64,000 nt of DNA, taken from assembly GCF_026340655.1 (NCBI RefSeq), contig NZ_JAPEOZ010000001.1, positions 5,456,001-5,520,000 of the forward strand. Direction: 5' to 3'. The notes beneath the pieces were generated by a model. That model worked only from the letters and a program-made list of their open reading frames with translations. It had not been told where the DNA came from and ran no database searches. Positions within the stretch are counted from its first letter, which is position 1. Each line of letters begins with the position of its first letter. This DNA comes from Streptomyces sp. NBC_01275 (GTDB taxonomy: Bacteria > Actinomycetota > Actinomycetes > Streptomycetales > Streptomycetaceae). A program made the position numbers and the translations under genes. Positions 1 through 64,000 of the stretch are shown here, piece by piece.

Positions 1-110
1 GGGCGGTGCTCGACGGGGTCGCCCGCTCGGTGATGATGGACCACCGCGCCAGGGTCCGGTCGGCGCTGCGCACACTGTCGGCGGAAGCCGTGGAACAGAG
101 GAGCGCGTGA
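1..110 (+). CDS. C-terminal end of an upstream gene in the CHAT cassette (partial)
   Basis: Reading frame 3 is open from the window edge to a TGA at 108-110 and encodes about 35 residues ending in LSAEAVEQRSA. The stop overlaps the GTG/ATG start of the next gene (GTG at 107, ATG at 110), which indicates translational coupling and a shared operon with the 463-residue and TPR-CHAT proteins. The visible tail is charged and probably helical, with no recognisable domain. The identity of the protein cannot be read from this fragment; given the neighbours, it may be a small adaptor or sensor of the same conflict cassette (inference). Confidence 0.6.
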   Translation, partial: AVLDGVARSVMMDHRARVRSALRTLSAEAVEQRSA

Positions 111-1498
111 TGGCGGGGGCCCACGTCGACGTCCACGTCACCCGGGGCGAGGACGGCACGATCCGGGTAGCCGCCGGTCCCGCCTTCGGACAGACCGAGG
201 CCTACGACGATTTCGGCGCCGTCGGCCCCGACTTCACCCGTGCCGTCCTCGACGTCGCGGGAGCGGTGCTGACCTGGCCGGTCCTCGGCGACCCGGGTCC
301 GCCGGTGGCGGAGGTGCATGACGTGGGGCGGGCGCAGCAGTGGCTGTGGGCGCTCTACGGCGAGCGCGTCGCCGCCGCCGTCCACGACTGCGCCTCGGGG
401 CCCCCGGACGCCGTACGAGCGGCCGCCGACCCGACCGCTCTCGCGGGCGCCGCCGCCCGGCTCGGGTTCGGGCACTGGGCGGCCCGCTGGTGGCCGACGT
501 CGTACGCGGACGGGATACCGGCGCTCGAACCGGACGTGCTCGGACTGGAGTTGGCCGCGCTCACCCACCGGTGCCAGCAGCTGTTCGACGACTTCGGCGA
601 CCAGCCCGACGACTGCGCGGCCGAACTGATCGAGGACCATCGGGCCGCCCTCGACCCGCTGGTCGAGTGGTGGCGCACGGCACCGCAACCGGCGGACACC
701 GCACGTCACTTGGAGGGCGTCCTGCGGTTGCTCGACGACGCGGCGGACGCCGCCGGGCTGGACCTGGACCTCGGCCTGGACCTCGGCCTGGACCTCGGCC
801 TGGACCTCGGCCTGGACCTCGGCCTGGACTTTGACCGGGACCGGGACCGGGACCGGGACCGGGACCAGGACCGGGACCTGGACGGACGCCGTCCCGCCGG
901 TACGCCGGTCGATCCCGGCGCGCTGTTCGCGCGGCCCGTCGACGGCTACGCCCTCGCAGCGGGCGAACCGCTGGTCGCGGGCGGCCGGGTGATCGCCCGT
1001 GGGCCGGGGACCAACGACTGGCGCCGCTATCCGCCCGGCTTCGTCGACGCCTCCGAGACCGCGGTGTCCTGGACCGCTCGTGCACTCGGCGCGCGACGGC
1101 AGATCGAGGTCGAGGTCGTCGCGCACATCGCCGCGCCCACCGCCGGGGCGCCCCTCGCGGCGGAGGTCCGCGTGGACGGCGGCCCCCGGAGACGGGTGCC
1201 CCTGGCCCGGCGGAACGACATGTGGACCGGCCGGGCGGACCTGGATCCGTACGTTTCGGCCGGTGCCGTACCGCCGCGTTTCGAGGTGGGGGTGCTGCTG
1301 CCGGGATTCGACCCGGGTCCGGGCTCCGAAGGCCGTGCCGACCGCGACGCGATCCGCGCGCTGGCCCGGCGGCGGCTGGCCACCGCGGCCCAACCCCTCC
1401 CGTACGACGGTTCGTTGCACGACGGATCGCCGCACGACGCCTCCTCGGGGCCGTTCCTCGCCGAGATCGTCGCCGCCGCCACGGGTGAGGACTACTGA
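107..1498 (+). CDS. Uncharacterised partner protein of a TPR-CHAT caspase-like protease
   Basis: The protein is 463 residues from GTG 107 (ATG 110 is equally possible) and is preceded by a GAGGAG ribosome binding site at about 98-103. It has no signal peptide or membrane segment, so it is probably cytosolic. Residues 1-215 look like a conserved, mainly helical domain. Residues about 218-259 are a low-complexity linker of LDLG repeats followed by DR repeats. The last 200 residues look like a beta-rich domain ending in a charged tail. I do not recognise a catalytic motif. The gene overlaps its upstream neighbour and stops 3 bp before the TPR-CHAT gene, so the two products very likely work together, possibly with this one as sensor, adaptor or substrate (inference). 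Resemblance to the CATRA-type partners described for caspase/TPR systems is a possibility that needs a profile search. Confidence 0.75.
   Translation: MMAGAHVDVHVTRGEDGTIRVAAGPAFGQTEAYDDFGAVGPDFTRAVLDVAGAVLTWPVLGDPGPPVAEVHDVGRAQQWLWALYGERVAAAVHDCASGPPDAVRAAADPTALAGAAARLGFGHWAARWWPTSYADGIPALEPDVLGLELAALTHRCQQLFDDFGDQPDDCAAELIEDHRAALDPLVEWWRTAPQPADTARHLEGVLRLLDDAADAAGLDLDLGLDLGLDLGLDLGLDLGLDFDRDRDRDRDRDQDRDLDGRRPAGTPVDPGALFARPVDGYALAAGEPLVAGGRVIARGPGTNDWRRYPPGFVDASETAVSWTARALGARRQIEVEVVAHIAAPTAGAPLAAEVRVDGGPRRRVPLARRNDMWTGRADLDPYVSAGAVPPRFEVGVLLPGFDPGPGSEGRADRDAIRALARRRLATAAQPLPYDGSLHDGSPHDASSGPFLAEIVAAATGEDY
770..876 (+). repeat. In-frame microsatellites coding LDLG and DR repeats
   Basis: Five consecutive copies of the 12-mer CTCGGCCTGGAC occupy 770-829. 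They are followed by a run of the 6-mer CCGGGA (one copy reads CCAGGA) at 835-876. Both units are multiples of three, so changes in copy number keep the reading frame open and only lengthen or shorten the interdomain linker of the cassette's middle protein. Confidence 0.9.
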
Positions 1499-1501
1499 CG
1501 G

Positions 1502-4468
1502 ATGCCGGACGAGGAGGTCGACGCGGTGGCGCCGATGTACGGAGAGCCCTTCGACAGTGCTCTCGCCCGGGCCGAGGAACTTCAGTCGGCCGCCGATCAC
1601 GCCGCCGCGCTCGCCGTCTACGAGGAGCTGCTCACCGTGGCCGAGTCCTTCGAGGACTCGCCCGACGTGCGGTTCCTGCGGGCGCATCTGCTGGCGAACA
1701 TCGCGAGCGTCCAGCTCACCGCCACGAACCTGGTCGAGGCGGAGGACGCCGACAAGCGGTCCCGTGCCCTGCTGGACGGCATCGCGTCGGCGCCGATGGG
1801 GCCGCGCGGCCGTCAACTGTGGCTGGAGATGCTGCTGAGGACGCTGCTCGCCCGAGCCGACCTGCTGCGCAGGACCGGGCGGCTGGACGAGGCGCTGGCC
1901 TGTCTCGACGAGGCGGCGGTCAGGCTGCCCGAGTTCGACGACCCCGACGGACTGCGCACCGCCGAACTCGGCCTGAACCGGGTGCATCTGCTGATCGACC
2001 GGGGCGAGTGGGGAGCGGCCGAGGAGCAGGCCACGGCGCTGCTGTCCACCACGCCGACGACCGCCGTGGAGCCCATCGCGCGGCTGCTGATCGCCCTCGG
2101 TCTGATCTGCGCCTCGACCGGGCGGTTCGACGCGGCCGAGGACTACTTCGCCCGCGCGGAGGACCACTTCCGGGCGAGGGGGGACACCGGTGAGCTGCAG
2201 TCGCTGCTCGCGCACCGGGCGTACAACGCGATGCACCGGGGCGAACTCGACCTCGCGGAGCGGTTGTTCGCGGAGGCGTCCGCGTTCTTCGAACGGCAGG
2301 GGCGGTTCGGCGATCTGGCGGTCTGCGAGCAGGCCCGCAGCTTTCTCGCCGGCCGGCGTGGCGACGCGACGGGCGCGGAGGACCTGCTGGCGGCGAGCCT
2401 GGCCCGGTTCGAACGGCTCGGCGCCTCGATCGCCGCCGCCGACACCATGCTGCTGGGCGCCCAACACGCGTACGACCGGGGCGACGTCGACGAGATGAAG
2501 CGGCTGGCCCAGGAAGCCCGGGACGTGTACCAGGAGCGGGAGGTGTACGAGCGGTGCGCACAGGTCGACCTCATGCTCGCGAGGACCCTCGAGGACAACC
2601 TGAACCGGACGGACCACGGCGAGCGCGAGCGCGAGTCCATCGACAACGCGCTCTCCCTCGCCCTCCCCGCAGCGCTGGCCCTGGAGGCCGCCCGCTTCGA
2701 CTTCGTCACCGCCCACGCGCGCAGTCAGTGGCTGGAACTGGCGGACAAAGCCATGGAGTTGGTCTTCCGCCTCGCGATACGCCGGCAGGACCAGGGCCTG
2801 CTCTTCGAGCTGGCGGAACACCGCTGCGCGGGCGCCTCGCTGGCCCTGGACCGTACGCCGCCCTCCGAGCCGGTCGGGGACCGGGCGTCGGTCTTCCCTA
2901 GTGCGGCCATGAAGGCGTACGGCCACCCCGAGGACGGCGACGCCGCGATGACGCTCGGGGGGGTCGCGGCGGAGGCCGCCGCCTCCGCGGGCCTGCGCGT
3001 GGCGCCGCCGCCGAAGGTGCGGATGTCGGCGCAGTCGGGCCCGGGCCGCGTCGCGCTCCAGGAGTACATCGCGGCGGCCGAGTTCCGCTATCACCGGCGG
3101 ATCGTGAACGAGGAGGAGACGCCGTTCTGGATCACCGAGGACCTGACGAGCCGCCCGGTGGTCCAGGTCCGGCTGGCCGACGCCGGCGACCTGTTCATGA
3201 CCTGGACGTGGGCCGGCGGGGCCCGGGGGTTCGGCACCGGTCACGGGCCCGGCACCGAAGTCGACCGGGCGGTACGGGCGTTGGCCGACGCGCTGCCGGG
3301 CACGGGCGACGGAGCGGACAGCGGAGCGGAGGGGATGCGGCGGGCGTTCGACTCGGGCGCGATGGCCGAGCACCGGACCGAACGCCGGCTGGCGCGGGAG
3401 CTGGCCGAGGCGCTGTGGCCGGAAGGGCTGACGGCGCAGATCCGCCAGGTGTCGGAGCGGGCGGGCCGTCCGCTGGTACGGATCCAGCCGTCGCCCCGGG
3501 TCGCCCAGGTCCCCTGGGAGCTGCTGGCCGTCGACGACGGGACCGACGTACGGCTCATCGATCTGGCGGACGTGGTGACCACCGCGCCGACGTCGTTGCG
3601 ACGGCAGCGTCGCGCGACACCCCCGGAGCCGGAGCCGGAGCCGGACACGGACACGGACACAGCCGCGGACACCGATGCGAACGCCGGTACCGGCACGGTC
3701 GTCCTCGTCCTCGACCCCCGCGTGCCCGGATTCCGGGCCGACTCCCCGCTCGGCTCGGTCCTGGGGCCGCCCGGCTCGGATCCGGAGTTGCTGGCGTTCG
3801 TCCAGCGGCGTCTCGACGCGGGCGCCGTCGTACCGTCCGTCGCCACCCCGGCGGAGGCCTTCCGCCGCACCGACCTGGACCGGGACTGGCTGAGCGGCGC
3901 GCTCCGCGAGGGAGCGCGCAGGCTGATGTACGTCGGGCATGTGAGCGGCGCGCCGGTCGAGGGCGGGCAGAGCGAGGACGGCACGCTCCATCTGAGCTGC
4001 GGCCCGCAGACCGTCGGCCTGGCGGAACCGGTCCGCACCCATCGGCCGCTGTCGGCCAAGGACCTTCTGCTGGGCACGCTTCCGCTGCGCGCGGACGGCG
4101 AGCCGGGGGCGCGGATCTGGCCCGCGCCGCCGCGGGTCGCGCTGATCGGCTGCCAGAGCGGCGGCGATCTGCGGTTCGCCGAGTCGTTCGGCCTGGCGAC
4201 GGCGATGATCCACAACGGCGCCGAGCTGGTCACCGCCACCCGCTGGGTGCTGCCGACCAGCTTCGCCTTCCACCGGCTGGCCGGTCTGCCCGAGTCCGTA
4301 CGCCCGCTGTCGGAGGCGGTCATCGCCGTCGACGCCGCCCACGAGGACCCCGACCCCGTCGACCGGCTCGGCCGCTGGCAGCGCGAGCAGCTCGACCACT
4401 GGCGCACCGGGGGCCGGATCGAGCACTCGCCCCTGTTGTGGGCGGCGATGACCTGCATCGTCGTATGA
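1502..4468 (+). CDS. TPR-CHAT protein, caspase-like cysteine protease
   Basis: The 988-residue protein has tetratricopeptide-like helical repeats over about residues 20-430, a middle region, and a C-terminal CHAT domain from about residue 630. The putative catalytic dyad is visible as His813 in MYVGHVSG and Cys884 in ALIGCQSGG, the order and spacing expected of the caspase/separase-like CHAT fold. A second CHAT-typical motif, PRVAQVPWELL, sits near residue 668. An acidic EPEPEPDTDTD-type loop (about 705-735) interrupts the domain and may be a flexible or cleavable insert. ATG 1502 lies 3 bp after the upstream stop. The family cleaves protein partners such as gasdermins or Csx30 in known systems. 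The target here is unknown, and no gasdermin-like gene is visible on the sequenced side. A protease in a signal-triggered conflict cassette is the best reading. Confidence 0.88.
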   Translation: MPDEEVDAVAPMYGEPFDSALARAEELQSAADHAAALAVYEELLTVAESFEDSPDVRFLRAHLLANIASVQLTATNLVEAEDADKRSRALLDGIASAPMGPRGRQLWLEMLLRTLLARADLLRRTGRLDEALACLDEAAVRLPEFDDPDGLRTAELGLNRVHLLIDRGEWGAAEEQATALLSTTPTTAVEPIARLLIALGLICASTGRFDAAEDYFARAEDHFRARGDTGELQSLLAHRAYNAMHRGELDLAERLFAEASAFFERQGRFGDLAVCEQARSFLAGRRGDATGAEDLLAASLARFERLGASIAAADTMLLGAQHAYDRGDVDEMKRLAQEARDVYQEREVYERCAQVDLMLARTLEDNLNRTDHGERERESIDNALSLALPAALALEAARFDFVTAHARSQWLELADKAMELVFRLAIRRQDQGLLFELAEHRCAGASLALDRTPPSEPVGDRASVFPSAAMKAYGHPEDGDAAMTLGGVAAEAAASAGLRVAPPPKVRMSAQSGPGRVALQEYIAAAEFRYHRRIVNEEETPFWITEDLTSRPVVQVRLADAGDLFMTWTWAGGARGFGTGHGPGTEVDRAVRALADALPGTGDGADSGAEGMRRAFDSGAMAEHRTERRLARELAEALWPEGLTAQIRQVSERAGRPLVRIQPSPRVAQVPWELLAVDDGTDVRLIDLADVVTTAPTSLRRQRRATPPEPEPEPDTDTDTAADTDANAGTGTVVLVLDPRVPGFRADSPLGSVLGPPGSDPELLAFVQRRLDAGAVVPSVATPAEAFRRTDLDRDWLSGALREGARRLMYVGHVSGAPVEGGQSEDGTLHLSCGPQTVGLAEPVRTHRPLSAKDLLLGTLPLRADGEPGARIWPAPPRVALIGCQSGGDLRFAESFGLATAMIHNGAELVTATRWVLPTSFAFHRLAGLPESVRPLSEAVIAVDAAHEDPDPVDRLGRWQREQLDHWRTGGRIEHSPLLWAAMTCIVV

Positions 4469-4496
4469 CCTGCAACGCCGACGACCGGTGAGCGGC

Positions 4497-4950
4497 TCAG
4501 CGTGCGACGGCGGCGGCCGAGAGGAGGGTCGTGGCGGCGAGGGAGCCCCAGAGGGCGGCGGGGCTGTGGGCGGCGAGGGCGGTAATGGCCGCCGGGGAGA
4601 CGGCGAGGCCGAAGCCGGTGGAGAGCTGGAAGCGGGCGAGGGTGCGGCCCAGGACGTGGGGCGGGGCGAGGGCGGTGACCAGGGCCGTGGCGCTGCCGGC
4701 GTAGACGATCTCGCCGAGGGTGCAGAGCACGGAGACCGCGGCGACGGCCGGGGCGGCCCAGCCGCCGCCGAGTGAGGCGGCGGCGAGGAAGCCGAGGTAC
4801 GACACGGTGAGGACCACGCCGGCCAGGGCCAGTACGGTCCGCCGGGGGTAGCGGGACAGCAGGACGGTGACCGGCACCTGGAGGGCGACCACCAGCACGG
4901 TGTTGGCCACGAAGATGCCCGCCGACCACACCGGGGACGCGTGCAGCTGG
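4497..4950 (-). pseudogene. Truncated MFS transporter, C-terminal remnant
   Basis: About 145 residues on the minus strand show four to five hydrophobic helices typical of the last third of a major facilitator superfamily drug exporter, including RYPRRTVLALAG and GRTLARFQLSTGFG. Sequence upstream of about 4950 is not membrane-like in this frame. A different minus-strand frame there codes a soluble-looking stretch (LTVDEVFERVARGHCPEG), so the amino-terminal half is missing and the remaining open frame is a fusion artefact. A functional transporter is unlikely. The remnant is convergent with the CHAT operon, 28 bp after its stop. Confidence 0.65.
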
Positions 4951-5085
4951 GTCCCTCGGGGCAGTGCCCCCTGGCCACCCGCTCGAACACCTCGTCGACC
5001 GTCAGCGGTCCGGCGGCGGGCGGAGGGGACAGCGCGTCCCTCAGGGAGTCCGCCAGGGTCGGTTCGTCGAAGTCCCACCGGCTGT

Positions 5086-5400
5086 TCGACTACTCCCTCA
5101 GCGGCCGCACCGACGGCGCGCAACCGCCGTACAGCGCGGCGGATCTGGAGCTGAGCTGGGTCGAGAAGCAGGACGGCGCCCCCTGCTCCTACGGTCTGAT
5201 CGGCGCCGAGGGGCGGTGGCGGATCCCGATGGGCACCCGGTTCCTGAGCGTCACGCCGTTCCGCGACGGAACCGCCGAGGTCATCCTCAACACCGACGAC
5301 GCCTCCTACGACGGCCCCTGGACCCGGATCGACACCGACGGCCGGATCCTCGCTGCCGTAGATCCAGGTGGGGCCGCCCGGCCCGCACGCTCCTGGTCAC
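5086..5400 (+). pseudogene. Fragment of a WG-repeat-like protein
   Basis: On the plus strand the stretch coding YGLIGAEGRWRIPMG and WTRIDTDGRIL has the tryptophan/glycine pattern of WG-repeat proteins. It has no credible own start: the frame runs back into the sequence of the broken minus-strand genes, and it ends abruptly in a low-complexity tail. It is best read as a gene fragment left by the same rearrangement that truncated the neighbouring transporter. Only about 100 residues look protein-like. Confidence 0.5.
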
Positions 5401-5434
5401 CGTGACTCGGGGGAGAGGGCTGTGCCGGGGGAGA

Positions 5435-5477
5435 GGGCTGTGCCCCCTCACCCGGGGAGGGTGAGGGGGCACAGCCC
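5435..5477 (-). terminator. Perfect 19-bp hairpin downstream of the DNRLRE/FG-GAP gene
   Basis: The arms at 5435-5453 and 5459-5477 are perfectly complementary (GGGCTGTGCCCCCTCACCC on the left) around a 5-base loop. The hairpin lies 15 bp past the stop of the minus-strand gene at 5492. There is no U-tract, as is common in actinomycete terminators. An 18-bp piece of the left arm is duplicated in tandem (5409-5426 and 5427-5444). Confidence 0.75.
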
Positions 5478-5491
5478 TTCGGGCGCGGGCG

Positions 5492-8400
5492 TCAGCCCAG
5501 TTGCTTGATGGTGTCCCAGCCGCTGGACCTCAGCGTGGTGGCCGAGCCGACGGCGGTCGCGCCGCCCTCGTAGAGCAGCAGGGCGCCCGCCGCGTTGGTC
5601 GCCCAGATGTCGGGCAGGCCGTCGGCGGCGGTGTCGGGGCTGCCGTAGAGCTTGGGGAAGGCGGCCCGGGTGAAGGTGCCGGCGGCGTAGGTGTCGTCGC
5701 CGTCGAGGCTCCAGCCGGACTGGCCCAGGCTCTTGAGGACGGTGCCCACGCCGTCGCTGTCGAGGATGCCCTTGCGCAGGACGAGGTTTCCGGCGGCGGT
5801 GCGGTAGGTCATGTCGGCCGCGCCGTCGCCGTTGTAGTCGGCGATGGCCACGAAGTCCCGGTCGGCGTCCGCCCAGGAGGTGGTCGTCATCTGGGTGGCC
5901 TCGCTGAACGAACCGCCGCTGTAGCCGCTGAGGATCCACAGCTCGGCGCCGGCCGCGCCGCCTGCGACGAAGAGCTCCGGCTGGCCGTCCCCGGTGATGT
6001 CGCCCGCGGACTTGATCTCCGAGAAGGTAGACGGGTCGGGGGCGTTGGCCGGCAGCCGTACCTCGATGCGCTTGCTGACGTCGATCGCGCCGTAGCCGTC
6101 GCCCGGGTAGACGAAGAGCCGGCCGTCGGGGGTGCGGATGACCCAGTCGGTGACGCCGTCGCCGGGGGCGAAGTCGCCGTTGTGGGTGACCAGGGCGTAG
6201 GTGTCGGCGCCGTTCCAGATGTGCGGGGCGGTGCCGCCGTCCTTGATCAGGGTGCCCTTGTCGTGCGTCCCGAAGGCGCTGGAGATCCAGTCGCCGTTCT
6301 GGGACACCGAGTCGATCCAGAGGTTGCCGGCGGCGGTGACATGGGCGAAGTCGGCGGTGCCGTCGCCGTTGAGGTCGCCGGGGCCGTCGGCGGTGGAGCG
6401 GGGCTTGACGTAGAAGAAGTACTTGCGGGCGTTGGGGGAGATGTTGCCCGCCGTGTCGACCGACTTGACGTACAGGGTGTTGGGGCCGGCGGAGGGCGGC
6501 TTGATGCCGGTGACGGTGGCCGTCTTGACGGCCGTGGTGCAGGACTTGGTGAGGCCGCCCGAGGTGCCCTGCGAACCGCCGGCGCAGGCATAGCCGGCGT
6601 AGTTGGTGGAGTTGATGGACCAGACGAACTTCACGATGTCGGTCTCGGAGGACGAGCCCACCGCGAAGGTGAAGCTGCCGGAGTTGCCGAAGGGCTTGTC
6701 GGACCAGACGTCGGGCACGCTGTTGCCGTCGTCGTCGCCGGGGAAGTCCGTGGAGACGACGGGGGCGGGCGAGTCGGGCAGGTCGGTGTCGTAGGTGAAG
6801 CGGCACACGCCGTCCCCGCCGGTGGGCGCCCAGCCGCTGCTGGCCTTGTCGTCCCAGGCCCGTACCCGCCAGGAGTAGGTGACGCCGGTGGTCAGGGACG
6901 ACCTGATGGAGACTCCGCCGACCTCGCCGTTGGCGATGGACTTGGTGAAGGTCTTCTTCGTCGTGTCGGCCTTGCCGGTCTGCCAGAGCTCGAACTCGAG
7001 CTTGGAGAGGACGCCGTCGGGGTCGGTGGCCTTGCCGCTGATGGTGATCGTGTCGGCCTTGCCGACCTTGATGTACGGCGAGGCGCTGGTGTCGCAGGAG
7101 CCGGGGCTCATGGTGACGGACGTCGGGGTGTTCGGCTTCCGGTTGTAGGTGATCGACAGCGTCGGCGAACCGCCGCCCTCGGCCTGGAACTTCTTCCAGG
7201 AGTAGGTGTCCGTCTCCAGGCTGCTGGAGGAACCCGTCGGCGCGGAGGACGAAGTCGAGGCCACCAGGCCCACGTTGAAGCTGGTCAGACCGTCGTCCGC
7301 GGCGTCCTGGGCGAGTGTGGTGACCGTGAAGTTGACGTTGGCGTCCGGGCAGGAGGAGTTGGACTTCCAGCCGTAGGCGAAGGACTTGGAGGTGATCTTC
7401 CGCTTCCAGTCGGGCTGGCGGTTCCAGGTGGTCTTGGAGGTGAAGTCGCCGGTGCGCCACAGCTGGACCGTGCGCTTGCTGCAGGACCAGGAGTGGGTCT
7501 CCAGGACCTTCAGGGTGGCGCTGGAGACGTCCGCGCCCTTGATGGAGTTCTTCAGCTTCATCCGGAAGAACGAGCGGGCCGTGCCCCAGGTCTGCTTCTC
7601 GAAGCCGACGCGGGCTTCCTTGGTGTCCTCGTTGTAGTTGGCGCCGTCGTAGAAGCTGGAGCCCGGGTAGCGCTTGTAGACCGTGGTCCAGTTGGCGCGG
7701 ATGCCGGTCGTGGAGGGGTCGAGGAACAGCGGGTAGGTCAGGTCCTCGGTGTCCGCCAGGTAGGCGCCCGGCGGGGTGACGGTCAGCACGCCGTCCTCGA
7801 AGGCCGCCGCGGCCTCGGTCGCGTGGGCGCCTTCGCCGGGCCCGTTCACGGCCGGCAGGGCGAGCGTGTCGCTCGCGGCGCCGGCCGCCTCGTAGGCGAC
7901 CGGGTCGACTCCGGAGTCCTCGGCCCCCGCATCTTGGGCCCCCGCATCTTCGGCCCCTGCGTCCTCGGCCCCCGCCTCCTCCGCTCCCGGCTCGGTGGTC
8001 CGCGGTGCGTCCGGGTTCTCGTTCGGCACCTCGTCGGCCGGGGTGTCGGTCTCGCGCGCGGGGGCCTTCTCTACGACCTCGGGGTCCTCGTTGGCGCCGG
8101 TCGCGGCGTCCGGATCGGCGGACGCGGTGTCCGTGTCGTGCGCGCCCGCGGAGTCCCACAGGAAGGGGGTGGGGGAGACGGCTGTCTCCGTGCCGTCCTT
8201 GTCCTTGGCCATGAGCACGTCGGTGCCGGGGTCGAGGGTGAAGGAGAGGGTGGGCGAGGTGACGCGGTAGCGCGGCGGGTCGGCGGCGAGCCGCGTGGCG
8301 GCCTCGGGCGTGTGGACGACCAGGACGTGGGTGAAGCCGGTGTCCCGTGCGGACAGCATCAGGTCCACGCCGGGCAGCACGCCCTCGTACAGCGCGCGGT

Positions 8401-9091
8401 TGTCCTCGACCACCGGCTCGGGCAGCGTGCCGGGCCACTCGAACCCGATCTCGTGGCCCTCGGCGGTCATCGTCAGCAGCGGGGTCCAGGAGGTGGCGTC
8501 GTCGTCGATCTGCTCGGTGCCGCTGCTCCCGGAGCCGGCGCGGAACACGGCGGCCTGCACGGTCGTGGCCGAACCGGAGTTACGTGATCCGGAGTTGCCT
8601 GATCCGGATGTGTCCGTCGCCCCGGAGGCACGCGCCCCGGCCTTCTTCGCCGTCCCGCCCCCCTTCCCGCCCGCCGAGAACGTCACGGGATAGGGGCTGT
8701 TGACGGTGTGCCAGCCCTCGTCGTCCGCGCGCAGGGAGGTGTCGATCGGCGCCCATCGCCCCTTGGCGTTCTTCGCGCGCACGGGTGCGACGGACGCCTC
8801 GTAGGTGAACGTTCCGTCGGGGTTGGCGTACGTGGTGGAGAACTCGTCGGTGAGCGTGGCGACTTCGACCTGGTCGCCGGTGCTGCGCGCCCGGCGCTGG
8901 GCCTCGTCCTCGTCGACCGGCTGAGCGGCGCGCTTGGTCTTCGCGTCGGAGGCGGTCGTGCCGTCGTCCCGCAGGACGAGCGCCGCGCCGCCGCCGGCCA
9001 GCACCGCCAGTGCGACGGCGACGGCCAGGGCGCGCCGGACGCGCCTTCTGCCAGGGGGACTTGGTTCCGTGGCGGTGTCGAGGTCGCTCAA
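5492..9091 (-). CDS. Large secreted or surface-anchored protein with DNRLRE domain and FG-GAP repeats
   Basis: The protein is 1199 residues. A basic N-terminus and a hydrophobic segment (about residues 18-37) form a signal peptide or signal anchor. Residues about 330-400 are a low-complexity acidic region with EDAGAEDAG repeats. Residues about 455-645 match a DNRLRE-type carbohydrate-binding-like domain. Residues about 650-880 look like fibronectin/Ig-type folds. From about residue 890 there are five FG-GAP/VCBS blades with calcium-loop motifs such as DLNGDGTADF, DITGDGQPELF and DYNGDGAADM, enough for a beta-propeller. Such proteins commonly lie beside RHS genes in Streptomyces. It is divergent from the RHS toxin here, so it may help display, shell or deliver it (inference). 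No catalytic motif is visible. Confidence 0.85.
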   Translation of the reverse strand: MSDLDTATEPSPPGRRRVRRALAVAVALAVLAGGGAALVLRDDGTTASDAKTKRAAQPVDEDEAQRRARSTGDQVEVATLTDEFSTTYANPDGTFTYEASVAPVRAKNAKGRWAPIDTSLRADDEGWHTVNSPYPVTFSAGGKGGGTAKKAGARASGATDTSGSGNSGSRNSGSATTVQAAVFRAGSGSSGTEQIDDDATSWTPLLTMTAEGHEIGFEWPGTLPEPVVEDNRALYEGVLPGVDLMLSARDTGFTHVLVVHTPEAATRLAADPPRYRVTSPTLSFTLDPGTDVLMAKDKDGTETAVSPTPFLWDSAGAHDTDTASADPDAATGANEDPEVVEKAPARETDTPADEVPNENPDAPRTTEPGAEEAGAEDAGAEDAGAQDAGAEDSGVDPVAYEAAGAASDTLALPAVNGPGEGAHATEAAAAFEDGVLTVTPPGAYLADTEDLTYPLFLDPSTTGIRANWTTVYKRYPGSSFYDGANYNEDTKEARVGFEKQTWGTARSFFRMKLKNSIKGADVSSATLKVLETHSWSCSKRTVQLWRTGDFTSKTTWNRQPDWKRKITSKSFAYGWKSNSSCPDANVNFTVTTLAQDAADDGLTSFNVGLVASTSSSAPTGSSSSLETDTYSWKKFQAEGGGSPTLSITYNRKPNTPTSVTMSPGSCDTSASPYIKVGKADTITISGKATDPDGVLSKLEFELWQTGKADTTKKTFTKSIANGEVGGVSIRSSLTTGVTYSWRVRAWDDKASSGWAPTGGDGVCRFTYDTDLPDSPAPVVSTDFPGDDDGNSVPDVWSDKPFGNSGSFTFAVGSSSETDIVKFVWSINSTNYAGYACAGGSQGTSGGLTKSCTTAVKTATVTGIKPPSAGPNTLYVKSVDTAGNISPNARKYFFYVKPRSTADGPGDLNGDGTADFAHVTAAGNLWIDSVSQNGDWISSAFGTHDKGTLIKDGGTAPHIWNGADTYALVTHNGDFAPGDGVTDWVIRTPDGRLFVYPGDGYGAIDVSKRIEVRLPANAPDPSTFSEIKSAGDITGDGQPELFVAGGAAGAELWILSGYSGGSFSEATQMTTTSWADADRDFVAIADYNGDGAADMTYRTAAGNLVLRKGILDSDGVGTVLKSLGQSGWSLDGDDTYAAGTFTRAAFPKLYGSPDTAADGLPDIWATNAAGALLLYEGGATAVGSATTLRSSGWDTIKQLG

Positions 9092-9480
9092 GGGCCCTTC
9101 TCCAACAGGCTGGGCCGCGGTGCGGCGGCGCCGCTACGGCGTGGCTCTTTCGGGTTGCCCTCGGGCCTGGTGACAGGCCGTGGTGAGCGCGCGACGCGCC
9201 GGATTGGGCGGTTGGAGTATGAACAGCTCTTCCCGGCCAGATCAACACCCTTTGGACGGCGGGGTGTTGGCAACGGCCGCACAAAGAGCGTTGGCGTGAA
9301 TTTTTGCCGTTCTTTGTCTGATTTTGATTAGTGACATAACTAACACAAAATCAGCACACCTTGACGAGGATCTTCACGGTGCCTTTATTTCGTGCTCAGT
9401 CTGTAAGTCATTGATCACCATGTGCCATCGGGTCCGAGCGCTGCTCTGAACGCTTCCGGGCGTTGCTCTGAGCGTTTCTG
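9092..9480. promoter_or_regulatory. AT-rich divergent control region between the FG-GAP and RHS genes
   Basis: The 389-bp gap separates two divergent genes and is much more AT-rich by eye than its surroundings, especially at 9290-9420. It must hold both promoters. The only clear element is the 37-bp palindrome listed separately. Several short ORFs cross the gap but none has a convincing start or composition. Confidence 0.6.
9318..9354. promoter_or_regulatory. 37-bp palindromic operator candidate
   Basis: CTGATTTTG at 9318-9326 is inverted as CAAAATCAG at 9346-9354. Inside it, TTAGT (9328-9332) is inverted as ACTAA (9339-9343) about nearly the same centre. The nested, nearly concentric symmetry in an AT-rich island between divergent genes fits a dimeric regulator site. 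A hairpin attenuator is a less likely alternative. Confidence 0.5.
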
Positions 9481-12400
9481 ATGGTTTCTCGGCGGGGGAA
9501 GGGTCGATTGGCCGTGCGTGCGGTGCTGTCGTGGTGCGGCAGGGGTTCGTTGGCGAGATCGCCGCGTGAGCGCCTGGTCCGTCGCAGAACTCGGGCCGGC
9601 GTCATAGCCGGTCTGGTCCTTGCCCTCAATGTCACCCTTCTGCCCAGTGCGGTGGCCTTCGGCCCCGACGACCCGCGGACCGCGGTCGACCTCGCCGACC
9701 TGCAGGAGACGGACGCCGTCCCGGTCGACGAGGAGCTGACCGACGAACTCGACGAGCTCTCCGGCTCCGCCGCGACCGAACCGCAGAAGACGTACGCGCC
9801 GGCGGCCGTCGCCGAGGTCCCGGCGGCCACCGGGACCAAGGCCGTCGACAACCTCGCCGCGGGCGCCACCGCCGAGGTCGCCAAGGCGGCCGACGGCAGC
9901 ATGAGCATCGGCGTCGGCGCGCCGGCGGGCGCGACGCCCGCCCAGGTCGACGCCCTCGAAGGCCAGTGGAGCGTCGCGACCGCCTCCGAGGACGAGACCG
10001 CCGCGAGCGGCGCGCAGGGCTTCATGCTCGCCGTCGACGCACCGGACACCGCCACCGGCGACGCCGTCGTCTCCCTCGACGTCACCAAGCTCGCCGAGAC
10101 CTACAGCGCCCAGTGGCTGGACCGGCTCTCCTTCACCCTGATGCCGGCCTGCTACGCGACGACGCCCGAGGTGGAGGCGTGCTCCACGGGCATCCCGGTG
10201 ACCACCGCGGTCGAGCGCACCGGCGACACCGTGACCGTGCCGCTCGAGGCCGGCGACTCCTCGGGCTCCGAGGCGGACACCGGTGAGGACACCGCGACCG
10301 ACGAGGTCGTCGGCGACACCGCCACCTCCGCGCAGGTCCCGGAGACCCTGGTCAACGTCACGCTGGACACCGCCGACCTCCAGTCGGTCTCGGCCGCGGC
10401 CTCCACCGCGTCCACGGCGGTCAGCAAGGGCGACGACTCCTCGGTCAGCTCGGCCGTCTGGCACGGCGGTCGCGCCGCCGACGCCATACGGCAGATCGCC
10501 ACGTCCACCGGCGGCGGACTGCTCGTGGGCAGCTCCTACGGCGCCGGCTCCGGCGGCGACTTCGGCGCCAGCCCGATCGTGTCCGCGGGCTCCTGGACGG
10601 CCGGCGGCTCCGCCGGCGCCTTCACCTACGGGTACACGATGGCCGCCCCGCAGGTCTCGGCCGGTCCGTCCCCCAACGTCAGCCTCAGCTACAGCTCGCA
10701 GACCTCGGACGGGCGCACCTCGTCCACCAACAACCAGGTCTCCTGGGTCGGCGAGGGCTGGGACTACAACCCCGGCTCCATCACCCGCACCTTCGTGGGC
10801 TGCGCGGCCGACACCGCCGACGCCAACAACAAGGACCACTTCACCGGCGACCAGTGCTGGGGCAGCTACAACGCGGTGCTCTCCCTCAACGGGACCACCA
10901 CCGAGCTGGTGCGCGACGACACCACCAAGCAGTGGAAGTCCGCGCGCGGCGACAACCTGCGCATCGAGCTGCTGACCGAGGACGACTACAAGGCCGTCAT
11001 CGGCAAGGACGCCGACGGCAAGGACATCACGTACAGCTCCAACAACGGTGACAACAACGGCGAGTTCTGGCGTGTCACCACCGACGACGGCACCCAGTAC
11101 TTCTTCGGCCTCAACCGGCTGCCCGGCTGGTCGTCGGGCAAGCCCGAGACCAAGTCGGTGCTGAACGTGCCGGTCGCCGGCAACCACAGCTCCGACCCCT
11201 GCTACGCGGCCAAGTTCGAGAACTCCTTCTGCGACCAGGGCTGGCGCTTCCAGCTCGACTACGTCGTGGACACCACCGGCAACGCGATGTCGCTGTGGTG
11301 GGAGAAGGAGAAGAACGCCTACGCGCGCAACATGAAGGAGACCCCCGCGGTCTCCTACGACCGGGCCGGCTACCTCTCCCACATCGACTACGGCCAGCGC
11401 GCCGAGTCCCTCTACTCCGCCGAGCCCCTCGGCCGGATGCTGTTCACCGCCCGCGAGCGCTGCTTCGACGACCCGGCGCTGAACGTGGAGTGCTCGGACG
11501 CCAACTTCGACTCCAAGCAGTCCGACCGCACCCGGCCCTGGTTCGACACCCCCGCCGACCTCGCCTGCGCGACCGGCAAGAAGTGCTCGACGTACGCCCC
11601 GACGTTCTGGTCCCGCAAGCGGCTGGCCTCGATCGACGCCTGCGCGCAGCGCGAGCAGGGCGTGCGGCTGACCGAGTACACCTCGGACGCCGACGGCAAC
11701 GAGAGCGGTTCGCGCAACGCCTGTGGCCTGGAAGGCGACTCGGCGACCACGACCCTGCTGTCGAAGGTCGACTCCTGGGGCCTGAAGCAGTCCTTCCCCT
11801 GGAACCTGACGGGCGAGTACACCGCGCTCTGGCTGGAGGCCATCACCCGCACGGGGTACGCGGTGGACGGCGGCACCGACCGCCTCAACCCGGTCTCCTT
11901 CGGCCACAACGAGAAGGCGCTGCCCAACCGGGTCAGGGTCAACTCCGCCGACACCGACCCGCTGTTCGCCCGGCTGCGCATCCAGGACGTCGTCTCCGAG
12001 TACGGCGGCCGCACGCACGTCGACTACAAGGCGCCCGAGGACAAGTGCCTGACCGGCGCCGCCCGTCCGGCCGTCGACAAGAACAAGCAGCTCTGCTATC
12101 CGGCGTACTGGCATGCGGACGGCGAGCTCGAAGACAAGCGGATCTCCTGGTTCCATAAGTACGTCGTCGACAAGATCACCGAGTTCCCGCGGCTCGCGGA
12201 CTCCCAGGAGATCGTGACGCAGTACTCGTACGACACCTTCGGCGACGAGTACGACGGTGCGCTGTGGGCCAAGAGCCAGTCGGAGTTCTCCCGCCCCAAG
12301 AAGCGCACCTGGGACGACTGGCGCGGCTACCCGATCGTCACCACGATCACCGGCACCACGGACGCCGTCGGCGGCAGCACCGCGTCCAAGTCGGTCACCC

Positions 12401-15400
12401 GCTACTTCCGGGGCATGAGCGACGACGTCATCGCCGACGACACCCCGGAGAAGGCGTCCGACGACGTCAAGCGCTCCTACACGCTGTACGACGTCACCGG
12501 CACGGCCCTCAAGACCGACCTCAGGGCGTACGCCGGCATGGTCGCCGAGTCGCTGACCTACTCCGGGACGGGCGACGCCACCGCCACCGGCTGGATATCG
12601 CGCACCGTCAACATCCCCGACGACCCGGTCCGCCTCGCCACCCGCAACCGCACCGACGGCCCGGACGTGGTCTCCGAGCGCGTCACGCTCGGCGCCACCA
12701 AGACCATCACCAAGGCCTCCGGCAAGGGCGCGGACGCGTCCACCCTGCGCACGGTGACCACGGAGACCGAGTACGACCCCACGTACGGTCTGCCGACCAA
12801 GGTCCACGAGTACGGCGACGCGGCCGCCGCCGGCGACGAGTCGTGCACCGCGACCTCGTACGTGCACAACACGTCCGGCACGAACTACCTCGTCGGCCTG
12901 GTCGCCCGGACCGTCACCACCTCCGGCGCGAGCACCTGCTCCACGGACCTGTCCAGCGCGACGGGATCGACGCTGGTCAGCGCCTCGCGCATGTACTACG
13001 ACGGCGCCGCCTCGTCGACCGCGACGCCCACCAAGGGTCTGGTGACCCGGACGGAGGCGCCGACCGGCGCCGGCACCGCCTGGGAGACGGCCAGCCCCGA
13101 GTCGCGGACCGAGTACGACTCCGTCGGCCGCGTCGTCAAGGTCACCGACCCGACGGGCCTGTACAACACCACGACGTACACGCCGTCGAGCGGCCAGGTC
13201 TACAAGATCGACACGGTCACGGCCAGCAAGGTCGTCGACGGCGTCGAGACCGGCTTCGCCGACAGCACCACCCTGGAGCCCGGGCGCGGCGCGACGATCA
13301 GGACGACCGACGCCAACAACCGCGTCACGTCCTACGAGTACGACCCGCTGGGCCGCGCGGTCGCCGCCTGGGACGCCACGCAGGCCGCCACCGACGACCC
13401 GACCGTCCGCTACAGCTACAACATCGACCTGAAGAAGCCGGTCTCCGTGGTCACGGAGTCGCTGTCGGACAATCCGACCGCCGCCGCCGGGGACGGCAAG
13501 TACGAGGCCTCCACCACCATCTACGACGGTCTGGGCCGCGAACGGCAGACCCAGACCCCGGCGGTGGGCGGCGGCCGGCTGATCACCGACACCCTGCACA
13601 ACAGCTCGGGCCAGGTGCGCTACACCCGCAACGCGTACTACATGGAGGGCGACCCGGGCGCCGACCTGATCGTCCCCGACTCCGAGTCGCTGGTCCCCAA
13701 CGCCACCTCGTACACGTACGACGGCCTGGGCCGGGTGCTCACGGTCACCCCGGTGCTCAACTCCTACCCGCAGACGGGCGAGTCGTTCACCAACGCGGGC
13801 AAGACGGTGACCACCACCGACCGCCGCACCCGCTACGAGTACGCCCTCGACTACACGGTCGTCCGCCAGCCCAAGGGCACCCCCGCCTCCCGGGTCTGGA
13901 CCGACACGCTGGGCCGCACGGTCCGCCAGGACACCTTCAGCGACACCTCGCTGACCGAGGCCGGCGCGATCAGCACCACCTACGCCTACGACCTCCGCGG
14001 CGACATGGTGACCAGCACCGACGACGTCGGCAACACCCGCACCTGGAAGTACGACGCCCTGGGCCGGGTCACCGACACCACCGACCCCGACGCCGGCGCC
14101 ACCCACACCGACTACGACGCCTACGGCCGCGTGGACAAGGCGACCGACGCCCGCGGCCAGACCGTCTCCTACGGCTACGAGCGCCTCAACCGCGTCGAGC
14201 AGGTCAAGGTCACCCCGAAGGGCTCGACCACCGCCACCCTCGCCCAGACGTACGCCTACGACGGCGCGACCGGCGGCAAGGGCCAGCTCTCCTCGGCCAC
14301 CCGCTACACCGACGCCAAGGCCTACACCACCACCATCGAGGGCTACACGGCCGACTACCAGCCGACGGCGATGACCACGGCGCTGCCCCCGGGCTCCACC
14401 GCGGGCCTGACCGCCGACGGCTTCGCCACCCAGTACCGCTACACCTACGCCTACAACGACGACGGCCAGCTGGAGACGTACACCACCCCGGCGGCCGGCG
14501 GCCTGAGCGCCGAGGCCGTGATCACCCGCTACAACGAGGCCGGCCTGCCGACCTCGGTCTCCGGCCAGGACTGGTACGCCGCCGAGACCTCCTACTCGCC
14601 CTACGGCCAGGTGCTGCGCGCCACCGTCGGCGAGCAGGGCCACCGGCTGTGGCAGGACAACACCTTCAACGAATCCACCGGCGAGCTGCTGACCAGCACC
14701 CTCGTCCGGGAGAACGCCACCGACACGACCGTCGTGCCGAGCTACGGCGTGAGCTCCCGCGCCTACGCCTACGACCCCTCGGGCAACGTCCTGTCCGTCA
14801 AGGACAAGGCGGGCACGGTCACCGACCAGCAGTGCTTCACCTACGACACCCTCGGTCAGCTGAAGGAGGCGTGGACCACGCCGGGCGGCGGCGCCTGCGC
14901 GGCCTCCGGCAAGACCACCGCCGAGCCGGTCTACTCCGACGGCACGATCAACGTCTCCTCCAACAACTCCGGCTACTGGCAGTCCTACGACTACGACGCC
15001 CTGGGCAACCGCACCAAGAAGACGGCGTACAAGGCGGACCCGACGATCACCTCCGGCGTGCGCGACACCAAGGGCGACGTCGTCACCGACTACCTGTACG
15101 GCACCAACACCAGCGACACGGTGAAGAACGACCAGCCGCACACGCTCACCTCGTACACCACGACCTCCACGACGGCGGCCGGGGCGACGGTCAAGGCGCG
15201 CTCGACGCAGACCTACGACACCGCGGGCGAGCTGGAGACCCGGGGCGTCAGCGGGGACACCGCCCAGGGCCTGACCTGGACCTGGGACGGCAAGGTCGAG
15301 TCCGTGACGGGCTTCGGCGCGGACGGCTCCGGGGCCTGGGTGGGCGCCGGCGCGATGTGCCTGGACCTGGCCAACGGCGACCCCACGGCCGGCACCGCCG

Positions 15401-17745
15401 TCCAGATCTACACCTGCAACGGCAGCAAGCCGCAGAACTTCCGGATCCAGCCGGCCGACACCAACAACGACGGCACGGTCGAGGACGCGACGATCGGCCA
15501 ACTCGTCGTCGGCGGCCGCTGCGCCCAGCCGAACGGCACGGCGGCAGCCTCCCCGGTCCTGGTCCAGGCCTGCGACACCACCGTGGCGGCGCAGCGCTGG
15601 CAGACCCTGAGCACCGGCCAGATCAAGCACGTCGCGACGGGCCTGTGCCTGTCGACGCCGGCTGCCACGGCCGGCGCCGACCTCACCCTCGTGGCCTGCA
15701 ACTCCACCGTCGCCACCCAGCTGTGGAAGCCGGCCTCGAAGACGACGTACGTCTACGACGCCATGGGCAACCGCCTGCTGGAGCGCACCAGCGCGGGCGC
15801 GGTGCTGAACCTGCCCGACACCAAGGTCTCCCTGACCACCACGGGCGCGGTCCGCTACGCGGAGCGCACCTACGCGGGGGCCGGCGGCCCGGCGGTGACC
15901 CGTTACCGCGAGGGATCCGCGACCACGTCCGGCGTCAGCGAGCACCTGTTCGCCCAGGCGACCGACCTCAACGGCACCCCGCTGGCGGAGGTCCGCCTCG
16001 ACGGCGGCATGACCGTGCGCACGGCGAAGAAGGACCCGTGGGGCGAGGACCGCGCCGCGAACCTCTCCCCGCGCTCGCACACCGGCTTCCACACCGGCGA
16101 CGACGACGCCGAGACCGGCCTGGTCCACCTGGGCGCACGAGAGTACGACCCGGGAACGGGACGCTTCCTCTCCGCCGACCCGGTCCTGGACGACAGCGAT
16201 CCGCTCCAGGCCAACGGCTACTCGTACGCCAACAACAACCCGGTGACGCACTCGGACCCCTCGGGCCTGACGTCCTCCGCCTCCAGCTTCGACGCGTCGA
16301 TCGCCGCGCTGGACGCGAAGATCGCCGAGTACCAGAAGAGCCTGAGCCGTTCCATCGGCGATGTGATCCTGGCGACCGGCTGGGCCGTGTTCAAGGAGTT
16401 CATCGGCTGGAACGACGTGGTCGGCTGCTTCTCCCAGGGCGACCTGTGGGCCTGCGGCAGCCTCCTGATGGACGCCATCCCGTGGACCAGCATCTTCTCC
16501 AAGGGCAAGAAGATGTGGCGCGCCTTCGAGGGCACGCTGAGCGCGGTGAAGGCCTACCGGGTGGCCAAGCGGGTGGCCGAGGTCGGCCTGAAGGCGGCCC
16601 GCGCCGCGAAGACGGCCCTGCTCAAGGCGAAGAAGGCCGCCGAGGTGGCCGCGGCGGAGGCGAAACGCAAGGCGCGCGAAGCGGCGAAGGCCGCGGCCGC
16701 GGCCGTCAGGAAGAAGGCCCACACCGGTTCGAAGGGCGCCCGAGGCAACCCGGTCCAGGTCAAGGCCGGCCGAAGCGCCCAGTCCAAGGGCACCTCGGGC
16801 GGCGGCAAGGCGGAGAACAAGTCCGGCGGCTCGCGCAGCGGCTCGGGCAAGGAGGAGTCGGGCGGCTCTGGTGGCGGTGAGGGCGGCAGCTGCCCGGTCA
16901 ACGCCCCGCCCAACAGCTTCACGCCGGACACCAAGGTCCTGATGGCCGACGGTTCCGCCAAGGCGATCAAGGACGTCAAGGCCGGCGACAAGGTCCTGGC
17001 GACCGACCCGGAGACGGGCGAGACCCGGGCGCAGACGGTCACCGCCGAGATCCTGGGCAAGGGCGTCAAGCACCTGGTCAAGGTCACCATCGACACCGAC
17101 GGCAAGAAGGGCACGAAGACCGCCGAGGTCACCGCGACCGACAAGCACCCCTTCTGGGTCCCGGAGCTCGGCGACTGGATCGACGCGACCGACCTCAAGG
17201 CGGGCGAGTGGCTGCGGACGAGCGCCGGCACGCTGGTCGAGATCACGGCCGTCAAGCGATGGACGGCACTGGACGCCACGGTTCACAACCTCACCGTCAG
17301 CATGGTGCATACGTACTATGTGCTTGCCGGGGCCACGCCGGTCCTTGTTCACAACTGCGGCACCGAGACGCGTGGCCCCAACACCTATTCATGGGAGCAC
17401 GAGGAATCGGACAGCCTGTTTGAGGCAGAGGTTGACGAGAACGGAACCATGACGATGCTTGCTGGGGTAACAAAGGAGAGCCCTGTGAGAGGCATCGAAT
17501 TGTTCAACAGGGCTCTTGACCACTTTGGTGATCGAGTCACGTCCATCAATGGCAACCTCATCGAAGAGAACAGGGCCACCTTTAATGCGCTCACAGGTGG
17601 AGGCATGTCGCCAGAACAGGCGATCCTCCAAACGTGGACAGGGAAGCTAGCTACGCGAAGCGGCTTTGGCGTGCTGCAATCTCTTAAACTTATCGGCGAG
17701 CCTGGGAACTTTTCCAAGGTCGAGCCAATCTTTACGAGATCCTGA
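9481..17745 (+). CDS. RHS-repeat polymorphic toxin with ricin-type lectin insert, Hint domain and C-terminal toxin
   Basis: The protein is 2754 residues. A basic start followed by a hydrophobic stretch (about residues 38-60) is a Sec-type signal. The body has SpvB/TcB-like segments, then many YD repeats (such as YEYDPLGRAV and WKYDALGRVTDTT) forming the RHS cocoon. A ricin B-like trefoil interrupts the repeats at about residues 1950-2090 (QxW motifs such as AAQRWQ). The RHS core ends with ETGLVHLGAREYDPGTGRFL and PSGL near 2220-2262. An Ala/Lys-rich coiled segment leads to a Hint domain, residues 2471-2625, with Cys2471, a DKHPF box and a VHNC end. The last 129 residues are the toxin. Base composition drops sharply over the toxin, as expected for an exchanged cassette. 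ATG 9481 is uncertain; GTG starts lie shortly downstream. The toxin is probably released by Hint cleavage. Confidence 0.9.
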   Translation: MVSRRGKGRLAVRAVLSWCGRGSLARSPRERLVRRRTRAGVIAGLVLALNVTLLPSAVAFGPDDPRTAVDLADLQETDAVPVDEELTDELDELSGSAATEPQKTYAPAAVAEVPAATGTKAVDNLAAGATAEVAKAADGSMSIGVGAPAGATPAQVDALEGQWSVATASEDETAASGAQGFMLAVDAPDTATGDAVVSLDVTKLAETYSAQWLDRLSFTLMPACYATTPEVEACSTGIPVTTAVERTGDTVTVPLEAGDSSGSEADTGEDTATDEVVGDTATSAQVPETLVNVTLDTADLQSVSAAASTASTAVSKGDDSSVSSAVWHGGRAADAIRQIATSTGGGLLVGSSYGAGSGGDFGASPIVSAGSWTAGGSAGAFTYGYTMAAPQVSAGPSPNVSLSYSSQTSDGRTSSTNNQVSWVGEGWDYNPGSITRTFVGCAADTADANNKDHFTGDQCWGSYNAVLSLNGTTTELVRDDTTKQWKSARGDNLRIELLTEDDYKAVIGKDADGKDITYSSNNGDNNGEFWRVTTDDGTQYFFGLNRLPGWSSGKPETKSVLNVPVAGNHSSDPCYAAKFENSFCDQGWRFQLDYVVDTTGNAMSLWWEKEKNAYARNMKETPAVSYDRAGYLSHIDYGQRAESLYSAEPLGRMLFTARERCFDDPALNVECSDANFDSKQSDRTRPWFDTPADLACATGKKCSTYAPTFWSRKRLASIDACAQREQGVRLTEYTSDADGNESGSRNACGLEGDSATTTLLSKVDSWGLKQSFPWNLTGEYTALWLEAITRTGYAVDGGTDRLNPVSFGHNEKALPNRVRVNSADTDPLFARLRIQDVVSEYGGRTHVDYKAPEDKCLTGAARPAVDKNKQLCYPAYWHADGELEDKRISWFHKYVVDKITEFPRLADSQEIVTQYSYDTFGDEYDGALWAKSQSEFSRPKKRTWDDWRGYPIVTTITGTTDAVGGSTASKSVTRYFRGMSDDVIADDTPEKASDDVKRSYTLYDVTGTALKTDLRAYAGMVAESLTYSGTGDATATGWISRTVNIPDDPVRLATRNRTDGPDVVSERVTLGATKTITKASGKGADASTLRTVTTETEYDPTYGLPTKVHEYGDAAAAGDESCTATSYVHNTSGTNYLVGLVARTVTTSGASTCSTDLSSATGSTLVSASRMYYDGAASSTATPTKGLVTRTEAPTGAGTAWETASPESRTEYDSVGRVVKVTDPTGLYNTTTYTPSSGQVYKIDTVTASKVVDGVETGFADSTTLEPGRGATIRTTDANNRVTSYEYDPLGRAVAAWDATQAATDDPTVRYSYNIDLKKPVSVVTESLSDNPTAAAGDGKYEASTTIYDGLGRERQTQTPAVGGGRLITDTLHNSSGQVRYTRNAYYMEGDPGADLIVPDSESLVPNATSYTYDGLGRVLTVTPVLNSYPQTGESFTNAGKTVTTTDRRTRYEYALDYTVVRQPKGTPASRVWTDTLGRTVRQDTFSDTSLTEAGAISTTYAYDLRGDMVTSTDDVGNTRTWKYDALGRVTDTTDPDAGATHTDYDAYGRVDKATDARGQTVSYGYERLNRVEQVKVTPKGSTTATLAQTYAYDGATGGKGQLSSATRYTDAKAYTTTIEGYTADYQPTAMTTALPPGSTAGLTADGFATQYRYTYAYNDDGQLETYTTPAAGGLSAEAVITRYNEAGLPTSVSGQDWYAAETSYSPYGQVLRATVGEQGHRLWQDNTFNESTGELLTSTLVRENATDTTVVPSYGVSSRAYAYDPSGNVLSVKDKAGTVTDQQCFTYDTLGQLKEAWTTPGGGACAASGKTTAEPVYSDGTINVSSNNSGYWQSYDYDALGNRTKKTAYKADPTITSGVRDTKGDVVTDYLYGTNTSDTVKNDQPHTLTSYTTTSTTAAGATVKARSTQTYDTAGELETRGVSGDTAQGLTWTWDGKVESVTGFGADGSGAWVGAGAMCLDLANGDPTAGTAVQIYTCNGSKPQNFRIQPADTNNDGTVEDATIGQLVVGGRCAQPNGTAAASPVLVQACDTTVAAQRWQTLSTGQIKHVATGLCLSTPAATAGADLTLVACNSTVATQLWKPASKTTYVYDAMGNRLLERTSAGAVLNLPDTKVSLTTTGAVRYAERTYAGAGGPAVTRYREGSATTSGVSEHLFAQATDLNGTPLAEVRLDGGMTVRTAKKDPWGEDRAANLSPRSHTGFHTGDDDAETGLVHLGAREYDPGTGRFLSADPVLDDSDPLQANGYSYANNNPVTHSDPSGLTSSASSFDASIAALDAKIAEYQKSLSRSIGDVILATGWAVFKEFIGWNDVVGCFSQGDLWACGSLLMDAIPWTSIFSKGKKMWRAFEGTLSAVKAYRVAKRVAEVGLKAARAAKTALLKAKKAAEVAAAEAKRKAREAAKAAAAAVRKKAHTGSKGARGNPVQVKAGRSAQSKGTSGGGKAENKSGGSRSGSGKEESGGSGGGEGGSCPVNAPPNSFTPDTKVLMADGSAKAIKDVKAGDKVLATDPETGETRAQTVTAEILGKGVKHLVKVTIDTDGKKGTKTAEVTATDKHPFWVPELGDWIDATDLKAGEWLRTSAGTLVEITAVKRWTALDATVHNLTVSMVHTYYVLAGATPVLVHNCGTETRGPNTYSWEHEESDSLFEAEVDENGTMTMLAGVTKESPVRGIELFNRALDHFGDRVTSINGNLIEENRATFNALTGGGMSPEQAILQTWTGKLATRSGFGVLQSLKLIGEPGNFSKVEPIFTRS
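17356..17745 (+). other. C-terminal toxin cassette of the RHS protein
   Basis: These 129 codons follow the Hint terminus (residues 2626-2754). They contain LFNRALDHFGDRVTSINGN, ENRATFNAL and ILQTWTGKLATRSGF, a pattern I recall seeing at the ends of other secreted polymorphic toxins but cannot assign to a characterised enzyme family. GC content is visibly lower than in the RHS body. The activity is unknown; a nuclease or other intracellular toxin is only a guess. Confidence 0.6.
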
Positions 17746-17750
17746 GGGGC

Positions 17751-18005
17751 GTGGCGATGTCTCTGGATGACTGGGTCGCAGAAGCGTGCCGAATGCAGCG
17801 AGAGGGGGCGTCGATTATCGACATAGCCGACTCCCTCCGGGCGTTCGGGGAGAATGGCGGCAGGAAAATCAACGCGGCATCCGCTCTCGGCAAAGAATAC
17901 GGCTGGTCAGTGAAGCAGAAGCTTGAACTGTTGAGTTGGACCGAAGGCGGCGTGACGGACGAAGAGCTGATTTCCTTTGTTCCGTCCTGGTTTCCCGGCG
18001 AGTAA
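17751..18005 (+). CDS. Candidate immunity protein for the RHS toxin
   Basis: A small protein of 82-84 residues starts 5 bp after the RHS stop (GTG 17751, or ATG 17757 giving MSLDDWVAEACRMQREG). It has no signal peptide, so it is cytosolic, and it appears to be an all-helical fold with an acidic and tryptophan-containing C-terminus (SFVPSWFPGE). Its lower GC matches the toxin cassette, so the two were probably acquired together. Position directly behind a polymorphic toxin is the main evidence for immunity. No family is recognised. Confidence 0.65.
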   Translation: MAMSLDDWVAEACRMQREGASIIDIADSLRAFGENGGRKINAASALGKEYGWSVKQKLELLSWTEGGVTDEELISFVPSWFPGE

Positions 18006-18628
18006 TGGCCCAAGTAGCGCTCACGTGCCCGTCGGACACCGAGCTGATGCTGCTCTGCACGGCGGCGGCGCAGCGAGGCTCCGCGTTCTGCCGGGTCCTC
18101 GGCTCCGCAGAGCAGCAGAGCTGGCTCGACTCCGGACTGGAACTGGCCTGGTCGGCGGCGGCCGGCGAGGAGGTGGCGGACGAGTGCGCGGAACTCCTCG
18201 ACGCACTCGACGCACTCGACGTACTCGATGCCGGGGACGATGAGGGCGAGGCGTACGAGGGGCACGGGGGCTACGACGATGACCCCACCGCCCGTCCCGG
18301 CTTCTACGCCGACCAGGCCGTCGGTCTGGTCGGGGAAGCGCTGGCCATGTCCATCAGGCCGTCCGCCGAGCGGGTCGAGACGGTACTGAAGACCCTGCGG
18401 ACGTTGCTCTCCATGGTCGATTTCAAGCTGGGCGGAGAGAAGCCGGTCATCGTGCGCGGCGGCGAGCCCCGGCCCGCGCCCGGCCCCCTGGTCCAGCGGG
18501 AGGAAGACGCCGAACGAGAGGTTCTGGCCGCCCCGGCCGTCGCCGAAGCCCAGGAGTCGGCTCAGGCGTTCGTGGCCGAGGTGACGCCTTCGGTGGAGGA
18601 GTTCGCGGAGGCCAGCCACTGGGACTGA
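18005..18628 (+). CDS. Uncharacterised protein, second candidate immunity or accessory gene
   Basis: The 207-residue protein starts at an ATG that overlaps the previous stop (TAATG at 18003-18007), indicating coupled translation with the candidate immunity gene. It is soluble and acidic, with helical N-terminal and central parts, a low-complexity stretch (LLDALDALDVLDAGDDEG) and a conserved-looking block (TVLKTLRTLLSMVDFKLGG). GC content is high again, so it may belong to the older backbone of the toxin locus rather than to the toxin cassette. A distant likeness to DUF416-type helical proteins cannot be evaluated by eye. Its 3' end overlaps the convergent DUF397 gene by 67 bp. Confidence 0.7.
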   Translation: MAQVALTCPSDTELMLLCTAAAQRGSAFCRVLGSAEQQSWLDSGLELAWSAAAGEEVADECAELLDALDALDVLDAGDDEGEAYEGHGGYDDDPTARPGFYADQAVGLVGEALAMSIRPSAERVETVLKTLRTLLSMVDFKLGGEKPVIVRGGEPRPAPGPLVQREEDAEREVLAAPAVAEAQESAQAFVAEVTPSVEEFAEASHWD

Positions 18629-18831
18629 CCCTGACTGTCCGCGCGTATGCCTGCCAGGAGGTGGGCGAGGGCGGCGGGGTCGGTGGTGAGGATCGTGGTA
18701 GGGGTGTCGCTCTCGCGGAGGTGGAGGGTGGCTGGGGTGGGGGTGGAGGCGAGTTCGAGGCAGTTGTTGCCGTCGCCGAAGCCTGAGAAGGACGACTTCT
18801 GCCAGTTGTCGAGGGTCGTCATGGCGCGCAT
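18562..18831 (-). CDS. DUF397 protein
   Basis: The protein is 87-90 residues with the family's hallmark start (TLDNWQKSSFSGFGDGNNC, then LELA) and a typical end-domain (DPAALAHLLAGI). DUF397 proteins are small cytosolic partners of DUF5753 XRE regulators in Streptomyces, several of which affect development. ATG 18831 overlaps the stop of the upstream XRE gene (TGATG), and ATG 18822 is the start that gives the family's usual MTTLDNW. The C-terminus (QWLASANSSTEGVTSATNA) runs beyond the usual domain and overlaps the convergent gene. Confidence 0.88.
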   Translation of the reverse strand: MRAMTTLDNWQKSSFSGFGDGNNCLELASTPTPATLHLRESDTPTTILTTDPAALAHLLAGIRADSQGQSQWLASANSSTEGVTSATNA

Positions 18832-19682
18832 CACAGTTCCTTCGCCAGCCTGTGGATGAAGTCACGTGAACGTTCGGGGCTCAGTGACACTGCTTCCACT
18901 TTACGGAAAAGCGTTCGAAGCGCGCCGAGTTGAGTCTCCGAGTCGATGTAGGCGGTGCCATGCGGGGTGTCGCGCAACGCGGTGTCCAGCTTGGGCACGG
19001 TCCCTCCCGCGTACCCCATGGCGCTTGCGGCACCGGCGAAGCCGTCCAGGTCGAAGGGGATGACGCGCACGGTGATCCGGTCCGCTTCGGAGGCTTCCAG
19101 GACGCGAGCGAGCTGAACGCGTGAAGCGGCCCGGTCGCCGACTCTGATGCGGAGCGCCGACTCGTGGATCACCGCCGCGTAGGGGATCGGGGTGGGACCC
19201 TCAATGACGACTTTCCGGTCCATCCGATGGCGGACGCGCAACTCAAGCTCGCCGTATGGCAGTTCCGGGACTCTGTAGGAGTAGATGGCGCGGGCGTAGT
19301 CCTCGGTCTGGAGCAGGCCGGGGATGTACAGGAACTCCACGTCGTACCGGTGAGTGGCGTGGTGCTCCAGTTCGGCGAGATCCAGGAAGGGCGCGGGCAG
19401 CAGCCCCCGGTACTTCTCCCACCAGCCTTGTGTCCTGTCGGCGGCCATCGCCACCAGGGCATCGATGAACACCTCGTCCATGCAGGCGTAGTGGGATGCC
19501 AGGCTGCGCAACCGCCCCTCGCCCACGCCCGCGACTCCGGACTCCATCTGGCTCATCTGCGCCGAGTCGGTCCCGATGAGGGCGGCGGCTTCACGCGCCT
19601 TGAGGCCTGCGGCTTCGCGCAGTTTCCGCAGCTCAACGCCCAGCCGCTCTTGCCGTGCTGTGGGCTGCCGCCTGCGTGGCAT
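18831..19682 (-). CDS. XRE-family regulator with DUF5753 domain
   Basis: The protein is 283 residues. The N-terminal helix-turn-helix (about residues 12-65, including KAREAAALIGTDSAQMSQME) binds DNA. The DUF5753 domain follows (about 95-275), with the signature FLYIPGLLQTEDYARAI and an RVIPFDLDG motif. These regulators work with DUF397 proteins and sometimes RsbW-like ATPases, as seen here with one on each side. The gene is translationally coupled to the downstream DUF397 gene and divergent from the ATPase gene, so the 212-bp gap 19683-19894 probably holds the operator of both. Confidence 0.9.
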   Translation of the reverse strand: MPRRRQPTARQERLGVELRKLREAAGLKAREAAALIGTDSAQMSQMESGVAGVGEGRLRSLASHYACMDEVFIDALVAMAADRTQGWWEKYRGLLPAPFLDLAELEHHATHRYDVEFLYIPGLLQTEDYARAIYSYRVPELPYGELELRVRHRMDRKVVIEGPTPIPYAAVIHESALRIRVGDRAASRVQLARVLEASEADRITVRVIPFDLDGFAGAASAMGYAGGTVPKLDTALRDTPHGTAYIDSETQLGALRTLFRKVEAVSLSPERSRDFIHRLAKEL

Positions 19683-19750
19683 CGCTTCCTCCTAGCCGTC
19701 CAACTTCCCTGGGGCGGCACCTCGTTCGGGGGACAGATTACGGCAACGGC

Positions 19751-19780
19751 TTGTGGCGTCCCAAATTTTACCCGTACTGT
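19751..19780 (+). promoter_or_regulatory. Possible promoter of the RsbW-like gene
   Basis: TTGTGG (19751-19756) and TACTGT (19775-19780) are separated by 18 bp, a fair match to a vegetative actinomycete promoter reading toward the gene at 19895. It lies in an unusually AT-rich patch (CCCAAATTTTACCCG). This is based on pattern only. Confidence 0.35.
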
Positions 19781-19894
19781 CGGTGACGCGACATGCGCGC
19801 TACGGAAGCGCACCGCCCCGTCCTGCCACGACGGCGCGGCACTGCCACCGCACGCGAACTCCATCCCGACCCGACCCCCACCTGGAGCTGCCCC

Positions 19895-20308
19895 ATGCCC
19901 GAAACCGCCCCCGACTCCTGGGAGTACTCCCTCTACATCCCCCAAGACCCCCGTGCCGTCACGGTCTCCCGCGTCACCCTTCGGGCGATCCTCGCCCGCC
20001 ACAACCTCGCCCACCTCGCCGACACCGCCGAACTCCTCGCCTCCGAGCTGATCACCAACTCCGTACGGCACAGCAAGGGCCCGGCCTGTCTACGCGTCCG
20101 CCACCGGGACGGCGTACTCCAGATCGGAGCCTGGGACGCGGACCCCGAACCCCCCGAGCCCTCGGGCAAGTTGGACGAGCTCACCGACGCCGAAAGCGGA
20201 CGCGGCTTCGCTCTGGTCCGAGCCTGTTCCGACCTGTGGGGCTGGCAGCCGCTGTCCAGACTCGGCCACCGGGGCAAGCTGGTGTGGTGCGAACTGAGGG
20301 CGGCGTAG
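19895..20308 (+). CDS. RsbW-like ATP-binding regulator (anti-sigma-type histidine kinase fold)
   Basis: The protein is 137 residues from ATG 19895, which follows a GGAG site; the longer frame from 19793 looks like leader sequence. The Bergerat ATP-binding fold shows an N-box ELITNSVRHS and a G-box ESGRGFALVRACSDLWGW, without the dimerisation or receiver domains of a two-component kinase. Such small soluble ATPases act as anti-sigma factors or kinases of anti-sigma antagonists. It is divergent from the XRE-DUF5753 gene and forms the common Streptomyces triad with it and the DUF397 gene. Confidence 0.88.
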   Translation: MPETAPDSWEYSLYIPQDPRAVTVSRVTLRAILARHNLAHLADTAELLASELITNSVRHSKGPACLRVRHRDGVLQIGAWDADPEPPEPSGKLDELTDAESGRGFALVRACSDLWGWQPLSRLGHRGKLVWCELRAA

Positions 20309-20312
20309 CCGA

Positions 20313-21341
20313 TCAGCCCAGCACCCGCACCGGCGCCCCCGCCAGATACGCCCGGATCCCCTCCGCCGCCTGCCCGTAGTACCGCTCGTAGTTCGCGCGG
20401 GACACGTACCCGAGGTGAGGCGTCGCCAGCAGACGGGGAGCCGTCCGCATCGGATGGTCGGCCGGCAGAGGCTCTACGTCGAAGACGTCCACCCCCGCCC
20501 CCGCGATACGACCCTCCCGCAGCGCTGCCAGCAACGCCCCCTGGTCGACGATCGCCGCGCGGGAGGTGTTGATCAGGTAGGCCGTGGGCTTCAGCAACGC
20601 CAGTTCGGCGGGGCCGACCAGCTCCCGCGTCCGGTCGCCCAGCGCCAGGTGGACCGAGACGAAGTCGCTCTCCGCCAGCAACTCCTCCTTCGAGGTCGCC
20701 AGTCGTACGCCCACCGCCTCCGCCCGATCCGCCGTCAGGTGCTCGCTCCACGCGCTCACCTCCATGCCGAAGGCGAGCCCCACCCGTGCCACCAGGCTCC
20801 CGATCTTCCCCAGGCCCAGCAGCCCGAGCCGCCGTCCGTGCAGGTCGGCGCCGACCGTGGACTGCCAGGGACCGCCCTCCCGCAGCGCGGTGTTCTCCTC
20901 GACCAGCCCCCGGGCGAGGCCCAGCAGCAGGGCCCAGGTCAGTTCCACCGGCGGGGTGGACGAACTCTCCGTGCCGCACACCGTCACGCCGTTCGCCCGC
21001 GCCGCCGCGTAGTCGATCACCGAGTTGCGCATGCCGGAGGCGATCAGGAGCTTCAGCCGCGGCAACCGATCGAGCAGCGACGCGGGGAAGGGGACGCGTT
21101 CGCGCAGGGTGACCGCACAGTCGAAGTCGGCCAGGGCGGCGGCCAGTTCGTCCTCCGTCGCGAAGTGCTCCGTGAAGGACACCACCTCCAGTTCCACCCC
21201 CACCCCCTCGCCCGGCACGGAACCCGCCACGGAACCCGGCACGGAACCCGGCAGGGAAGCCGACGTCGACCAGTCGGCGAACGTCGTCGCGACGTTCTGG
21301 AAGTCGTCGAGTACGGCACAGCGGAAAGGCACGGCGGGCAC
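20313..21341 (-). CDS. D-2-hydroxyacid dehydrogenase family protein
   Basis: The protein is 342 residues. The NAD-binding Rossmann motif is GLLGLGKIGSLVARVG, with conserved RERVPFPASLLDRLPRLKL at the start of the catalytic domain, an INTSRAAIVDQGAL motif carrying the substrate Arg, and the catalytic Glu/His pair in DVEPLPADHP and TPHLGYV. It reduces or oxidises 2-hydroxyacids with NAD(H). The substrate is not evident; phosphoglycerate dehydrogenase is unlikely because no regulatory ACT domain is present. An unusual repeat-rich insert (PGSVPGSVAGSVPGEG, residues about 31-46) lengthens the N-terminus. The stop lies 4 bp from the convergent ATPase gene. The promoter must lie in the 49-bp gap shared with the divergent DUF3052 gene. 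Confidence 0.88.
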   Translation of the reverse strand: MPAVPFRCAVLDDFQNVATTFADWSTSASLPGSVPGSVAGSVPGEGVGVELEVVSFTEHFATEDELAAALADFDCAVTLRERVPFPASLLDRLPRLKLLIASGMRNSVIDYAAARANGVTVCGTESSSTPPVELTWALLLGLARGLVEENTALREGGPWQSTVGADLHGRRLGLLGLGKIGSLVARVGLAFGMEVSAWSEHLTADRAEAVGVRLATSKEELLAESDFVSVHLALGDRTRELVGPAELALLKPTAYLINTSRAAIVDQGALLAALREGRIAGAGVDVFDVEPLPADHPMRTAPRLLATPHLGYVSRANYERYYGQAAEGIRAYLAGAPVRVLG

Positions 21342-21390
21342 GGCGTCTCCTCCAGGTGGGGTGGGTCCGCTGCGAGGCTACGGTGGAAAC

Positions 21391-21825
21391 GTGAGCGACA
21401 CCCCCGCCCCCGGCGGCTACTCCGGCACCCCCCTCGCCAGGAAGCTCGGCGTCAAGCCCGGTCACCGGCTGCGCCTGCGCCACGCCCCGCCCGGCTGGGC
21501 CGTACCCGACCTCCCCGCCGACTGCGACGTCGCCCCCGGCGGCCCCCGCGACGCCGACGTCACCGTCGCCTTCTACCGCGCCCACGCCGACCTCGCCGCC
21601 GAGACAGCCCTCCTCGTCAGCGACCTCGACGACACCGCCATGCTCTGGATCGCCTGGCCCCGCAAGGCCGCCGGCCACACCAGCGACCTCACCGAGAACG
21701 CCCTGCGCGACCTCTTCCTCCCGCTCGGCGTCGTCGACGTCAAGGTCGCGGCGCTGGGGGAGGACTGGTCGGGGCTGAAGTTCGTCCGCCGTAGGGAAAA
21801 TCGCCGTAAACAGGGCACAAAGTGA
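21391..21825 (+). CDS. DUF3052 family protein
   Basis: The protein is 144 residues from GTG 21391. The family signature is clear: YSGTPLARKLGVKPGHRL near the start, MLWIAWPRKAAG in the middle and LFLPLGVVDVKVAALGEDW with GLKFV at the end. Members are small cytosolic proteins of unknown biochemical role, widespread in actinobacteria. The frame extends upstream to 21025 only because it overlaps the divergent dehydrogenase gene; GTG 21391 gives the standard length. The next gene follows after 57 bp. Confidence 0.85.
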   Translation: MSDTPAPGGYSGTPLARKLGVKPGHRLRLRHAPPGWAVPDLPADCDVAPGGPRDADVTVAFYRAHADLAAETALLVSDLDDTAMLWIAWPRKAAGHTSDLTENALRDLFLPLGVVDVKVAALGEDWSGLKFVRRRENRRKQGTK

Positions 21826-21882
21826 ACCTGCGTCAGAGCAACCTCCGGATCTGAGGCAACATCTTGGTGAACGAGGGGCGTC

Positions 21883-22824
21883 GTGCGATCCGCGCGCGGC
21901 CGCCGCCGTCGGCCGGACGGAGTGTGGGACGTGGTGGAGCCGAGGATCGCCGTTGCCGTGGTGACCATGGGGAACCGGCCCGACGAGGTCGACGCCCTGC
22001 TGGAGGCCGTGGCCAAGCAGGACCTCGCGCCCGCCCGCATCGTGATCGTCGGCAACGGCTGCGAGCTCCCGGAGTTCGCCCGCCGCCTCTCCCTGCCCGG
22101 CGAGGTCACCACGATCGACGTCGACGAGAACCTCGGCTGCCCCGGCGGCCGCAACGTCGCCCTGGCCCGCCTGCGGGAGTACGGCGACGTGGACGTCGTG
22201 GTCGAACTGGACGACGACGGGCTGCTCGTCGACCCCGACGTGCTGCGCCGCGTACGGGATCTGTACGCCGCCGACCCGCGCCTGGGCATCGTCGGCTTCC
22301 GCATCGCCGACGAGCACGGCGAGACCCAGCGCCGCCATGTGCCGCGCGTCGGCGCGTCCGACCCGATGCAGGGCGGCTACGTCACCGGCTTCCTCGGCGG
22401 CGGCCACGCGCTGAGCATGGCCATGCTCGCCGAGACCGGCGACTGGCCCGCCGAGTTCTTCTTCGCGCACGAGGAGACCGACCTCGCCTGGCGGGCCACC
22501 GACGCCGGCTGGAAGATCCTCTACGCGCCCGAGCTGCTCCTCCAGCACCCCAAGACCTCGCCCGCCCGGCACGCCATCTACTACCGCGTCACCGCCCGCA
22601 ACCGGGTCTGGCTGGTCCGGCGCAATCTGCCGCTGCTGCTCGTCCCGGTCCACCTGGGCGTGTGGATCGCGGTCACGCTGCTGCGCACGCGGTCGCTGGG
22701 CGGGCTCAAGGCCTGGTTCGGCGGGTTCATGGAGGGCGTGCGCAAGCCGGCAGGACCGCGCCGGCCCATGCGCTGGCGGACGGTGTGGCGACTGACCCGA
22801 CTCGGCCGGCCCCCGGTCATCTGA
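21883..22824 (+). CDS. Family 2 glycosyltransferase
   Basis: The protein is 313 residues from GTG 21883, preceded by GAGGGG. The GT-A fold is shown by the N-terminal strand IAVAVVTMGNRPDEVDALL, the NLGCPGGRN loop, and the acidic sugar-nucleotide/metal site in ELDDDGLLVDPDVL. The HEETDLAWRATDAGW block resembles the GT2 catalytic-base region, and GGYVTGFLGGGHAL precedes it. Hydrophobic segments near residues 243-268 could associate with the membrane. It probably transfers a sugar to a cell-envelope or secreted glycan; donor and acceptor are unknown. No polysaccharide operon surrounds it. Confidence 0.87.
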   Translation: MRSARGRRRRPDGVWDVVEPRIAVAVVTMGNRPDEVDALLEAVAKQDLAPARIVIVGNGCELPEFARRLSLPGEVTTIDVDENLGCPGGRNVALARLREYGDVDVVVELDDDGLLVDPDVLRRVRDLYAADPRLGIVGFRIADEHGETQRRHVPRVGASDPMQGGYVTGFLGGGHALSMAMLAETGDWPAEFFFAHEETDLAWRATDAGWKILYAPELLLQHPKTSPARHAIYYRVTARNRVWLVRRNLPLLLVPVHLGVWIAVTLLRTRSLGGLKAWFGGFMEGVRKPAGPRRPMRWRTVWRLTRLGRPPVI

Positions 22825-22849
22825 GGCTCGCCCACCCCGAGGCGGCCGA

Positions 22850-24622
22850 TCACTTCGCGTCGGCATAGCACTCCACCACCGCCGTCGTGAACGGAAACCG
22901 CACCGGCGTCTCGCCGAACGTCAGCCGTCCGGCCAGGTCGGAGGCGTCCCGGATCGCGGCGACGACCGTCTCGGCCTCCTCCTGCGGACAGTGCACGATC
23001 ACCTCGTCGTGCTGGAAGAACACCAGCTCCGCCGCCATCCCCGCACAGGTGCGCCGCAGCGCGGCGAGCAGCAGCAGGGCCCAGTCGGCGGCGCTGCCCT
23101 GGACGACGAAGTTACGGGCGAAGCGGCCACGCGCGCGTGCGTTGCTGGACGCGTACCCCGGAGCCCACTGCTGCCCCTCGGCCTCCTCGCCCCCGCGCCC
23201 ACCGAAGCCGCCGCGCCCACCGAAACCGCCGCCTCCACCGAAGCCGCCGCCCCCGTCTCCCTCTCCCGAGCCGTCCGGGATGCCCGCCTCCTCCGTCCCG
23301 TCGTCCCCGTCCCCCGCTCCCACCGCCGGCGGGCAGGTCCGCCCCAGCCAGGTCCGCACGAGCCGCCCCTCCTCGCCCTCCCGCGCCGCCTCGTCGACGT
23401 ACGCCACCGCGCGCGGGAAGCGGCGGCGCAGTGCCGCGAGGTTCTTCAGGCCGTCGCCGGAGGTCTGGCCGTAGACCGCGCCGAGCACGGCGATCTTGGC
23501 CTGGTCGCGGTCGCCGGAGAAGGCGCGGTCGGAGACCGACTGGTAGAGGTCGGTCTCCCGGCCCGCGACCTCCATCAGCCCGGGGTCGCGGGAGATCGCC
23601 GCCAGGACGCGCGGCTCCATCTGGTCGGCGTCGGCGACGACCAGCCGCCAGCCGGGGTCGGCGACCACGGCCCGCCGGATGACCTTGGGGATCTGCAGCG
23701 CACCCCCGCCGTTGGTCACCCAGCGGCCGGTGACGGTGCCGCCCGCGAGGAACTCCGGCCGGAAGCGGCCGTCGCGGACCCAGTCCTGGAGCCAGGACCA
23801 GCCGTGCGCGACCCAGATGCGGTACAGCTTCTTGTACTCGATCAGGGGCTTCACGGCCGGATGGTCGAGGGACTCGATCTCCCAGCGACGGGTGGACTTG
23901 ATCCTGATCCCGGCCTGCGCGAACGCCTTGACCACGTCGGCGGGCAGATCGGGCCGCACCCGGCGGCCGAAGGCCGTGGACACCTCGTCCGCCAGCTCGG
24001 CCAGCCGGCGCGGCTCGCCGCCGCCCGTGTACCGCTCGCCGAGCAGCTCGTGCAGCACCGCGCGGTGCACGTCCGCGCTCCACGGCAGCCCCGCCCGGTT
24101 CATCTCGGCGGCCACCAGCATCCCCGCCGACTCGGCCGCCGTCAGCAGCCGCATCCGCTCCGGGTGCGCGGCCCGCTCGTGCCGCCGCTGCTGCTCGGCG
24201 TAGACGGCGAGGAGGTCGTCGAGCGGCAGCCGGGCGGCGGCCTGCGGCTCGAACAGGGGGGACTGCGCACCGGGCTCGGCGGAGCGCTGCGGCGGATCCG
24301 GCGGCACGGGTCCGCCGCGCAGCCGGGCCAGGGCGGCGGCCGCCGAGCGGGGCTCGCCGTGCCGCCCCTCGTGGCCGAGGAGGAGGGTCTCGGCGTCCTC
24401 GACGTCGTAGCACCGCTCGACTCGCACCCCCGTGCCGAGCAGTCGCGGATACATCTCCGCCGTGGAACGCCAGACCCAGCGGATCACGTCGGGCCGCTCG
24501 CGCACGGCCCGTGCCGGATCCGCCTCCCGCAGCACCGGGCCCGCGGGCAGCCCGTCCGGACCGAGGGGGGCGAGCTCCACGCCACCGTCCTCGGCCGGAG
24601 CGAGTGCCCAGCGGTCGGCCAT
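22850..24622 (-). CDS. Family A DNA polymerase homologue (bifunctional 3'-5' exonuclease/DNA polymerase type)
   Basis: The protein is 590 residues. Polymerase motif A is VVADADQMEPRVLAAIS with Asp331. Motif B is about residues 372-391, with RDQAKIAVLGAVYGQT. Motif C has His538-Asp539-Glu540 in FFQHDEVIVHCP. Thumb and palm are complete, while the N-terminal third keeps only an eroded exonuclease-like region without visible DEDD residues. No 5' nuclease domain is present. A glycine-rich insert (residues about 435-480, GGGGFGGGGGFGG) interrupts the region between motifs B and C. The gene is separate from the essential polA, so a repair or translesion role is plausible. The IS110 element lies directly upstream of its start. 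Confidence 0.87.
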   Translation of the reverse strand: MADRWALAPAEDGGVELAPLGPDGLPAGPVLREADPARAVRERPDVIRWVWRSTAEMYPRLLGTGVRVERCYDVEDAETLLLGHEGRHGEPRSAAAALARLRGGPVPPDPPQRSAEPGAQSPLFEPQAAARLPLDDLLAVYAEQQRRHERAAHPERMRLLTAAESAGMLVAAEMNRAGLPWSADVHRAVLHELLGERYTGGGEPRRLAELADEVSTAFGRRVRPDLPADVVKAFAQAGIRIKSTRRWEIESLDHPAVKPLIEYKKLYRIWVAHGWSWLQDWVRDGRFRPEFLAGGTVTGRWVTNGGGALQIPKVIRRAVVADPGWRLVVADADQMEPRVLAAISRDPGLMEVAGRETDLYQSVSDRAFSGDRDQAKIAVLGAVYGQTSGDGLKNLAALRRRFPRAVAYVDEAAREGEEGRLVRTWLGRTCPPAVGAGDGDDGTEEAGIPDGSGEGDGGGGFGGGGGFGGRGGFGGRGGEEAEGQQWAPGYASSNARARGRFARNFVVQGSAADWALLLLAALRRTCAGMAAELVFFQHDEVIVHCPQEEAETVVAAIRDASDLAGRLTFGETPVRFPFTTAVVECYADAK

Positions 24623-24719
24623 GCTGCGAGTGTGGCAGGCGGGTCTGACATTGATGCTGATACTCAGGTCCCGGTGGCCGTGGCTCGGGGTCTGACTGAC
24701 GCCCTGCTGGGTTGTCTTC

Positions 24720-24800
24720 CGGTTGTTCTGTCCGGCCGCCGGGACCTGTTCTCATGGCTCCGGCCGGGCGGAACATGACCTGATAGGAGCTTGGTCCAGA
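24720..24800 (+). ncRNA. Putative IS110 bridge RNA region
   Basis: The noncoding left end contains an imperfect hairpin at 24725-24774. GTTC and CCGGCCG on the left pair with CGGCCGG and GAAC on the right, with a symmetric 3-nt internal loop and a 22-nt apical region. IS110 left ends are known to encode a bridge RNA whose internal loops pair with donor and target DNA, and this is the place and type of structure expected. The exact transcript ends are unknown. Confidence 0.45.
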
Positions 24801-24868
24801 AGCCCCTTCAATGTCCTGTCTGCGCCACCCGGCCGGTGCCCACCTCCGGTTGGGAAGGCATCATCAGC

Positions 24869-26082
24869 ATGACATCAGAGGTTGTGGAGGACACCGCGGA
24901 CCAGGACGTGTTCGGCGGGGTCGACTCCCATGCCGACACCATCCACGTCGCGGTGATCAGCGACAACGGCGGCCACCTCGCGGACGCCGAGTTCGCCACC
25001 GCCGCCGCCGGATACGCCGCGGCCCTGGCCTTCCTGAACGCCCACGGTCACGTGAGAGCGATCGGCGTGGAAGGCACCTCCTCCTACGGCGCCGGCTTCA
25101 CCCGCGCCGCCCGCTCACACGGGCACCCGGTCATCGAGGTCAACCGGCCCGACCGGGCCGAACGCCGCCGCATCGGCAAGTCCGACCCCATCGACGCCTA
25201 CGCCGCCGCCCGCGCCGCCCTGTCCGGCCGGGCCTCCAGCGCCCCCAAGGACGACACCGTCGCCGGCACACGCGCCCTGCACAACGCCGCCCGCTCCGCC
25301 GTCAAGGCCCGCACCGCCGCCCTGAACCAGACCACCCACCTTCTCTTCACCGCACCTGAAGCCATCCGCACCCAATACGGGCAGCTCAAAGGGACAGACC
25401 GCACTGATGCCCTGGCCCGGCTGCGGCCGGCCGGAGACGCGGTGCACACAGCGGTCCTCACCGCGCTGAAGAGCCTCGCCCGACGCGTCAAGGAGCTGAC
25501 CGCCGAGCACGGAGCCCTGACCCAGGCCCTGGACAGCGAGGCCAGCGCGCACAACCCGGCCTGCGAGCCGCCTACGGCGTCGGCCCCGACACCGCGGCCC
25601 AGCTGCTGGTCACCGCCGGAGGCAATCCCGAACGCATGCGCAGCGAGGCATCCTTCGCCGCCCTGTGCGGCGTCGCCCCGGCCCCCGCCTCCAGCGGCAG
25701 AACGAACCGGCACCGCCTGTCCCGGGGCGGAGACCGGGATGCCAACGCAGCTCTCTACCGCATCGCCCTCGTCCGCATGTCCAGCGACTCCAGAACCCGC
25801 GCATACGCGGCACGGCAGACCGCCGCCGGCCGGACGAAGAGGGAGATCATCCGGCTCCTGAAACGAGCCATCGCCCGGGAGATGTTCCGCTGTCTCACCA
25901 CCACCGTCACCGTCCCCGGCATCGCCGACCTGCGACCCCTACGGCAAGCCAAGAACATCACCCTCACCGCCGTCGCCCAGCACTTCGGTGTCTGGCCCAC
26001 CACCATCTCCAGACTTGAACGAGGCCTCAGCCGGGACGACGACCTCGCCCACGCCTACCGCGAATGGGTCCAGACCGCTTGA
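24869..26082 (+). pseudogene. IS110 transposase with 1-nt frameshift and C-terminal HTH
   Basis: ATG 24869 opens a RuvC-like DEDD domain (FGGVDSHADTIHVAVI, later GVEGTSSYGAGF and KSDPIDAYAAARAAL). The frame is good to about 25557, then continues in another frame with AAYGVGPDTAAQLLVTAGG, FAALCGVAPAPASSG and the Tnp2 serine region SRGGDRDANAAL, to a TGA at 26080-26082. Restoring one G in the run at 25558-25559 would join them as HNPGLRAAYGVG, so a single-base deletion (or sequencing error) explains the break. After the transposase proper a helix-turn-helix tail follows (LTAVAQHFGVWPTTISRLE), an uncommon addition. Full length would be about 404 residues. Confidence 0.85.
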
Positions 26083-26106
26083 CAGCAATAGGAGCATCAA
26101 CGCCCC

Positions 26107-26916
26107 TCAGTCGTCGTCCCGTCCGTCGTCCCGTCCGTCGTCCGAGCCGTCGTCCTGGTCGTCGTCCCGCGGCTCCACCGAGAGCGCGGTCAGGACCTTC
26201 GCGACGTACCGCTCGGTGCCGGCCTTGTCGACGCCGAGGCCGCTGAGGACGCCCTCGCCGTTCTCGAACTCCAGCAGCGCCAGCAGGATGTGCTCGGTGC
26301 CGATGTAGTTGTGGCCCAGGCGCAGCGCCTCGCGGAAGGTGAGCTCCAGGACCTTCTTGGCGTCCGAGCCGTAGGGGACCAGCTCGGGGGCCTCGTCGAC
26401 GGGCGGCGGGAGGACGGCGGTCGCGGCCTCGCGGACCGCGTCCAGGGTCACGCCCTGCGCGGCGATCGCCTTCGCCGCGACGGCCTCCGGCTCGGCGAGC
26501 AGTCCGAGGACCAGGTGCGCGGGCAGCCCCTCGGCGTTGGCGGCCTCCTTGGAGGCGCTGTGGGCGGCCATGACCACGTGCCGCGCGCGCGGGGTGTAGC
26601 GGGTGAAGCCCTGGCTCGGGTCGAGGTCGGCCGACTCCTTGGGCACGAACCGCTTCTGCGCGGCCTGCCGGGTGACGCCCATGCTCCGGCCGATGTCGGT
26701 CCAGGACGCGCCCGAACGGCGGGCCTGGTCGACGAAGTGGCCGATCAGGTGGTCCGCCACGTCGCCCAGGTGATCGGCGGCGATGACCGCGTCCTGGAGC
26801 TGGTCGAGGGGCTCGTCGTGGACCTTCTTGATGGCGTCGATGAGGTCGTCGAGCCGGACGGTTGCGGAGCCGGACGCGGAGCCGGATGGGGTGGTGTCGG
26901 GTCGCGGATTCGTCAT
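26107..26916 (-). CDS. Clp N-terminal-domain protein with internal helix-turn-helix
   Basis: The protein is 269 residues. Residues about 70-91 form a helix-turn-helix (SWTDIGRSMGVTRQAAQKRF). The C-terminal part contains two Clp_N repeats: about residues 112-150 (ARHVVMAAHSASKEAANAEG) and 187-235 (GHNYIGTEHILLALLEFENG), as in ClpA/ClpB/ClpC N-domains. There is no AAA+ ATPase, so it is not a chaperone by itself. Combining a DNA-binding motif with a substrate/adaptor-binding module suggests a regulator that senses protein damage or Clp occupancy (inference). The acidic tail ends in DDGRDD repeats. Two inverted repeats upstream probably serve autoregulation. Confidence 0.87.
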   Translation of the reverse strand: MTNPRPDTTPSGSASGSATVRLDDLIDAIKKVHDEPLDQLQDAVIAADHLGDVADHLIGHFVDQARRSGASWTDIGRSMGVTRQAAQKRFVPKESADLDPSQGFTRYTPRARHVVMAAHSASKEAANAEGLPAHLVLGLLAEPEAVAAKAIAAQGVTLDAVREAATAVLPPPVDEAPELVPYGSDAKKVLELTFREALRLGHNYIGTEHILLALLEFENGEGVLSGLGVDKAGTERYVAKVLTALSVEPRDDDQDDGSDDGRDDGRDDD

Positions 26917-26917
26917 G

Positions 26918-26964
26918 TGTCAACCGTAGGTTGACAGTAGAGGGGTGTCAACCCGAGGTTGTCA
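26918..26964 (-). promoter_or_regulatory. Tandem operators and probable leaderless promoter of the Clp-N/HTH gene
   Basis: Site 1 at 26918-26936 is a perfect 8-3-8 inverted repeat, TGTCAACCGTAGGTTGACA. Site 2 at 26946-26964 is the same repeat with one mismatch; centres are 28 bp apart. Reading toward the gene, TTGACA in site 2 and TACGGT in site 1 form -35 and -10 boxes with a 17-bp spacer. The predicted transcription start then falls at the A of the ATG, and no Shine-Dalgarno is present. Both sites would block the promoter if bound. Confidence 0.7.
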
Positions 26965-27016
26965 CTCGCCCTCGGGGTCGGTGCGTCGCCCCACGCGCGC
27001 GTGGCACGATCGACCG

Positions 27017-28162
27017 GTGAGCAGCACCCGCACCGGCGACAGCGCCGACCCGCCCGGCACCGTCGACCGCGCCTTCCAGGCCGCCCTCTACGACACCGCG
27101 GACGCCGCCCTCGACACGGGCGCGTCCCTTCTCGCCGCAGACCCCGCGGCCGACGCCGAACTCGCGCGACGCGGCGAGGAGTTCGTGGCGGCGGCCTGGC
27201 GGCGCGGCTGGCAGCCCGCCGACGTCGTACGGCTCGTGCGGCGCGAGCTGGACGACGTCCACGTCCCCCTCGTCGAAACGCTGATCCGCGCGCAGGCCCC
27301 GCGGGACAAGGCGCGCGGCCCGCGGTGGGCGGCCCAGCTGGCGGACCTGGCCGCCGGCGCACCGCCGTCCAGTGACCGCTTCTCGCAGGCCACGGCGACC
27401 CTGGAGCTCTACCGCCTGCTGCTGCGCCTGCCCACCCTCGAACCTCTGTACGAGCATGCCCGCCGACCCCGCTCCGGGGCCGCGTCGCACGCCCACTCCC
27501 GCATGCTCACCCGCATCCGCGCCCTGCTGGCCAAGGCGGAGGCGACCGGGTTTCCGGAGGAGGCGGAGGCGCTCACCGCGAAGGCGCAGGAGCTGATGGC
27601 CCGGCACAGCGTCGACGAGGCGCTGCTCGACGCGCAGGCCCCGGCCCCGGACGCGCCCGGGGCCTGCCGGATCGGCGTCGAACCGCCGTACGAGCAGGCC
27701 AAGGCGGTGCTGCTGGACGCGGTCGCCGACGCCAACCACTGCAAGGCCGTGTGGAACGAGGCCTTCGCCTTCTCCACGGTCGTCGGCTTCGAGGCCGACC
27801 TGGAGGCGGTGGAACTGCTCTACACCTCGCTGCTGGTGCAGGCGCAGTCCGCGATGGCGAAGGCGGAGGCGGCCCAGCGCGCCGGCGGCCGCAAGCGGAC
27901 CAAGACCTTCCGGCAGTCCTTCCTGGCCGCCTACGCCCACCGCATAGGCACCCGTCTCACGACCGCCGCCGAGACCCAGGTGAGCGACGACCTGCTGCCG
28001 GTTCTCGCCACCCGCGAGGTCGCGGTCACCACGGCCACGGATCAGATGTTCCCGCGGACGGTCACCACCCGGCTGCGCGGGATCACCGACGAGGCCGGCT
28101 GGACCGAGGGCGCGGAGGCCGCGGACCGAGCCCGCGTCCACTCCCGCCCCCGGCTCCCCTGA
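27017..28162 (+). CDS. DUF2786 domain protein
   Basis: The protein is 381 residues from GTG 27017; the longer frame from 26945 overlaps the operator region. The DUF2786 motif lies in the middle (SRMLTRIRALLAKAEATGF followed by PEEAEALTAKAQELMARHSV), a short helical element that occurs in several actinobacterial and phage proteins of unknown biochemistry. The C-terminal half (RTKTFRQSFLAAYAHRIGTR) looks like a second conserved helical domain of the same family. It is soluble with no signal peptide. It is divergent from the Clp-N gene, and the two may share control through the operators at 26918-26964. The function is unknown. Confidence 0.82.
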   Translation: MSSTRTGDSADPPGTVDRAFQAALYDTADAALDTGASLLAADPAADAELARRGEEFVAAAWRRGWQPADVVRLVRRELDDVHVPLVETLIRAQAPRDKARGPRWAAQLADLAAGAPPSSDRFSQATATLELYRLLLRLPTLEPLYEHARRPRSGAASHAHSRMLTRIRALLAKAEATGFPEEAEALTAKAQELMARHSVDEALLDAQAPAPDAPGACRIGVEPPYEQAKAVLLDAVADANHCKAVWNEAFAFSTVVGFEADLEAVELLYTSLLVQAQSAMAKAEAAQRAGGRKRTKTFRQSFLAAYAHRIGTRLTTAAETQVSDDLLPVLATREVAVTTATDQMFPRTVTTRLRGITDEAGWTEGAEAADRARVHSRPRLP

Positions 28163-28195
28163 CCCGGCTCCCCTGACCGGGGTCCCCTCCGGCCG

Positions 28196-28732
28196 TCAGT
28201 CGCCCGCCTGCTGGTACGCGCTCACCGAGGCGTCCGGCGCGTCCGCGCTCTTGAGCGCCACATCGCCGTAGGACCAGGTGAAGCTCTCGGTCGCCGAGGC
28301 CCCCGGCAGCCCGTACTTCACCGTCTTGACGGCGAGGCTCTGGTCGCCGCCGCTCTCGCCTCGCGTGTACGTGATCGTGAAGGAGGCGGTGCCCTGCGCC
28401 GGAAGCGTCAGCTTCTGCGCCTCGGCGGCCGCGTCCTTCGGTACGGTCGCGGAGGCGTCGCCCGCTTCGAGGTCGACCGTGGGGAAGCCCTCCAGGGTGC
28501 ACTCCGCGCCCTTGTTGGTGAGCGTGACGGTGACGTTGCCGGTGTCCCCGGCCCCGGGGGCGGCGTCGACGGGGCCGACCTCCTGGCCCAGGTCGTCGAA
28601 GGCGCACGCGGAACCGGCGGCTGCCTTGCTCTCCCCGTCGCCGGAGCCGCTGTCGTCGTCGCTGCTGCTGGAGCAGGCGGTGAGGAGCAGGGCCGCGGCG
28701 AGGGCGGTGACGGTGATCGGAACGGCGCGCAT
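28196..28732 (-). CDS. DUF4232-type lipoprotein
   Basis: The protein is 178 residues from ATG 28732. A type II signal peptide ends at a lipobox LTAC with Cys20, followed by a Ser/Asp-rich linker, so it is exported and lipid-anchored. The remaining domain is a beta-sandwich type with TGNVTVTLTNKGAECTLEGF and GTASFTITYTRG, the usual DUF4232 pattern with a conserved disulphide-forming pair. The role is unknown; these proteins are common single genes in Streptomyces. The frame extends upstream to 28777 but only the inner start gives a proper signal peptide. Confidence 0.85.
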   Translation of the reverse strand: MRAVPITVTALAAALLLTACSSSSDDDSGSGDGESKAAAGSACAFDDLGQEVGPVDAAPGAGDTGNVTVTLTNKGAECTLEGFPTVDLEAGDASATVPKDAAAEAQKLTLPAQGTASFTITYTRGESGGDQSLAVKTVKYGLPGASATESFTWSYGDVALKSADAPDASVSAYQQAGD

Positions 28733-28887
28733 GAGTGGTCCCTTTGGGTTTCGTGACGGTGCTCGAAGGATCATCACGCACGCGTGCGGCGCATTCTCCC
28801 GCGCCCCCGCCCACGCGGTCCCGCGCCCCCACGTCTACGGCTGTTTCACGGGCTGAGGCTCACTGCCCCGGGTTCACTGCCGAGGGT

Positions 28888-29448
28888 TCACTGCGACAGA
28901 CCGGCCGTGGGCAGCCCCGAGGGCAACTGACCGCCCTCCGCCTTGGTGTACGTCTCCTTGCCGACCGTGCCCGACCAGGTGACCTCGAGCGACTTCGCGT
29001 CGACGGAGCCGACCATGCCGGTCGTACGGTCCTTGCTCCCGCTCGTGCAGGTCAGGTGGATCATCTGCATGCCCGCCTCCTCCCCGGCGGTCCCGCTGCA
29101 CACGGTCCCGCCGGTCACGAAGAGGGCGGCCTGCGTCCCGGTGACGATCAGGGCGACGGCCTTGCCGTCCGCCGTGGCGAGCCAGCTGCCCTCCAGCTCG
29201 GGGGAGGCGGCGGCGGACGCCGAGGACGTCCCGCCGGTCGCGCTCCCGGTGCTTGCGACGCCCGAGGCCGCCGTGGTGGACGGCGTCGCCGAAGCGTCGT
29301 CGTCGGAGCCCCCGTCGCTGCTGCACGCGGTCAACGCGAGCGCGCCGACCAGCACGGCGGCCACGGCCGCGCCCCGCATCGGCCGGCGGGACGCGCCGCG
29401 GCCGGGCCGCGCGGAGGAGGCGGGTCGCGTGAAGATCGCCGAAGTCAC
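28888..29448 (-). CDS. Putative lipoprotein, Streptomyces-type
   Basis: The protein is 186 residues from GTG 29448, which has a GGGAG site 8 bp upstream; ATG 29379 is an alternative. The basic N-region, hydrophobic core and lipobox LTAC (Cys42 in the long form) indicate lipid anchoring. A Ser/Thr/Ala-rich linker follows (about residues 50-80), then a small beta domain (ELEGSWLATADGKAVALIVT, TCTSGSKDRTTGMVGSVDAK) with two cysteines. No enzymatic motif is seen. It lies downstream of nothing obvious and is separated from the DUF4232 lipoprotein gene by about 155 bp in which I see no further gene. Confidence 0.78.
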   Translation of the reverse strand: MTSAIFTRPASSARPGRGASRRPMRGAAVAAVLVGALALTACSSDGGSDDDASATPSTTAASGVASTGSATGGTSSASAAASPELEGSWLATADGKAVALIVTGTQAALFVTGGTVCSGTAGEEAGMQMIHLTCTSGSKDRTTGMVGSVDAKSLEVTWSGTVGKETYTKAEGGQLPSGLPTAGLSQ

Positions 29449-29605
29449 TGCAAGCTCCCAAGCTGTAGCCGGACGGCCCGATCAACCCCAAGGACGGCAA
29501 GGACCGCGAAGACCGGAGCAAGCTACCAGCACGGTGTGTGCGTGCCATGGGCATGACTTATGTGCAAGGAATCAGTCTCCGAGCACCCACGCCAGTCGCC
29601 AGGGC

Positions 29606-29734
29606 GACCCGCGAGCCCCGCCTCAACGATCCAGCCCGCTACCGGGTCGACCCGCGAGCCCCGCCCCGACGACCCCGCCCGCTACCGGGTCGACCCGCGA
29701 GCCCGCCTCGACGGACCCCGCCCGCTACCAGGAC
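29606..29734 (-). repeat. Three tandem 43-bp repeats behind rpsN
   Basis: Units at 29606-29648, 29649-29691 and 29692-29734 share GACCCGCGAGCCCCGCC at one end and CCCGCTACCGGGTC at the other, with a few substitutions. The third unit overlaps the last ten bases of the S14 coding region, so the stop codon context has been copied downstream twice. No gene is present here. Confidence 0.85.
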
Positions 29735-30030
29735 GACTTCCGCACCCCCGGCAGATACCCCGCGTGCGCCTGCTCCCGCAGCCCCACCCGGGACAGGCCG
29801 AACGCCCGGAAGTAGCCGCGGGGCCGCCCGTCCACCTGGTCCCGGTTGCGTACGCGCGTCGCGCTCGCGTCCCGGGGCTGGCCGCGCAGCTCCCGCTGGG
29901 CGGCCAGCCGTTCCGCCTCCGTCGACGACGGCCGTCGGACGATCTCCTTCAGCTCGGCCCGCCGCGCCGCGTACCGCGCCACGATCTCCTGCCGCCGCTC
30001 GTTCTTCGCGATCTTGCTCTTCTTCGCCAT
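29725..30030 (-). CDS. rpsN: 30S ribosomal protein S14, zinc-independent type
   Basis: The protein is 101 residues, the length of the long S14 form, with [19 protein letters not shown] and the conserved C-terminus [20 protein letters not shown]. The CxxC-CxxC zinc ribbon of the short form is absent, so it can replace the zinc-binding S14 when zinc is scarce. It follows rpmB on the minus strand in a divergent zinc-response locus. The intergenic stretch to rpmB is a purine-rich 9-bp repeat. Regulation by Zur from the shared promoter region is expected. Confidence 0.95.
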
Positions 30031-30052
30031 CAGACCCTCAGTCCTTTCACTT

Positions 30053-30100
30053 CCTCAGCCCCTTCAGCCCCTTCAGCCCCTTCAGCCCCTCGAGCCCCTT
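30053..30100 (-). repeat. 9-bp repeats between rpmB and rpsN
   Basis: CCCCTTCAG recurs about five times with a 9-bp period (one copy reads CCCCTCGAG). On the transcribed strand this is a purine-rich GGGGCTGAA array just upstream of the S14 ribosome binding site. No coding role is seen. Confidence 0.7.
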
Positions 30101-30336
30101 CAGACCCTGACTCCGCGCGCCCGGATCCGGGCCACCGCCGCCTCGACGCCGATCGTGTCGACGGTCTTGATCCCCTTCGCGCTGAGCCGCAGCCGCACAT
30201 GCCGGCCCTCGCTCGGCAGCCAGTACCGCTTGGACTGGATGTTCGGGTCGAAGCGGCGCGAAGTGCGCCGGTGGGAGTGGGAGATGCGGTTGCCGAAGCC
30301 CGGCTGTGCGCCGGTCAGCATGCAGTGCGCGGACAT
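30100..30336 (-). CDS. rpmB: 50S ribosomal protein L28, zinc-free paralogue
   Basis: The protein is 78 residues from ATG 30336, with a GAGAGG site upstream. L28 features are the start [36 protein letters not shown] and the [14 protein letters not shown] end. Only one cysteine is present, so the zinc-binding pairs of the housekeeping L28 are missing. It is the first gene of the minus-strand arm of the zinc-response locus, directly opposite rpmG, and is followed by rpsN. Confidence 0.95.
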
Positions 30337-30380
30337 GGGTGACGTACCTCTCTCTGCCGATCGACGGCAACTATCGCTAA

Positions 30381-30395
30381 TGGAATTCATTTTCA
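30381..30395. promoter_or_regulatory. Zur-box candidate between rpmB and rpmG
   Basis: TGGAATTCATTTTCA (30381-30395) reads on the other strand as TGAAAATGAATTCCA, close to the Zur palindrome TGAAAATGATTTTCA type known from Streptomyces. It is in the gap between the divergent rpmB and rpmG genes. A TAACAT -10 box at 30397-30402 directly follows it and would place the rpmG transcript start at its ATG, so the Zur site falls in the promoter spacer. Confidence 0.7.
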
Positions 30396-30408
30396 GTAAC
30401 ATAGCAGC

Positions 30409-30573
30409 ATGGCTCGCAACGAACTCCGTCCGGTCATCAAGCTCCGGTCCACCGCGGGGACCGGCTTCACCTATGTGACCCGCAAGAACCGCCGCAACGA
30501 CCCGGACCGTATGACCCTGCGCAAGTACGACCCGGTCGTCGGCCGCCACGTCGACTTCCGAGAGGAGCGCTGA
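30409..30573 (+). CDS. rpmG: 50S ribosomal protein L33, zinc-free paralogue
   Basis: The protein is 54 residues from ATG 30409. It reads as L33 throughout: [19 protein letters not shown], then [20 protein letters not shown] and a [11 protein letters not shown] end. There are no cysteines, unlike the zinc-ribbon form. No Shine-Dalgarno precedes the ATG, and the likely -10 box TAACAT lies 6 bp upstream of it, so translation may be leaderless. It is the first gene of the plus-strand arm, followed 8 bp later by the L31 gene. Confidence 0.95.
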
Positions 30574-30581
30574 CCCCCGCC

Positions 30582-30836
30582 ATGCGCAACGGAATCCACC
30601 CGGCCTACGGTCCCGTCGTCTTCCGCGACCGCGCCGCGAACTACGCCTTCCTCACCCGCTCGACCATGTCCGGCGACCGGACGATCGAGTGGGAGGACGG
30701 CCGCACGTACCCCGTCGTGGACGTCGAGATCTCCGACGTCAGCCACCCCTTCTACACCGGCGCCGCCCGCGTCCTGGACACGGCCGGCCGCGTGGAGCGC
30801 TTCGAGCGCCGGTACGGGAAGCGGGACGGGGCGTGA
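30582..30836 (+). CDS. rpmE2: 50S ribosomal protein L31, type B
   Basis: The protein is 84 residues with the type B L31 signature: [16 protein letters not shown] at the start, [18 protein letters not shown] and [14 protein letters not shown]. The four zinc-ligand cysteines of type A L31 are missing, which defines this zinc-independent form. Its TGA (30834-30836) overlaps the GTG of the CobW-like gene. It belongs to the Zur-type operon rpmG-rpmE2-cobW-like-rpsR. Confidence 0.95.
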
Positions 30837-32116
30837 GCCTGTCGGTCGTGATCGTCGGCGGGCTGCACGTCGACGCCCGCCGGGCGACGGTCGCGCGCCT
30901 GCTCGCCGACGTGCCCGGCAGCGTCGTGCTCCACCACGACCTGGCGACGGCCGCGGTCGGCACGGTCGTCCGCACGATCAGCGACGCCACCGGCATCCTG
31001 TCCGCCGGCGAGGCCCCCCTGGTCAACGACTGCGCCTGCTGCGCCCTGCGCGAGGACCTCGTGCCCGAGCTGCTCCGCCTCGCCGACGACGGCCTCACCC
31101 GGCTGGCGATCGTCGAGCTGTGGGACTCCGTCGAGCCCAAGGCCATGGCCGAGGTGGTCGTGGCCGGCGGGCTCACGCTCACCGGCGTCGTCACCGCCGT
31201 CGATCCGGCGCTGCTGCTGCCCTGCCTCGGCAACGGCGACGACCTCGCCGAACGCGGCCTCGCCGCGGCCGCCACCGACCAGCGCACCGTCGCCGACACC
31301 TTCGCCCGACAGCTGGAGTACGCCCCCGTGCTGGCCGTCGTCGACTCCGAGGAGGCCGACGACGAGGACCGCGAGCTGCTCGAACAGCTCCATCCGACGG
31401 CCCGCCGGATACCCGTTCCGGGCGGCCGCCCAGGGAATCCGGCGGGCGCATCCTCGTCTGCACGTGAAGGCGCACAACCCGCTGCAAGGGGAGCTGCACA
31501 GGAAGCAGTGGACGAGAGAGCCGGGGGAGCCGGGGGAGCCGGGGGAGCCGGGGCGGCCGAGGGAGCCGGGGGAGCCCGTTCGCCCCTGGCCGCCGCCGTC
31601 CTCGCCGGCTTCGACGTGGAGGCCGCGGCCGCGGCCCAGCACCCCGCGTGCGCCCTGCTCCCCGCCGAGGCCGACGCGCACGGCGTGAGCACGCTGGTCT
31701 GGCACCGCTGCCGCCCCTTCCACCCGGAGCGGCTCTACGACGCGCTGGAGGACCTGACCTGCGCCGCCGCCCGCAGCCGGGGCCGGTTCTGGCTCGCCGA
31801 CAAGCCCGACGTCCTGCTCCACTGGGACGCGGCCGGGGGAGCCCTCTGCGTGGAGTCGGCCGGCCCGTGGCTGGCCTCCCTCCCCGACGCGGCCTGGGAC
31901 CTGCTCCCGCCGGTGCGCCGCGCCGCCGCCGCGCTGGACTGGCACCCCGAGCACGGCGACTGCTGCCAGCACCTGGTCTTCACGTCCCCAGGACTCGACC
32001 GCGACGGACTCGAACGGCTCCTGGAGTCCTGTCTGCTCACCGACGCCGAGTACGCCGCAGGCCGCGACGCCTGGAAGCGACTGCCGCCCGCCTTCGACAC
32101 CCTCCTGGAGGTCTGA
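30833..32116 (+). CDS. CobW/COG0523-like protein with degenerate P-loop
   Basis: The protein is 427 residues from GTG 30833, overlapping the L31 stop. The CXCC metal-binding motif is present ([12 protein letters not shown], Cys67-Cys69-Cys70), as is a CobW C-terminal domain ([18 protein letters not shown] and LEWHPEHGD-like [15 protein letters not shown]). However, the Walker A GxxGxGKT is replaced by [11 protein letters not shown] (residues about 9-19), lacking the Lys and Gly needed for GTP hydrolysis. A Gly/Ala-rich linker (about residues 225-245) separates the halves. COG0523 proteins in Zur operons act as zinc chaperones. This one may bind metal without nucleotide-driven transfer (inference). 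It is co-transcribed with zinc-free ribosomal proteins. Confidence 0.87.
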
Positions 32117-32120
32117 CCCC

Positions 32121-32366
32121 ATGCCCCGCAAGCCCGACCGCGGTGCCGGCCGCAAGTCCGCGCAGCCCCGCCCCAACCCGCTCGACCAGGCCGAGATCAC
32201 CTACATCGACTACAAGGACACCGACCTGCTGCGGAAGTTCATCTCCGACCGGGGCAAGATCCGCAGCCGCCGCGTCACCCGCGTCTCCGCCCGGCAGCAG
32301 CGCCGACTGACCCGAGCGATCAAGAACGCCCGCGAGATGGCCCTGCTCCCGTACGGCGGCCGCTGA
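32121..32366 (+). CDS. rpsR: 30S ribosomal protein S18, zinc-free paralogue
   Basis: The protein is 81 residues, starting 4 bp after the CobW-like gene. S18 features are [19 protein letters not shown] and the RNA-binding core [20 protein letters not shown], ending [16 protein letters not shown]. It has no cysteines. It completes the Zur-type plus-strand operon, in which zinc-free copies of L33, L31 and S18 replace zinc proteins during starvation. Confidence 0.95.
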
Positions 32367-32520
32367 CCCGACAGCGGCCGACGGGCGTACGGAGGCGTCT
32401 GCGTCCATAGAGACGCATTCGTATGAGCAGAGTCACATCATCCGTCTAGTCAGTGTGGACGCTCGCCTGCGCCGTTCCTCCGCCGACCGTTCGACACCCG
32501 GTCCCGCCCGAGCCCAACTC

Positions 32521-32573
32521 CGCCTCGCCCTCACGGACGACTCCCGTCGTCGTACGCGAGGGCGAGGCGTTTT
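32521..32573 (+). terminator. Rho-independent terminator-like hairpin
   Basis: CGCCTCGCCCTC (32521-32532) pairs perfectly with GAGGGCGAGGCG (32558-32569), followed by TTTT at 32570-32573. The 25-base loop itself can form a smaller ACGAC/GTCGT stem. It lies 155 bp past the S18 stop and is oriented to end plus-strand transcription from the ribosomal operon. Confidence 0.6.
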
Positions 32574-32935
32574 CATGGCCGGTCCCGGACGGGGAGATCT
32601 GGTCCGAACCTTTGGGGATGTCCCGGCCTCCCGGTCGGCAGGCGGCGCTCGCCGCCGCCCGGGACGGGCCTCGGAACCCCCACATCCGGAGGTCCCGCCT
32701 ACTGTAAGGAGCGGATGCCGGGCGTCCGCAGGAACGGCGGCCTTCCGGCCGGTGTCGAGGGCGGCCGAGGGAGCCCGGTGGCGGATTCGTTGCGGCGTCA
32801 ACGGAACACGAGGGCCGTGCCGCGCGTCTGTCCCTAGTGCACGAGTGGTTCGATCCGGACGATTTCACCCGGCCGACGAGCCGAACGACTTGGGTAAAGC
32901 GGGCGTCAAAGCTGTAACCGCGCAAGTACCCCGCG

Positions 32936-32971
32936 TGCACGTGCATATGCTCATGCAACTGCACATGAACG
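32936..32971 (+). repeat. 6-bp-phased TGC repeat, candidate operator
   Basis: The sequence reads as consecutive hexamers TGCACG, TGCATA, TGCTCA, TGCAAC, TGCACA and TGAACG. TGCA itself occurs at 32936, 32942, 32954 and 32960. It lies about 75 bp upstream of the DUF397 start and resembles the array at 34039-34068. Confidence 0.6.
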
Positions 32972-33043
32972 GGGTTATGATCCGGGACAGTTGACCACGG
33001 CACCAATGGCCACGTGAGCCAGTGCACCACCAGGGAGCGACCT

Positions 33044-33304
33044 GTGGACCACCACGTTGACGGGGGGCACGACGTGTACAACGGCATGACGGCCACACAG
33101 CTGTACGGGGTTGCCTGGCAGAAGAGCCGGCACAGCAACTCGCAGGGTTCCTGCGTGGAGTTCGCCCGGCTGCCGGGCGGTGACGTGGCCGTGCGCAACT
33201 CGCGCTTCCCCGACGGACCCGCGCTCGTCTACACGCGGGCCGAGATCGAGGCGATGCTGCTGGGCATCAAGGACGGCGAGTTCGACCACCTGATCGCGAG
33301 CTGA
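33044..33304 (+). CDS. DUF397 protein
   Basis: The protein is 86 residues from GTG 33044, which follows a GGGAG site at 33033-33037. GTG 33014 and GTG 33074 are alternatives. The DUF397 domain is evident from VAWQKSRHSNSQGSCVEFA, then PGGDVAVRNSRFPDGPALVY and a helical end. Such proteins partner XRE-DUF5753 regulators; one lies 1 kb downstream at 34280. The TGC-hexamer array lies upstream and the shared hairpin terminator at 33426-33457 lies downstream. Confidence 0.88.
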   Translation: MDHHVDGGHDVYNGMTATQLYGVAWQKSRHSNSQGSCVEFARLPGGDVAVRNSRFPDGPALVYTRAEIEAMLLGIKDGEFDHLIAS

Positions 33305-33361
33305 CGTTCCCCGTCGGCATCGTGGATATCGGAAATATCGCCGTAAGGTCGACTACATCGT

Positions 33362-33402
33362 GTGACAACGCGTGACATCACGCGAGATCCGGTGACATCA
33401 CG
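33362..33402 (+). repeat. Phased GTGACA repeats
   Basis: GTGACA starts at 33362, 33372 and 33392, that is at 10- and 20-bp spacing. The last two extend to GTGACATCACG, itself a short palindrome. The array lies between two convergent genes, just before their shared terminator. Confidence 0.5.
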
Positions 33403-33425
33403 TCAAGAACGGTTACGACGCGCGT

Positions 33426-33457
33426 AGAACCGCGGCCTGGAAAAGCGCCGCGGTTCT
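33426..33457. terminator. Bidirectional terminator hairpin
   Basis: AGAACCGCGGC (33426-33436) and GCCGCGGTTCT (33447-33457) form a perfect 11-bp stem around a 10-base loop. The hairpin ends at the base next to the stop codon of the minus-strand RsbW-like gene and serves the convergent DUF397 gene too. Confidence 0.75.
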
Positions 33458-33961
33458 TCACTCGGTGGGCGTGTGCAGCCGGAACAGCGCCCAGACGACC
33501 TTGCCGCCGAGCGAGCCGGACAGCGGGTGCCAGCCCCAGCTGTCGGCGAAGGAGTCGACGAGGAACAGGCCGCGGCCGGACTCGGCCGAGAAGTCCTCCG
33601 TCTCGCGCGCCACCGGACTGTCGCGGCTGGGGTCGCGCACCGCGCACACCAGTCGTTCGGTCCACCGCATCAGATGCAGCCGCACGGCCGGATGCTCGTC
33701 CGTCATACAGGGGGCGGCGTCCGGCGACAGTCCGTGCCGCAGGGCGTTGGTCACCAGTTCCGAGACGACCAGACAGATGTCGTCGAAGCGGTCGCCGACA
33801 TCCCACTGGCCGAGCGTTCTCCTGGCGAACTGCCGTGCCTCGCGCACCGCTTCGAGCCCGGCGGGCAGAGCGCAGGAGGCCGCGTTGGACACGGCCGCGG
33901 GATCAAGCGGCGGAAGGCCCTGCCGTAACGGCTCGAGCATGGTCGATCCATTCGTCCCCAT
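33458..33961 (-). CDS. RsbW-like ATP-binding regulator
   Basis: The protein is 167 residues from ATG 33961 (MGTNGSTMLEPLRQGL). Sequence upstream of this start codes Cys/His-rich nonsense created by the TGC repeats. The Bergerat-fold ATPase is recognised by the N-box CLVVSELVTNALRHG and G-box GRGLFLVDSFADSWGWHPL. It is soluble and acts as an anti-sigma-type kinase or regulatory switch. With the DUF397 gene (convergent) and the XRE-DUF5753 gene (divergent) it forms the second such triad of the window. Confidence 0.88.
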   Translation of the reverse strand: MGTNGSTMLEPLRQGLPPLDPAAVSNAASCALPAGLEAVREARQFARRTLGQWDVGDRFDDICLVVSELVTNALRHGLSPDAAPCMTDEHPAVRLHLMRWTERLVCAVRDPSRDSPVARETEDFSAESGRGLFLVDSFADSWGWHPLSGSLGGKVVWALFRLHTPTE

Positions 33962-34279
33962 GCGAGGCACTCCCCGGATTCGCGGTCGTTGCGATGCAGC
34001 GGTGGCGCGGGACCATGGTTTCGGATGCGTACAGCAGATGCAAGGGCAGATGCACGTGCACGTGACCGAAATGGACCTTCCCGTACCGCTTCTTGGCCAT
34101 TTTTTCCGCCAACTTCCCACCTGCCACCGGCACTTCCCTTCCTTTCTTCACCCTCTTCCCACACGGCGCGCTGTGCGTATCCTTTGGCTTCTTTCCATCT
34201 CTGTAATCGGACGAGTACTGCTCGAAGTGTTTTAGTGGCAGACTGCGGGCCCTGAAGACGGTTGGGGAGGCTGGCGAAC
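33962..34279. promoter_or_regulatory. Divergent control region of the second RsbW-like/XRE pair
   Basis: The 318-bp gap contains no gene. It holds the TGC-hexamer array at 34039-34068 and an AT-richer, pyrimidine-rich stretch at 34090-34200. A short inverted repeat CGAG-TACTG-CTCG lies at 34210-34222. Promoters for both divergent genes are expected here but cannot be fixed by eye. Confidence 0.5.
34039..34068. repeat. Second 6-bp-phased TGC repeat, candidate operator
   Basis: Consecutive hexamers TGCAAG, GGCAGA, TGCACG, TGCACG and TGACCG run from 34039 to 34068. The array shares TGCACG units and the 6-bp period with the one at 32936-32971, upstream of the partner DUF397 gene. Confidence 0.55.
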
Positions 34280-35140
34280 GTGAGCGCGGGAGAGCCCGGA
34301 TCGGTGGTGCGGCGCATGCTGCTGGGTTCGCAACTACGGCGGCTGCGCGAGGCGCGCGGCATCACGCGCGAGGCGGCGGGGTACTCGATCCGCGCTTCCG
34401 AGTCGAAGATCAGCCGTATGGAGCTGGGCCGGGTGAGCTTCAAGACCCGGGACGTGGAGGACCTGCTGACCCTGTACGGCATCACGGACGACGCGGAGCG
34501 CCAGGCGCTCGTCGGACTGGCCCGTGAGGCCAACGTGGCGGGCTGGTGGCACAGTTACTCGGACGTCCTGCCCAACTGGTTCCCCACCTACGTCGGCCTG
34601 GAGGGCGCGGCCGCGCTGATCCGGGTGTACGAGGTGCAGTTCGTGCACGGGCTGCTGCAGACGGAGGCGTACGCCCACGCGGTCGTCAGCCGCGGGATGA
34701 AGGGCGCGAGCGCGGCCGACATCGACCGGCGCGTGGCGCTGCGCCTGGAGCGGCAGAAGTACCTCGTCGCCGAGAGCGCCCCCGACTTCCACATCGTCCT
34801 CGACGAGGCCGCCCTGCGCCGGCCGTACGGCGACCGCGCGGTGATGCGCGGACAGCTCCAGCACCTGATCGAGATCTCCGAGCGCCCCAACGTACGGCTG
34901 CAGATCATGCCGTTCAGCTTCGGTGGGCACGCCGGGGAGTCCGGGGCCTTCACCATCCTCAGCTTCCCGGAGTCCGACCTGCAGGACGTCGTCTATCTGG
35001 AGCAGCTCACCAGCGCCCTCTACCTCGACAAGCGCGAGGACGTCGCCCAGTACGAGCAGGCGCTGAAGGAACTCCAGCAGGACAGCCCCGGGCCGGACGA
35101 GAGCCGGGACCTGCTGCGCGGCCTGCTCCAGCTTTCCTGA
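34280..35140 (+). CDS. XRE-family regulator with DUF5753 domain
   Basis: The protein is 286 residues from GTG 34280, with GGGGAGG about 10 bp upstream. The helix-turn-helix (about residues 14-65: LLGSQLRRLREARGITREAA, then ESKISRMELGRVSF) is followed by the DUF5753 domain with VQFVHGLLQTEAYAHAV, LDEAALRRPYG and LQIMPFSFGGH. It is a cytosolic transcription regulator, probably tuned by the neighbouring DUF397 and RsbW-like proteins, and is a candidate for binding the two TGC-hexamer arrays nearby (inference). Confidence 0.9.
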   Translation: MSAGEPGSVVRRMLLGSQLRRLREARGITREAAGYSIRASESKISRMELGRVSFKTRDVEDLLTLYGITDDAERQALVGLAREANVAGWWHSYSDVLPNWFPTYVGLEGAAALIRVYEVQFVHGLLQTEAYAHAVVSRGMKGASAADIDRRVALRLERQKYLVAESAPDFHIVLDEAALRRPYGDRAVMRGQLQHLIEISERPNVRLQIMPFSFGGHAGESGAFTILSFPESDLQDVVYLEQLTSALYLDKREDVAQYEQALKELQQDSPGPDESRDLLRGLLQLS

Positions 35141-35293
35141 CCCGTCTTTCACCGGTCTTTCGGCGGGCCCTAGGGTTTCCCCTAGAACGGTCGGGGATCG
35201 CTCCCAACTCCCCTGAAACACACGTACGATGACGTGTGATCAGATCGTGATGCCGATCGCAGCGCCGATCGCAGCAGGGGATTGAGGGATCAC

Positions 35294-36754
35294 ATGTCGT
35301 CCTACTTCACCGACCTGGCCCAGCAGTACATCGACGGTAAGTGGCGTCCGGGGACAGGGTCCTGGGACATCATCGACTTCAATCCCTACGACGGTGAGAA
35401 GCTCGCGTCGATCACCATAGCCACGGTCGACGAGGTCGACGAGGCCTATGCGGCCGCCGCCCGCGCGCAGAAGGAGTGGGCCGCGACCAACGCCTACGCC
35501 CGCCGCTCGGTGTTCGAGAAGGTGCTGCGGCTGGTCGAGGAGCGCGAGGCGGAGATCAGCCAGGTCCTCGTCGACGAGGCCGGCGGCACGTTCGGGAAGG
35601 CCGCCTTCGAGCTGCACCTCGCCAAGGAGTTCCTGCGCGAGTCGATCCATCTGTCGCTGCGCCCCGAGGGCCGCATCCTCCCCTCGCCGATCGACGGCAA
35701 GGAGAACCGCGTCTACCGCGAGCCGGTCGGCGTCGTCGGCGTGATCAGCCCCTTCAACGTTCCCTTCCTGCTGTCGCTGAAGTCGGTCGCCCCCGCGCTG
35801 GCCCTCGGCAACGGCGTGGTGCTCAAGCCGCACCAGAACACCCCGATCTCCGGCGGCACCGTGATCGCCAAGCTCTTCGAGGACGCGGGCCTGCCGCCCG
35901 GCCTGCTGAACGTCGTGGTGACCGACATCGCCGAGATCGGCGACGCCTTCCTGGAGCACCCGATCCCGCGGGTCATCTCCTTCACCGGCTCCGACAAGGT
36001 CGGCCGCCATGTCGCCATGGTCTCCGCCGCCCACTTCAAGCGGTCCGTCATCGAACTCGGCGGCAACAGCGCCTTCGTCGTCCTCGACGACGCCGACGTC
36101 GACTACGCGGTCGACGCGGCGGTGTTCAGCCGCTTCGTCCACCAAGGCCAGGTCTGCATGGCCGCCAACCGCGTCCTGGTCGACAGCTCGATCGCCGCGG
36201 AGTTCACCGAGAAGTTCGTCGCCAAGGTGAAGACCCTGAAGGCCGGCGACCCGCGCGACCCGCAGACCCTCATCGGCCCGGTGATCAACTCCTCCCAGGC
36301 GGAGGCCCTGTCGGGCGTCGTCGCCCAGGCCCTCGCCGAGGGCGCGACCGCCCTGCTGCACGGCACGACCACCGACAACCTCGTCGAGCCCTCCGTCCTC
36401 GGCGGCCTCCCCACCGACTCCGCCCTGCTCCAGCAGGAGGTCTTCGGCCCGGTCGTCTTCCTCAACACCTTCGAGGGCGAGGAGGAGGCCGTACGCCTGG
36501 TCAACGCCACGCCGTACGGGCTGAGCGGCGCGGTCCACACCGCCGACATCGAGCGGGGCGTCGCCTTCGCCAAGCAGATCGTCACCGGCATGTTCCACGT
36601 CAACGACGCCACCGTCCACGACGAGCCGATCGTCCCCTTCGGCGGCGAGAAGAGCTCCGGCGTCGGCCGCCTCAACGGCGAGACGACCCTGGAGGCCTTC
36701 ACCACCACGAAGTGGATCTCGGTCCAGCACGGCCGCAGCGGCTTCCCGTTCTGA
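35294..36754 (+). CDS. NAD(P)-dependent aldehyde dehydrogenase, benzaldehyde/vanillin dehydrogenase-like
   Basis: The protein is 486 residues from ATG 35294. The family residues are present: catalytic Cys288 in HQGQVCMAANR, general-base Glu254 in VIELGGNSAF, the cofactor loop FTGSDKVGRHV and the EVFGPVVF motif. Overall sequence style (VGVISPFNVPFLLSLKSVAP) is closest to aromatic aldehyde dehydrogenases that oxidise benzaldehyde or vanillin-type aldehydes to acids. Substrate is inferred only. The gene stands alone, with a 153-bp upstream gap carrying its promoter, and is followed 129 bp later by a PadR regulator that may respond to the matching phenolic compounds. Confidence 0.9.
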   Translation: MSSYFTDLAQQYIDGKWRPGTGSWDIIDFNPYDGEKLASITIATVDEVDEAYAAAARAQKEWAATNAYARRSVFEKVLRLVEEREAEISQVLVDEAGGTFGKAAFELHLAKEFLRESIHLSLRPEGRILPSPIDGKENRVYREPVGVVGVISPFNVPFLLSLKSVAPALALGNGVVLKPHQNTPISGGTVIAKLFEDAGLPPGLLNVVVTDIAEIGDAFLEHPIPRVISFTGSDKVGRHVAMVSAAHFKRSVIELGGNSAFVVLDDADVDYAVDAAVFSRFVHQGQVCMAANRVLVDSSIAAEFTEKFVAKVKTLKAGDPRDPQTLIGPVINSSQAEALSGVVAQALAEGATALLHGTTTDNLVEPSVLGGLPTDSALLQQEVFGPVVFLNTFEGEEEAVRLVNATPYGLSGAVHTADIERGVAFAKQIVTGMFHVNDATVHDEPIVPFGGEKSSGVGRLNGETTLEAFTTTKWISVQHGRSGFPF

Positions 36755-36883
36755 TCGCGCTGATCCGGCTGATCCGGCTGATTCAGACGATCCGTACGAT
36801 CCGGTCGGCCCGGTCCGCCCCGACGCCTGTCCGCCGCCCCCGCCCGCCGAGGCGCGGGGCGGCCAGGTCATAAGCTGGACCGC

Positions 36884-37525
36884 ATGTCAGCGATCCGTCT
36901 CCTGGTGCTCGGCGCGGTGCGCCAGCACGGGCGGGCCCACGGCTACCAGGTCCGCAACGACCTCGAGTACTGGGGCGCCCACGAGTGGTCCAACGCCAAG
37001 CCGGGCTCGATCTACCACGCCCTGAAGCAGATGGCGAAGCAGGGACTGCTGCACGCGCACGAGATCGCCCCGTCCACCGTCGGCGGCCCGCCCCGCACGG
37101 AGTACGAGATCACCGAGGCGGGCTCCGAGGAGTACGTCCGGCTGCTGCGCGAGGCGCTGACCTCCTACGACCAGCGGACGGACGTGAAGTCGGCGGCCAT
37201 CGGCTTCATCGTGGACCTGCCGCGCGCCGAGGCCGTCGCCCTCCTGAAGGAGCGGATCCGCCGCATCGAGGAGTGGCGCGGGGTCGTCACCCAGGACTAC
37301 GCCCCCGAGCAGGGCCCCGAACAGCTGGGCCACATCGGCGAGATCATGAACCTCTGGGTCCACACGGCCGACGCCGAGGCCGAGTGGACCCGGGGCCTGA
37401 TCGCCCGGATCGAGGGCGGCGCCTACACGTTCGCCGGCGAGGGCGAGCCGTTCGTCGGCGTGCTCACGGAGGGCCGCGAGAACCCGTACGCGACGGGGGA
37501 GCGCCACCCCGAGGACGACCGGTAG
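36884..37525 (+). CDS. PadR-family transcriptional regulator
   Basis: The protein is 213 residues. The winged helix of PadR lies at the N-terminus (LLVLGAVRQHGRAHGYQVRN, then KPGSIYHALKQMAKQGLL and the wing GGPPRTEYEITEAG). A Vir-like helical C-terminal domain follows for dimerisation (about residues 95-180). PadR proteins repress genes for phenolic acid detoxification or efflux, and the adjacent aromatic-type aldehyde dehydrogenase is a possible target. It is convergent with the glutamate decarboxylase gene across 30 bp. Confidence 0.9.
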   Translation: MSAIRLLVLGAVRQHGRAHGYQVRNDLEYWGAHEWSNAKPGSIYHALKQMAKQGLLHAHEIAPSTVGGPPRTEYEITEAGSEEYVRLLREALTSYDQRTDVKSAAIGFIVDLPRAEAVALLKERIRRIEEWRGVVTQDYAPEQGPEQLGHIGEIMNLWVHTADAEAEWTRGLIARIEGGAYTFAGEGEPFVGVLTEGRENPYATGERHPEDDR

Positions 37526-37555
37526 CGTCCTACGCCCGTCTATCCGTACGCCCGT

Positions 37556-38968
37556 CTAGTGGTGGAACCCGGTCGCCGCCGCCTTGTCGCGCGTCAGCGG
37601 TCCCGACTGCCGGCGCAGCTCCGGCAGCAGCCGGGTCAGGTCCTCCACGAACAGGTCGGCGAGGTCCTCCGAGAAGCCGTTGCGGGCCACGACCCGCAGC
37701 GCCGACAGGTCCTCCCGGTTCGGCGGGAAGGTGTACGCGGGCACCAGCCAGCCGTTCTCCCGCAGCCGCCGCGAGACGTCGAAGACGTCGTACGCCGTCA
37801 CGTCCGGCCCTGTCGTGAAGGCGAAGACGGGCAGCTGGTCGCCGCGGGTGAGGAGCCGGAAGTCGCCGAGCGCCTCCACCCGGTCGGCGATGCCCCGGGC
37901 CACGTCCCGCGTGGACTGCTGCACCGCCCGGAAGCCCTCCCGCCCCAGCCGCAGCAGCGTGTAGTACTGCGCGACGACCTGAGCGCCGGGCCGCGAGAAG
38001 TTGAGCGCGAAGGTCGGCATGTCGCCGCCCAGGTAGTTGACCCGGAAGACGAGCTCCTCCGGCAGGGCCTCCTTGTCGCGCCACAGCGCCCAGCCGACGC
38101 CCGGGTACACCAGCCCGTACTTGTGCCCCGAGGTGTTGATGGACGCCACGCGCGGGAGACGGAAGTCCCACACCAGGTCCTCGTCGAGGAAGGGCGCGAT
38201 CATCGCGCCGGACGCGCCGTCGACGTGCACGGGGACGTCGGTGCCGGTGCGCTCCTGGAGGGCGTCCAGGGCCGCGCAGAGCTCCGCGATCGGCTCGTAG
38301 GACCCGTCGAAGGTGGAGCCGAGGATGCCGACGACCCCGATGGTGTTCTCGTCGCACAGCTCGGCAGCGGCCTGCGGGTCGAGATGGAAGCGGTCGCCCT
38401 CCATGGGGACCTGGCGGGCCTCCACCTCCCAGAAGTTGCAGAACTTGTCCCAGCAGACCTGGACGTTGACCCCCATGACCAGGTTCGGGCGGACGTCCCT
38501 CGACGGATACCGGTCGCCGTTGCGCAGCGCCCAGCGGCGCTTCAGCGCCATCCCGGCGAGCATGCACGCCTCGCTCGACCCGGTCGTCGAACAGCCCACG
38601 GCCGCCGACGGGTCCGGCGCGTTCCACAGGTCGGCGAGCATCGCCACACAACGCCGCTCCAGCTCGGCGGTGCGCGGGTACTCGTCCTTGTCGATCATGT
38701 TCTTGTCCCGGCACTCCGCCATCAGCACCCCGGCCTGCGGCTCCATCCAGGTGGTGACGAAAGTGGCCAGGTTCAGCCGCGCGTTGCCGTCCAGCATCAG
38801 CTCGTCGTGCACCAGCTGGTACGCCGTCGACGGCGGCATCGGGGCGTCCGGCAGCCGGTGCTTGGGCGGGGCCTCGGTCATGCCGCCGACCGGATTCGCC
38901 TCGCCGTAGAACGGGTTCACGGAAAGGGGGCGCTCGTCGGGATTCTCGGGTCCTTTGTGCAACGCCAT
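37556..38968 (-). CDS. gadB: Glutamate decarboxylase
   Basis: The protein is 470 residues, the usual length of bacterial GadA/GadB. It converts glutamate to GABA and CO2 using PLP and consumes a proton. The PLP lysine is Lys283 in SINTSGHKYGLVYPG. Other family blocks are LNLATFVTTWMEP, AVGCSTTGSSEACMLAGMA, QVCWDKFCNFWEVE and VHVDGASGAMIAPF. It lies 30 bp downstream of a CLC chloride transporter gene in the same orientation, a combination that makes sense for acid resistance. No GadC-type glutamate/GABA antiporter is in the window. Confidence 0.95.
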   Translation of the reverse strand: MALHKGPENPDERPLSVNPFYGEANPVGGMTEAPPKHRLPDAPMPPSTAYQLVHDELMLDGNARLNLATFVTTWMEPQAGVLMAECRDKNMIDKDEYPRTAELERRCVAMLADLWNAPDPSAAVGCSTTGSSEACMLAGMALKRRWALRNGDRYPSRDVRPNLVMGVNVQVCWDKFCNFWEVEARQVPMEGDRFHLDPQAAAELCDENTIGVVGILGSTFDGSYEPIAELCAALDALQERTGTDVPVHVDGASGAMIAPFLDEDLVWDFRLPRVASINTSGHKYGLVYPGVGWALWRDKEALPEELVFRVNYLGGDMPTFALNFSRPGAQVVAQYYTLLRLGREGFRAVQQSTRDVARGIADRVEALGDFRLLTRGDQLPVFAFTTGPDVTAYDVFDVSRRLRENGWLVPAYTFPPNREDLSALRVVARNGFSEDLADLFVEDLTRLLPELRRQSGPLTRDKAAATGFHH

Positions 38969-38998
38969 GGGTGTGCCTCCTCAAGGAGCGAACGGGCG

Positions 38999-40300
38999 TC
39001 AGCGGACGGGAGTTCCGTCCTTGCGCAACTGCATCTGGGGCCGCCCCGTCACCAGCAGCCAGGCCGGCAGCGAGGCGAAGCACAGCAGGGCGATGATGGT
39101 CGGAGAGGCGACCAGGACGGCGGCGACGAACAGGCTCAACCAGCCGTGCCGGGTGATCGCCAGCAGGACCCCGAGCACGGCCGTCGCGACCCCGACCGCC
39201 GGATGCACCCCGGGCACCAGCGCGTGGGCGGTGAGACCGAGAGCGGTGCCGACGAACACGGCCGGGAAGATGCGCCCGCCCCGGAACCCGCAGGACGCGG
39301 CGACGAGCAGCGCGGCCAGCTTCACCACCGTCATCGTCGCGAACTGCCCGGCCGACCAGCCCTCCGGATCGGCCGCGAGCTCCCCGACCTCGTCCAGCCC
39401 CTTGAAGAGCGTCAGACGGCCGCCCAGGGCCGCCAGCAGCCCCAGCACGACTCCGCCGGCCGGCAGCATCAGCATCGGGTGTCCCAGGCGGGCGAACGCG
39501 CCGTGGACGTACGGGAAGGCGTACACGGCGCACAGGCCGAGCAGCGCGGCCGCGGACGCGATCACCAGCGCGGCCAGCAGATCGCCCCAGCCGGGCCGCC
39601 CGATCGGGGGCAGATCCAGGTCGAAGGTGGGATGGTCGACCAGGTCGGTCGTCAGCGCTCCGGCCGCGGCGGCGACCAGCGGGGCGAAGACGTTGTCCCA
39701 CAGCGCGCCCTTGGTCCGCCGTTCCGCCAGCGCCTCGGAGATCAGCAGTGCGGCCGCCACCGGCGTGCCGAACAGCGCCCCGATCGTCGCCGCCTCCGCG
39801 AGCATCGGCCACACCGCGCCCGGCATCCGGGGCACCAGCCTGCTGCCCAGCCAGAACGCGACTCCCACGTTCACGGCGATGATCGGGTTCTCGGGCCCCA
39901 GGCTCGGCCCGCCCGCCAGCATCAGCGCGGTCGCCAGCAGCAGCCCGGGAAGCACCGCGGGCGGCAGCACGGGAGCGTCCAGGCCGGTCGTCGCCGGATC
40001 GGGCCCCGCGTGCCCCGGCGCCTTCCACACCACGAGCCCCACCAGCACCCCGGTCGCGGTGAGCATGACCATCATCCACAGCACCGAGTACCGGCCCACG
40101 CCCAGCGCGTCCGGCAGGTTCTTCCACAGCACGTCCTGGAGCTGCTCGGCCGCCGCGCTCACCCCGACGAACAGCAGACTCGCCACCACGCCCACGACGA
40201 GGGCGGGAAGGATCAACGGCAGCAGCGCGCGTGCCGGGGCCGGCGGAGCGACGGGCGTCTGCGCGGTGTCCTGGGCCACGCGCTCACGATAAGGGGGCAT
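38999..40300 (-). CDS. CLC-family chloride channel/antiporter
   Basis: The protein is 433 residues from ATG 40300 (MPPYRERVAQDTAQ), with 10-12 hydrophobic segments. CLC selectivity-filter motifs are visible in variant form: GGPSLGPENPI (the GREGP position, keeping the gating Glu) and SCGFRGGRIFPAVFVG. EALAERRTKGALWDN lies between. Inner-membrane Cl-/H+ exchange can offset charge during proton-consuming decarboxylation, as ClcA does in enterobacterial acid resistance, and the downstream gadB supports that role. Longer upstream starts would add an improbable proline-rich leader. Confidence 0.88.
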   Translation of the reverse strand: MPPYRERVAQDTAQTPVAPPAPARALLPLILPALVVGVVASLLFVGVSAAAEQLQDVLWKNLPDALGVGRYSVLWMMVMLTATGVLVGLVVWKAPGHAGPDPATTGLDAPVLPPAVLPGLLLATALMLAGGPSLGPENPIIAVNVGVAFWLGSRLVPRMPGAVWPMLAEAATIGALFGTPVAAALLISEALAERRTKGALWDNVFAPLVAAAAGALTTDLVDHPTFDLDLPPIGRPGWGDLLAALVIASAAALLGLCAVYAFPYVHGAFARLGHPMLMLPAGGVVLGLLAALGGRLTLFKGLDEVGELAADPEGWSAGQFATMTVVKLAALLVAASCGFRGGRIFPAVFVGTALGLTAHALVPGVHPAVGVATAVLGVLLAITRHGWLSLFVAAVLVASPTIIALLCFASLPAWLLVTGRPQMQLRKDGTPVR

Positions 40301-40393
40301 AACGGCATGAACACCTTGAAGGAGTCTCTTCGGGGACGCAGGCGGCGGGGGCGGGGCGGAGGCGTGGCAGGGCAGGGAGGGGCGGGGCTTGCA

Positions 40394-40410
40394 CCTCACG
40401 CGACGTGAGG
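40394..40410 (+). promoter_or_regulatory. MerR-type operator of the TipA-like gene
   Basis: CCTCACG-CGA-CGTGAGG is a perfect 7-3-7 inverted repeat at 40394-40410. A TTGCAC hexamer at 40389-40394 just before it fits the -35 box of MerR-controlled promoters with long spacers. The gene starts at 40450, so autoregulation is likely. Confidence 0.65.
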
Positions 40411-40449
40411 ACGCACCGTGGAGCGCGTACCGAGAAGGGAGCGGACGAA

Positions 40450-41211
40450 GTGAGTCACTCCGTAGGACAGGTGGCCGGTTTCGCCGGAGTCACGGTGCGC
40501 ACACTGCACCACTACGACGCCATCGGCCTGCTCGTCCCGAGCGAGCGCAGCCACGCGGGCCACCGCCGATACGGCGACGCGGACCTCGACCGGCTGCAGC
40601 GGATCCTGTTCTACAGAGAGCTCGGCTTCCCGCTCGAGGAGGTCGCGGCCCTGCTCGACGACCCGACGGCGGACCCGCGCGCGCAGTTGCGCCGCCAGCA
40701 CGAACTGCTGACCGCCCGGATCGAGAAGCTGCAGAAGATGGCCGCGGCCGTGGAACACGCCATGGAGGCACGCGAGATGGGCATCGACCTCACACCCGAG
40801 GAAAGGTTCGAGATCTTCGGCGGCAAGGACCCCGAGCAGTACGCCGAAGAGGCGGAAGCGCGCTGGGGCGGCACCGCGGAGTACGCCGAGTCGCAGCGCA
40901 GGGCCGCCCGCTACACCAAGGAGGACTGGCAACGCCTCCAGGCCGAGGTCGACGCCTGGCAGGAGCGCTACGTGGCCCTGATGGCCGCCGGAGAGTCCCC
41001 GACCGGCGACGCGGCCATGGACCTGGCCGAGGAGCACCGGCGGCACATCGGCACCTGGTTCTACGAGTGCCCGTACCCCATGCATCTGAGCCTCGCCGGG
41101 ATGTACGTCTCCGACGAGCGCTTCAAGGCGTTCTACGACTCCATGCGGCCGGGTCTGGCCGAGCACCTCAAGGAGGCGATCACGGCGAACGCGGCCCGTG
41201 GGACAGCGTGA
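40450..41211 (+). CDS. TipA-like MerR-family regulator
   Basis: The protein is 253 residues from GTG 40450 (site GGGAG upstream). The N-terminal MerR winged helix (HSVGQVAGFAGVTVRTLHHY, then SHAGHRRYGDADL) and a coiled-coil dimerisation helix are followed by a TipAS antibiotic-recognition domain (MGIDLTPEERFEIFGGKDP, then WFYECPYPMHLSLAGMYVSD). The single cysteine in FYECPYPMH could match the thiopeptide-reactive position of TipA. An internal methionine before GIDLTPEER could start a TipAS-like short form, as in the tipA gene. The perfect operator upstream supports autoregulated drug-responsive control. Confidence 0.9.
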   Translation: MSHSVGQVAGFAGVTVRTLHHYDAIGLLVPSERSHAGHRRYGDADLDRLQRILFYRELGFPLEEVAALLDDPTADPRAQLRRQHELLTARIEKLQKMAAAVEHAMEAREMGIDLTPEERFEIFGGKDPEQYAEEAEARWGGTAEYAESQRRAARYTKEDWQRLQAEVDAWQERYVALMAAGESPTGDAAMDLAEEHRRHIGTWFYECPYPMHLSLAGMYVSDERFKAFYDSMRPGLAEHLKEAITANAARGTA

Positions 41212-41241
41212 CGGACTGACGGACTGACGGTCTGACGGCCT

Positions 41242-41286
41242 GGCGGTGGTCCTGGCCCGGGTCACTCCCGGGCCAGGACCACCGCC
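41242..41286. terminator. 20-bp perfect hairpin, bidirectional terminator
   Basis: Arms GGCGGTGGTCCTGGCCCGGG (41242-41261) and its exact complement (41267-41286) enclose the loop TCACT. The YbjQ stop codon lies in the loop and its last codons form the right arm. The hairpin ends transcription of both convergent genes. Confidence 0.8.
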
Positions 41287-41627
41287 GTCCCGTACGCGCA
41301 CACCTCGGTGCCCACGTCCGCCGCCTCCGTCACGTCGAAGCGGAACATCAGCACGGCGTTGGCCCCACGCGTGCGTGCCTGCTCGACGAGCCGTTCCATT
41401 GCCTGGTTGCGGGTCTCCACGAGGGTCTTCGTCAGCCCCTTGAGCTCACCGCCGATCATCGACTTCAGCCCCGCGCCGATCTGGCTGCCCAGGTGCCGCG
41501 AGCGCACGGTCAGTCCGAAGACCTCGCCGATGACCTGCTCGACCCGGTGGCCGGGTACGTCGTTCGTCGTCACGACCAGCACGTCCGACTGGGGACCCTG
41601 GCCGCCGCCGTATTCCTCGATGCCCAT
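41262..41627 (-). CDS. YbjQ/UPF0145 family protein
   Basis: The protein is 121 residues. It matches the YbjQ family throughout: VLVVTTNDVPGHRVEQVIGE, GLTVRSRHLGSQIGAGLKSM, and AMERLVEQARTRGANAVLMF. Members form small pentameric beta-barrel-like assemblies and are annotated as putative heavy-metal-binding proteins, though a physiological role is not established. It is cytosolic without a signal peptide. The 3' end is built into the terminator hairpin shared with the convergent TipA-like gene. Confidence 0.9.
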   Translation of the reverse strand: MGIEEYGGGQGPQSDVLVVTTNDVPGHRVEQVIGEVFGLTVRSRHLGSQIGAGLKSMIGGELKGLTKTLVETRNQAMERLVEQARTRGANAVLMFRFDVTEAADVGTEVCAYGTAVVLARE

Positions 41628-41768
41628 GGTTCACAGCTTTGCCCCAGCAGGGCCACAGTGCATCCTGGAGTCACCGGTGGAACCTGGGGCGGACACATTG
41701 CGTTGATAGCTTTGTGCGGCCGTACCAGGCCGCTGCACCTCCCTCCACCCCCTCAGGAGCCCGGAACC

Positions 41769-42665
41769 GTGACGACGCTTGCCCTCGGACCGAGCTGGCT
41801 GGATCCGAACTACCTCCTCGACACCTACAGCATCTGGGGCCTGCTCCTGATCGTGTTCGCGGAGTCGGGGCTCCTCATCGGCTTCTTCCTGCCCGGCGAC
41901 TCGCTGCTGTTCACGGCCGGTCTGCTGATCGCGACGAACCAGCTGGACTTCCCGCTCTGGGGGGCGATCGCCCTCATCTGCGTGGCCGCGATCCTGGGGG
42001 ACCAGGCGGGTTACATGTTCGGCAAGAAGGTGGGCCCGTCCCTCTTCAACCGACCGGACTCCCGCCTCTTCAAGCAGGAGAACATCGTCAAGGCGCACGA
42101 GTTCTTCGAGAAGTACGGCCCGAAGTCCCTGGTCCTCGCCCGCTTCGTGCCCATCGTGCGCACGTTCACGCCGATCATCGCCGGCGTCAGCGGCATGAAG
42201 TACCGCTCGTTCCTGGTCTTCAACGTCGTCGGCGGTGTCCTGTGGGGCGCGGGCGTGACCCTGCTGGGCTCCTGGCTCGGCAAGATCGAGTTCGTGCACA
42301 AGAACATCGAGGCGATGCTCATCCTGGTCGTCCTCATCTCGGTGGTCCCGATCATCATCGAGTTCCTGCGCGCACGCTCCAAGAGCAAGAAGAACCCGGC
42401 GCAGCCCCCGGCCGAGCAGCAGCCCCAGCAGCCGTACCAGCAGCACCCCCCGGTCATGGACGACGCCACGACCCAGCTCCGCCGCATCGAAGAGCCCACG
42501 CAGTACGGCTACCAGGACCAGGGTCAGAACCAGAACCAGAACCAGCAGAACGACTACTACGCGCAGCAGTACCCGCAGCAACAGCAGTACGCCCAGCCGC
42601 AGTACCCCCAGGAATGGGACCAGCCCCAGCAGCAGTACCCGTACAACCAGAACCAGGGCTACTAG
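41769..42665 (+). CDS. DedA-family membrane protein
   Basis: The protein is 298 residues from GTG 41769. The SNARE-associated DedA domain spans about residues 15-205, with ESGLLIGFFLPGDSLLFTAG, GDQAGYMFGKKVGPSLF and the conserved FVPIVRTFTPIIAGVSGM. Five or so membrane segments place it in the cytoplasmic membrane. DedA proteins are thought to be lipid carrier flippases or proton-coupled transporters needed for envelope homeostasis. The C-terminal 90 residues are a hydrophilic Gln/Pro/Tyr-rich tail (QNQNQNQQNDYYAQQYPQQQ), which is unusual and could mediate assembly. Confidence 0.9.
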   Translation: MTTLALGPSWLDPNYLLDTYSIWGLLLIVFAESGLLIGFFLPGDSLLFTAGLLIATNQLDFPLWGAIALICVAAILGDQAGYMFGKKVGPSLFNRPDSRLFKQENIVKAHEFFEKYGPKSLVLARFVPIVRTFTPIIAGVSGMKYRSFLVFNVVGGVLWGAGVTLLGSWLGKIEFVHKNIEAMLILVVLISVVPIIIEFLRARSKSKKNPAQPPAEQQPQQPYQQHPPVMDDATTQLRRIEEPTQYGYQDQGQNQNQNQQNDYYAQQYPQQQQYAQPQYPQEWDQPQQQYPYNQNQGY

Positions 42666-42720
42666 CAGCGCAGCAGCGCCCCTTGAGGGACGCGGGGCCG
42701 GGCGGAGGGGTGTACGCCGT

Positions 42721-44397
42721 TCAGAACCCCCGCGTCCGCTTGGCGGCCCGCCGCTTCTCCGCGGAGCCCACCCTCAGGAACAGCCGCGACACCTCGGACC
42801 CCAGGTTCACCCCGATGGCGATGGCCATGGCCAGCGCCGCGGCCTTGGTGAGCGACACCAACCCCGCGTCCACCTCGTTCTGCGCGATGGACAGCAGCCC
42901 GAAATAGGTCGCCGACCCTGGCAACAGGGGCCCGATCGCGGCGGTGGTGTACGGCAGGGCGGAAGCGAACCGGTAGCGCGACAGCAGCTGCCCGAACAAC
43001 CCCACCACCCCCGCCGCGACGGCCGTGGAGGCCACCGGCGAGAGATCGCCGGCGTAGCGCATCGCGCCGTACACCGACCACGCGACGCCCCCGTTGAGCG
43101 TCACGGCGAGCACGGTGGATCGTTCCTGCTGAAGCAGCGCGGCGAAGGTCAGCGACACCAGCATCGACGCGCCGAGCTGCCACAGCGGCCGCTCGGTGAC
43201 GCCCAGGGCCGCGTCCGGGTTGAGATGGGCGCCCAGCTGCACGCCGACGTAGAGCATCACCAGCACGCCGATGACGATGCCGACGAAGAAGTACATGACC
43301 TCCAGCAGACGCGCGGCCGCGGTGATGTAGAAGCCCGTCAGACCGTCCTGGACGCCCGCCACGAGCGCCCGCCCGGGCAGCAGGGCGAACAGTCCACCGG
43401 TGATGACCGCGGACGCCTTCACGTCGACGTCGGCCAGCGTCAGCGCGATGCCGAGCGCGGCCGGCGGCATCGCGGCGACCAGGAACTGGTAGAACTCCGG
43501 CAGCCCGCGCCCCGCGCACAGCCACGCCAGCCGGTCGCCGAGCATCGCGCCCAGCGCGGCCGCCACGAACACCACGACGTCACCGCCGACCAGCACCGAG
43601 GCCGCGCCCGCGAGCAGCCCGCTCGCCGAGGTGAGCACCCAGGTCGGGTAGGGATGCCGGTTGCGGCGCATCGCCGCCAGCCGCCGGTAGGCCTCCTCCA
43701 GGGTGACGTGGGTCTCCGGGTCCGGGTCGCTCAGGTCGTCGACGAGCCGGAAGACGGCCGCCAGGCGCGTGTAGTCGGTGCCGCGCCGACGCACCGTCCG
43801 CGACGCCGTCACCGGGTCCTCCACCAGCGACGGCTGGTACGAGATCGACAGCAGCGTGAAGGTGACGGTCGGCTCGCAGCGGTCCAGCCCGTACGAGCGG
43901 CAGACCGCGAACATCGCGGCCTCCACGTCCTCGGCGCCCTCCCCGCCCGCCAGCAGCAACTCCCCGATGCGCAGGGTCAGGTCGAGCACGCGCGGGACGG
44001 CCGGACCGTCCTCCTCCGCCTTCGGGCCGGGCTCCGGCGCGGGCCGCTCGGCCACCGGCATCCGCAGCATCGTGCGCATCCGGTCCTGCCAGGGCACGTC
44101 CTTGGTCAGACTGACCACCGGTATCCCGTCGGCCGGCGTGAACGCGGCCGGGGCGTGCCGGGCGCTGTACGTGCTCGGCCGACTGAACGCCGACCCCTCG
44201 GCCTCCGCGCCGGCCGCCGACACGTCCAGCCCCGCCGGAACGGCGAACTCCGACGTCGTCTCCGACTCGCCGCCGCTCTTCCCGCCGCTCTTGCCGACGG
44301 CCATGCCCGCCGGAATCGCGAACTCGGAGGTCACCTCGGACTCGAAGGCGTTCCTCGCCTCGTCCGACTGCGGCTTGCGGTCCTCCGCCTCCGTCAC
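42721..44397 (-). CDS. ThrE-type threonine/serine exporter family protein
   Basis: The protein is 558 residues from GTG 44397. About 140 residues of soluble N-terminus carry two copies of a motif (TSEFAIPAGMAV and TSEFAVPAGLDV). The ThrE domain follows (LTLRIGELLLAGGEGAEDVE, then SYGLDRCEPTVTFTLLSISY) with about ten membrane helices including a second ThrE_2 half (LYVGVQLGAHLNPDAALG). Export of threonine and serine by proton motive force is the family role. It faces the DedA gene convergently. A perfect palindromic terminator of the upstream ppa gene separates them in transcription. Confidence 0.88.
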   Translation of the reverse strand: MTEAEDRKPQSDEARNAFESEVTSEFAIPAGMAVGKSGGKSGGESETTSEFAVPAGLDVSAAGAEAEGSAFSRPSTYSARHAPAAFTPADGIPVVSLTKDVPWQDRMRTMLRMPVAERPAPEPGPKAEEDGPAVPRVLDLTLRIGELLLAGGEGAEDVEAAMFAVCRSYGLDRCEPTVTFTLLSISYQPSLVEDPVTASRTVRRRGTDYTRLAAVFRLVDDLSDPDPETHVTLEEAYRRLAAMRRNRHPYPTWVLTSASGLLAGAASVLVGGDVVVFVAAALGAMLGDRLAWLCAGRGLPEFYQFLVAAMPPAALGIALTLADVDVKASAVITGGLFALLPGRALVAGVQDGLTGFYITAAARLLEVMYFFVGIVIGVLVMLYVGVQLGAHLNPDAALGVTERPLWQLGASMLVSLTFAALLQQERSTVLAVTLNGGVAWSVYGAMRYAGDLSPVASTAVAAGVVGLFGQLLSRYRFASALPYTTAAIGPLLPGSATYFGLLSIAQNEVDAGLVSLTKAAALAMAIAIGVNLGSEVSRLFLRVGSAEKRRAAKRTRGF

Positions 44398-44454
44398 TGA
44401 GCAAGCTCCCTGAACGACGCCTTCCGTAGGCCTCAGTATGCGCACAGACGCGCG

Positions 44455-44486
44455 AAAGGGCCGCACGCGTACGCGTGCGGCCCTTT
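44455..44486 (-). terminator. 32-bp perfect palindrome downstream of ppa
   Basis: AAAGGGCCGCACGCGT is followed immediately by its exact complement, giving 16-bp arms (44455-44470 and 44471-44486). On the minus strand it follows the ppa stop by about 40 bp and ends in TTT-type sequence, a good intrinsic terminator. Confidence 0.78.
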
Positions 44487-44526
44487 ACGCACCTCTACAA
44501 GGCCGGTCTCTGCAAGACCTGGAGCC

Positions 44527-45033
44527 TCAGTGACCGCCCTGGTCCTTGAAGCGCTTGTACGACCGCTCGATCTCGGCCTCGGCGTCGGTGCGGCCCACCC
44601 AGTCGGCGCCCTCGACGGACTTGCCGGGCTCGAGGTCCTTGTAGACCTCGAAGAAGTGCTGGATCTCCAGGCGGTCGAACTCCGACACGTGGTGGATGTC
44701 CCGCAGGTGCTCCACGCGCGGGTCGGTCGCCGGGACGCACAGCAGCTTGTCGTCGCCGCCGGCCTCGTCCGTCATCCGGAACATGCCGATCGCACGGCAC
44801 TTGATGAGACAGCCCGGGAAGGTCGGCTCGTCCAGGATGACCAGCGCGTCGAGCGGGTCGCCGTCCTCGCCGAGAGTGTTCTCGACGAATCCGTAGTCGG
44901 TCGGGTAGGCGGTCGAGGTGAAGAGTCGACGGTCCAGGCGGATCCGACCGGTCTCGTGGTCCACCTCGTACTTGTTCCGCGAACCCTTCGGGATCTCGAT
45001 CGTGACGTCGAACTCCACCGGTGGCTCCTCCAT
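44527..45033 (-). CDS. ppa: Inorganic pyrophosphatase
   Basis: The protein is 168 residues from ATG 45033 ([20 protein letters not shown]). It is a soluble family I pyrophosphatase hydrolysing PPi to phosphate, which drives biosynthetic reactions. Active-site sequences include [35 protein letters not shown] with the DGDPLD signature aspartates, and a closing [14 protein letters not shown] short extension from 45042 is possible. The gene is divergent from the PBP4-type carboxypeptidase gene across 64 bp, the usual actinomycete neighbour. Confidence 0.95.
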
Positions 45034-45097
45034 GATCAGCACATAGTTCTGGTGGTTAAGTGTCCCTCACGCAGCTGGGTGATCGCGAAAGGGGCTG

Positions 45098-46810
45098 GTG
45101 TTCGTGCCAGAGCTGAGGCCTTGGCGAGCCGCGAGACCGCATGTGGTGCGGGCCGCGAACGCCGTACGACCGCGTCTGGCACGGGCCGCAGAGATCGTAC
45201 GGCCACGTCTCGCGCGCGTTGCCGCGGCCGTCGAGCCGCAGGTCGCACGGCTCACACAGGCGGCGAAACCGCAGCTCGCGCGCATCACGAGGCCGAAGGT
45301 CGGCCGGAACGTCAGATCCTGGCAGTACACCGCGGGCGCGGCGACCGCCGGGCTGGCGCTGGCCGCCGGCGTGGTGACCGCCGCAGGCCCCTGGGACTCC
45401 ACCGGTCAGCGTACGGCCGAGCGGGACCGGGCCGCCGCACTCGAACGGACGGGTGGCGCAGATCACGGCCGCACGGAAGAATCCGCTCATTCCTCCGGTT
45501 CGTCGGGTTCGTCTGGTTCAGATGGTTCTTCCGGTACGTCCGACAGCGCCGCCGGAGCGCCCCGGCCCGCCCCCAGCGCCGCCTCCGTCCTCGCGGGCCT
45601 CGGCGGGTCCGCCGGCGCCGTGAAGGCCGCCCCGAACGCCCTCCCGACCGGCACGGGCCTGGCGGGCGTCCTGAAGCCGCTCCTGAGCGACCCGGCCCTC
45701 GGCGCCCGGCACACCGCCGCGGTCGTCGACGTGGCCACCGGCAAACGCCTGTACGGCGTCGGGGCCGACACGGCGCTGACCCCGGCTTCCACCACGAAGA
45801 TCGCCACCGCCGTCGCCGCGCTCTCCGCGATGGGCGCCGAGCACCGCCTCACCACCCGCGCCGCGTTCGAGGCCGACACCAAGGAACTCGTCCTCGTCGG
45901 CGGCGGCGACCCCACCCTCACGGCCCGCGAGGACGCCGGAGACTGGGCGAGCCTGCGCACCCTCGCCGCCTCGACGGCCACCGCCCTGAAGAAACGCGGC
46001 ATCACGCGCGTGACGCTCTCGTACGACACGACGCTCTTCGCCGGCCCCGAAGTTCACCCCATCGGGGTCAACCCCAACCTCGCTCCCGTCACCGCCCTGA
46101 GTGCCGACGAGGGCCGCACCGACGACTCCGCGAGCGGCCCGGTGACCCGCGTGGCCGACCCGGCGGCGGACACGACCCGCAAGTTCGCCGGGTTCCTGAA
46201 GTCCGCCGGCGTCACGACCACGACCCCCGGCCCCTCGAAGGCGACCACCCGCGCGCAGACCCTCGCCACGGTCTCCTCGCCCCCGCTGTCCGCCCTGGTC
46301 GAACGGATGCTCACCAACAGCGACAACGACATCGCCGAGGCGCTCGCCCGCCAGACCGCCGTCGCGACCGGCGCCCGCGCCGACTTCGGCGGCGCCGGCA
46401 AGGCCGTCCAGGCCCAGCTGAAGAAGCTCGGACTGCCGGTGAAGGGCGCCGCCTTCAAGGACGGCAGCGGCCTCGACCGCGAGGACCGCCTCACGGCGAA
46501 CCTCCTGACCGCCCTCCTGGTCAAGGCCGGCGATCCGACCCGCCCCGATCTGCGCCCCGTCCTCACCGGCCTCCCGATCGCCGGCTTCACCGGCACCCTC
46601 AGCGCCCGTTACGCCGACGGCGCGGCCGGCGTCGTACGCGCCAAGACCGGCACCCTCACCGGCGTCAACGCCCTCGCCGGCACGGTCGTGGACCAGGACG
46701 GCCGGCTGCTGGCGTTCGCCCTCCTGACGGCGGACACCACGGACCCGACGGCGGCTCAGGCGGCCCTGGACCGGACGGCGACGGCGCTCGCGGGCTGCGG
46801 GTGCAGGTAG
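45098..46810 (+). CDS. dacB: D-alanyl-D-alanine carboxypeptidase/endopeptidase (PBP4 type)
   Basis: The protein is 570 residues. A long basic N-terminus with repeats (RPRLARAAEIVRPRLAR) precedes a membrane anchor (TAGAATAGLALAAGVVTAAG, near residues 78-97) and a Ser/Gly-rich linker. The S13 penicillin-binding domain has Ser231 and Lys234 in PASTTKIATA, Ser408-Asp-Asn in NSDNDIAEAL, and Lys516-Thr-Gly in AKTGTLTGVNALAG. It trims or cleaves peptidoglycan cross-links outside the membrane. The next gene follows 98 bp later with its own leaderless-type promoter. Confidence 0.93.
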   Translation: MFVPELRPWRAARPHVVRAANAVRPRLARAAEIVRPRLARVAAAVEPQVARLTQAAKPQLARITRPKVGRNVRSWQYTAGAATAGLALAAGVVTAAGPWDSTGQRTAERDRAAALERTGGADHGRTEESAHSSGSSGSSGSDGSSGTSDSAAGAPRPAPSAASVLAGLGGSAGAVKAAPNALPTGTGLAGVLKPLLSDPALGARHTAAVVDVATGKRLYGVGADTALTPASTTKIATAVAALSAMGAEHRLTTRAAFEADTKELVLVGGGDPTLTAREDAGDWASLRTLAASTATALKKRGITRVTLSYDTTLFAGPEVHPIGVNPNLAPVTALSADEGRTDDSASGPVTRVADPAADTTRKFAGFLKSAGVTTTTPGPSKATTRAQTLATVSSPPLSALVERMLTNSDNDIAEALARQTAVATGARADFGGAGKAVQAQLKKLGLPVKGAAFKDGSGLDREDRLTANLLTALLVKAGDPTRPDLRPVLTGLPIAGFTGTLSARYADGAAGVVRAKTGTLTGVNALAGTVVDQDGRLLAFALLTADTTDPTAAQAALDRTATALAGCGCR

Positions 46811-46896
46811 GGGAGTTCCCCGTCGGCCCCGCACCCGCGACCCTGACGTCCCCCTGACTCGCCCGTCGCGGCCTGCCCGCAACGGCGGCGCTCCCG

Positions 46897-46911
46897 TACG
46901 GTTGACACATG
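46897..46911 (+). promoter_or_regulatory. Probable leaderless promoter of the DUF2342 metalloprotease gene
   Basis: A TACGGT -10 box (46897-46902) is followed after six bases by the ATG at 46909, placing the transcript start at the start codon. The 19 bases TACGGTTGACACATGACGA are identical to the corresponding stretch of the Clp-N/HTH gene promoter, including a GGTTGACA half-site of that operator. There is no Shine-Dalgarno. Confidence 0.5.
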
Positions 46912-48042
46912 ACGAGCATCGGTGGTGCCGCTTCTCCCGGGATGGTCGACTGGAATCTCGCGGTGGCGACCGCGACCCGGCTGGTACGGCCGGGCCCCGA
47001 GGTGAGCCGCGACGAGGCCCGGGCGATCGTCGCGGAGCTTCGCCGGCACGCCAAGGCCTCGGAGGGACACGTCCGGGGCTTCACTCGTATGGGCACCGAG
47101 GACATCCACGACACCCCGGTCCTGGTCGTCGACCGCCCCGGCTGGGTGCGGGCGAACGTCGCGGGTTTCCGGGAGATCCTCAAGCCCCTCCTCGACAAGA
47201 TGCAGGAGCGGCGCGGCAGCACCCCCGGCGGCGCGGTCCTCGGCGCCGTCGGCGGCAAGGTCACCGGCGTCGAGCTCGGCATGCTGCTGTCGTTCCTGTC
47301 CTCCCGCGTCCTCGGCCAGTACGAGACCTTCGCCCCGGCCACCCGCGAACTCCCGGCGGGCGGCAACGGCGGCGGCCGACTGCTCCTCGTCGCGCCGAAC
47401 ATCGTGCACGTGGAGCGCGAACTCGACGTCGAGCCCCATGACTTCCGCCTCTGGGTGTGCCTCCACGAGGAGACCCACCGCACCCAGTTCTCCGCGGTGC
47501 CCTGGCTGCGCGACCATCTCGAGGGTGAAATCCAGTCGTTCTTGGGGGAGACGGACGTCGACCCCATGACCTTCCTGGAGCGCATCCGGGAAGCCGCCCA
47601 GTCCCTCGCCGGAGGCCGTCCCGAGGGCGAGGAGGACGACGGCGGGCGCTCCCTGGTCGAGCTCGTGCAGACCCCGGCCCAGCGGGAGATCCTCGCGCGC
47701 CTCACCGCCGTGATGTCCCTCCTGGAGGGACACGCCGACTTCGTGATGGACGGAGTCGGTCCCGACGTCGTGCCGAGCGTCGCGGAGATCCGCGAGAAGT
47801 TCCAGCAGCGTCGCGCCAAGGGCGCCTCCCGACTGGACGGCGCCCTGCGCAAGCTGCTCGGCCTGGACGCCAAGCTCCGGCAGTACCGGGACGGCGAGCG
47901 GTTCGTGCGCGCCGTGGTCGACCAGGTCGGCATGGACGGCTTCAACCGCGTATGGACCTCCCCGAACACACTTCCGACCAAGACCGAGATCGCCACCCCG
48001 GCGGACTGGGTCGCGCGGGTGCACCGCAAGGCGGATTCGTGA
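46909..48042 (+). CDS. Zinc-dependent metalloprotease, DUF2342 (F420-biosynthesis-associated) family
   Basis: The protein is 377 residues. The zincin motif HEETH is at residues 186-190 in WVCLHEETHRTQFSAVPWL. The family also shows DWNLAVATATRLVRPGP near the start, GQYETFAPATRELP in the middle and LEGHADFVMDGVG as the probable third-ligand region. It is cytosolic, with no signal. The name comes from a loose genomic link to coenzyme F420; the true substrate is unknown. It lies between dacB and tilS in conserved order, separated from tilS by 191 bp. Confidence 0.9.
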   Translation: MTSIGGAASPGMVDWNLAVATATRLVRPGPEVSRDEARAIVAELRRHAKASEGHVRGFTRMGTEDIHDTPVLVVDRPGWVRANVAGFREILKPLLDKMQERRGSTPGGAVLGAVGGKVTGVELGMLLSFLSSRVLGQYETFAPATRELPAGGNGGGRLLLVAPNIVHVERELDVEPHDFRLWVCLHEETHRTQFSAVPWLRDHLEGEIQSFLGETDVDPMTFLERIREAAQSLAGGRPEGEEDDGGRSLVELVQTPAQREILARLTAVMSLLEGHADFVMDGVGPDVVPSVAEIREKFQQRRAKGASRLDGALRKLLGLDAKLRQYRDGERFVRAVVDQVGMDGFNRVWTSPNTLPTKTEIATPADWVARVHRKADS

Positions 48043-48233
48043 GCCCGCCACGAGCGGGGTGAGCCGAAACCGGCCGACGGCAGGCGAACGCCCCTTCAAT
48101 CACCCGTCCGAGGGACCGTGAGCCCTCGGCAGGCGTGCAATGCTCGGGGAACGGCCCGGTTCTGTCACCATCTACACACTCTGAGTGACCGACCTCGGGT
48201 TCACCCCCGAAACTTCATGAAGGGAACCGGACA

Positions 48234-49265
48234 GTGGGTCCCCATCCTGCGGTCGCGGCGATACGCCTGGCGGTCCGCCGCGTTCTTCACGACATCCTCA
48301 ACGACCATCAGCCCGCCGCCGTCTCCGCGCCGACCGCGCACGAGCGCCCGCCCGCGCCGCTCGTGCTCGTGGCGTGCTCCGGCGGCGCCGACTCCATGGC
48401 GCTCGCCTCCGCCCTCGCCTTCGAAGCACCCAAGCTCGGCATCCGGGCCGGCGGCGTCACCGTCGACCACGGTCTGCAGCCCGGCTCCGACCTGCGCGCC
48501 GACGAGGTCGTCCTGCGCCTGCGCGAACTCGGACTCGACCCCGTCGAGTCCGCCGCCGTGTCCGTAGGCCGCGAAGGCGGACCCGAAGCCGCCGCCCGCG
48601 ACGCCCGCTACGCCGCCCTCGACGCCGCGGCCGAACGCCACGGCGCCGCCGCGGTCCTCCTCGGCCACACCCGCGACGACCAGGCCGAGACCGTCCTGCT
48701 CGGCCTCGCCCGCGGCTCCGGCATCCGCTCCCTGTCCGGAATGGCCGCGGTCTCGGGGGCCGGCGGCCGTTACCGCCGCCCCTTCCTGGAACTCGACCGG
48801 CAGACCGCCCGCAAGGCCTGCATGGTCCAGTCCCTGCCGGTCTGGGACGACCCGCACAACGCCGACCCCGCCTACACCCGCTCCCGGCTGCGCCACGAGG
48901 GCCTGCCCGCCCTGGAGAAGGCCCTCGGCAAGGGCGTCGTCGAGGCCCTCGCCCGCACGGCCCAGCTCTCCCGCGACGACGCCGACGCCCTCGACGCCTG
49001 GGCCGGCCAGGCCGAGGCCTCCGTACGGGACGCCACCGGCCTCCTGGAGTGCGCCAAGCTCTACGCCCTGCCGCCCGCCGTACGCCGCCGAATCCTGCGC
49101 CGTGCCGCCATCGAGGCGGGCGCCCCGGCCGGTTCCCTCTTCGCCCGGCACATCGAGGAGGTCGACCGGCTGATCACCGGTTGGCGCGGCCAGGGGGTCA
49201 TCAATCTCCCCGGCAAAGTGGTCGCCCAGCGGCAGGGTGGCAGACTGGTGATTCGGCAAAGCTGA
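48234..49265 (+). CDS. tilS: tRNA(Ile)-lysidine synthase
   Basis: The protein is 343 residues from GTG 48234 (AAGGGA site upstream). The N-type ATP pyrophosphatase motif SGGADS starts at residue 49. Further TilS blocks are [39 protein letters not shown] and [20 protein letters not shown]. It modifies C34 of tRNA-Ile(CAU) to lysidine, needed to read AUA. It lacks the C-terminal TilS substrate domain of enterobacteria, which is usual for actinobacteria. The hpt gene follows, as is common. Confidence 0.94.
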
Positions 49266-49326
49266 ATCCGGCCCCCTCCCGGCACGTCACGGAGGGGCTG
49301 GTCAGCCGGTGGGACGACCGAAAGTG

Positions 49327-49887
49327 ATGCGGGTGGACGCGAAAGACATGGGCACCGACCTCAAAGAAGTGCTCATCACCAAGGAAGAGATCGACGCGAA
49401 GCTGATCGAGCTGGCCGCGAAGATCGACGCGGAGTACGCGGGCAAGGACCTGCTCATCGTCGGCGTCCTCAAGGGCGCGGTGATGGTCATGGCCGACCTC
49501 GCGCGGGCGCTGTCCACCCCCGTCACCATGGACTGGATGGCCGTGTCGTCGTACGGCGCGGGCACCCAGTCCTCCGGTGTCGTGCGGATCCTCAAGGACC
49601 TCGACACCGACATCAAGGGCAAGCACGTCCTCATCGTCGAGGACATCATCGACTCCGGACTGACCCTGTCCTGGCTGATCTCCAACCTCGGCTCGCGCGA
49701 GCCCGAGTCCCTGAAGATCTGCACCCTGCTGCGCAAGCCGGAGGCGGCCAAGGTCGCGCTCGACGTGGAGTGGGTGGGCTTCGACATCCCCAACGAGTTC
49801 GTCGTCGGCTACGGCCTCGACTACGCCGAGAAGTACCGCAACCTCCCGTTCGTGGGTACGCTCGCGCCCCACGTCTACGGCGGCTGA
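49327..49887 (+). CDS. hpt: Hypoxanthine-guanine phosphoribosyltransferase
   Basis: The protein is 186 residues from ATG 49327 ([17 protein letters not shown]). The PRPP-binding motif is [18 protein letters not shown], with the flexible loop [18 protein letters not shown] and the N-terminal [20 protein letters not shown]. It salvages hypoxanthine and guanine to IMP and GMP in the cytosol. It follows tilS by 61 bp and precedes ftsH, the conserved tilS-hpt-ftsH order. Confidence 0.95.
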
Positions 49888-50095
49888 AACCCCGGCTGAA
49901 ATCCCGGCTGACCCCTAAGGGCCCAAGCTCGTGGGACTGACGGGAACCCCGGCGGGCCTCGCGCCGTTGGAGCATGCAGACGGGTTCGCCAGCCGTACCG
50001 TGCGCCTTCGGGCGACAATGCTGGGGTACCGTCAGAAGAACTGTCTTATCAAACTCACTATGGCAGGAGGGACGGGGCGACACCGCTCCGTATGG

Positions 50096-52135
<2,040 letters not shown>

Positions 52136-52170
52136 CCCGGCTCCCGGTGGCCCCACCAGGCCCGGAATGG

Positions 52171-52210
52171 ATGCCGCGCCCCCCTGGCTTTAGCCTGGGG
52201 GGCGCGGCAT
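52171..52210 (+). terminator. Terminator hairpin between ftsH and folE
   Basis: Eighteen-base arms at 52171-52188 and 52193-52210 (ATGCCGCGCCCCCC and its complement, one mismatch) enclose the loop TTTA. It lies 36 bp after the ftsH stop. Confidence 0.8.
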
Positions 52211-52273
52211 TTCGCATGTCCGAAAAGAGGCGCGTGACCCTCACGCACGACCCGCACAGGAACGAGGCACCAG

Positions 52274-52879
52274 ATGACCGACCCCGTGACGCTGGACGGC
52301 GAGGGCGCCATCGGCGAGTTCGACGAGAAGCGCGCCGAGAACGCCGTACGGGAGCTGCTGATCGCGGTCGGCGAGGATCCGGACCGAGAGGGTCTGCGGG
52401 AGACGCCGGCGCGGGTGGCGCGGGCCTACCGGGAGATATTCGCGGGGCTGTGGCAGAAGCCCGAGGACGTGCTGACGACGACGTTCGACCTGGGGCACGA
52501 CGAGATGGTCCTGGTGAAGGACATCGAGGTGCTCAGCAGCTGTGAGCATCACCTCGTGCCGTTCGTCGGCGTGGCCCACGTCGGGTACATCCCGTCCACG
52601 GACGGCAAGATCACGGGCCTGTCCAAGCTGGCCCGGCTGGTGGACGTCTACGCTCGTCGCCCGCAGGTGCAGGAACGACTCACCACGCAGATCGCCGACT
52701 CCCTGATGAAGATCCTGGAGCCGCGTGGGGTGATCGTCGTCGTCGAGTGCGAGCACATGTGCATGTCGATGCGAGGGGTGCGCAAGCCCGGGGCCAAGAC
52801 CATCACCTCGGCGGTGCGCGGTCAGCTCCGTGACCCCGCCACCCGCAACGAGGCGATGAGCCTGATCATGGCGCGCTGA
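52274..52879 (+). CDS. folE: GTP cyclohydrolase I
   Basis: The protein is 201 residues. It catalyses the first step of folate/tetrahydropterin synthesis from GTP. Zinc and active-site sequences are visible: [20 protein letters not shown] and [19 protein letters not shown], with the N-terminal [19 protein letters not shown]. It sits after ftsH with its own terminator-separated unit and near the opposite-strand folP, folB and folK genes, so most of the folate pathway is clustered here. Confidence 0.96.
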
Positions 52880-52930
52880 GCCGCTGAGACAGGGGTTCAG
52901 CCGAGGCAGGGGCGCCGAGGCGCCGGAGCC

Positions 52931-53416
52931 TCACGCCGGTGACGCAGCTCCCTTGTCGTGGTCGTCGTCCTCCGGGAGCTTGCAGACCCGCTCCAGGAAG
53001 ATGGCCGCCGCTATGACCGCGATGCCCGCGACGACGGAGAAGCCGGCGTAGATGGCCTGGTCGCGGCGGGCGGGGATGTCGAGCTGCTCCAGCAGGAAGG
53101 CGCCCGTGCCGCCGTACATGCCGGCGACGAGGGCGGCGACCAGGGCGCTGGCCTGGCCGAAGACGACGGAACGGGCCGCCATCAGGGGGTCGACGCCCTT
53201 GGCCTCGGGCCGGCGCTCGCGCTGCGCCTTGAGGCGGGCGCGCAGCGAGAGCGCGGTGGCCAGCAGGACCGCGGCGATCAGGGCCAGGACGATGGGTGCG
53301 GCCAGCGGGACGCTGGGCAGGGTCCCGATCGAGTTCCAGAGGCGGGCGCCCGCCCAGGACAGGATTCCGGCAACGATGAACACGCCTGCCAGCACCCTGA
53401 TGCGCAGCTCTCTCAC
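52931..53416 (-). CDS. DUF3180 membrane protein
   Basis: The protein is 161 residues with four hydrophobic helices (about residues 8-24, 37-55, 88-105 and 120-142). The family motif around PEAKGVDPLMAARSVVFGQA and the GMYGGTGAFLL turn fit DUF3180, an actinobacterial inner-membrane family of unknown role. It is the last gene of the minus-strand folP-NTF2-folB-folK cluster, 68 bp after folK, a conserved association that hints at no clear function. Confidence 0.88.
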   Translation of the reverse strand: MRELRIRVLAGVFIVAGILSWAGARLWNSIGTLPSVPLAAPIVLALIAAVLLATALSLRARLKAQRERRPEAKGVDPLMAARSVVFGQASALVAALVAGMYGGTGAFLLEQLDIPARRDQAIYAGFSVVAGIAVIAAAIFLERVCKLPEDDDHDKGAASPA

Positions 53417-53484
53417 GGTGTCCCTTCAGCTCCCCCGGGGCCCGCGGGCCCTCCCGCGGACGATGCTCGTCTTGACCTTAACGA

Positions 53485-54096
53485 CTACGCGGGCAGGTGG
53501 AGTTCCAGGTCCTTGCGGGGCGCGACGCCCTCGCGGGTGACGGCGTCGAGGAGATCGGCGACCGGGCCGCGACCGGGCAGCAGTGCCTCGGGGTCCACGT
53601 CGTGCCAGGGGGCCAGCACGAACGCGCGTTCGTGGGCGCGGGGATGAGGAAGGGTGAGGTGCGGATCGTCGTCGACGACGTCTGCGTACGCGACGATGTC
53701 GACGTCGAGGGTGCGCGCGCCCCAGCGTTCGTCCCGTACGCGGTGGAAGGCCTCCTCGACCGCGTGCGCCCGCTCCAGGAGCGACGACGGGGGCAGGGTG
53801 GTCTTCAGGACGACGACCGCGTTGAAGTACGAGGGCTGGCTGCCGGGCTCGACGCCCCAGGGCACCGTCTCGTACACCGGGGAGACGGCCTTGATGCGCA
53901 CGCCGGGTGTGTCCTCGAGGGCGTCGATGGCGCCCTGGAGGGTCTCCAGCCGGTTGCCGAGGTTGGCGCCGAGAGAGATCACTGCCCGCTGCGGGTTGTG
54001 CAGGGTCGTGTCGGCGGCGTCGACCTTCTCGACGACGGAGGCGGGTACCGGCTGTACGGTCGGGTCGCTCTGACCCGCGGTGAAGAACGCGGTCAT
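53485..54096 (-). CDS. folK: 2-amino-4-hydroxy-6-hydroxymethyldihydropteridine diphosphokinase
   Basis: The protein is 203 residues from ATG 54096, which overlaps the folB stop (54093-54095). HPPK motifs are RAVISLGANLGNRLETLQGA, VSPVYETVPWG, the metal/pterin site RWGARTLDVDIVAY and LPHPRAHERAFVLAPW. It transfers pyrophosphate from ATP to the pterin before folP acts. The open frame extends upstream through folB in another frame, but the coupled ATG gives the standard length plus a roughly 35-residue N-terminal leader. Confidence 0.95.
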   Translation of the reverse strand: MTAFFTAGQSDPTVQPVPASVVEKVDAADTTLHNPQRAVISLGANLGNRLETLQGAIDALEDTPGVRIKAVSPVYETVPWGVEPGSQPSYFNAVVVLKTTLPPSSLLERAHAVEEAFHRVRDERWGARTLDVDIVAYADVVDDDPHLTLPHPRAHERAFVLAPWHDVDPEALLPGRGPVADLLDAVTREGVAPRKDLELHLPA

Positions 54097-54452
54097 GCTC
54101 GGCTCCGGGTGATGGTGACGGTCACGTCGTCGAAGGGCACGGTGATCGGCGCGTCCGGTTTGTGGACGCAGACCTCGACCTCTTGTACCCCTTCGTGTTG
54201 CAGACAGGCCTGGGAGATGCGCTCGGCGAGGGTCTCGATGAGGTCGACGGGATCGCCCTGCACGACCGCCACGACCTCCTCCGCCACGATGCCGTAGTGC
54301 ACGGTCTTCGCCAGGTCGTCGTCGGCCGCCGCGGGGCGGGTGTCCAGGCCCAGGACGAGGTCCACGATGAAGGTCTGGCCCTCCTCGCGTTCCTTGGGGA
54401 ACACCCCGTGGTACCCGCGGGCCTTGAGGCCGCGCAGCGCGACACGATCCAC
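54093..54452 (-). CDS. folB: Dihydroneopterin aldolase
   Basis: The protein is 119 residues from GTG 54452 (VDRVALRGLKARGYHGVFPK), with GGAG 8 bp upstream. It converts dihydroneopterin to hydroxymethyldihydropterin. The catalytic Lys and Glu lie in HGVFPKEREEGQTFIVDL and the rest of the fold in LIETLAERISQACL and VEVCVHKPDAPI. The ATGA overlap with folK indicates coupled expression. A 230-bp gap with no gene separates it from the NTF2-like gene upstream. Confidence 0.94.
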   Translation of the reverse strand: MDRVALRGLKARGYHGVFPKEREEGQTFIVDLVLGLDTRPAAADDDLAKTVHYGIVAEEVVAVVQGDPVDLIETLAERISQACLQHEGVQEVEVCVHKPDAPITVPFDDVTVTITRSRA

Positions 54453-54681
54453 GCGAATCACTCCTGCAGTCGTTGTTGACGGCCAGTGCGTACCGGGTGC
54501 GGACGGCACCCTGGCCTCGAACGAATCTACCCGCGAGCACTGACACGGCCAGGCCACGGCGACGCCGGGCCGGGCCGGAGCCAGGAGGTTTCACCGTGCG
54601 TTTCCCTTGGGGAACCTGGTGGCTCACGGGTTGGTAGCCGCCCCTACCCGCGGGTTCGTGATTCCAACCACTTCTTGGTTC

Positions 54682-55203
54682 CTATGGGGAGGGGGAGTCC
54701 CCGTCCGCGTCTCCGTCCTCGTCGTCCTCGTCGTTCTCGGCCAGGACCGGGGAGGCGTGGTGGGACCACAGCTTCCAGCCGTCCGGGGTGCGCCGGAACA
54801 CGTTCGTGGCGACGACGAGCTGGCCCACGAGCGGCCCGAGCTCCTCGCCCTCCACCGGCGCGGGCCCGCCGCTGAGGATGTTCTCCGTGCAGGTCACCAG
54901 GGCGGTGTCACCGGTGACCGAGACATGCACGTCGGTGAGGAAGAACTGGATGTAGTCGGTGTTCGCCATGATCAGCGCGTACGACCGCAGCACCTCGCCG
55001 CGGCCGGTGAGCACCGGCCAGCCCGGGTGCACGCAGGAGATCACGCCGGTGTCCGCCGGGTCGTGGTACTCCTCGTCGACGCCCAGGTCGGTCGGGGTGA
55101 GCCAGAGCGAGGAGACCGTCTCGAAGTCGCCTCGCTCCAGGGCCTCGTAGAAGGCGGTGTTGGCGGCCTCGACCTGCTCGACGTCGGTGTGGGGGGCGCT
55201 CAC
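54682..55203 (-). CDS. NTF2-like (SnoaL-type) protein in the fol cluster
   Basis: The protein is 173 residues from GTG 55203, whose start overlaps the folP stop (GTGA). The NTF2/SnoaL cone fold is indicated by EAANTAFYEALERGDFETVS, then LWLTPTD, HPGWPVLTGRGEVLRSYALI and VFRRTPDGWKLWSHHASPV. The tail is very acidic (NDEDDEDGDADGD). Families of this fold bind or isomerise small ligands, but no catalytic residue is obvious. Tight coupling to folP suggests a folate-related or ligand-binding role, unproven. Confidence 0.87.
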   Translation of the reverse strand: MSAPHTDVEQVEAANTAFYEALERGDFETVSSLWLTPTDLGVDEEYHDPADTGVISCVHPGWPVLTGRGEVLRSYALIMANTDYIQFFLTDVHVSVTGDTALVTCTENILSGGPAPVEGEELGPLVGQLVVATNVFRRTPDGWKLWSHHASPVLAENDEDDEDGDADGDSPSP

Positions 55204-56060
55204 CGGGCTCCTTCCACGGCGCGTGCGACCCGTACCGCGTCCGCTGTCGCACGGACCTCGTGCACGCGTACCGCCCACGCGCCGGCGTGCGCGGCGAGGG
55301 CGGAGACGGCGGCCGTGGCGGCGTCGCGCTCCCGCGCGGGCGGCGGCGCGCCCTCCGGGCCGGCCAGGACGCGGCCGAGGAACCGTTTACGGGAGGCGGC
55401 GACCAGCAGCGGGTGGCCCAGGGCGTGCAGCCGGTCGAGGCGGGCGAGCAGGGACAGGTCGTGGTCGGCCTCCTTGGAGAAGCCGAGGCCCGGGTCGACG
55501 ACGATGCGGTCGGGGGAGACGCCGCCGGCCAGAACGGCGTCCACGCGCGCGTGGAGTTCGTCGACGACTTCGGCGACGACGTCCGTGTAGACGCCCTTGA
55601 CGTTGCCGCCTTCGAGGAAGCCGCGCCAGTGCATGACGACGAAGGGGGCGCCCGCGTCGGCGACGGTCGGGATCATCGCCGGGTCGGCGAGGCCGCCGCT
55701 GACGTCGTTGACGAGGGCGGCGCCGGCCGCGAGGGCCTGGGCGGCGACGGAGGCGCGCATGGTGTCGACGGAGACGACGACGCCTTCGGAGGCGAGGCCG
55801 CGGACGACGGGGACGACCCGGCGCAGTTCCTCCGCCTCGTCCACGCGGGTGGCGCCGGGGCGGGTGGACTCGCCGCCGACGTCGACCAGGTCCGCGCCCT
55901 CGGCGACGAGCTCGAGGCCGTGTTTGACGGCGGCCGTCGTGTCGAACCAGCGGCCGCCGTCGGAGAAGGAGTCGGGGGTCACGTTGATGACCCCCATGAC
56001 CGCGCAGCGGTCCCATTCCGGAAGGCCGACGACGCGCCCGCGCCCGCTCTGCTTGCTCAT
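55200..56060 (-). CDS. folP: Dihydropteroate synthase
   Basis: The protein is 286 residues from ATG 56060 (MSKQSGRGRVVGLPEWDRC). It joins p-aminobenzoate and hydroxymethyldihydropterin diphosphate, the sulfonamide target. Motifs are VMGVINVTPDSFSDGGRW, DLVDVGGESTRPGA, VDTMRASVAAQALAAGAALV, VVMHWRGF and IVVDPGLGFSKEADHD. It leads the minus-strand folate cluster. A longer frame to 56174 would add an unlikely Pro/Gly-rich leader. Confidence 0.95.
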   Translation of the reverse strand: MSKQSGRGRVVGLPEWDRCAVMGVINVTPDSFSDGGRWFDTTAAVKHGLELVAEGADLVDVGGESTRPGATRVDEAEELRRVVPVVRGLASEGVVVSVDTMRASVAAQALAAGAALVNDVSGGLADPAMIPTVADAGAPFVVMHWRGFLEGGNVKGVYTDVVAEVVDELHARVDAVLAGGVSPDRIVVDPGLGFSKEADHDLSLLARLDRLHALGHPLLVAASRKRFLGRVLAGPEGAPPPARERDAATAAVSALAAHAGAWAVRVHEVRATADAVRVARAVEGAR

Positions 56061-56208
56061 GCGTTCAGCGTAGGCCCAGGAAGGGGCCGCGCCGCCGGGC
56101 GGCCCGGGCACAAGCCCCAGGGCCGGGAGAGGGGCGGGGCTTCCGCCCGGGCCGGTCCGCGGGGGCCCGGGCACGGCGTACCGCGGCGGTGCCGCCCGGT
56201 CACCGGGA

Positions 56209-58044
56209 TCACGCCGCCCGTACGTCTCTCTCCGCCACCGCGTGCGCGCACGCGCGGGGCGCGGTGGAACGGCGGCGCAGGAAGCGGGGCAGGGGGAGGG
56301 CGAGGTTGACGAAGCCCTCGGCCTGCATGGCGGCGAAGCCGATGCGGGGCAGGTCGCCGGAGGCGCGGTAGACGACGAAGCGGGGCTCCCAGCGGGGCTG
56401 GAACTTGGCGTTGAACTTGTACAGGGACTCGATCTGGAACCAGCGCGAGAGGAACACCAGCAGTCCGCGCCAGGCGCGCAGCACCGGGCCCGCGCCGATC
56501 TTCTCGCCGCGGGCCAGCGCCGAGCGGAACATGGCGAAGTTGAGCGACACGCGCGCGATGCCGAACTTCGGGGCGGCCTGGAGCGCGGCGACGATCAGCA
56601 GCTCGTTCATGCCCGGGTCCGCCGAGCGGTCGCGGCGCATCAGGTCCAGCGAGGCACCGTCGGTGCCCCAGGGCACGAAGTGCAGGATCGCCTTCAGATC
56701 GCCGTACTCGCCGGGTTCGGGGTCGGTCTTGTGGGCGGTGGCGATGAGGCAGTCGCCGTCGTCGGGGTCGCCGATGCGGCCCAGCGCCATGGAGAAGCCG
56801 CGCTCGGTGTCGGTGCCGCGCCAGTCCTCCGCGGCCCGTCGGATGCGCGCCAGCTCGGCCTCGCCGACGTCACGGACACGCCGGACCCGGGTCTCGTAAC
56901 CGGCGCGTTCGATGCGTTTGACCATCTGGCGCACGTTGCGCATCGCGCGGCCGGCGAGGGAGAAATCCGCGACGTCCACCACCGCCTCGTCGCCCAGTTC
57001 CAGGGCGTCCAGGCCGGTCTCGCGGGTCCAGACCTCGCCGCCGGTCTCCGAGCAGCCCATGACGGCGGGCGTCCAGGAGTGGGCCTTGGCCTCGTCCATG
57101 AAGCGCTCGATGGCGCCGGGCCAGGCCTCGACGTCGCCGATCGGGTCGCCGCTGGCCAGCATCACGCCGGAGACGACGCGGTAGGTCACCGCCGCCTTGC
57201 CGCTGGGCGAGAAGACGACGGCCTTGTCGCGGCGCAGCGCGAAGTGGCCGAGGGAGTCGCGTCGGCCGTGCTTCTCCAGCAGGGCGCGCAGCCGGGTCTC
57301 GTCCTCCTCGGTGAGGCGGGCGGCCGGGTGCTCGGGCCGGAACGCGAGGTAGATCGTGGTGACCGCGGTGATCCAGCCGAGGGCGCCGAGGGAGAAGGCG
57401 ACGGTCCAGGAGGTGTTGCCCTGGTAGTCGACCGGGCCCTCGAAGCCGAGGAGGCCGTACAGGACGTGCGTAATGCGATCGGCCAGGCTCGGGTCGCCGA
57501 TCATGCGCCGCGGGTGGACGCTGACGATGACCAGACCGAGCATGAGGGAACCAGCGCCCATGAGGACGAAGTTGGCGAGCGCGCGCCAGCGGCTGCGCGG
57601 GTCGGGCAGCGCCGCGAACTGGTCGCGGTGCACCACCAGCGGCACCAGGAGCGCGACCGAGATGAGCGCGCCCACCAGCGAGTGCCGGTACACGAACTGC
57701 GCGACCGCGCCCGCGGGCAGCAGCACCACGGCGGCCCGCCACGCGCGCCGCTTGGAGCGCTTGAGGCCATGGGCGAGCAGCAGCAACAGGACGCCGGAGC
57801 TGAGCGAGAGCGCGGCCGCGAACGGGCCGAACGCACCGGGCAGCACCTCGGCCAGGGTGTGCATACGGCTGTGACGGAACCGCGGGAAGACGCCCCCGGC
57901 CACGTCCAACAGACCCACGAGGGCACAGGCTCTGCCGACGAGGGCGGGTACGGACTCGGGGCGCGGACCTCGCACTATCTGCCGCACCCGGCTTGATCGG
58001 TGCGGAACCCCGCCCGACATTTCCCCATCTTCCCTGACAGACAT
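56209..58044 (-). CDS. Phosphatidylglycerol lysyltransferase-like membrane protein (MprF/LysX type)
   Basis: The protein is 611 residues from ATG 58044; ATG 58095 would give 628. The N-terminal half has about six membrane helices. The soluble C-terminal half is a DUF2156/GNAT-like aminoacyl-transferase domain (FALRRDKAVVFSPSGKAAVT, then VMLASGDPIGDVEAWPGAIE, RNVRQMVKRIERAGYE and SLDLMRRDRSADPGMNELLI). The family adds amino acids from aminoacyl-tRNA to phosphatidylglycerol and lowers surface negative charge. It has no fused lysyl-tRNA synthetase. It is divergent from the esterase gene, a pair that is often neighbouring. Confidence 0.88.
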   Translation of the reverse strand: MSVREDGEMSGGVPHRSSRVRQIVRGPRPESVPALVGRACALVGLLDVAGGVFPRFRHSRMHTLAEVLPGAFGPFAAALSLSSGVLLLLLAHGLKRSKRRAWRAAVVLLPAGAVAQFVYRHSLVGALISVALLVPLVVHRDQFAALPDPRSRWRALANFVLMGAGSLMLGLVIVSVHPRRMIGDPSLADRITHVLYGLLGFEGPVDYQGNTSWTVAFSLGALGWITAVTTIYLAFRPEHPAARLTEEDETRLRALLEKHGRRDSLGHFALRRDKAVVFSPSGKAAVTYRVVSGVMLASGDPIGDVEAWPGAIERFMDEAKAHSWTPAVMGCSETGGEVWTRETGLDALELGDEAVVDVADFSLAGRAMRNVRQMVKRIERAGYETRVRRVRDVGEAELARIRRAAEDWRGTDTERGFSMALGRIGDPDDGDCLIATAHKTDPEPGEYGDLKAILHFVPWGTDGASLDLMRRDRSADPGMNELLIVAALQAAPKFGIARVSLNFAMFRSALARGEKIGAGPVLRAWRGLLVFLSRWFQIESLYKFNAKFQPRWEPRFVVYRASGDLPRIGFAAMQAEGFVNLALPLPRFLRRRSTAPRACAHAVAERDVRAA

Positions 58045-58255
58045 CGCATCCCGTTGTTCCGCGAGAGACCTTGGACCCAGTGCCGATTCGGGCATCAGGC
58101 GACATTGCGCCCTCTAGGACGGTGTCTCGGGGACAGAGGTTCACTCGTCTCTTCAAAGCCACTGAAAAGGCCAAGGAAAGTCCGGGACAAGCCCTCGCGA
58201 AGGCCTTGGGGGAGCGCCGTAGTCCGGACGGAAAAGCGCAGGCGGAGAACACCTC

Positions 58256-59383
58256 ATGGGTCTCACGAGCAACAATGTGCTGCTGCTGGCAATCCTGTTC
58301 GCAGTACTGCTGTTCGCCGGCACGGTGTGGCTGTGGCCACGCCTGGCCCGGCGCGGCTGGCGGCCCGTCAGTGGACGCGTCGGCCTGCTGCTCGCCACCC
58401 AGTTGGCGCTCTTCCTGTCAGTGGGCCTCTTCGCCAACCAGGCCTTCGGCTTCTACGCCAGCTGGGCGGACCTGCTGGGCAAGGAGACCGAGCCGGGCGT
58501 GGTCGTCGACCACACGGCGGCCGGCGGCTCGGCGGGGCCGGTGCAGGTGATCGACACCCGGCGCGTGGACGGCGCGGGCAGCGGGCGGCCGCGGTCCGCC
58601 GGGCAGATACAGAAGATCGCCGTCACCGGCCGCACGACGCACATCGTCTCGCCCGCGTACGTGTACCTGCCGCCGGAGTACTTCGACCCGCAGTACCGCA
58701 CGCGTACGTTCCCCGCGGCCGTGATCCTCACCGGCTACCCGGGTACGGCGGAGGCGCTCGTGGACAAGCTGCACTATCCGCGCACCGCGCGGCAGCTCGC
58801 CAAGGACGGGCGCATGCAGCCGATGATCCTGGTGATGCTGCGGCCGACCGTGGCGCCGCCGCGGGACACGGAGTGCGTGGACGTCCCGGGCGGACCGCAG
58901 ACCGAGTCGTTCTTCGCGAAGGACCTGCCCGACGCCGTGACGGCCCACTACAGAGTCGGCAAGAAGCCCGGCAGCTGGGGTGTCATCGGGGACTCCACGG
59001 GCGGTTACTGCGCGCTGAAGCTGGCGATGCACCACCCCGACGTGTATGCGGCCGGCGCGGGCCTGTCGGCGTACTACAAGGCGCCGATCGACCCGACCAC
59101 CGGCAACCTCTTCCGCGGCGACGCGACCCTGCGGGGCGAGGCGGATCTGCACTGGTATCTGAAGCACCGGCCCGCGCCCGACACCTCGCTGCTCGTGACC
59201 AGCAGCAAAGTGGGCGAATCCAACTACAAGGCCACGCTGAAGTTCATAGACCAGGTGAAGGCCACGAACAGGACCAGGATCTCGTCGATCATCCTGGAAA
59301 GCGGCGGGCACAACTTCAACACCTGGCGGCGCGAGATTCCGCCCACGCTGCAGTGGATCAGCGGGCGGCTGAGCGACCGGTGA
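58256..59383 (+). CDS. Membrane-anchored esterase, alpha/beta hydrolase (esterase D/mycolyltransferase-like)
   Basis: The protein is 375 residues. Two N-terminal hydrophobic segments (about residues 7-27 and 41-62) anchor it in the membrane with the hydrolase outside. The nucleophile elbow is GVIGDSTGGYCALKLA with Ser247, and His352 in SGGHNFNTWRREIPP completes the triad. The fold resembles antigen 85/esterase D proteins. It is divergent from the lysyltransferase-like gene, and family knowledge suggests cleavage of aminoacyl-lipids or other envelope esters (inference). Confidence 0.87.
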   Translation: MGLTSNNVLLLAILFAVLLFAGTVWLWPRLARRGWRPVSGRVGLLLATQLALFLSVGLFANQAFGFYASWADLLGKETEPGVVVDHTAAGGSAGPVQVIDTRRVDGAGSGRPRSAGQIQKIAVTGRTTHIVSPAYVYLPPEYFDPQYRTRTFPAAVILTGYPGTAEALVDKLHYPRTARQLAKDGRMQPMILVMLRPTVAPPRDTECVDVPGGPQTESFFAKDLPDAVTAHYRVGKKPGSWGVIGDSTGGYCALKLAMHHPDVYAAGAGLSAYYKAPIDPTTGNLFRGDATLRGEADLHWYLKHRPAPDTSLLVTSSKVGESNYKATLKFIDQVKATNRTRISSIILESGGHNFNTWRREIPPTLQWISGRLSDR

Positions 59384-59444
59384 CGTCGGGCGACGGCGTG
59401 CGGGGCGGCCTGGGCGGTCTGCGGGGACGGCGTGCGGCTACGGC

Positions 59445-59481
59445 GTACTGAGGCGGGGTACTGAGGCGGCGTACTGAGCGG
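59445..59481 (+). repeat. Three tandem 13-bp repeats
   Basis: GTACTGAGGCGG occurs at 59445 and 59458, with a shortened copy at 59471. They lie behind the esterase stop in a 246-bp gap with no gene. Confidence 0.7.
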
Positions 59482-59629
59482 CTCGGCCGGAAATGATCTT
59501 GCTTCTTCCCGAATGGGTCGCCCGCGCTGTTTCCCTGCTGTTTCCTGATGCCCTGTGAAGACTTCTGTATGGCTGTGTTTTTACGGGGCGGCGCGCCAAC
59601 ATTCGCCTACGCGCGGTAAGTTTCTGGCC

Positions 59630-61201
59630 ATGCCACGTGGACGTCACCGCCATTCCCCGCCTTTGCACAGGCTGCTGCCGCCTTCGGCGATCGCAGGCGT
59701 CTCCCTAGTCTGCGCTTTTGGTCCCTGGGTGTTCACGGAACAACTGGTGCTGCGAGGTCTGGCCGCCGCTGCCGCGGCGACGGCGATCGGCGGCGCGTTC
59801 GTGATGCGCCGCTGGGACATGCAGGCCGGCAAGCAGGTCGCCGACCTCACGCGCGCGCGGGCGGGCGACGAGTGGCGCTTCGAGGAACGCGTCGCCGAAC
59901 TGGAGACCGACCTCGACGAGTCGCGCGAGCTGCGCGTCAAGCTGGAGCAGCGGCTGCGGGCCAAGCGCACCGAACTGGCGGGCCTGCGCAACGAGCACGC
60001 GGCGCTGCTGCGCCGGTACGCCACGGCGGAGACCGAGCGGGCGAGCGCCCTGGAGGGCCGCCGTCTGCTCGAGATAGAGACCACGGACCCGGCGCCGGCC
60101 CTGCCTCCCGCGCGCGTGGCGCAGGAGAAGCAGAAGCAGGAGAAGGCCGAGGGGTCCGGGAAGTCGACGGCGACGGGCACGGTCGCCGCACGGGAGCTCG
60201 AGGCCGCCGCCGATCCTGCCGACGCCGAGACGGAGGCGGAGACCGAGGCGGACTCCGAGGCCCTTGAGCCGGCGGACGGGAAGGCCGAGTCGGACGGGAA
60301 GAGCGGGTCGGCCGAGGCCGTCGAGTCTTCCGAGGCGGCCGATGAGGAGCCTGAGGCTCCCGCGGTCTTCTCCCCGGCGGGATCCAAGCTGTTTCTGCGG
60401 GCGCAGGCCGCGCTGGCCCTCCTCGACGCCGACGCCGACTCCGCCGAGGCGGTGAAGGCCGAGGCCGTGAAGAGCGAGGCCGTGAAGACCGAAGGCTCCG
60501 CCGGCGACACGGAGGCCGCGCAGGAGGACGAAGCCGAGGGGAAGCCCGAGGCGGTCGACGAGCACACGCGCGCGGCCGCCGCCTACACGTCCGCCGAGGA
60601 GAACGCGACCCCGGCGGAGGCGGAGAAGGCCACTTCGGAAGAGCCGGAAGAGCCGGAAGAGCTGGAAAAGCCGGGATCGGCCGCAGAGCGCACCGCCGCA
60701 GGCGCGAAGACCCCGGTACCCGAGTACGCCCCGTCGGCGTACCCGCGGGCCCTGGCCTCGCGAGCGCTCGCCGAGTCCGTCGTCCTCGCCGAGCCCGTCG
60801 TCCCCGACCTCCCCGCCGCGCCGACGGAGTCCGCCGCCTCCGGCGCCCTCGTCCCGCGCCAGGCCGCGCCCGTGATGCGTCCCTCCGGCCACTTCACGGT
60901 GCCGACCGCCGTGGCCGTCGTACCGGCCGCGCAGCCGCTGCGGCGGCCGACGGCCGAGGGCGGATTCGATTTCTTCGGTACGAAGGCGTCCTCGGCGTCC
61001 GCCGCCCTGGAGGCCGTGCAGAACGAGGATCTCGCCGACGTGGTCGGGCAGGAGGCGCTCGCGCTGCACAAGGCCGAGGCCGAGTCGGAGTTCAAGCCGG
61101 TGGACGAGCACGCGCGCGGGGTGAGCCAGGTCATCGACCTGACCGCCCACGACGAGACCGAGCAGATCAACCTCCACGGACTGCGCAGCGCCGCCTCCTG
61201 A
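59630..61201 (+). CDS. Membrane-anchored coiled-coil protein, acidic and Ala/Glu-rich
   Basis: The protein is 523 residues from ATG 59630. Two hydrophobic segments near the N-terminus (about residues 20-32 and 41-55) anchor it. A predicted coiled coil covers about residues 70-145 (EERVAELETDLDESRELRVK, then RLRAKRTELAGLRNEHAALL). The rest to about residue 400 is disordered, repetitive and acidic (AVKAEAVKSEAVKTEG). A short conserved-looking end carries FDFFGTKASSASAALEAVQ and VSQVIDLTAHDETEQINLH. No enzyme motif is present. A scaffolding role at the envelope is possible; the function is unknown. Confidence 0.8.
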   Translation: MPRGRHRHSPPLHRLLPPSAIAGVSLVCAFGPWVFTEQLVLRGLAAAAAATAIGGAFVMRRWDMQAGKQVADLTRARAGDEWRFEERVAELETDLDESRELRVKLEQRLRAKRTELAGLRNEHAALLRRYATAETERASALEGRRLLEIETTDPAPALPPARVAQEKQKQEKAEGSGKSTATGTVAARELEAAADPADAETEAETEADSEALEPADGKAESDGKSGSAEAVESSEAADEEPEAPAVFSPAGSKLFLRAQAALALLDADADSAEAVKAEAVKSEAVKTEGSAGDTEAAQEDEAEGKPEAVDEHTRAAAAYTSAEENATPAEAEKATSEEPEEPEELEKPGSAAERTAAGAKTPVPEYAPSAYPRALASRALAESVVLAEPVVPDLPAAPTESAASGALVPRQAAPVMRPSGHFTVPTAVAVVPAAQPLRRPTAEGGFDFFGTKASSASAALEAVQNEDLADVVGQEALALHKAEAESEFKPVDEHARGVSQVIDLTAHDETEQINLHGLRSAAS

Positions 61202-61258
61202 ACGCCGACGAGTTGAACGCCGCCGAGCGAGCGTCGGCGCGCAGCTCGGCCGAGCCGC

Positions 61259-62638
61259 TCAGGCCATCCACCGGTCGGGCCGGGCGTCCCTTCGCCCGGT
61301 CCGCGACCGCTCCGCCTGCCCCCGCAGCAGCTCCGCGGCCTCCTGCACGTCCCTCAGCCGCGCCGTGACGGTCTTGTTGGCCCCCGTGTCCACATGGACG
61401 TCCGCGACGCGCCAGAGACGCTGCCAGGGCCCCTGCGTCAGCCGTACGCTCTGGACCTTGGCGTGCGGCACGAGCGCGAGGCTCCGCCGCAACAGCCCCT
61501 GCCGTGCGGCGAACACCGAGTCCGTGACGGCGATCCCGTAGCCCCGCCACCACACCGGCACGCACCGCCCGGCCCGCCGCGGCGGGCGCGTGAGCGAGGC
61601 CGCCGCCGGGACGGTCACCCCGGGCAGCACGCGCGCGATGACGGCCTCCGCGGCCTCGCGCGGGGCGACCGGCACGAGCACCGAGTTCGCCGAGCCGGCC
61701 ACCGCCAGCTCGACGCGCACCCAGCCGCGCCGCCGCCACAGCAGCGGCTGGACGATCCGCACGGTCTGCACGCGTCCGGGCGGCACCGTCTCGTGCGTGC
61801 GGTCCAGCAGCCCGTGGTCGATACGCAGCCCGTCCGGCGACTCGCCGACCGTCCAGTCGTACTCGCCGACGAACCGCCCCACGCTGCTCGCGCCCGCCGC
61901 GCCGAGCAACGGCACACCGGTCACCAGCACCGTGACCACACTGTGGGTGGCCAGCCACAGGACCGGCGGCAGGACGAGCGCGGCGGCCAGCGCGCCCCAG
62001 GTCGCGCCGGTCAGCACCAGCGAGATCGCGAGCCGGCGCGTGGGCACGCGCAGCAGCTCGCGCGCGGGAGCCTCGCCTATCTCGTGCGCTGTCTCGGGCG
62101 CGAAACCCGCCGCCCGCGCGAGCAGCTCGGCCCGCAGCGCGCGTGCCTCCGCCTCGCCCAGGAAGGCCAGTTCGTCCTTCTTGTCGACGCCGACGACGTC
62201 GAGCCGGAGCTTCGCGACGCCCGCGATCCGCGCGAGCAGCGGCTGGGTGACGTCGATCGCCTGGATGCGCTCCAGACGGATATGCGCGGTGCGCCGGAAC
62301 AGCAGGCCGGTCCGGATGCGCAGTTCGGCGTCCGTCACCGCGAAGTGGGTGAACCACCAGCTCAGGAAGCCGTAGGCGGCGGCCGCCGGGAGGAGTACGG
62401 CGAGCGCGATCAGCAGGGTCGTCGTGGTCAGCCGGGTCAGCTGCTCCTGTGCCTGGTTCGGGTCGTGCACCGCCCAGCCGACGAGCACCGCGACAGGCGC
62501 CCACGCCCGCCGGAAGGGCGTGACGGGGTGCAGGCGGTGCTCGACGACGGCCCGCGCGGGGGGCGCGTCGGGCGCGTCGGGCGTACCTTCCAGAGCGTCC
62601 TCGACGGGTACGCCGTCCTCGACGCCCGGCGTCGTCAC
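61259..62638 (-). CDS. Bacterial PH domain protein (YdbT-like, three bPH2 domains)
   Basis: The protein is 459 residues from GTG 62638, whose start overlaps the stop of the upstream bPH2 gene. Three bPH2/DUF304 domains are seen: about residues 80-150 ([20 protein letters not shown]), 255-330 ([20 protein letters not shown]) and 375-445 ([20 protein letters not shown]). Four hydrophobic segments in two pairs anchor it in the membrane. Paired YdbS/YdbT proteins occur widely; a role in secretion or stress has been proposed for relatives. Confidence 0.9.
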
Positions 62639-63138
62639 AGCCCCGCCGATCGGGCCTCGCCGAGCTCGGTGAGCCGGTCGCGCAGCCGTTCCGCCTCGTC
62701 CGGGTCCAGCCCCGGGATGGTCGCGTCGGTCGCGGCGGCCGCCGTGTGCAGCTGGACGCTGGCCAGCCCGAAGTGCCGCTCGACGGGACCGGAGGTGACC
62801 TCCACGAGCTGCATGCGCCCGTACGGCACGACGGTCTCCTGGCGCCACAGCACGCCCCGGCTGATCAGCAGGTCGTCGGCGCGCTCGGCATACCGCCAGG
62901 AGCGCCAGTTGCGGCCGAGCAGCACCCAGCCCCACCCGATCCCGGCCAGCGGCAGCAGCGCGAAGGCGGCCCAGCCCGGGCCGACGAGCAGGCCGAGCAG
63001 CAGGCCGACGCCGAGGGCCGCCAGCCCCAGCCACACCACCAGCAACAGCCGCCGCATCCGCAGCAGCTCCGGAGGCAGCCCGTTCCACACCGGTCCGGAC
63101 CTCGTCACCTCTGCGCCCGCGGGGCTCCCCGTTTCCAT
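62635..63138 (-). CDS. Bacterial PH domain protein (YdbS-like)
   Basis: The protein is 167 residues from ATG 63138 ([19 protein letters not shown]). Two adjacent hydrophobic helices (about residues 28-65) precede one bPH2 domain with [40 protein letters not shown] and an [14 protein letters not shown] end. It is coupled to the YdbT-like gene by a GTGA overlap, so the two likely form one membrane complex. It is divergent from nuoD across 43 bp. Confidence 0.9.
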
Positions 63139-63181
63139 AGGCCCAGCGTACGTAGGGGAGCGGGTAGGGGAGACTGGGCCC

Positions 63182-64000
63182 ATGACTCCTACGACGGAGA
63201 CCACGGTCGGGATCGGCGGCGCCGCGGAGAGCACCGACATGGTGCTCAACATCGGCCCCCAGCACCCCTCCACGCACGGCGTGCTGCGGCTGCGCCTCGT
63301 GCTGGACGGCGAGCGCATCAGGCACGCGGAGCCGGTGATCGGCTATATGCACCGCGGCGCGGAGAAGCTGTTCGAGGCGCGCGACTACCGCCAGATCGTC
63401 ATGCTGGCCAACCGCCACGACTGGCTGTCGGCCTTCTCCAACGAGCTGGGCGTGGTCCTGGCCGTGGAGCGCATGCTCGGCATGGAGGTCCCCGAGCGCG
63501 CGGTGTGGACGCGCACGCTGCTCGCGGAGCTGAACCGGGTGCTGAACCACCTGATGTTCCTGGGGTCCTATCCGCTGGAGCTCGGCGGCATCACCCCGGT
63601 CTTCTACGCCTTCCGCGAGCGCGAGGTGCTCCAGAACGTCATGGAGGAGGTCTCCGGCGGCCGCATGCACTACATGTTCAACCGGGTCGGCGGCCTCAAG
63701 GAGGACCTGCCGGCCGGCTGGGCCGCACGCGCGCGTGGCGCGGTCGCCGCCGTGCGCTCGCGCATGGACGTCTTCGACGACCTCGTCCTCGGCAACGAGA
63801 TCTTCCGGGGCCGCACCCGGGACGTGGGCACGCTCGCGCCGCCGGCCGTGCACGCGTACGGCGTCAGCGGACCGATCGCGCGCGCCTCGGGCGTCGACTT
63901 CGACCTGCGCCGCGACGAGCCCTATCTCGCGTACGGGGAGCTTCAGGACACGCTGAAGGTGGTGACCCGGACCGAGGGCGACTGTCTCGCGCGCTTCGAG
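63182..64000 (+). CDS. nuoD: NADH-quinone oxidoreductase subunit D (partial, runs off the window)
   Basis: The 273 codons to the window edge cover the first two thirds of NuoD. The 49-kDa subunit signature is clear: [17 protein letters not shown], then [39 protein letters not shown] and [15 protein letters not shown]. It forms part of the quinone site of complex I. No other nuo gene is seen before it; the upstream neighbours are unrelated PH-domain genes. It is probably the solitary second nuoD found in streptomycetes, though genes beyond the edge could change that. Confidence 0.93.

Follow-up and report, generated by a model that had tools for sequence, protein, structure and literature searches.

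The window analysed here is a 64,000-nt stretch of the Streptomyces sp. NBC_01275 genome (contig NZ_JAPEOZ010000001.1, positions 5,456,001 to 5,520,000, forward strand), and its first 4468 nt carry three tightly spaced plus-strand genes. The first, designated F1, encodes a partner protein modelled as all-helical, of which only the last 110 bases (1-110) fall inside the window; position 1 is the window edge and not a gene boundary. The remainder lies at contig positions 5454668-5456000, and the complete frame comprises 480 codons (contig 5454668-5456110; locus L006:10668-12110). The F1 stop codon TGA (108-110) shares its last base with the ATG of the second gene at position 110, forming a TGATG overlap (108-112). 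This 1-base stop-start overlap recurs in 10 of 12 Streptomyces-type loci, and a 4-base overlap was found in three distant loci. The second gene, F3 (110-1498), encodes a two-domain protein that matched no named family in family scans. An initial annotation of this DNA had described a partner of 463 residues with no recognised domain; the absence of a family match stands, but the length is 462 residues when counted from the ATG at 110, the extra residue resulting from a start at GTG 107. The third gene (1502-4468), which begins 3 bases past the F3 stop codon, encodes a 988-residue fusion of a TPR region to a CHAT protease, two parts that are separate genes in most relatives. The genes do overlap or nearly touch, as first described.

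Pfam profiles place the TPR arm of the third protein at about residues 112-353 (1835-2560; TPR_12 at 4.1e-9, in five stretches), joined in the same chain to a CHAT protease domain at residues 629-985 (3386-4456). When positions 3146-4465 were scanned by themselves, PF12770 was matched with a score of 41.9 bits (cut-off 24; E 1.1e-10); CHAT was absent from the Pfam output when all 988 residues were scanned, and a whole-genome PF12770 scan did not report the locus. The domain is a member of the PF12770 family, above the curated cut-off, and 27 of the 29 members of the CHAT alignment matched the same profile at E <= 0.01. The catalytic-type residues proposed at the outset, His813 (codon 3938-3940, motif YVGHV) and Cys884 (codon 4151-4153, motif ALIGCQSGGD), were each found at 98 of the 100 loci aligned; the other two are gapped there, so the pair is kept in all 98 ungapped relatives. 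It was likewise found in 29/29 alignment rows and at 20/20 loci of the series L196-L215, sets that overlap with one another. An hhalign comparison with the five other CHAT proteins of the genome aligned 54 columns, around the Cys only, and a sequence search of solved structures returned no match for the CHAT part. We consider the protein to be a CHAT protease with an intact-looking His/Cys pair, the pair being placed by sequence alone.

The two partners proved to be as unfamiliar as the initial annotation had suggested. Neither F1 nor F3 matched a Pfam, NCBIfam, or PADLOC family above cut-off, the sole NCBIfam row for F3 being a chance match (E 5.5), and neither matched a solved structure by sequence. 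Modelling, which had been proposed for both proteins together with profile searches, yielded folds but no family. The F1 model, made from a relative in locus L111, is all-helical (mean pLDDT 82.4) and had no fold match of weight, giving a fold without a functional hint. The F3 model (mean pLDDT 77.4) consists of an N-terminal alpha+beta region (residues 1-214; 110-751), a disordered stretch, an Ig-like beta-sandwich (about residues 293-405; 986-1324), and a helix. Conservation ranks in the N-terminal region, whose limits follow the modelled secondary structure, single out the tryptophans W78, W80, W123, W127, and W128. No gasdermin was among the matches listed for the F3 model in the fold comparison.

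Between the two modelled domains of F3 lies an Asp/Leu and Asp/Arg repeat array (758-883) built from 21 copies of a 6-base unit. The repeat-built linker noted earlier is thus present, but it is not a conserved signal: linker length ranges between 11 and 62 residues at 111 loci, with the longest in the window, and among 117 F3 proteins only the window's own has the two repeat patterns. The variable length and the rarity of the repeats rule out the array as a key feature of the family. Linkers of F3 proteins in other species may have acidic stretches of their own (e.g., L037).

Just past the array is the short segment YALAAG (residues 280-285; 947-964). A single copy of the pattern [FYW]ALAAG is present in 106 of the 117 F3 proteins, the strict motif being missing from the other 11, and the pattern was not found in the F1, TPR, or CHAT parts. 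By information content Y280 is the second of 462 F3 columns, and the residues on either side (270-274 and 286-290) mostly rank below 320th, so that the motif forms a conserved island. In the model it sits in a loop of low confidence (pLDDT <50 for residues 276-290), a value that may stem from the shallow alignment of 50 rows on which the model was built. A second recurrent feature is the acidic-aromatic C-terminus, GEDY in the window (1484-1495), where comparison of C-termini showed a D-[F/Y] ending in 93 of 106 F3 frames. Short conserved stretches of this kind, one in a flexible loop and the other at a free C-terminus, resemble docking or cleavage motifs, which leads us to infer such a role for both. 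Being in a floppy loop, YALAAG may act as a strand on which F1 or TPR docks, rather than as a cleavage site.

The initial annotation had allowed that the linkage of these genes might not be conserved in other genomes. We found all four components (F1, F3, TPR, and CHAT) together at 112 of 119 loci across genera; as the loci were fetched through a match to F1 or F3, this count tests the presence of the other members only. Five of the seven incomplete loci are truncated where the contig or the fetched stretch ends (L046, L077, L100, L107, and L137) and two are remnants (L049 and L116). The 119 loci are redundant, some genomes being represented twice (L037/L098, L039/L216, L043/L110, L044/L089, and L047/L088), and correspond to an effective number of about 77 F3 sequences at 80% identity. 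The order F1-F3-TPR-CHAT was observed at 104 loci, and the order TPR-CHAT-F1-F3 at seven (L198-L201, L203, L204, and L215), which belong to a Mycobacterium-like genus and one other genus. At the six swapped loci where TPR and CHAT are unfused, the aligned CHAT begins 5 to 17 bases past the TPR stop codon, and 95 to 1200 bases separate the F1-F3 pair from the TPR-CHAT pair. Because the two orders are interchangeable, the units appear to be two pairs, F1-F3 and TPR-CHAT, that stand side by side. TPR and CHAT share one frame at 39 of the 112 complete loci, including that of the window, and are adjoining separate genes at the rest, among which one truly fused locus (L212) was counted as separate. 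The three-gene cassette originally described therefore stands as a linked set, but as a four-component module that happens to be fused in the window and that has recurrent neighbours of its own. Clustering of neighbours at 117 loci revealed no gene family beyond the four that is universal. Pairwise identities of F1, F3, TPR, and CHAT correlate at r 0.96-0.99 over 111 loci (the seven incomplete loci and L212 were excluded), parallel divergence of the kind that is expected for any vertically inherited neighbours. The mean identity was highest for CHAT (0.567), followed by F1 (0.538), F3 (0.435), and TPR (0.414). Taken as a whole, F1, F3, TPR, and CHAT very probably constitute a single module.

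Two recurrent neighbours accompany the module. One, F2, encodes a 140-residue protein divergent from F1 (contig 5454213-5454635) that had no match in scans of the family libraries, including PADLOC. It was found upstream of F1 on the opposite strand at 54 of the 118 loci with F1 and in 13 of 199 genomes of the window's genus, Streptomyces, all 13 being among the 16 with F1; the three F1 genomes that lack it (G037, G156, and G186) carry a distant type of the cassette. The other neighbour is a membrane-type gene within 3 kb of the cassette at 79 of the 118 loci, a raw count. It is on the opposite strand in all 79 cases, with one match per locus (66 upstream and 13 downstream), and belongs to one of two families, the membrane character of which was judged by eye. 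In the Streptomyces family both members that were scanned exceeded the DUF3592 cut-off, and the window's own gene reached 25.0 bits against a cut-off of 25.3. The second family (~265 residues) occurs in Nocardia and other genera, and 2 of its 5 scanned members matched DUF3592 below cut-off. At the Nocardia-like loci, a small gene that by eye is lipoprotein-like is often found divergently oriented. Neighbours at other loci were clustered, and the Pfam scan covered the window's 10 neighbours: 6 of these appear metabolic or transport-related, neither MoxR nor vWA was matched in them or in the cassette proteins, and none was named Cas7-11 or Csx30 in this general Pfam scan.

Within Streptomyces, F1 was detected in 16 of 199 genomes, and F3 and TPR-CHAT (E <= 1e-30) were detected in the same 16. 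Beyond these, one genome (G079) has an F3 fragment and a CHAT end, two (G013 and G121) have CHAT ends only, and two (G054 and G148) gave F3 matches at ~1e-4 that are confined to the low-complexity linker. Scanned genera with cassette loci are Streptomyces, Kitasatospora, Actinacidiphila, Kutzneria, Nocardia, Rhodococcus, Antrihabitans, and Phytomonospora, a list that rests on 80 loci kept out of 197 related ones. In a Nocardia-like genus F1 is near-core (82/98 genomes); it was found in 64/98 genomes of the Mycobacterium-like genus and, with a narrower model, in 11/396 genomes sampled over the phylum; F3 was found in 46/298 genomes of the order to which the Nocardia-like genome G247 belongs. 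All of these are profile-based counts that may miss distant relatives. The module is widespread and mostly present in a single copy per genome.

Single-copy occurrence over this range and divergence in step, with CHAT as the most conserved part, are features that a constitutive complex of the four proteins would share, one that would process the cell's proteins during growth or under stress, possibly at the membrane given the DUF3592-type or similar gene on the opposite strand at two-thirds of the loci. Such a housekeeping or developmental role is nonetheless distinctly unlikely in our estimate: the module is absent from 183 of the 199 Streptomyces genomes, indicating that it is dispensable there, and the remnants at L049 and L116 record its loss.

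The same patchiness in Streptomyces could instead speak for defence by abortive infection, in which the TPR-CHAT protein would sense infection and kill the cell by activating F1 or F3. F1 was found in six records of the plasmid collection, five of which are Streptomyces replicons of 1.2-1.6 Mb, and the cassette itself is located on one of them (NZ_CP108509.1; 1,601,525 bases). The annotation of plasmid records has no features in the cassette stretch. A precedent also exists in Craspase, whose CHAT protease is triggered by foreign RNA according to passages of PMC9729208. Against this, F1 is near-core in the one genus and common in the other, no PADLOC model matched the cassette proteins, a search with F1, the only query used, found nothing among 50,697 phage records or the viral contigs of IMG/VR, most of the scanned window neighbours are metabolic- or transport-like, and no swapped effector was seen. 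The near-core spread and the lack of F1 matches in the phage collections imply that the module is not obviously a mobile defence island, and we regard a defence function as quite improbable. By the same evidence, and because the same four parts are kept throughout, the kinship with caspase/TPR conflict systems of multicellular bacteria that had been suggested for the cassette was not borne out. The distribution is compatible with involvement in cell death or stress.

How the parts might work together is suggested by Craspase, in which, as described in sections of PMC9729208, a TPR-CHAT protein is autoinhibited until a trigger binds and then cuts Csx30, encoded at the same locus. According to the same source, genes for CHAT substrates commonly lie close to that of the protease, and gasdermin is a possible CHAT target. 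This precedent makes F3 the first candidate for a target or an inhibitor, with F1 and F2 less so, an assignment by analogy that we make tentatively and hold at somewhat below an even chance. Described as a caspase-like protease module in which F3 is the likeliest active-site partner or target, the set of F1, F3, TPR, and CHAT has a plausible reading that comes close to, but falls short of, an even chance. The module is probably cytosolic. In the model we propose, the TPR arm would hold and gate the CHAT protease, as in TPR-CHAT/Csx29, and F1 and F3 would form an obligate regulatory pair that either keeps the protease off or presents its target. F3 could contact the active site through YALAAG in its flexible inter-domain loop and through its acidic-aromatic C-terminus. 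Once triggered, the protease would cut or let go of F3 and thereby free the Ig-like domain, with cell death, development, or stress control as candidate outputs. F2 and the opposite-strand membrane gene might act as added regulators, and the membrane gene might connect the module to the membrane.

An isolated conserved motif in a flexible loop is as compatible with a pseudosubstrate as with a substrate, and F3 (with F1) might be a stable, securin-like inhibitor lodged in the CHAT site and removed by the trigger, the real substrate being encoded elsewhere. In the 199-genome sample, neither F1 nor F3 turned up intact where the protease was missing; a single CHAT member of the 29 has an additional match to the separase family Peptidase_C50 (E 0.0022); and a structural likeness between TPR-CHAT and separase is described in parts of PMC9729208. 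The precedent set out in the same source, of CHAT substrates that are encoded nearby, goes against a distant substrate, and we consider this arrangement unlikely. The preferred reading, with F3 as partner or target, may be extended to an undescribed actinobacterial switch that follows separase-securin or Craspase logic without CRISPR and is perhaps tied to the membrane, where F1 and F3 would be the built-in regulator and target and YALAAG the recognition or cleavage site. In this full form we regard it as possible but doubtful.

The kind of protease is known, Craspase being a setting described in passages of PMC9729208. Its combination with F1 and F3 has no name in the family libraries that we searched, nor did we find a description of the cassette in the open-access literature that was searched. 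A set that is nearly always found as a unit looks like an undescribed molecular switch. If so, it would add a further CHAT protease setting with two constant families not named by Pfam, NCBIfam, or PADLOC, one that lies in well-studied genera of the Actinomycetes, and the switch would belong to the near-core genes of a Nocardia-like genus and would also be frequent in a Mycobacterium-like one. The model also offers a sharp test, as it hinges on three small elements: a short motif and the C-terminal tail of F3, and a single cysteine of CHAT.

Gasdermin and separase are the other main settings in which CHAT proteases are known. In bacteria, gasdermin is paired with a CHAT or caspase-like protease, and the module is similar in that its CHAT adjoins a candidate target; it differs in having four constant components and an F3 whose model combines an alpha+beta part and an Ig-like sandwich with a loop between them. 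In the separase-securin system, a caspase-like protease behind a helical repeat arm is restrained by a partner. The likeness here is one of principle only, the weak Peptidase_C50 match being confined to a single CHAT member. The MoxR-vWA ternary systems, EACC2, and other conflict systems of multicellular bacteria share caspase-like domains, TPRs, and occurrence in Actinomycetes with the module, as far as the main texts of two eLife papers (PMC7159879 and PMC8195603) describe them; the word CHAT appears in neither main text, and the module gave no MoxR or vWA match in the cassette proteins or the 10 scanned neighbours and has no variable effector that we could see. Csx29/Craspase, as presented in parts of PMC9729208, likewise joins a TPR arm to a CHAT protease that has a His/Cys pair, with partners encoded alongside. 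The module differs from it in that sequence searches gave no solved structure for its constant partners F1 and F3, that clustering of neighbours gave no further universal family at its loci, and that its TPR and CHAT parts are often separate genes.

Just beyond the edge of the window lies F2, a gene encoding 140 residues that is divergent from F1, the gene that begins upstream of the window and ends at its base 110. Within the window's own locus together with its upstream flank (L006), F2 occupies positions 10213-10635, corresponding to G000:C1:5454213-5454635 on the contig. F2 was found in 13 of the 199 genomes of the Streptomyces sample, and F1 was present in all 13. A family scan of F2 produced no match.

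A likely membrane-protein gene of the DUF3592 type or a similar family was located at L006:9327-10124, on the strand opposite to that of the cassette. Of 118 loci, 79 have an opposite-strand gene of this kind no more than 3 kb away from the cassette. In 15 Streptomyces loci (L037, L042, and L044 among them), gene clustering identified a third small gene upstream of the cassette and on the opposite strand, possibly encoding a membrane protein. As judged by eye, a small lipoprotein-like gene occurred in L118 and 29 further loci, all Nocardia- or Mycobacterium-like; in 23 of these loci it lies upstream of the cassette on the opposite strand, at a median distance of 131 bases, and five others carry it upstream on the cassette's own strand.

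Farther afield in L006, positions 760-4804 upstream of the cassette hold genes for an AurF-like protein, a second ferritin-like oxygenase, an ACP-like protein (recognized by eye), and an AMP-ligase, a group resembling a small biosynthetic cluster. Adjoining the cassette within the window, a long protein with an FG-GAP repeat is encoded on the minus strand (5492-9091).

A distant cassette type was also found inside the genus (L050, L051, and L052), with TPR and CHAT encoded as separate genes, a short linker in the partner protein F3, and no F2. In L046 (genome G120), F3 and TPR-CHAT are ~9 kb apart with other reading frames between them, reflecting either an insertion or a misassembly. Remnants of the cassette, consisting of pieces of F3, F1, or the CHAT end, were detected in L049, L116, G013, and G121.

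Scanning the window's genome for CHAT revealed five further CHAT proteins, encoded on G000:C1 at 1533885, 3514443, 5800587, 6714238, and 8606619. In a profile comparison, the CHAT of the cassette aligned with these five around the Cys only.
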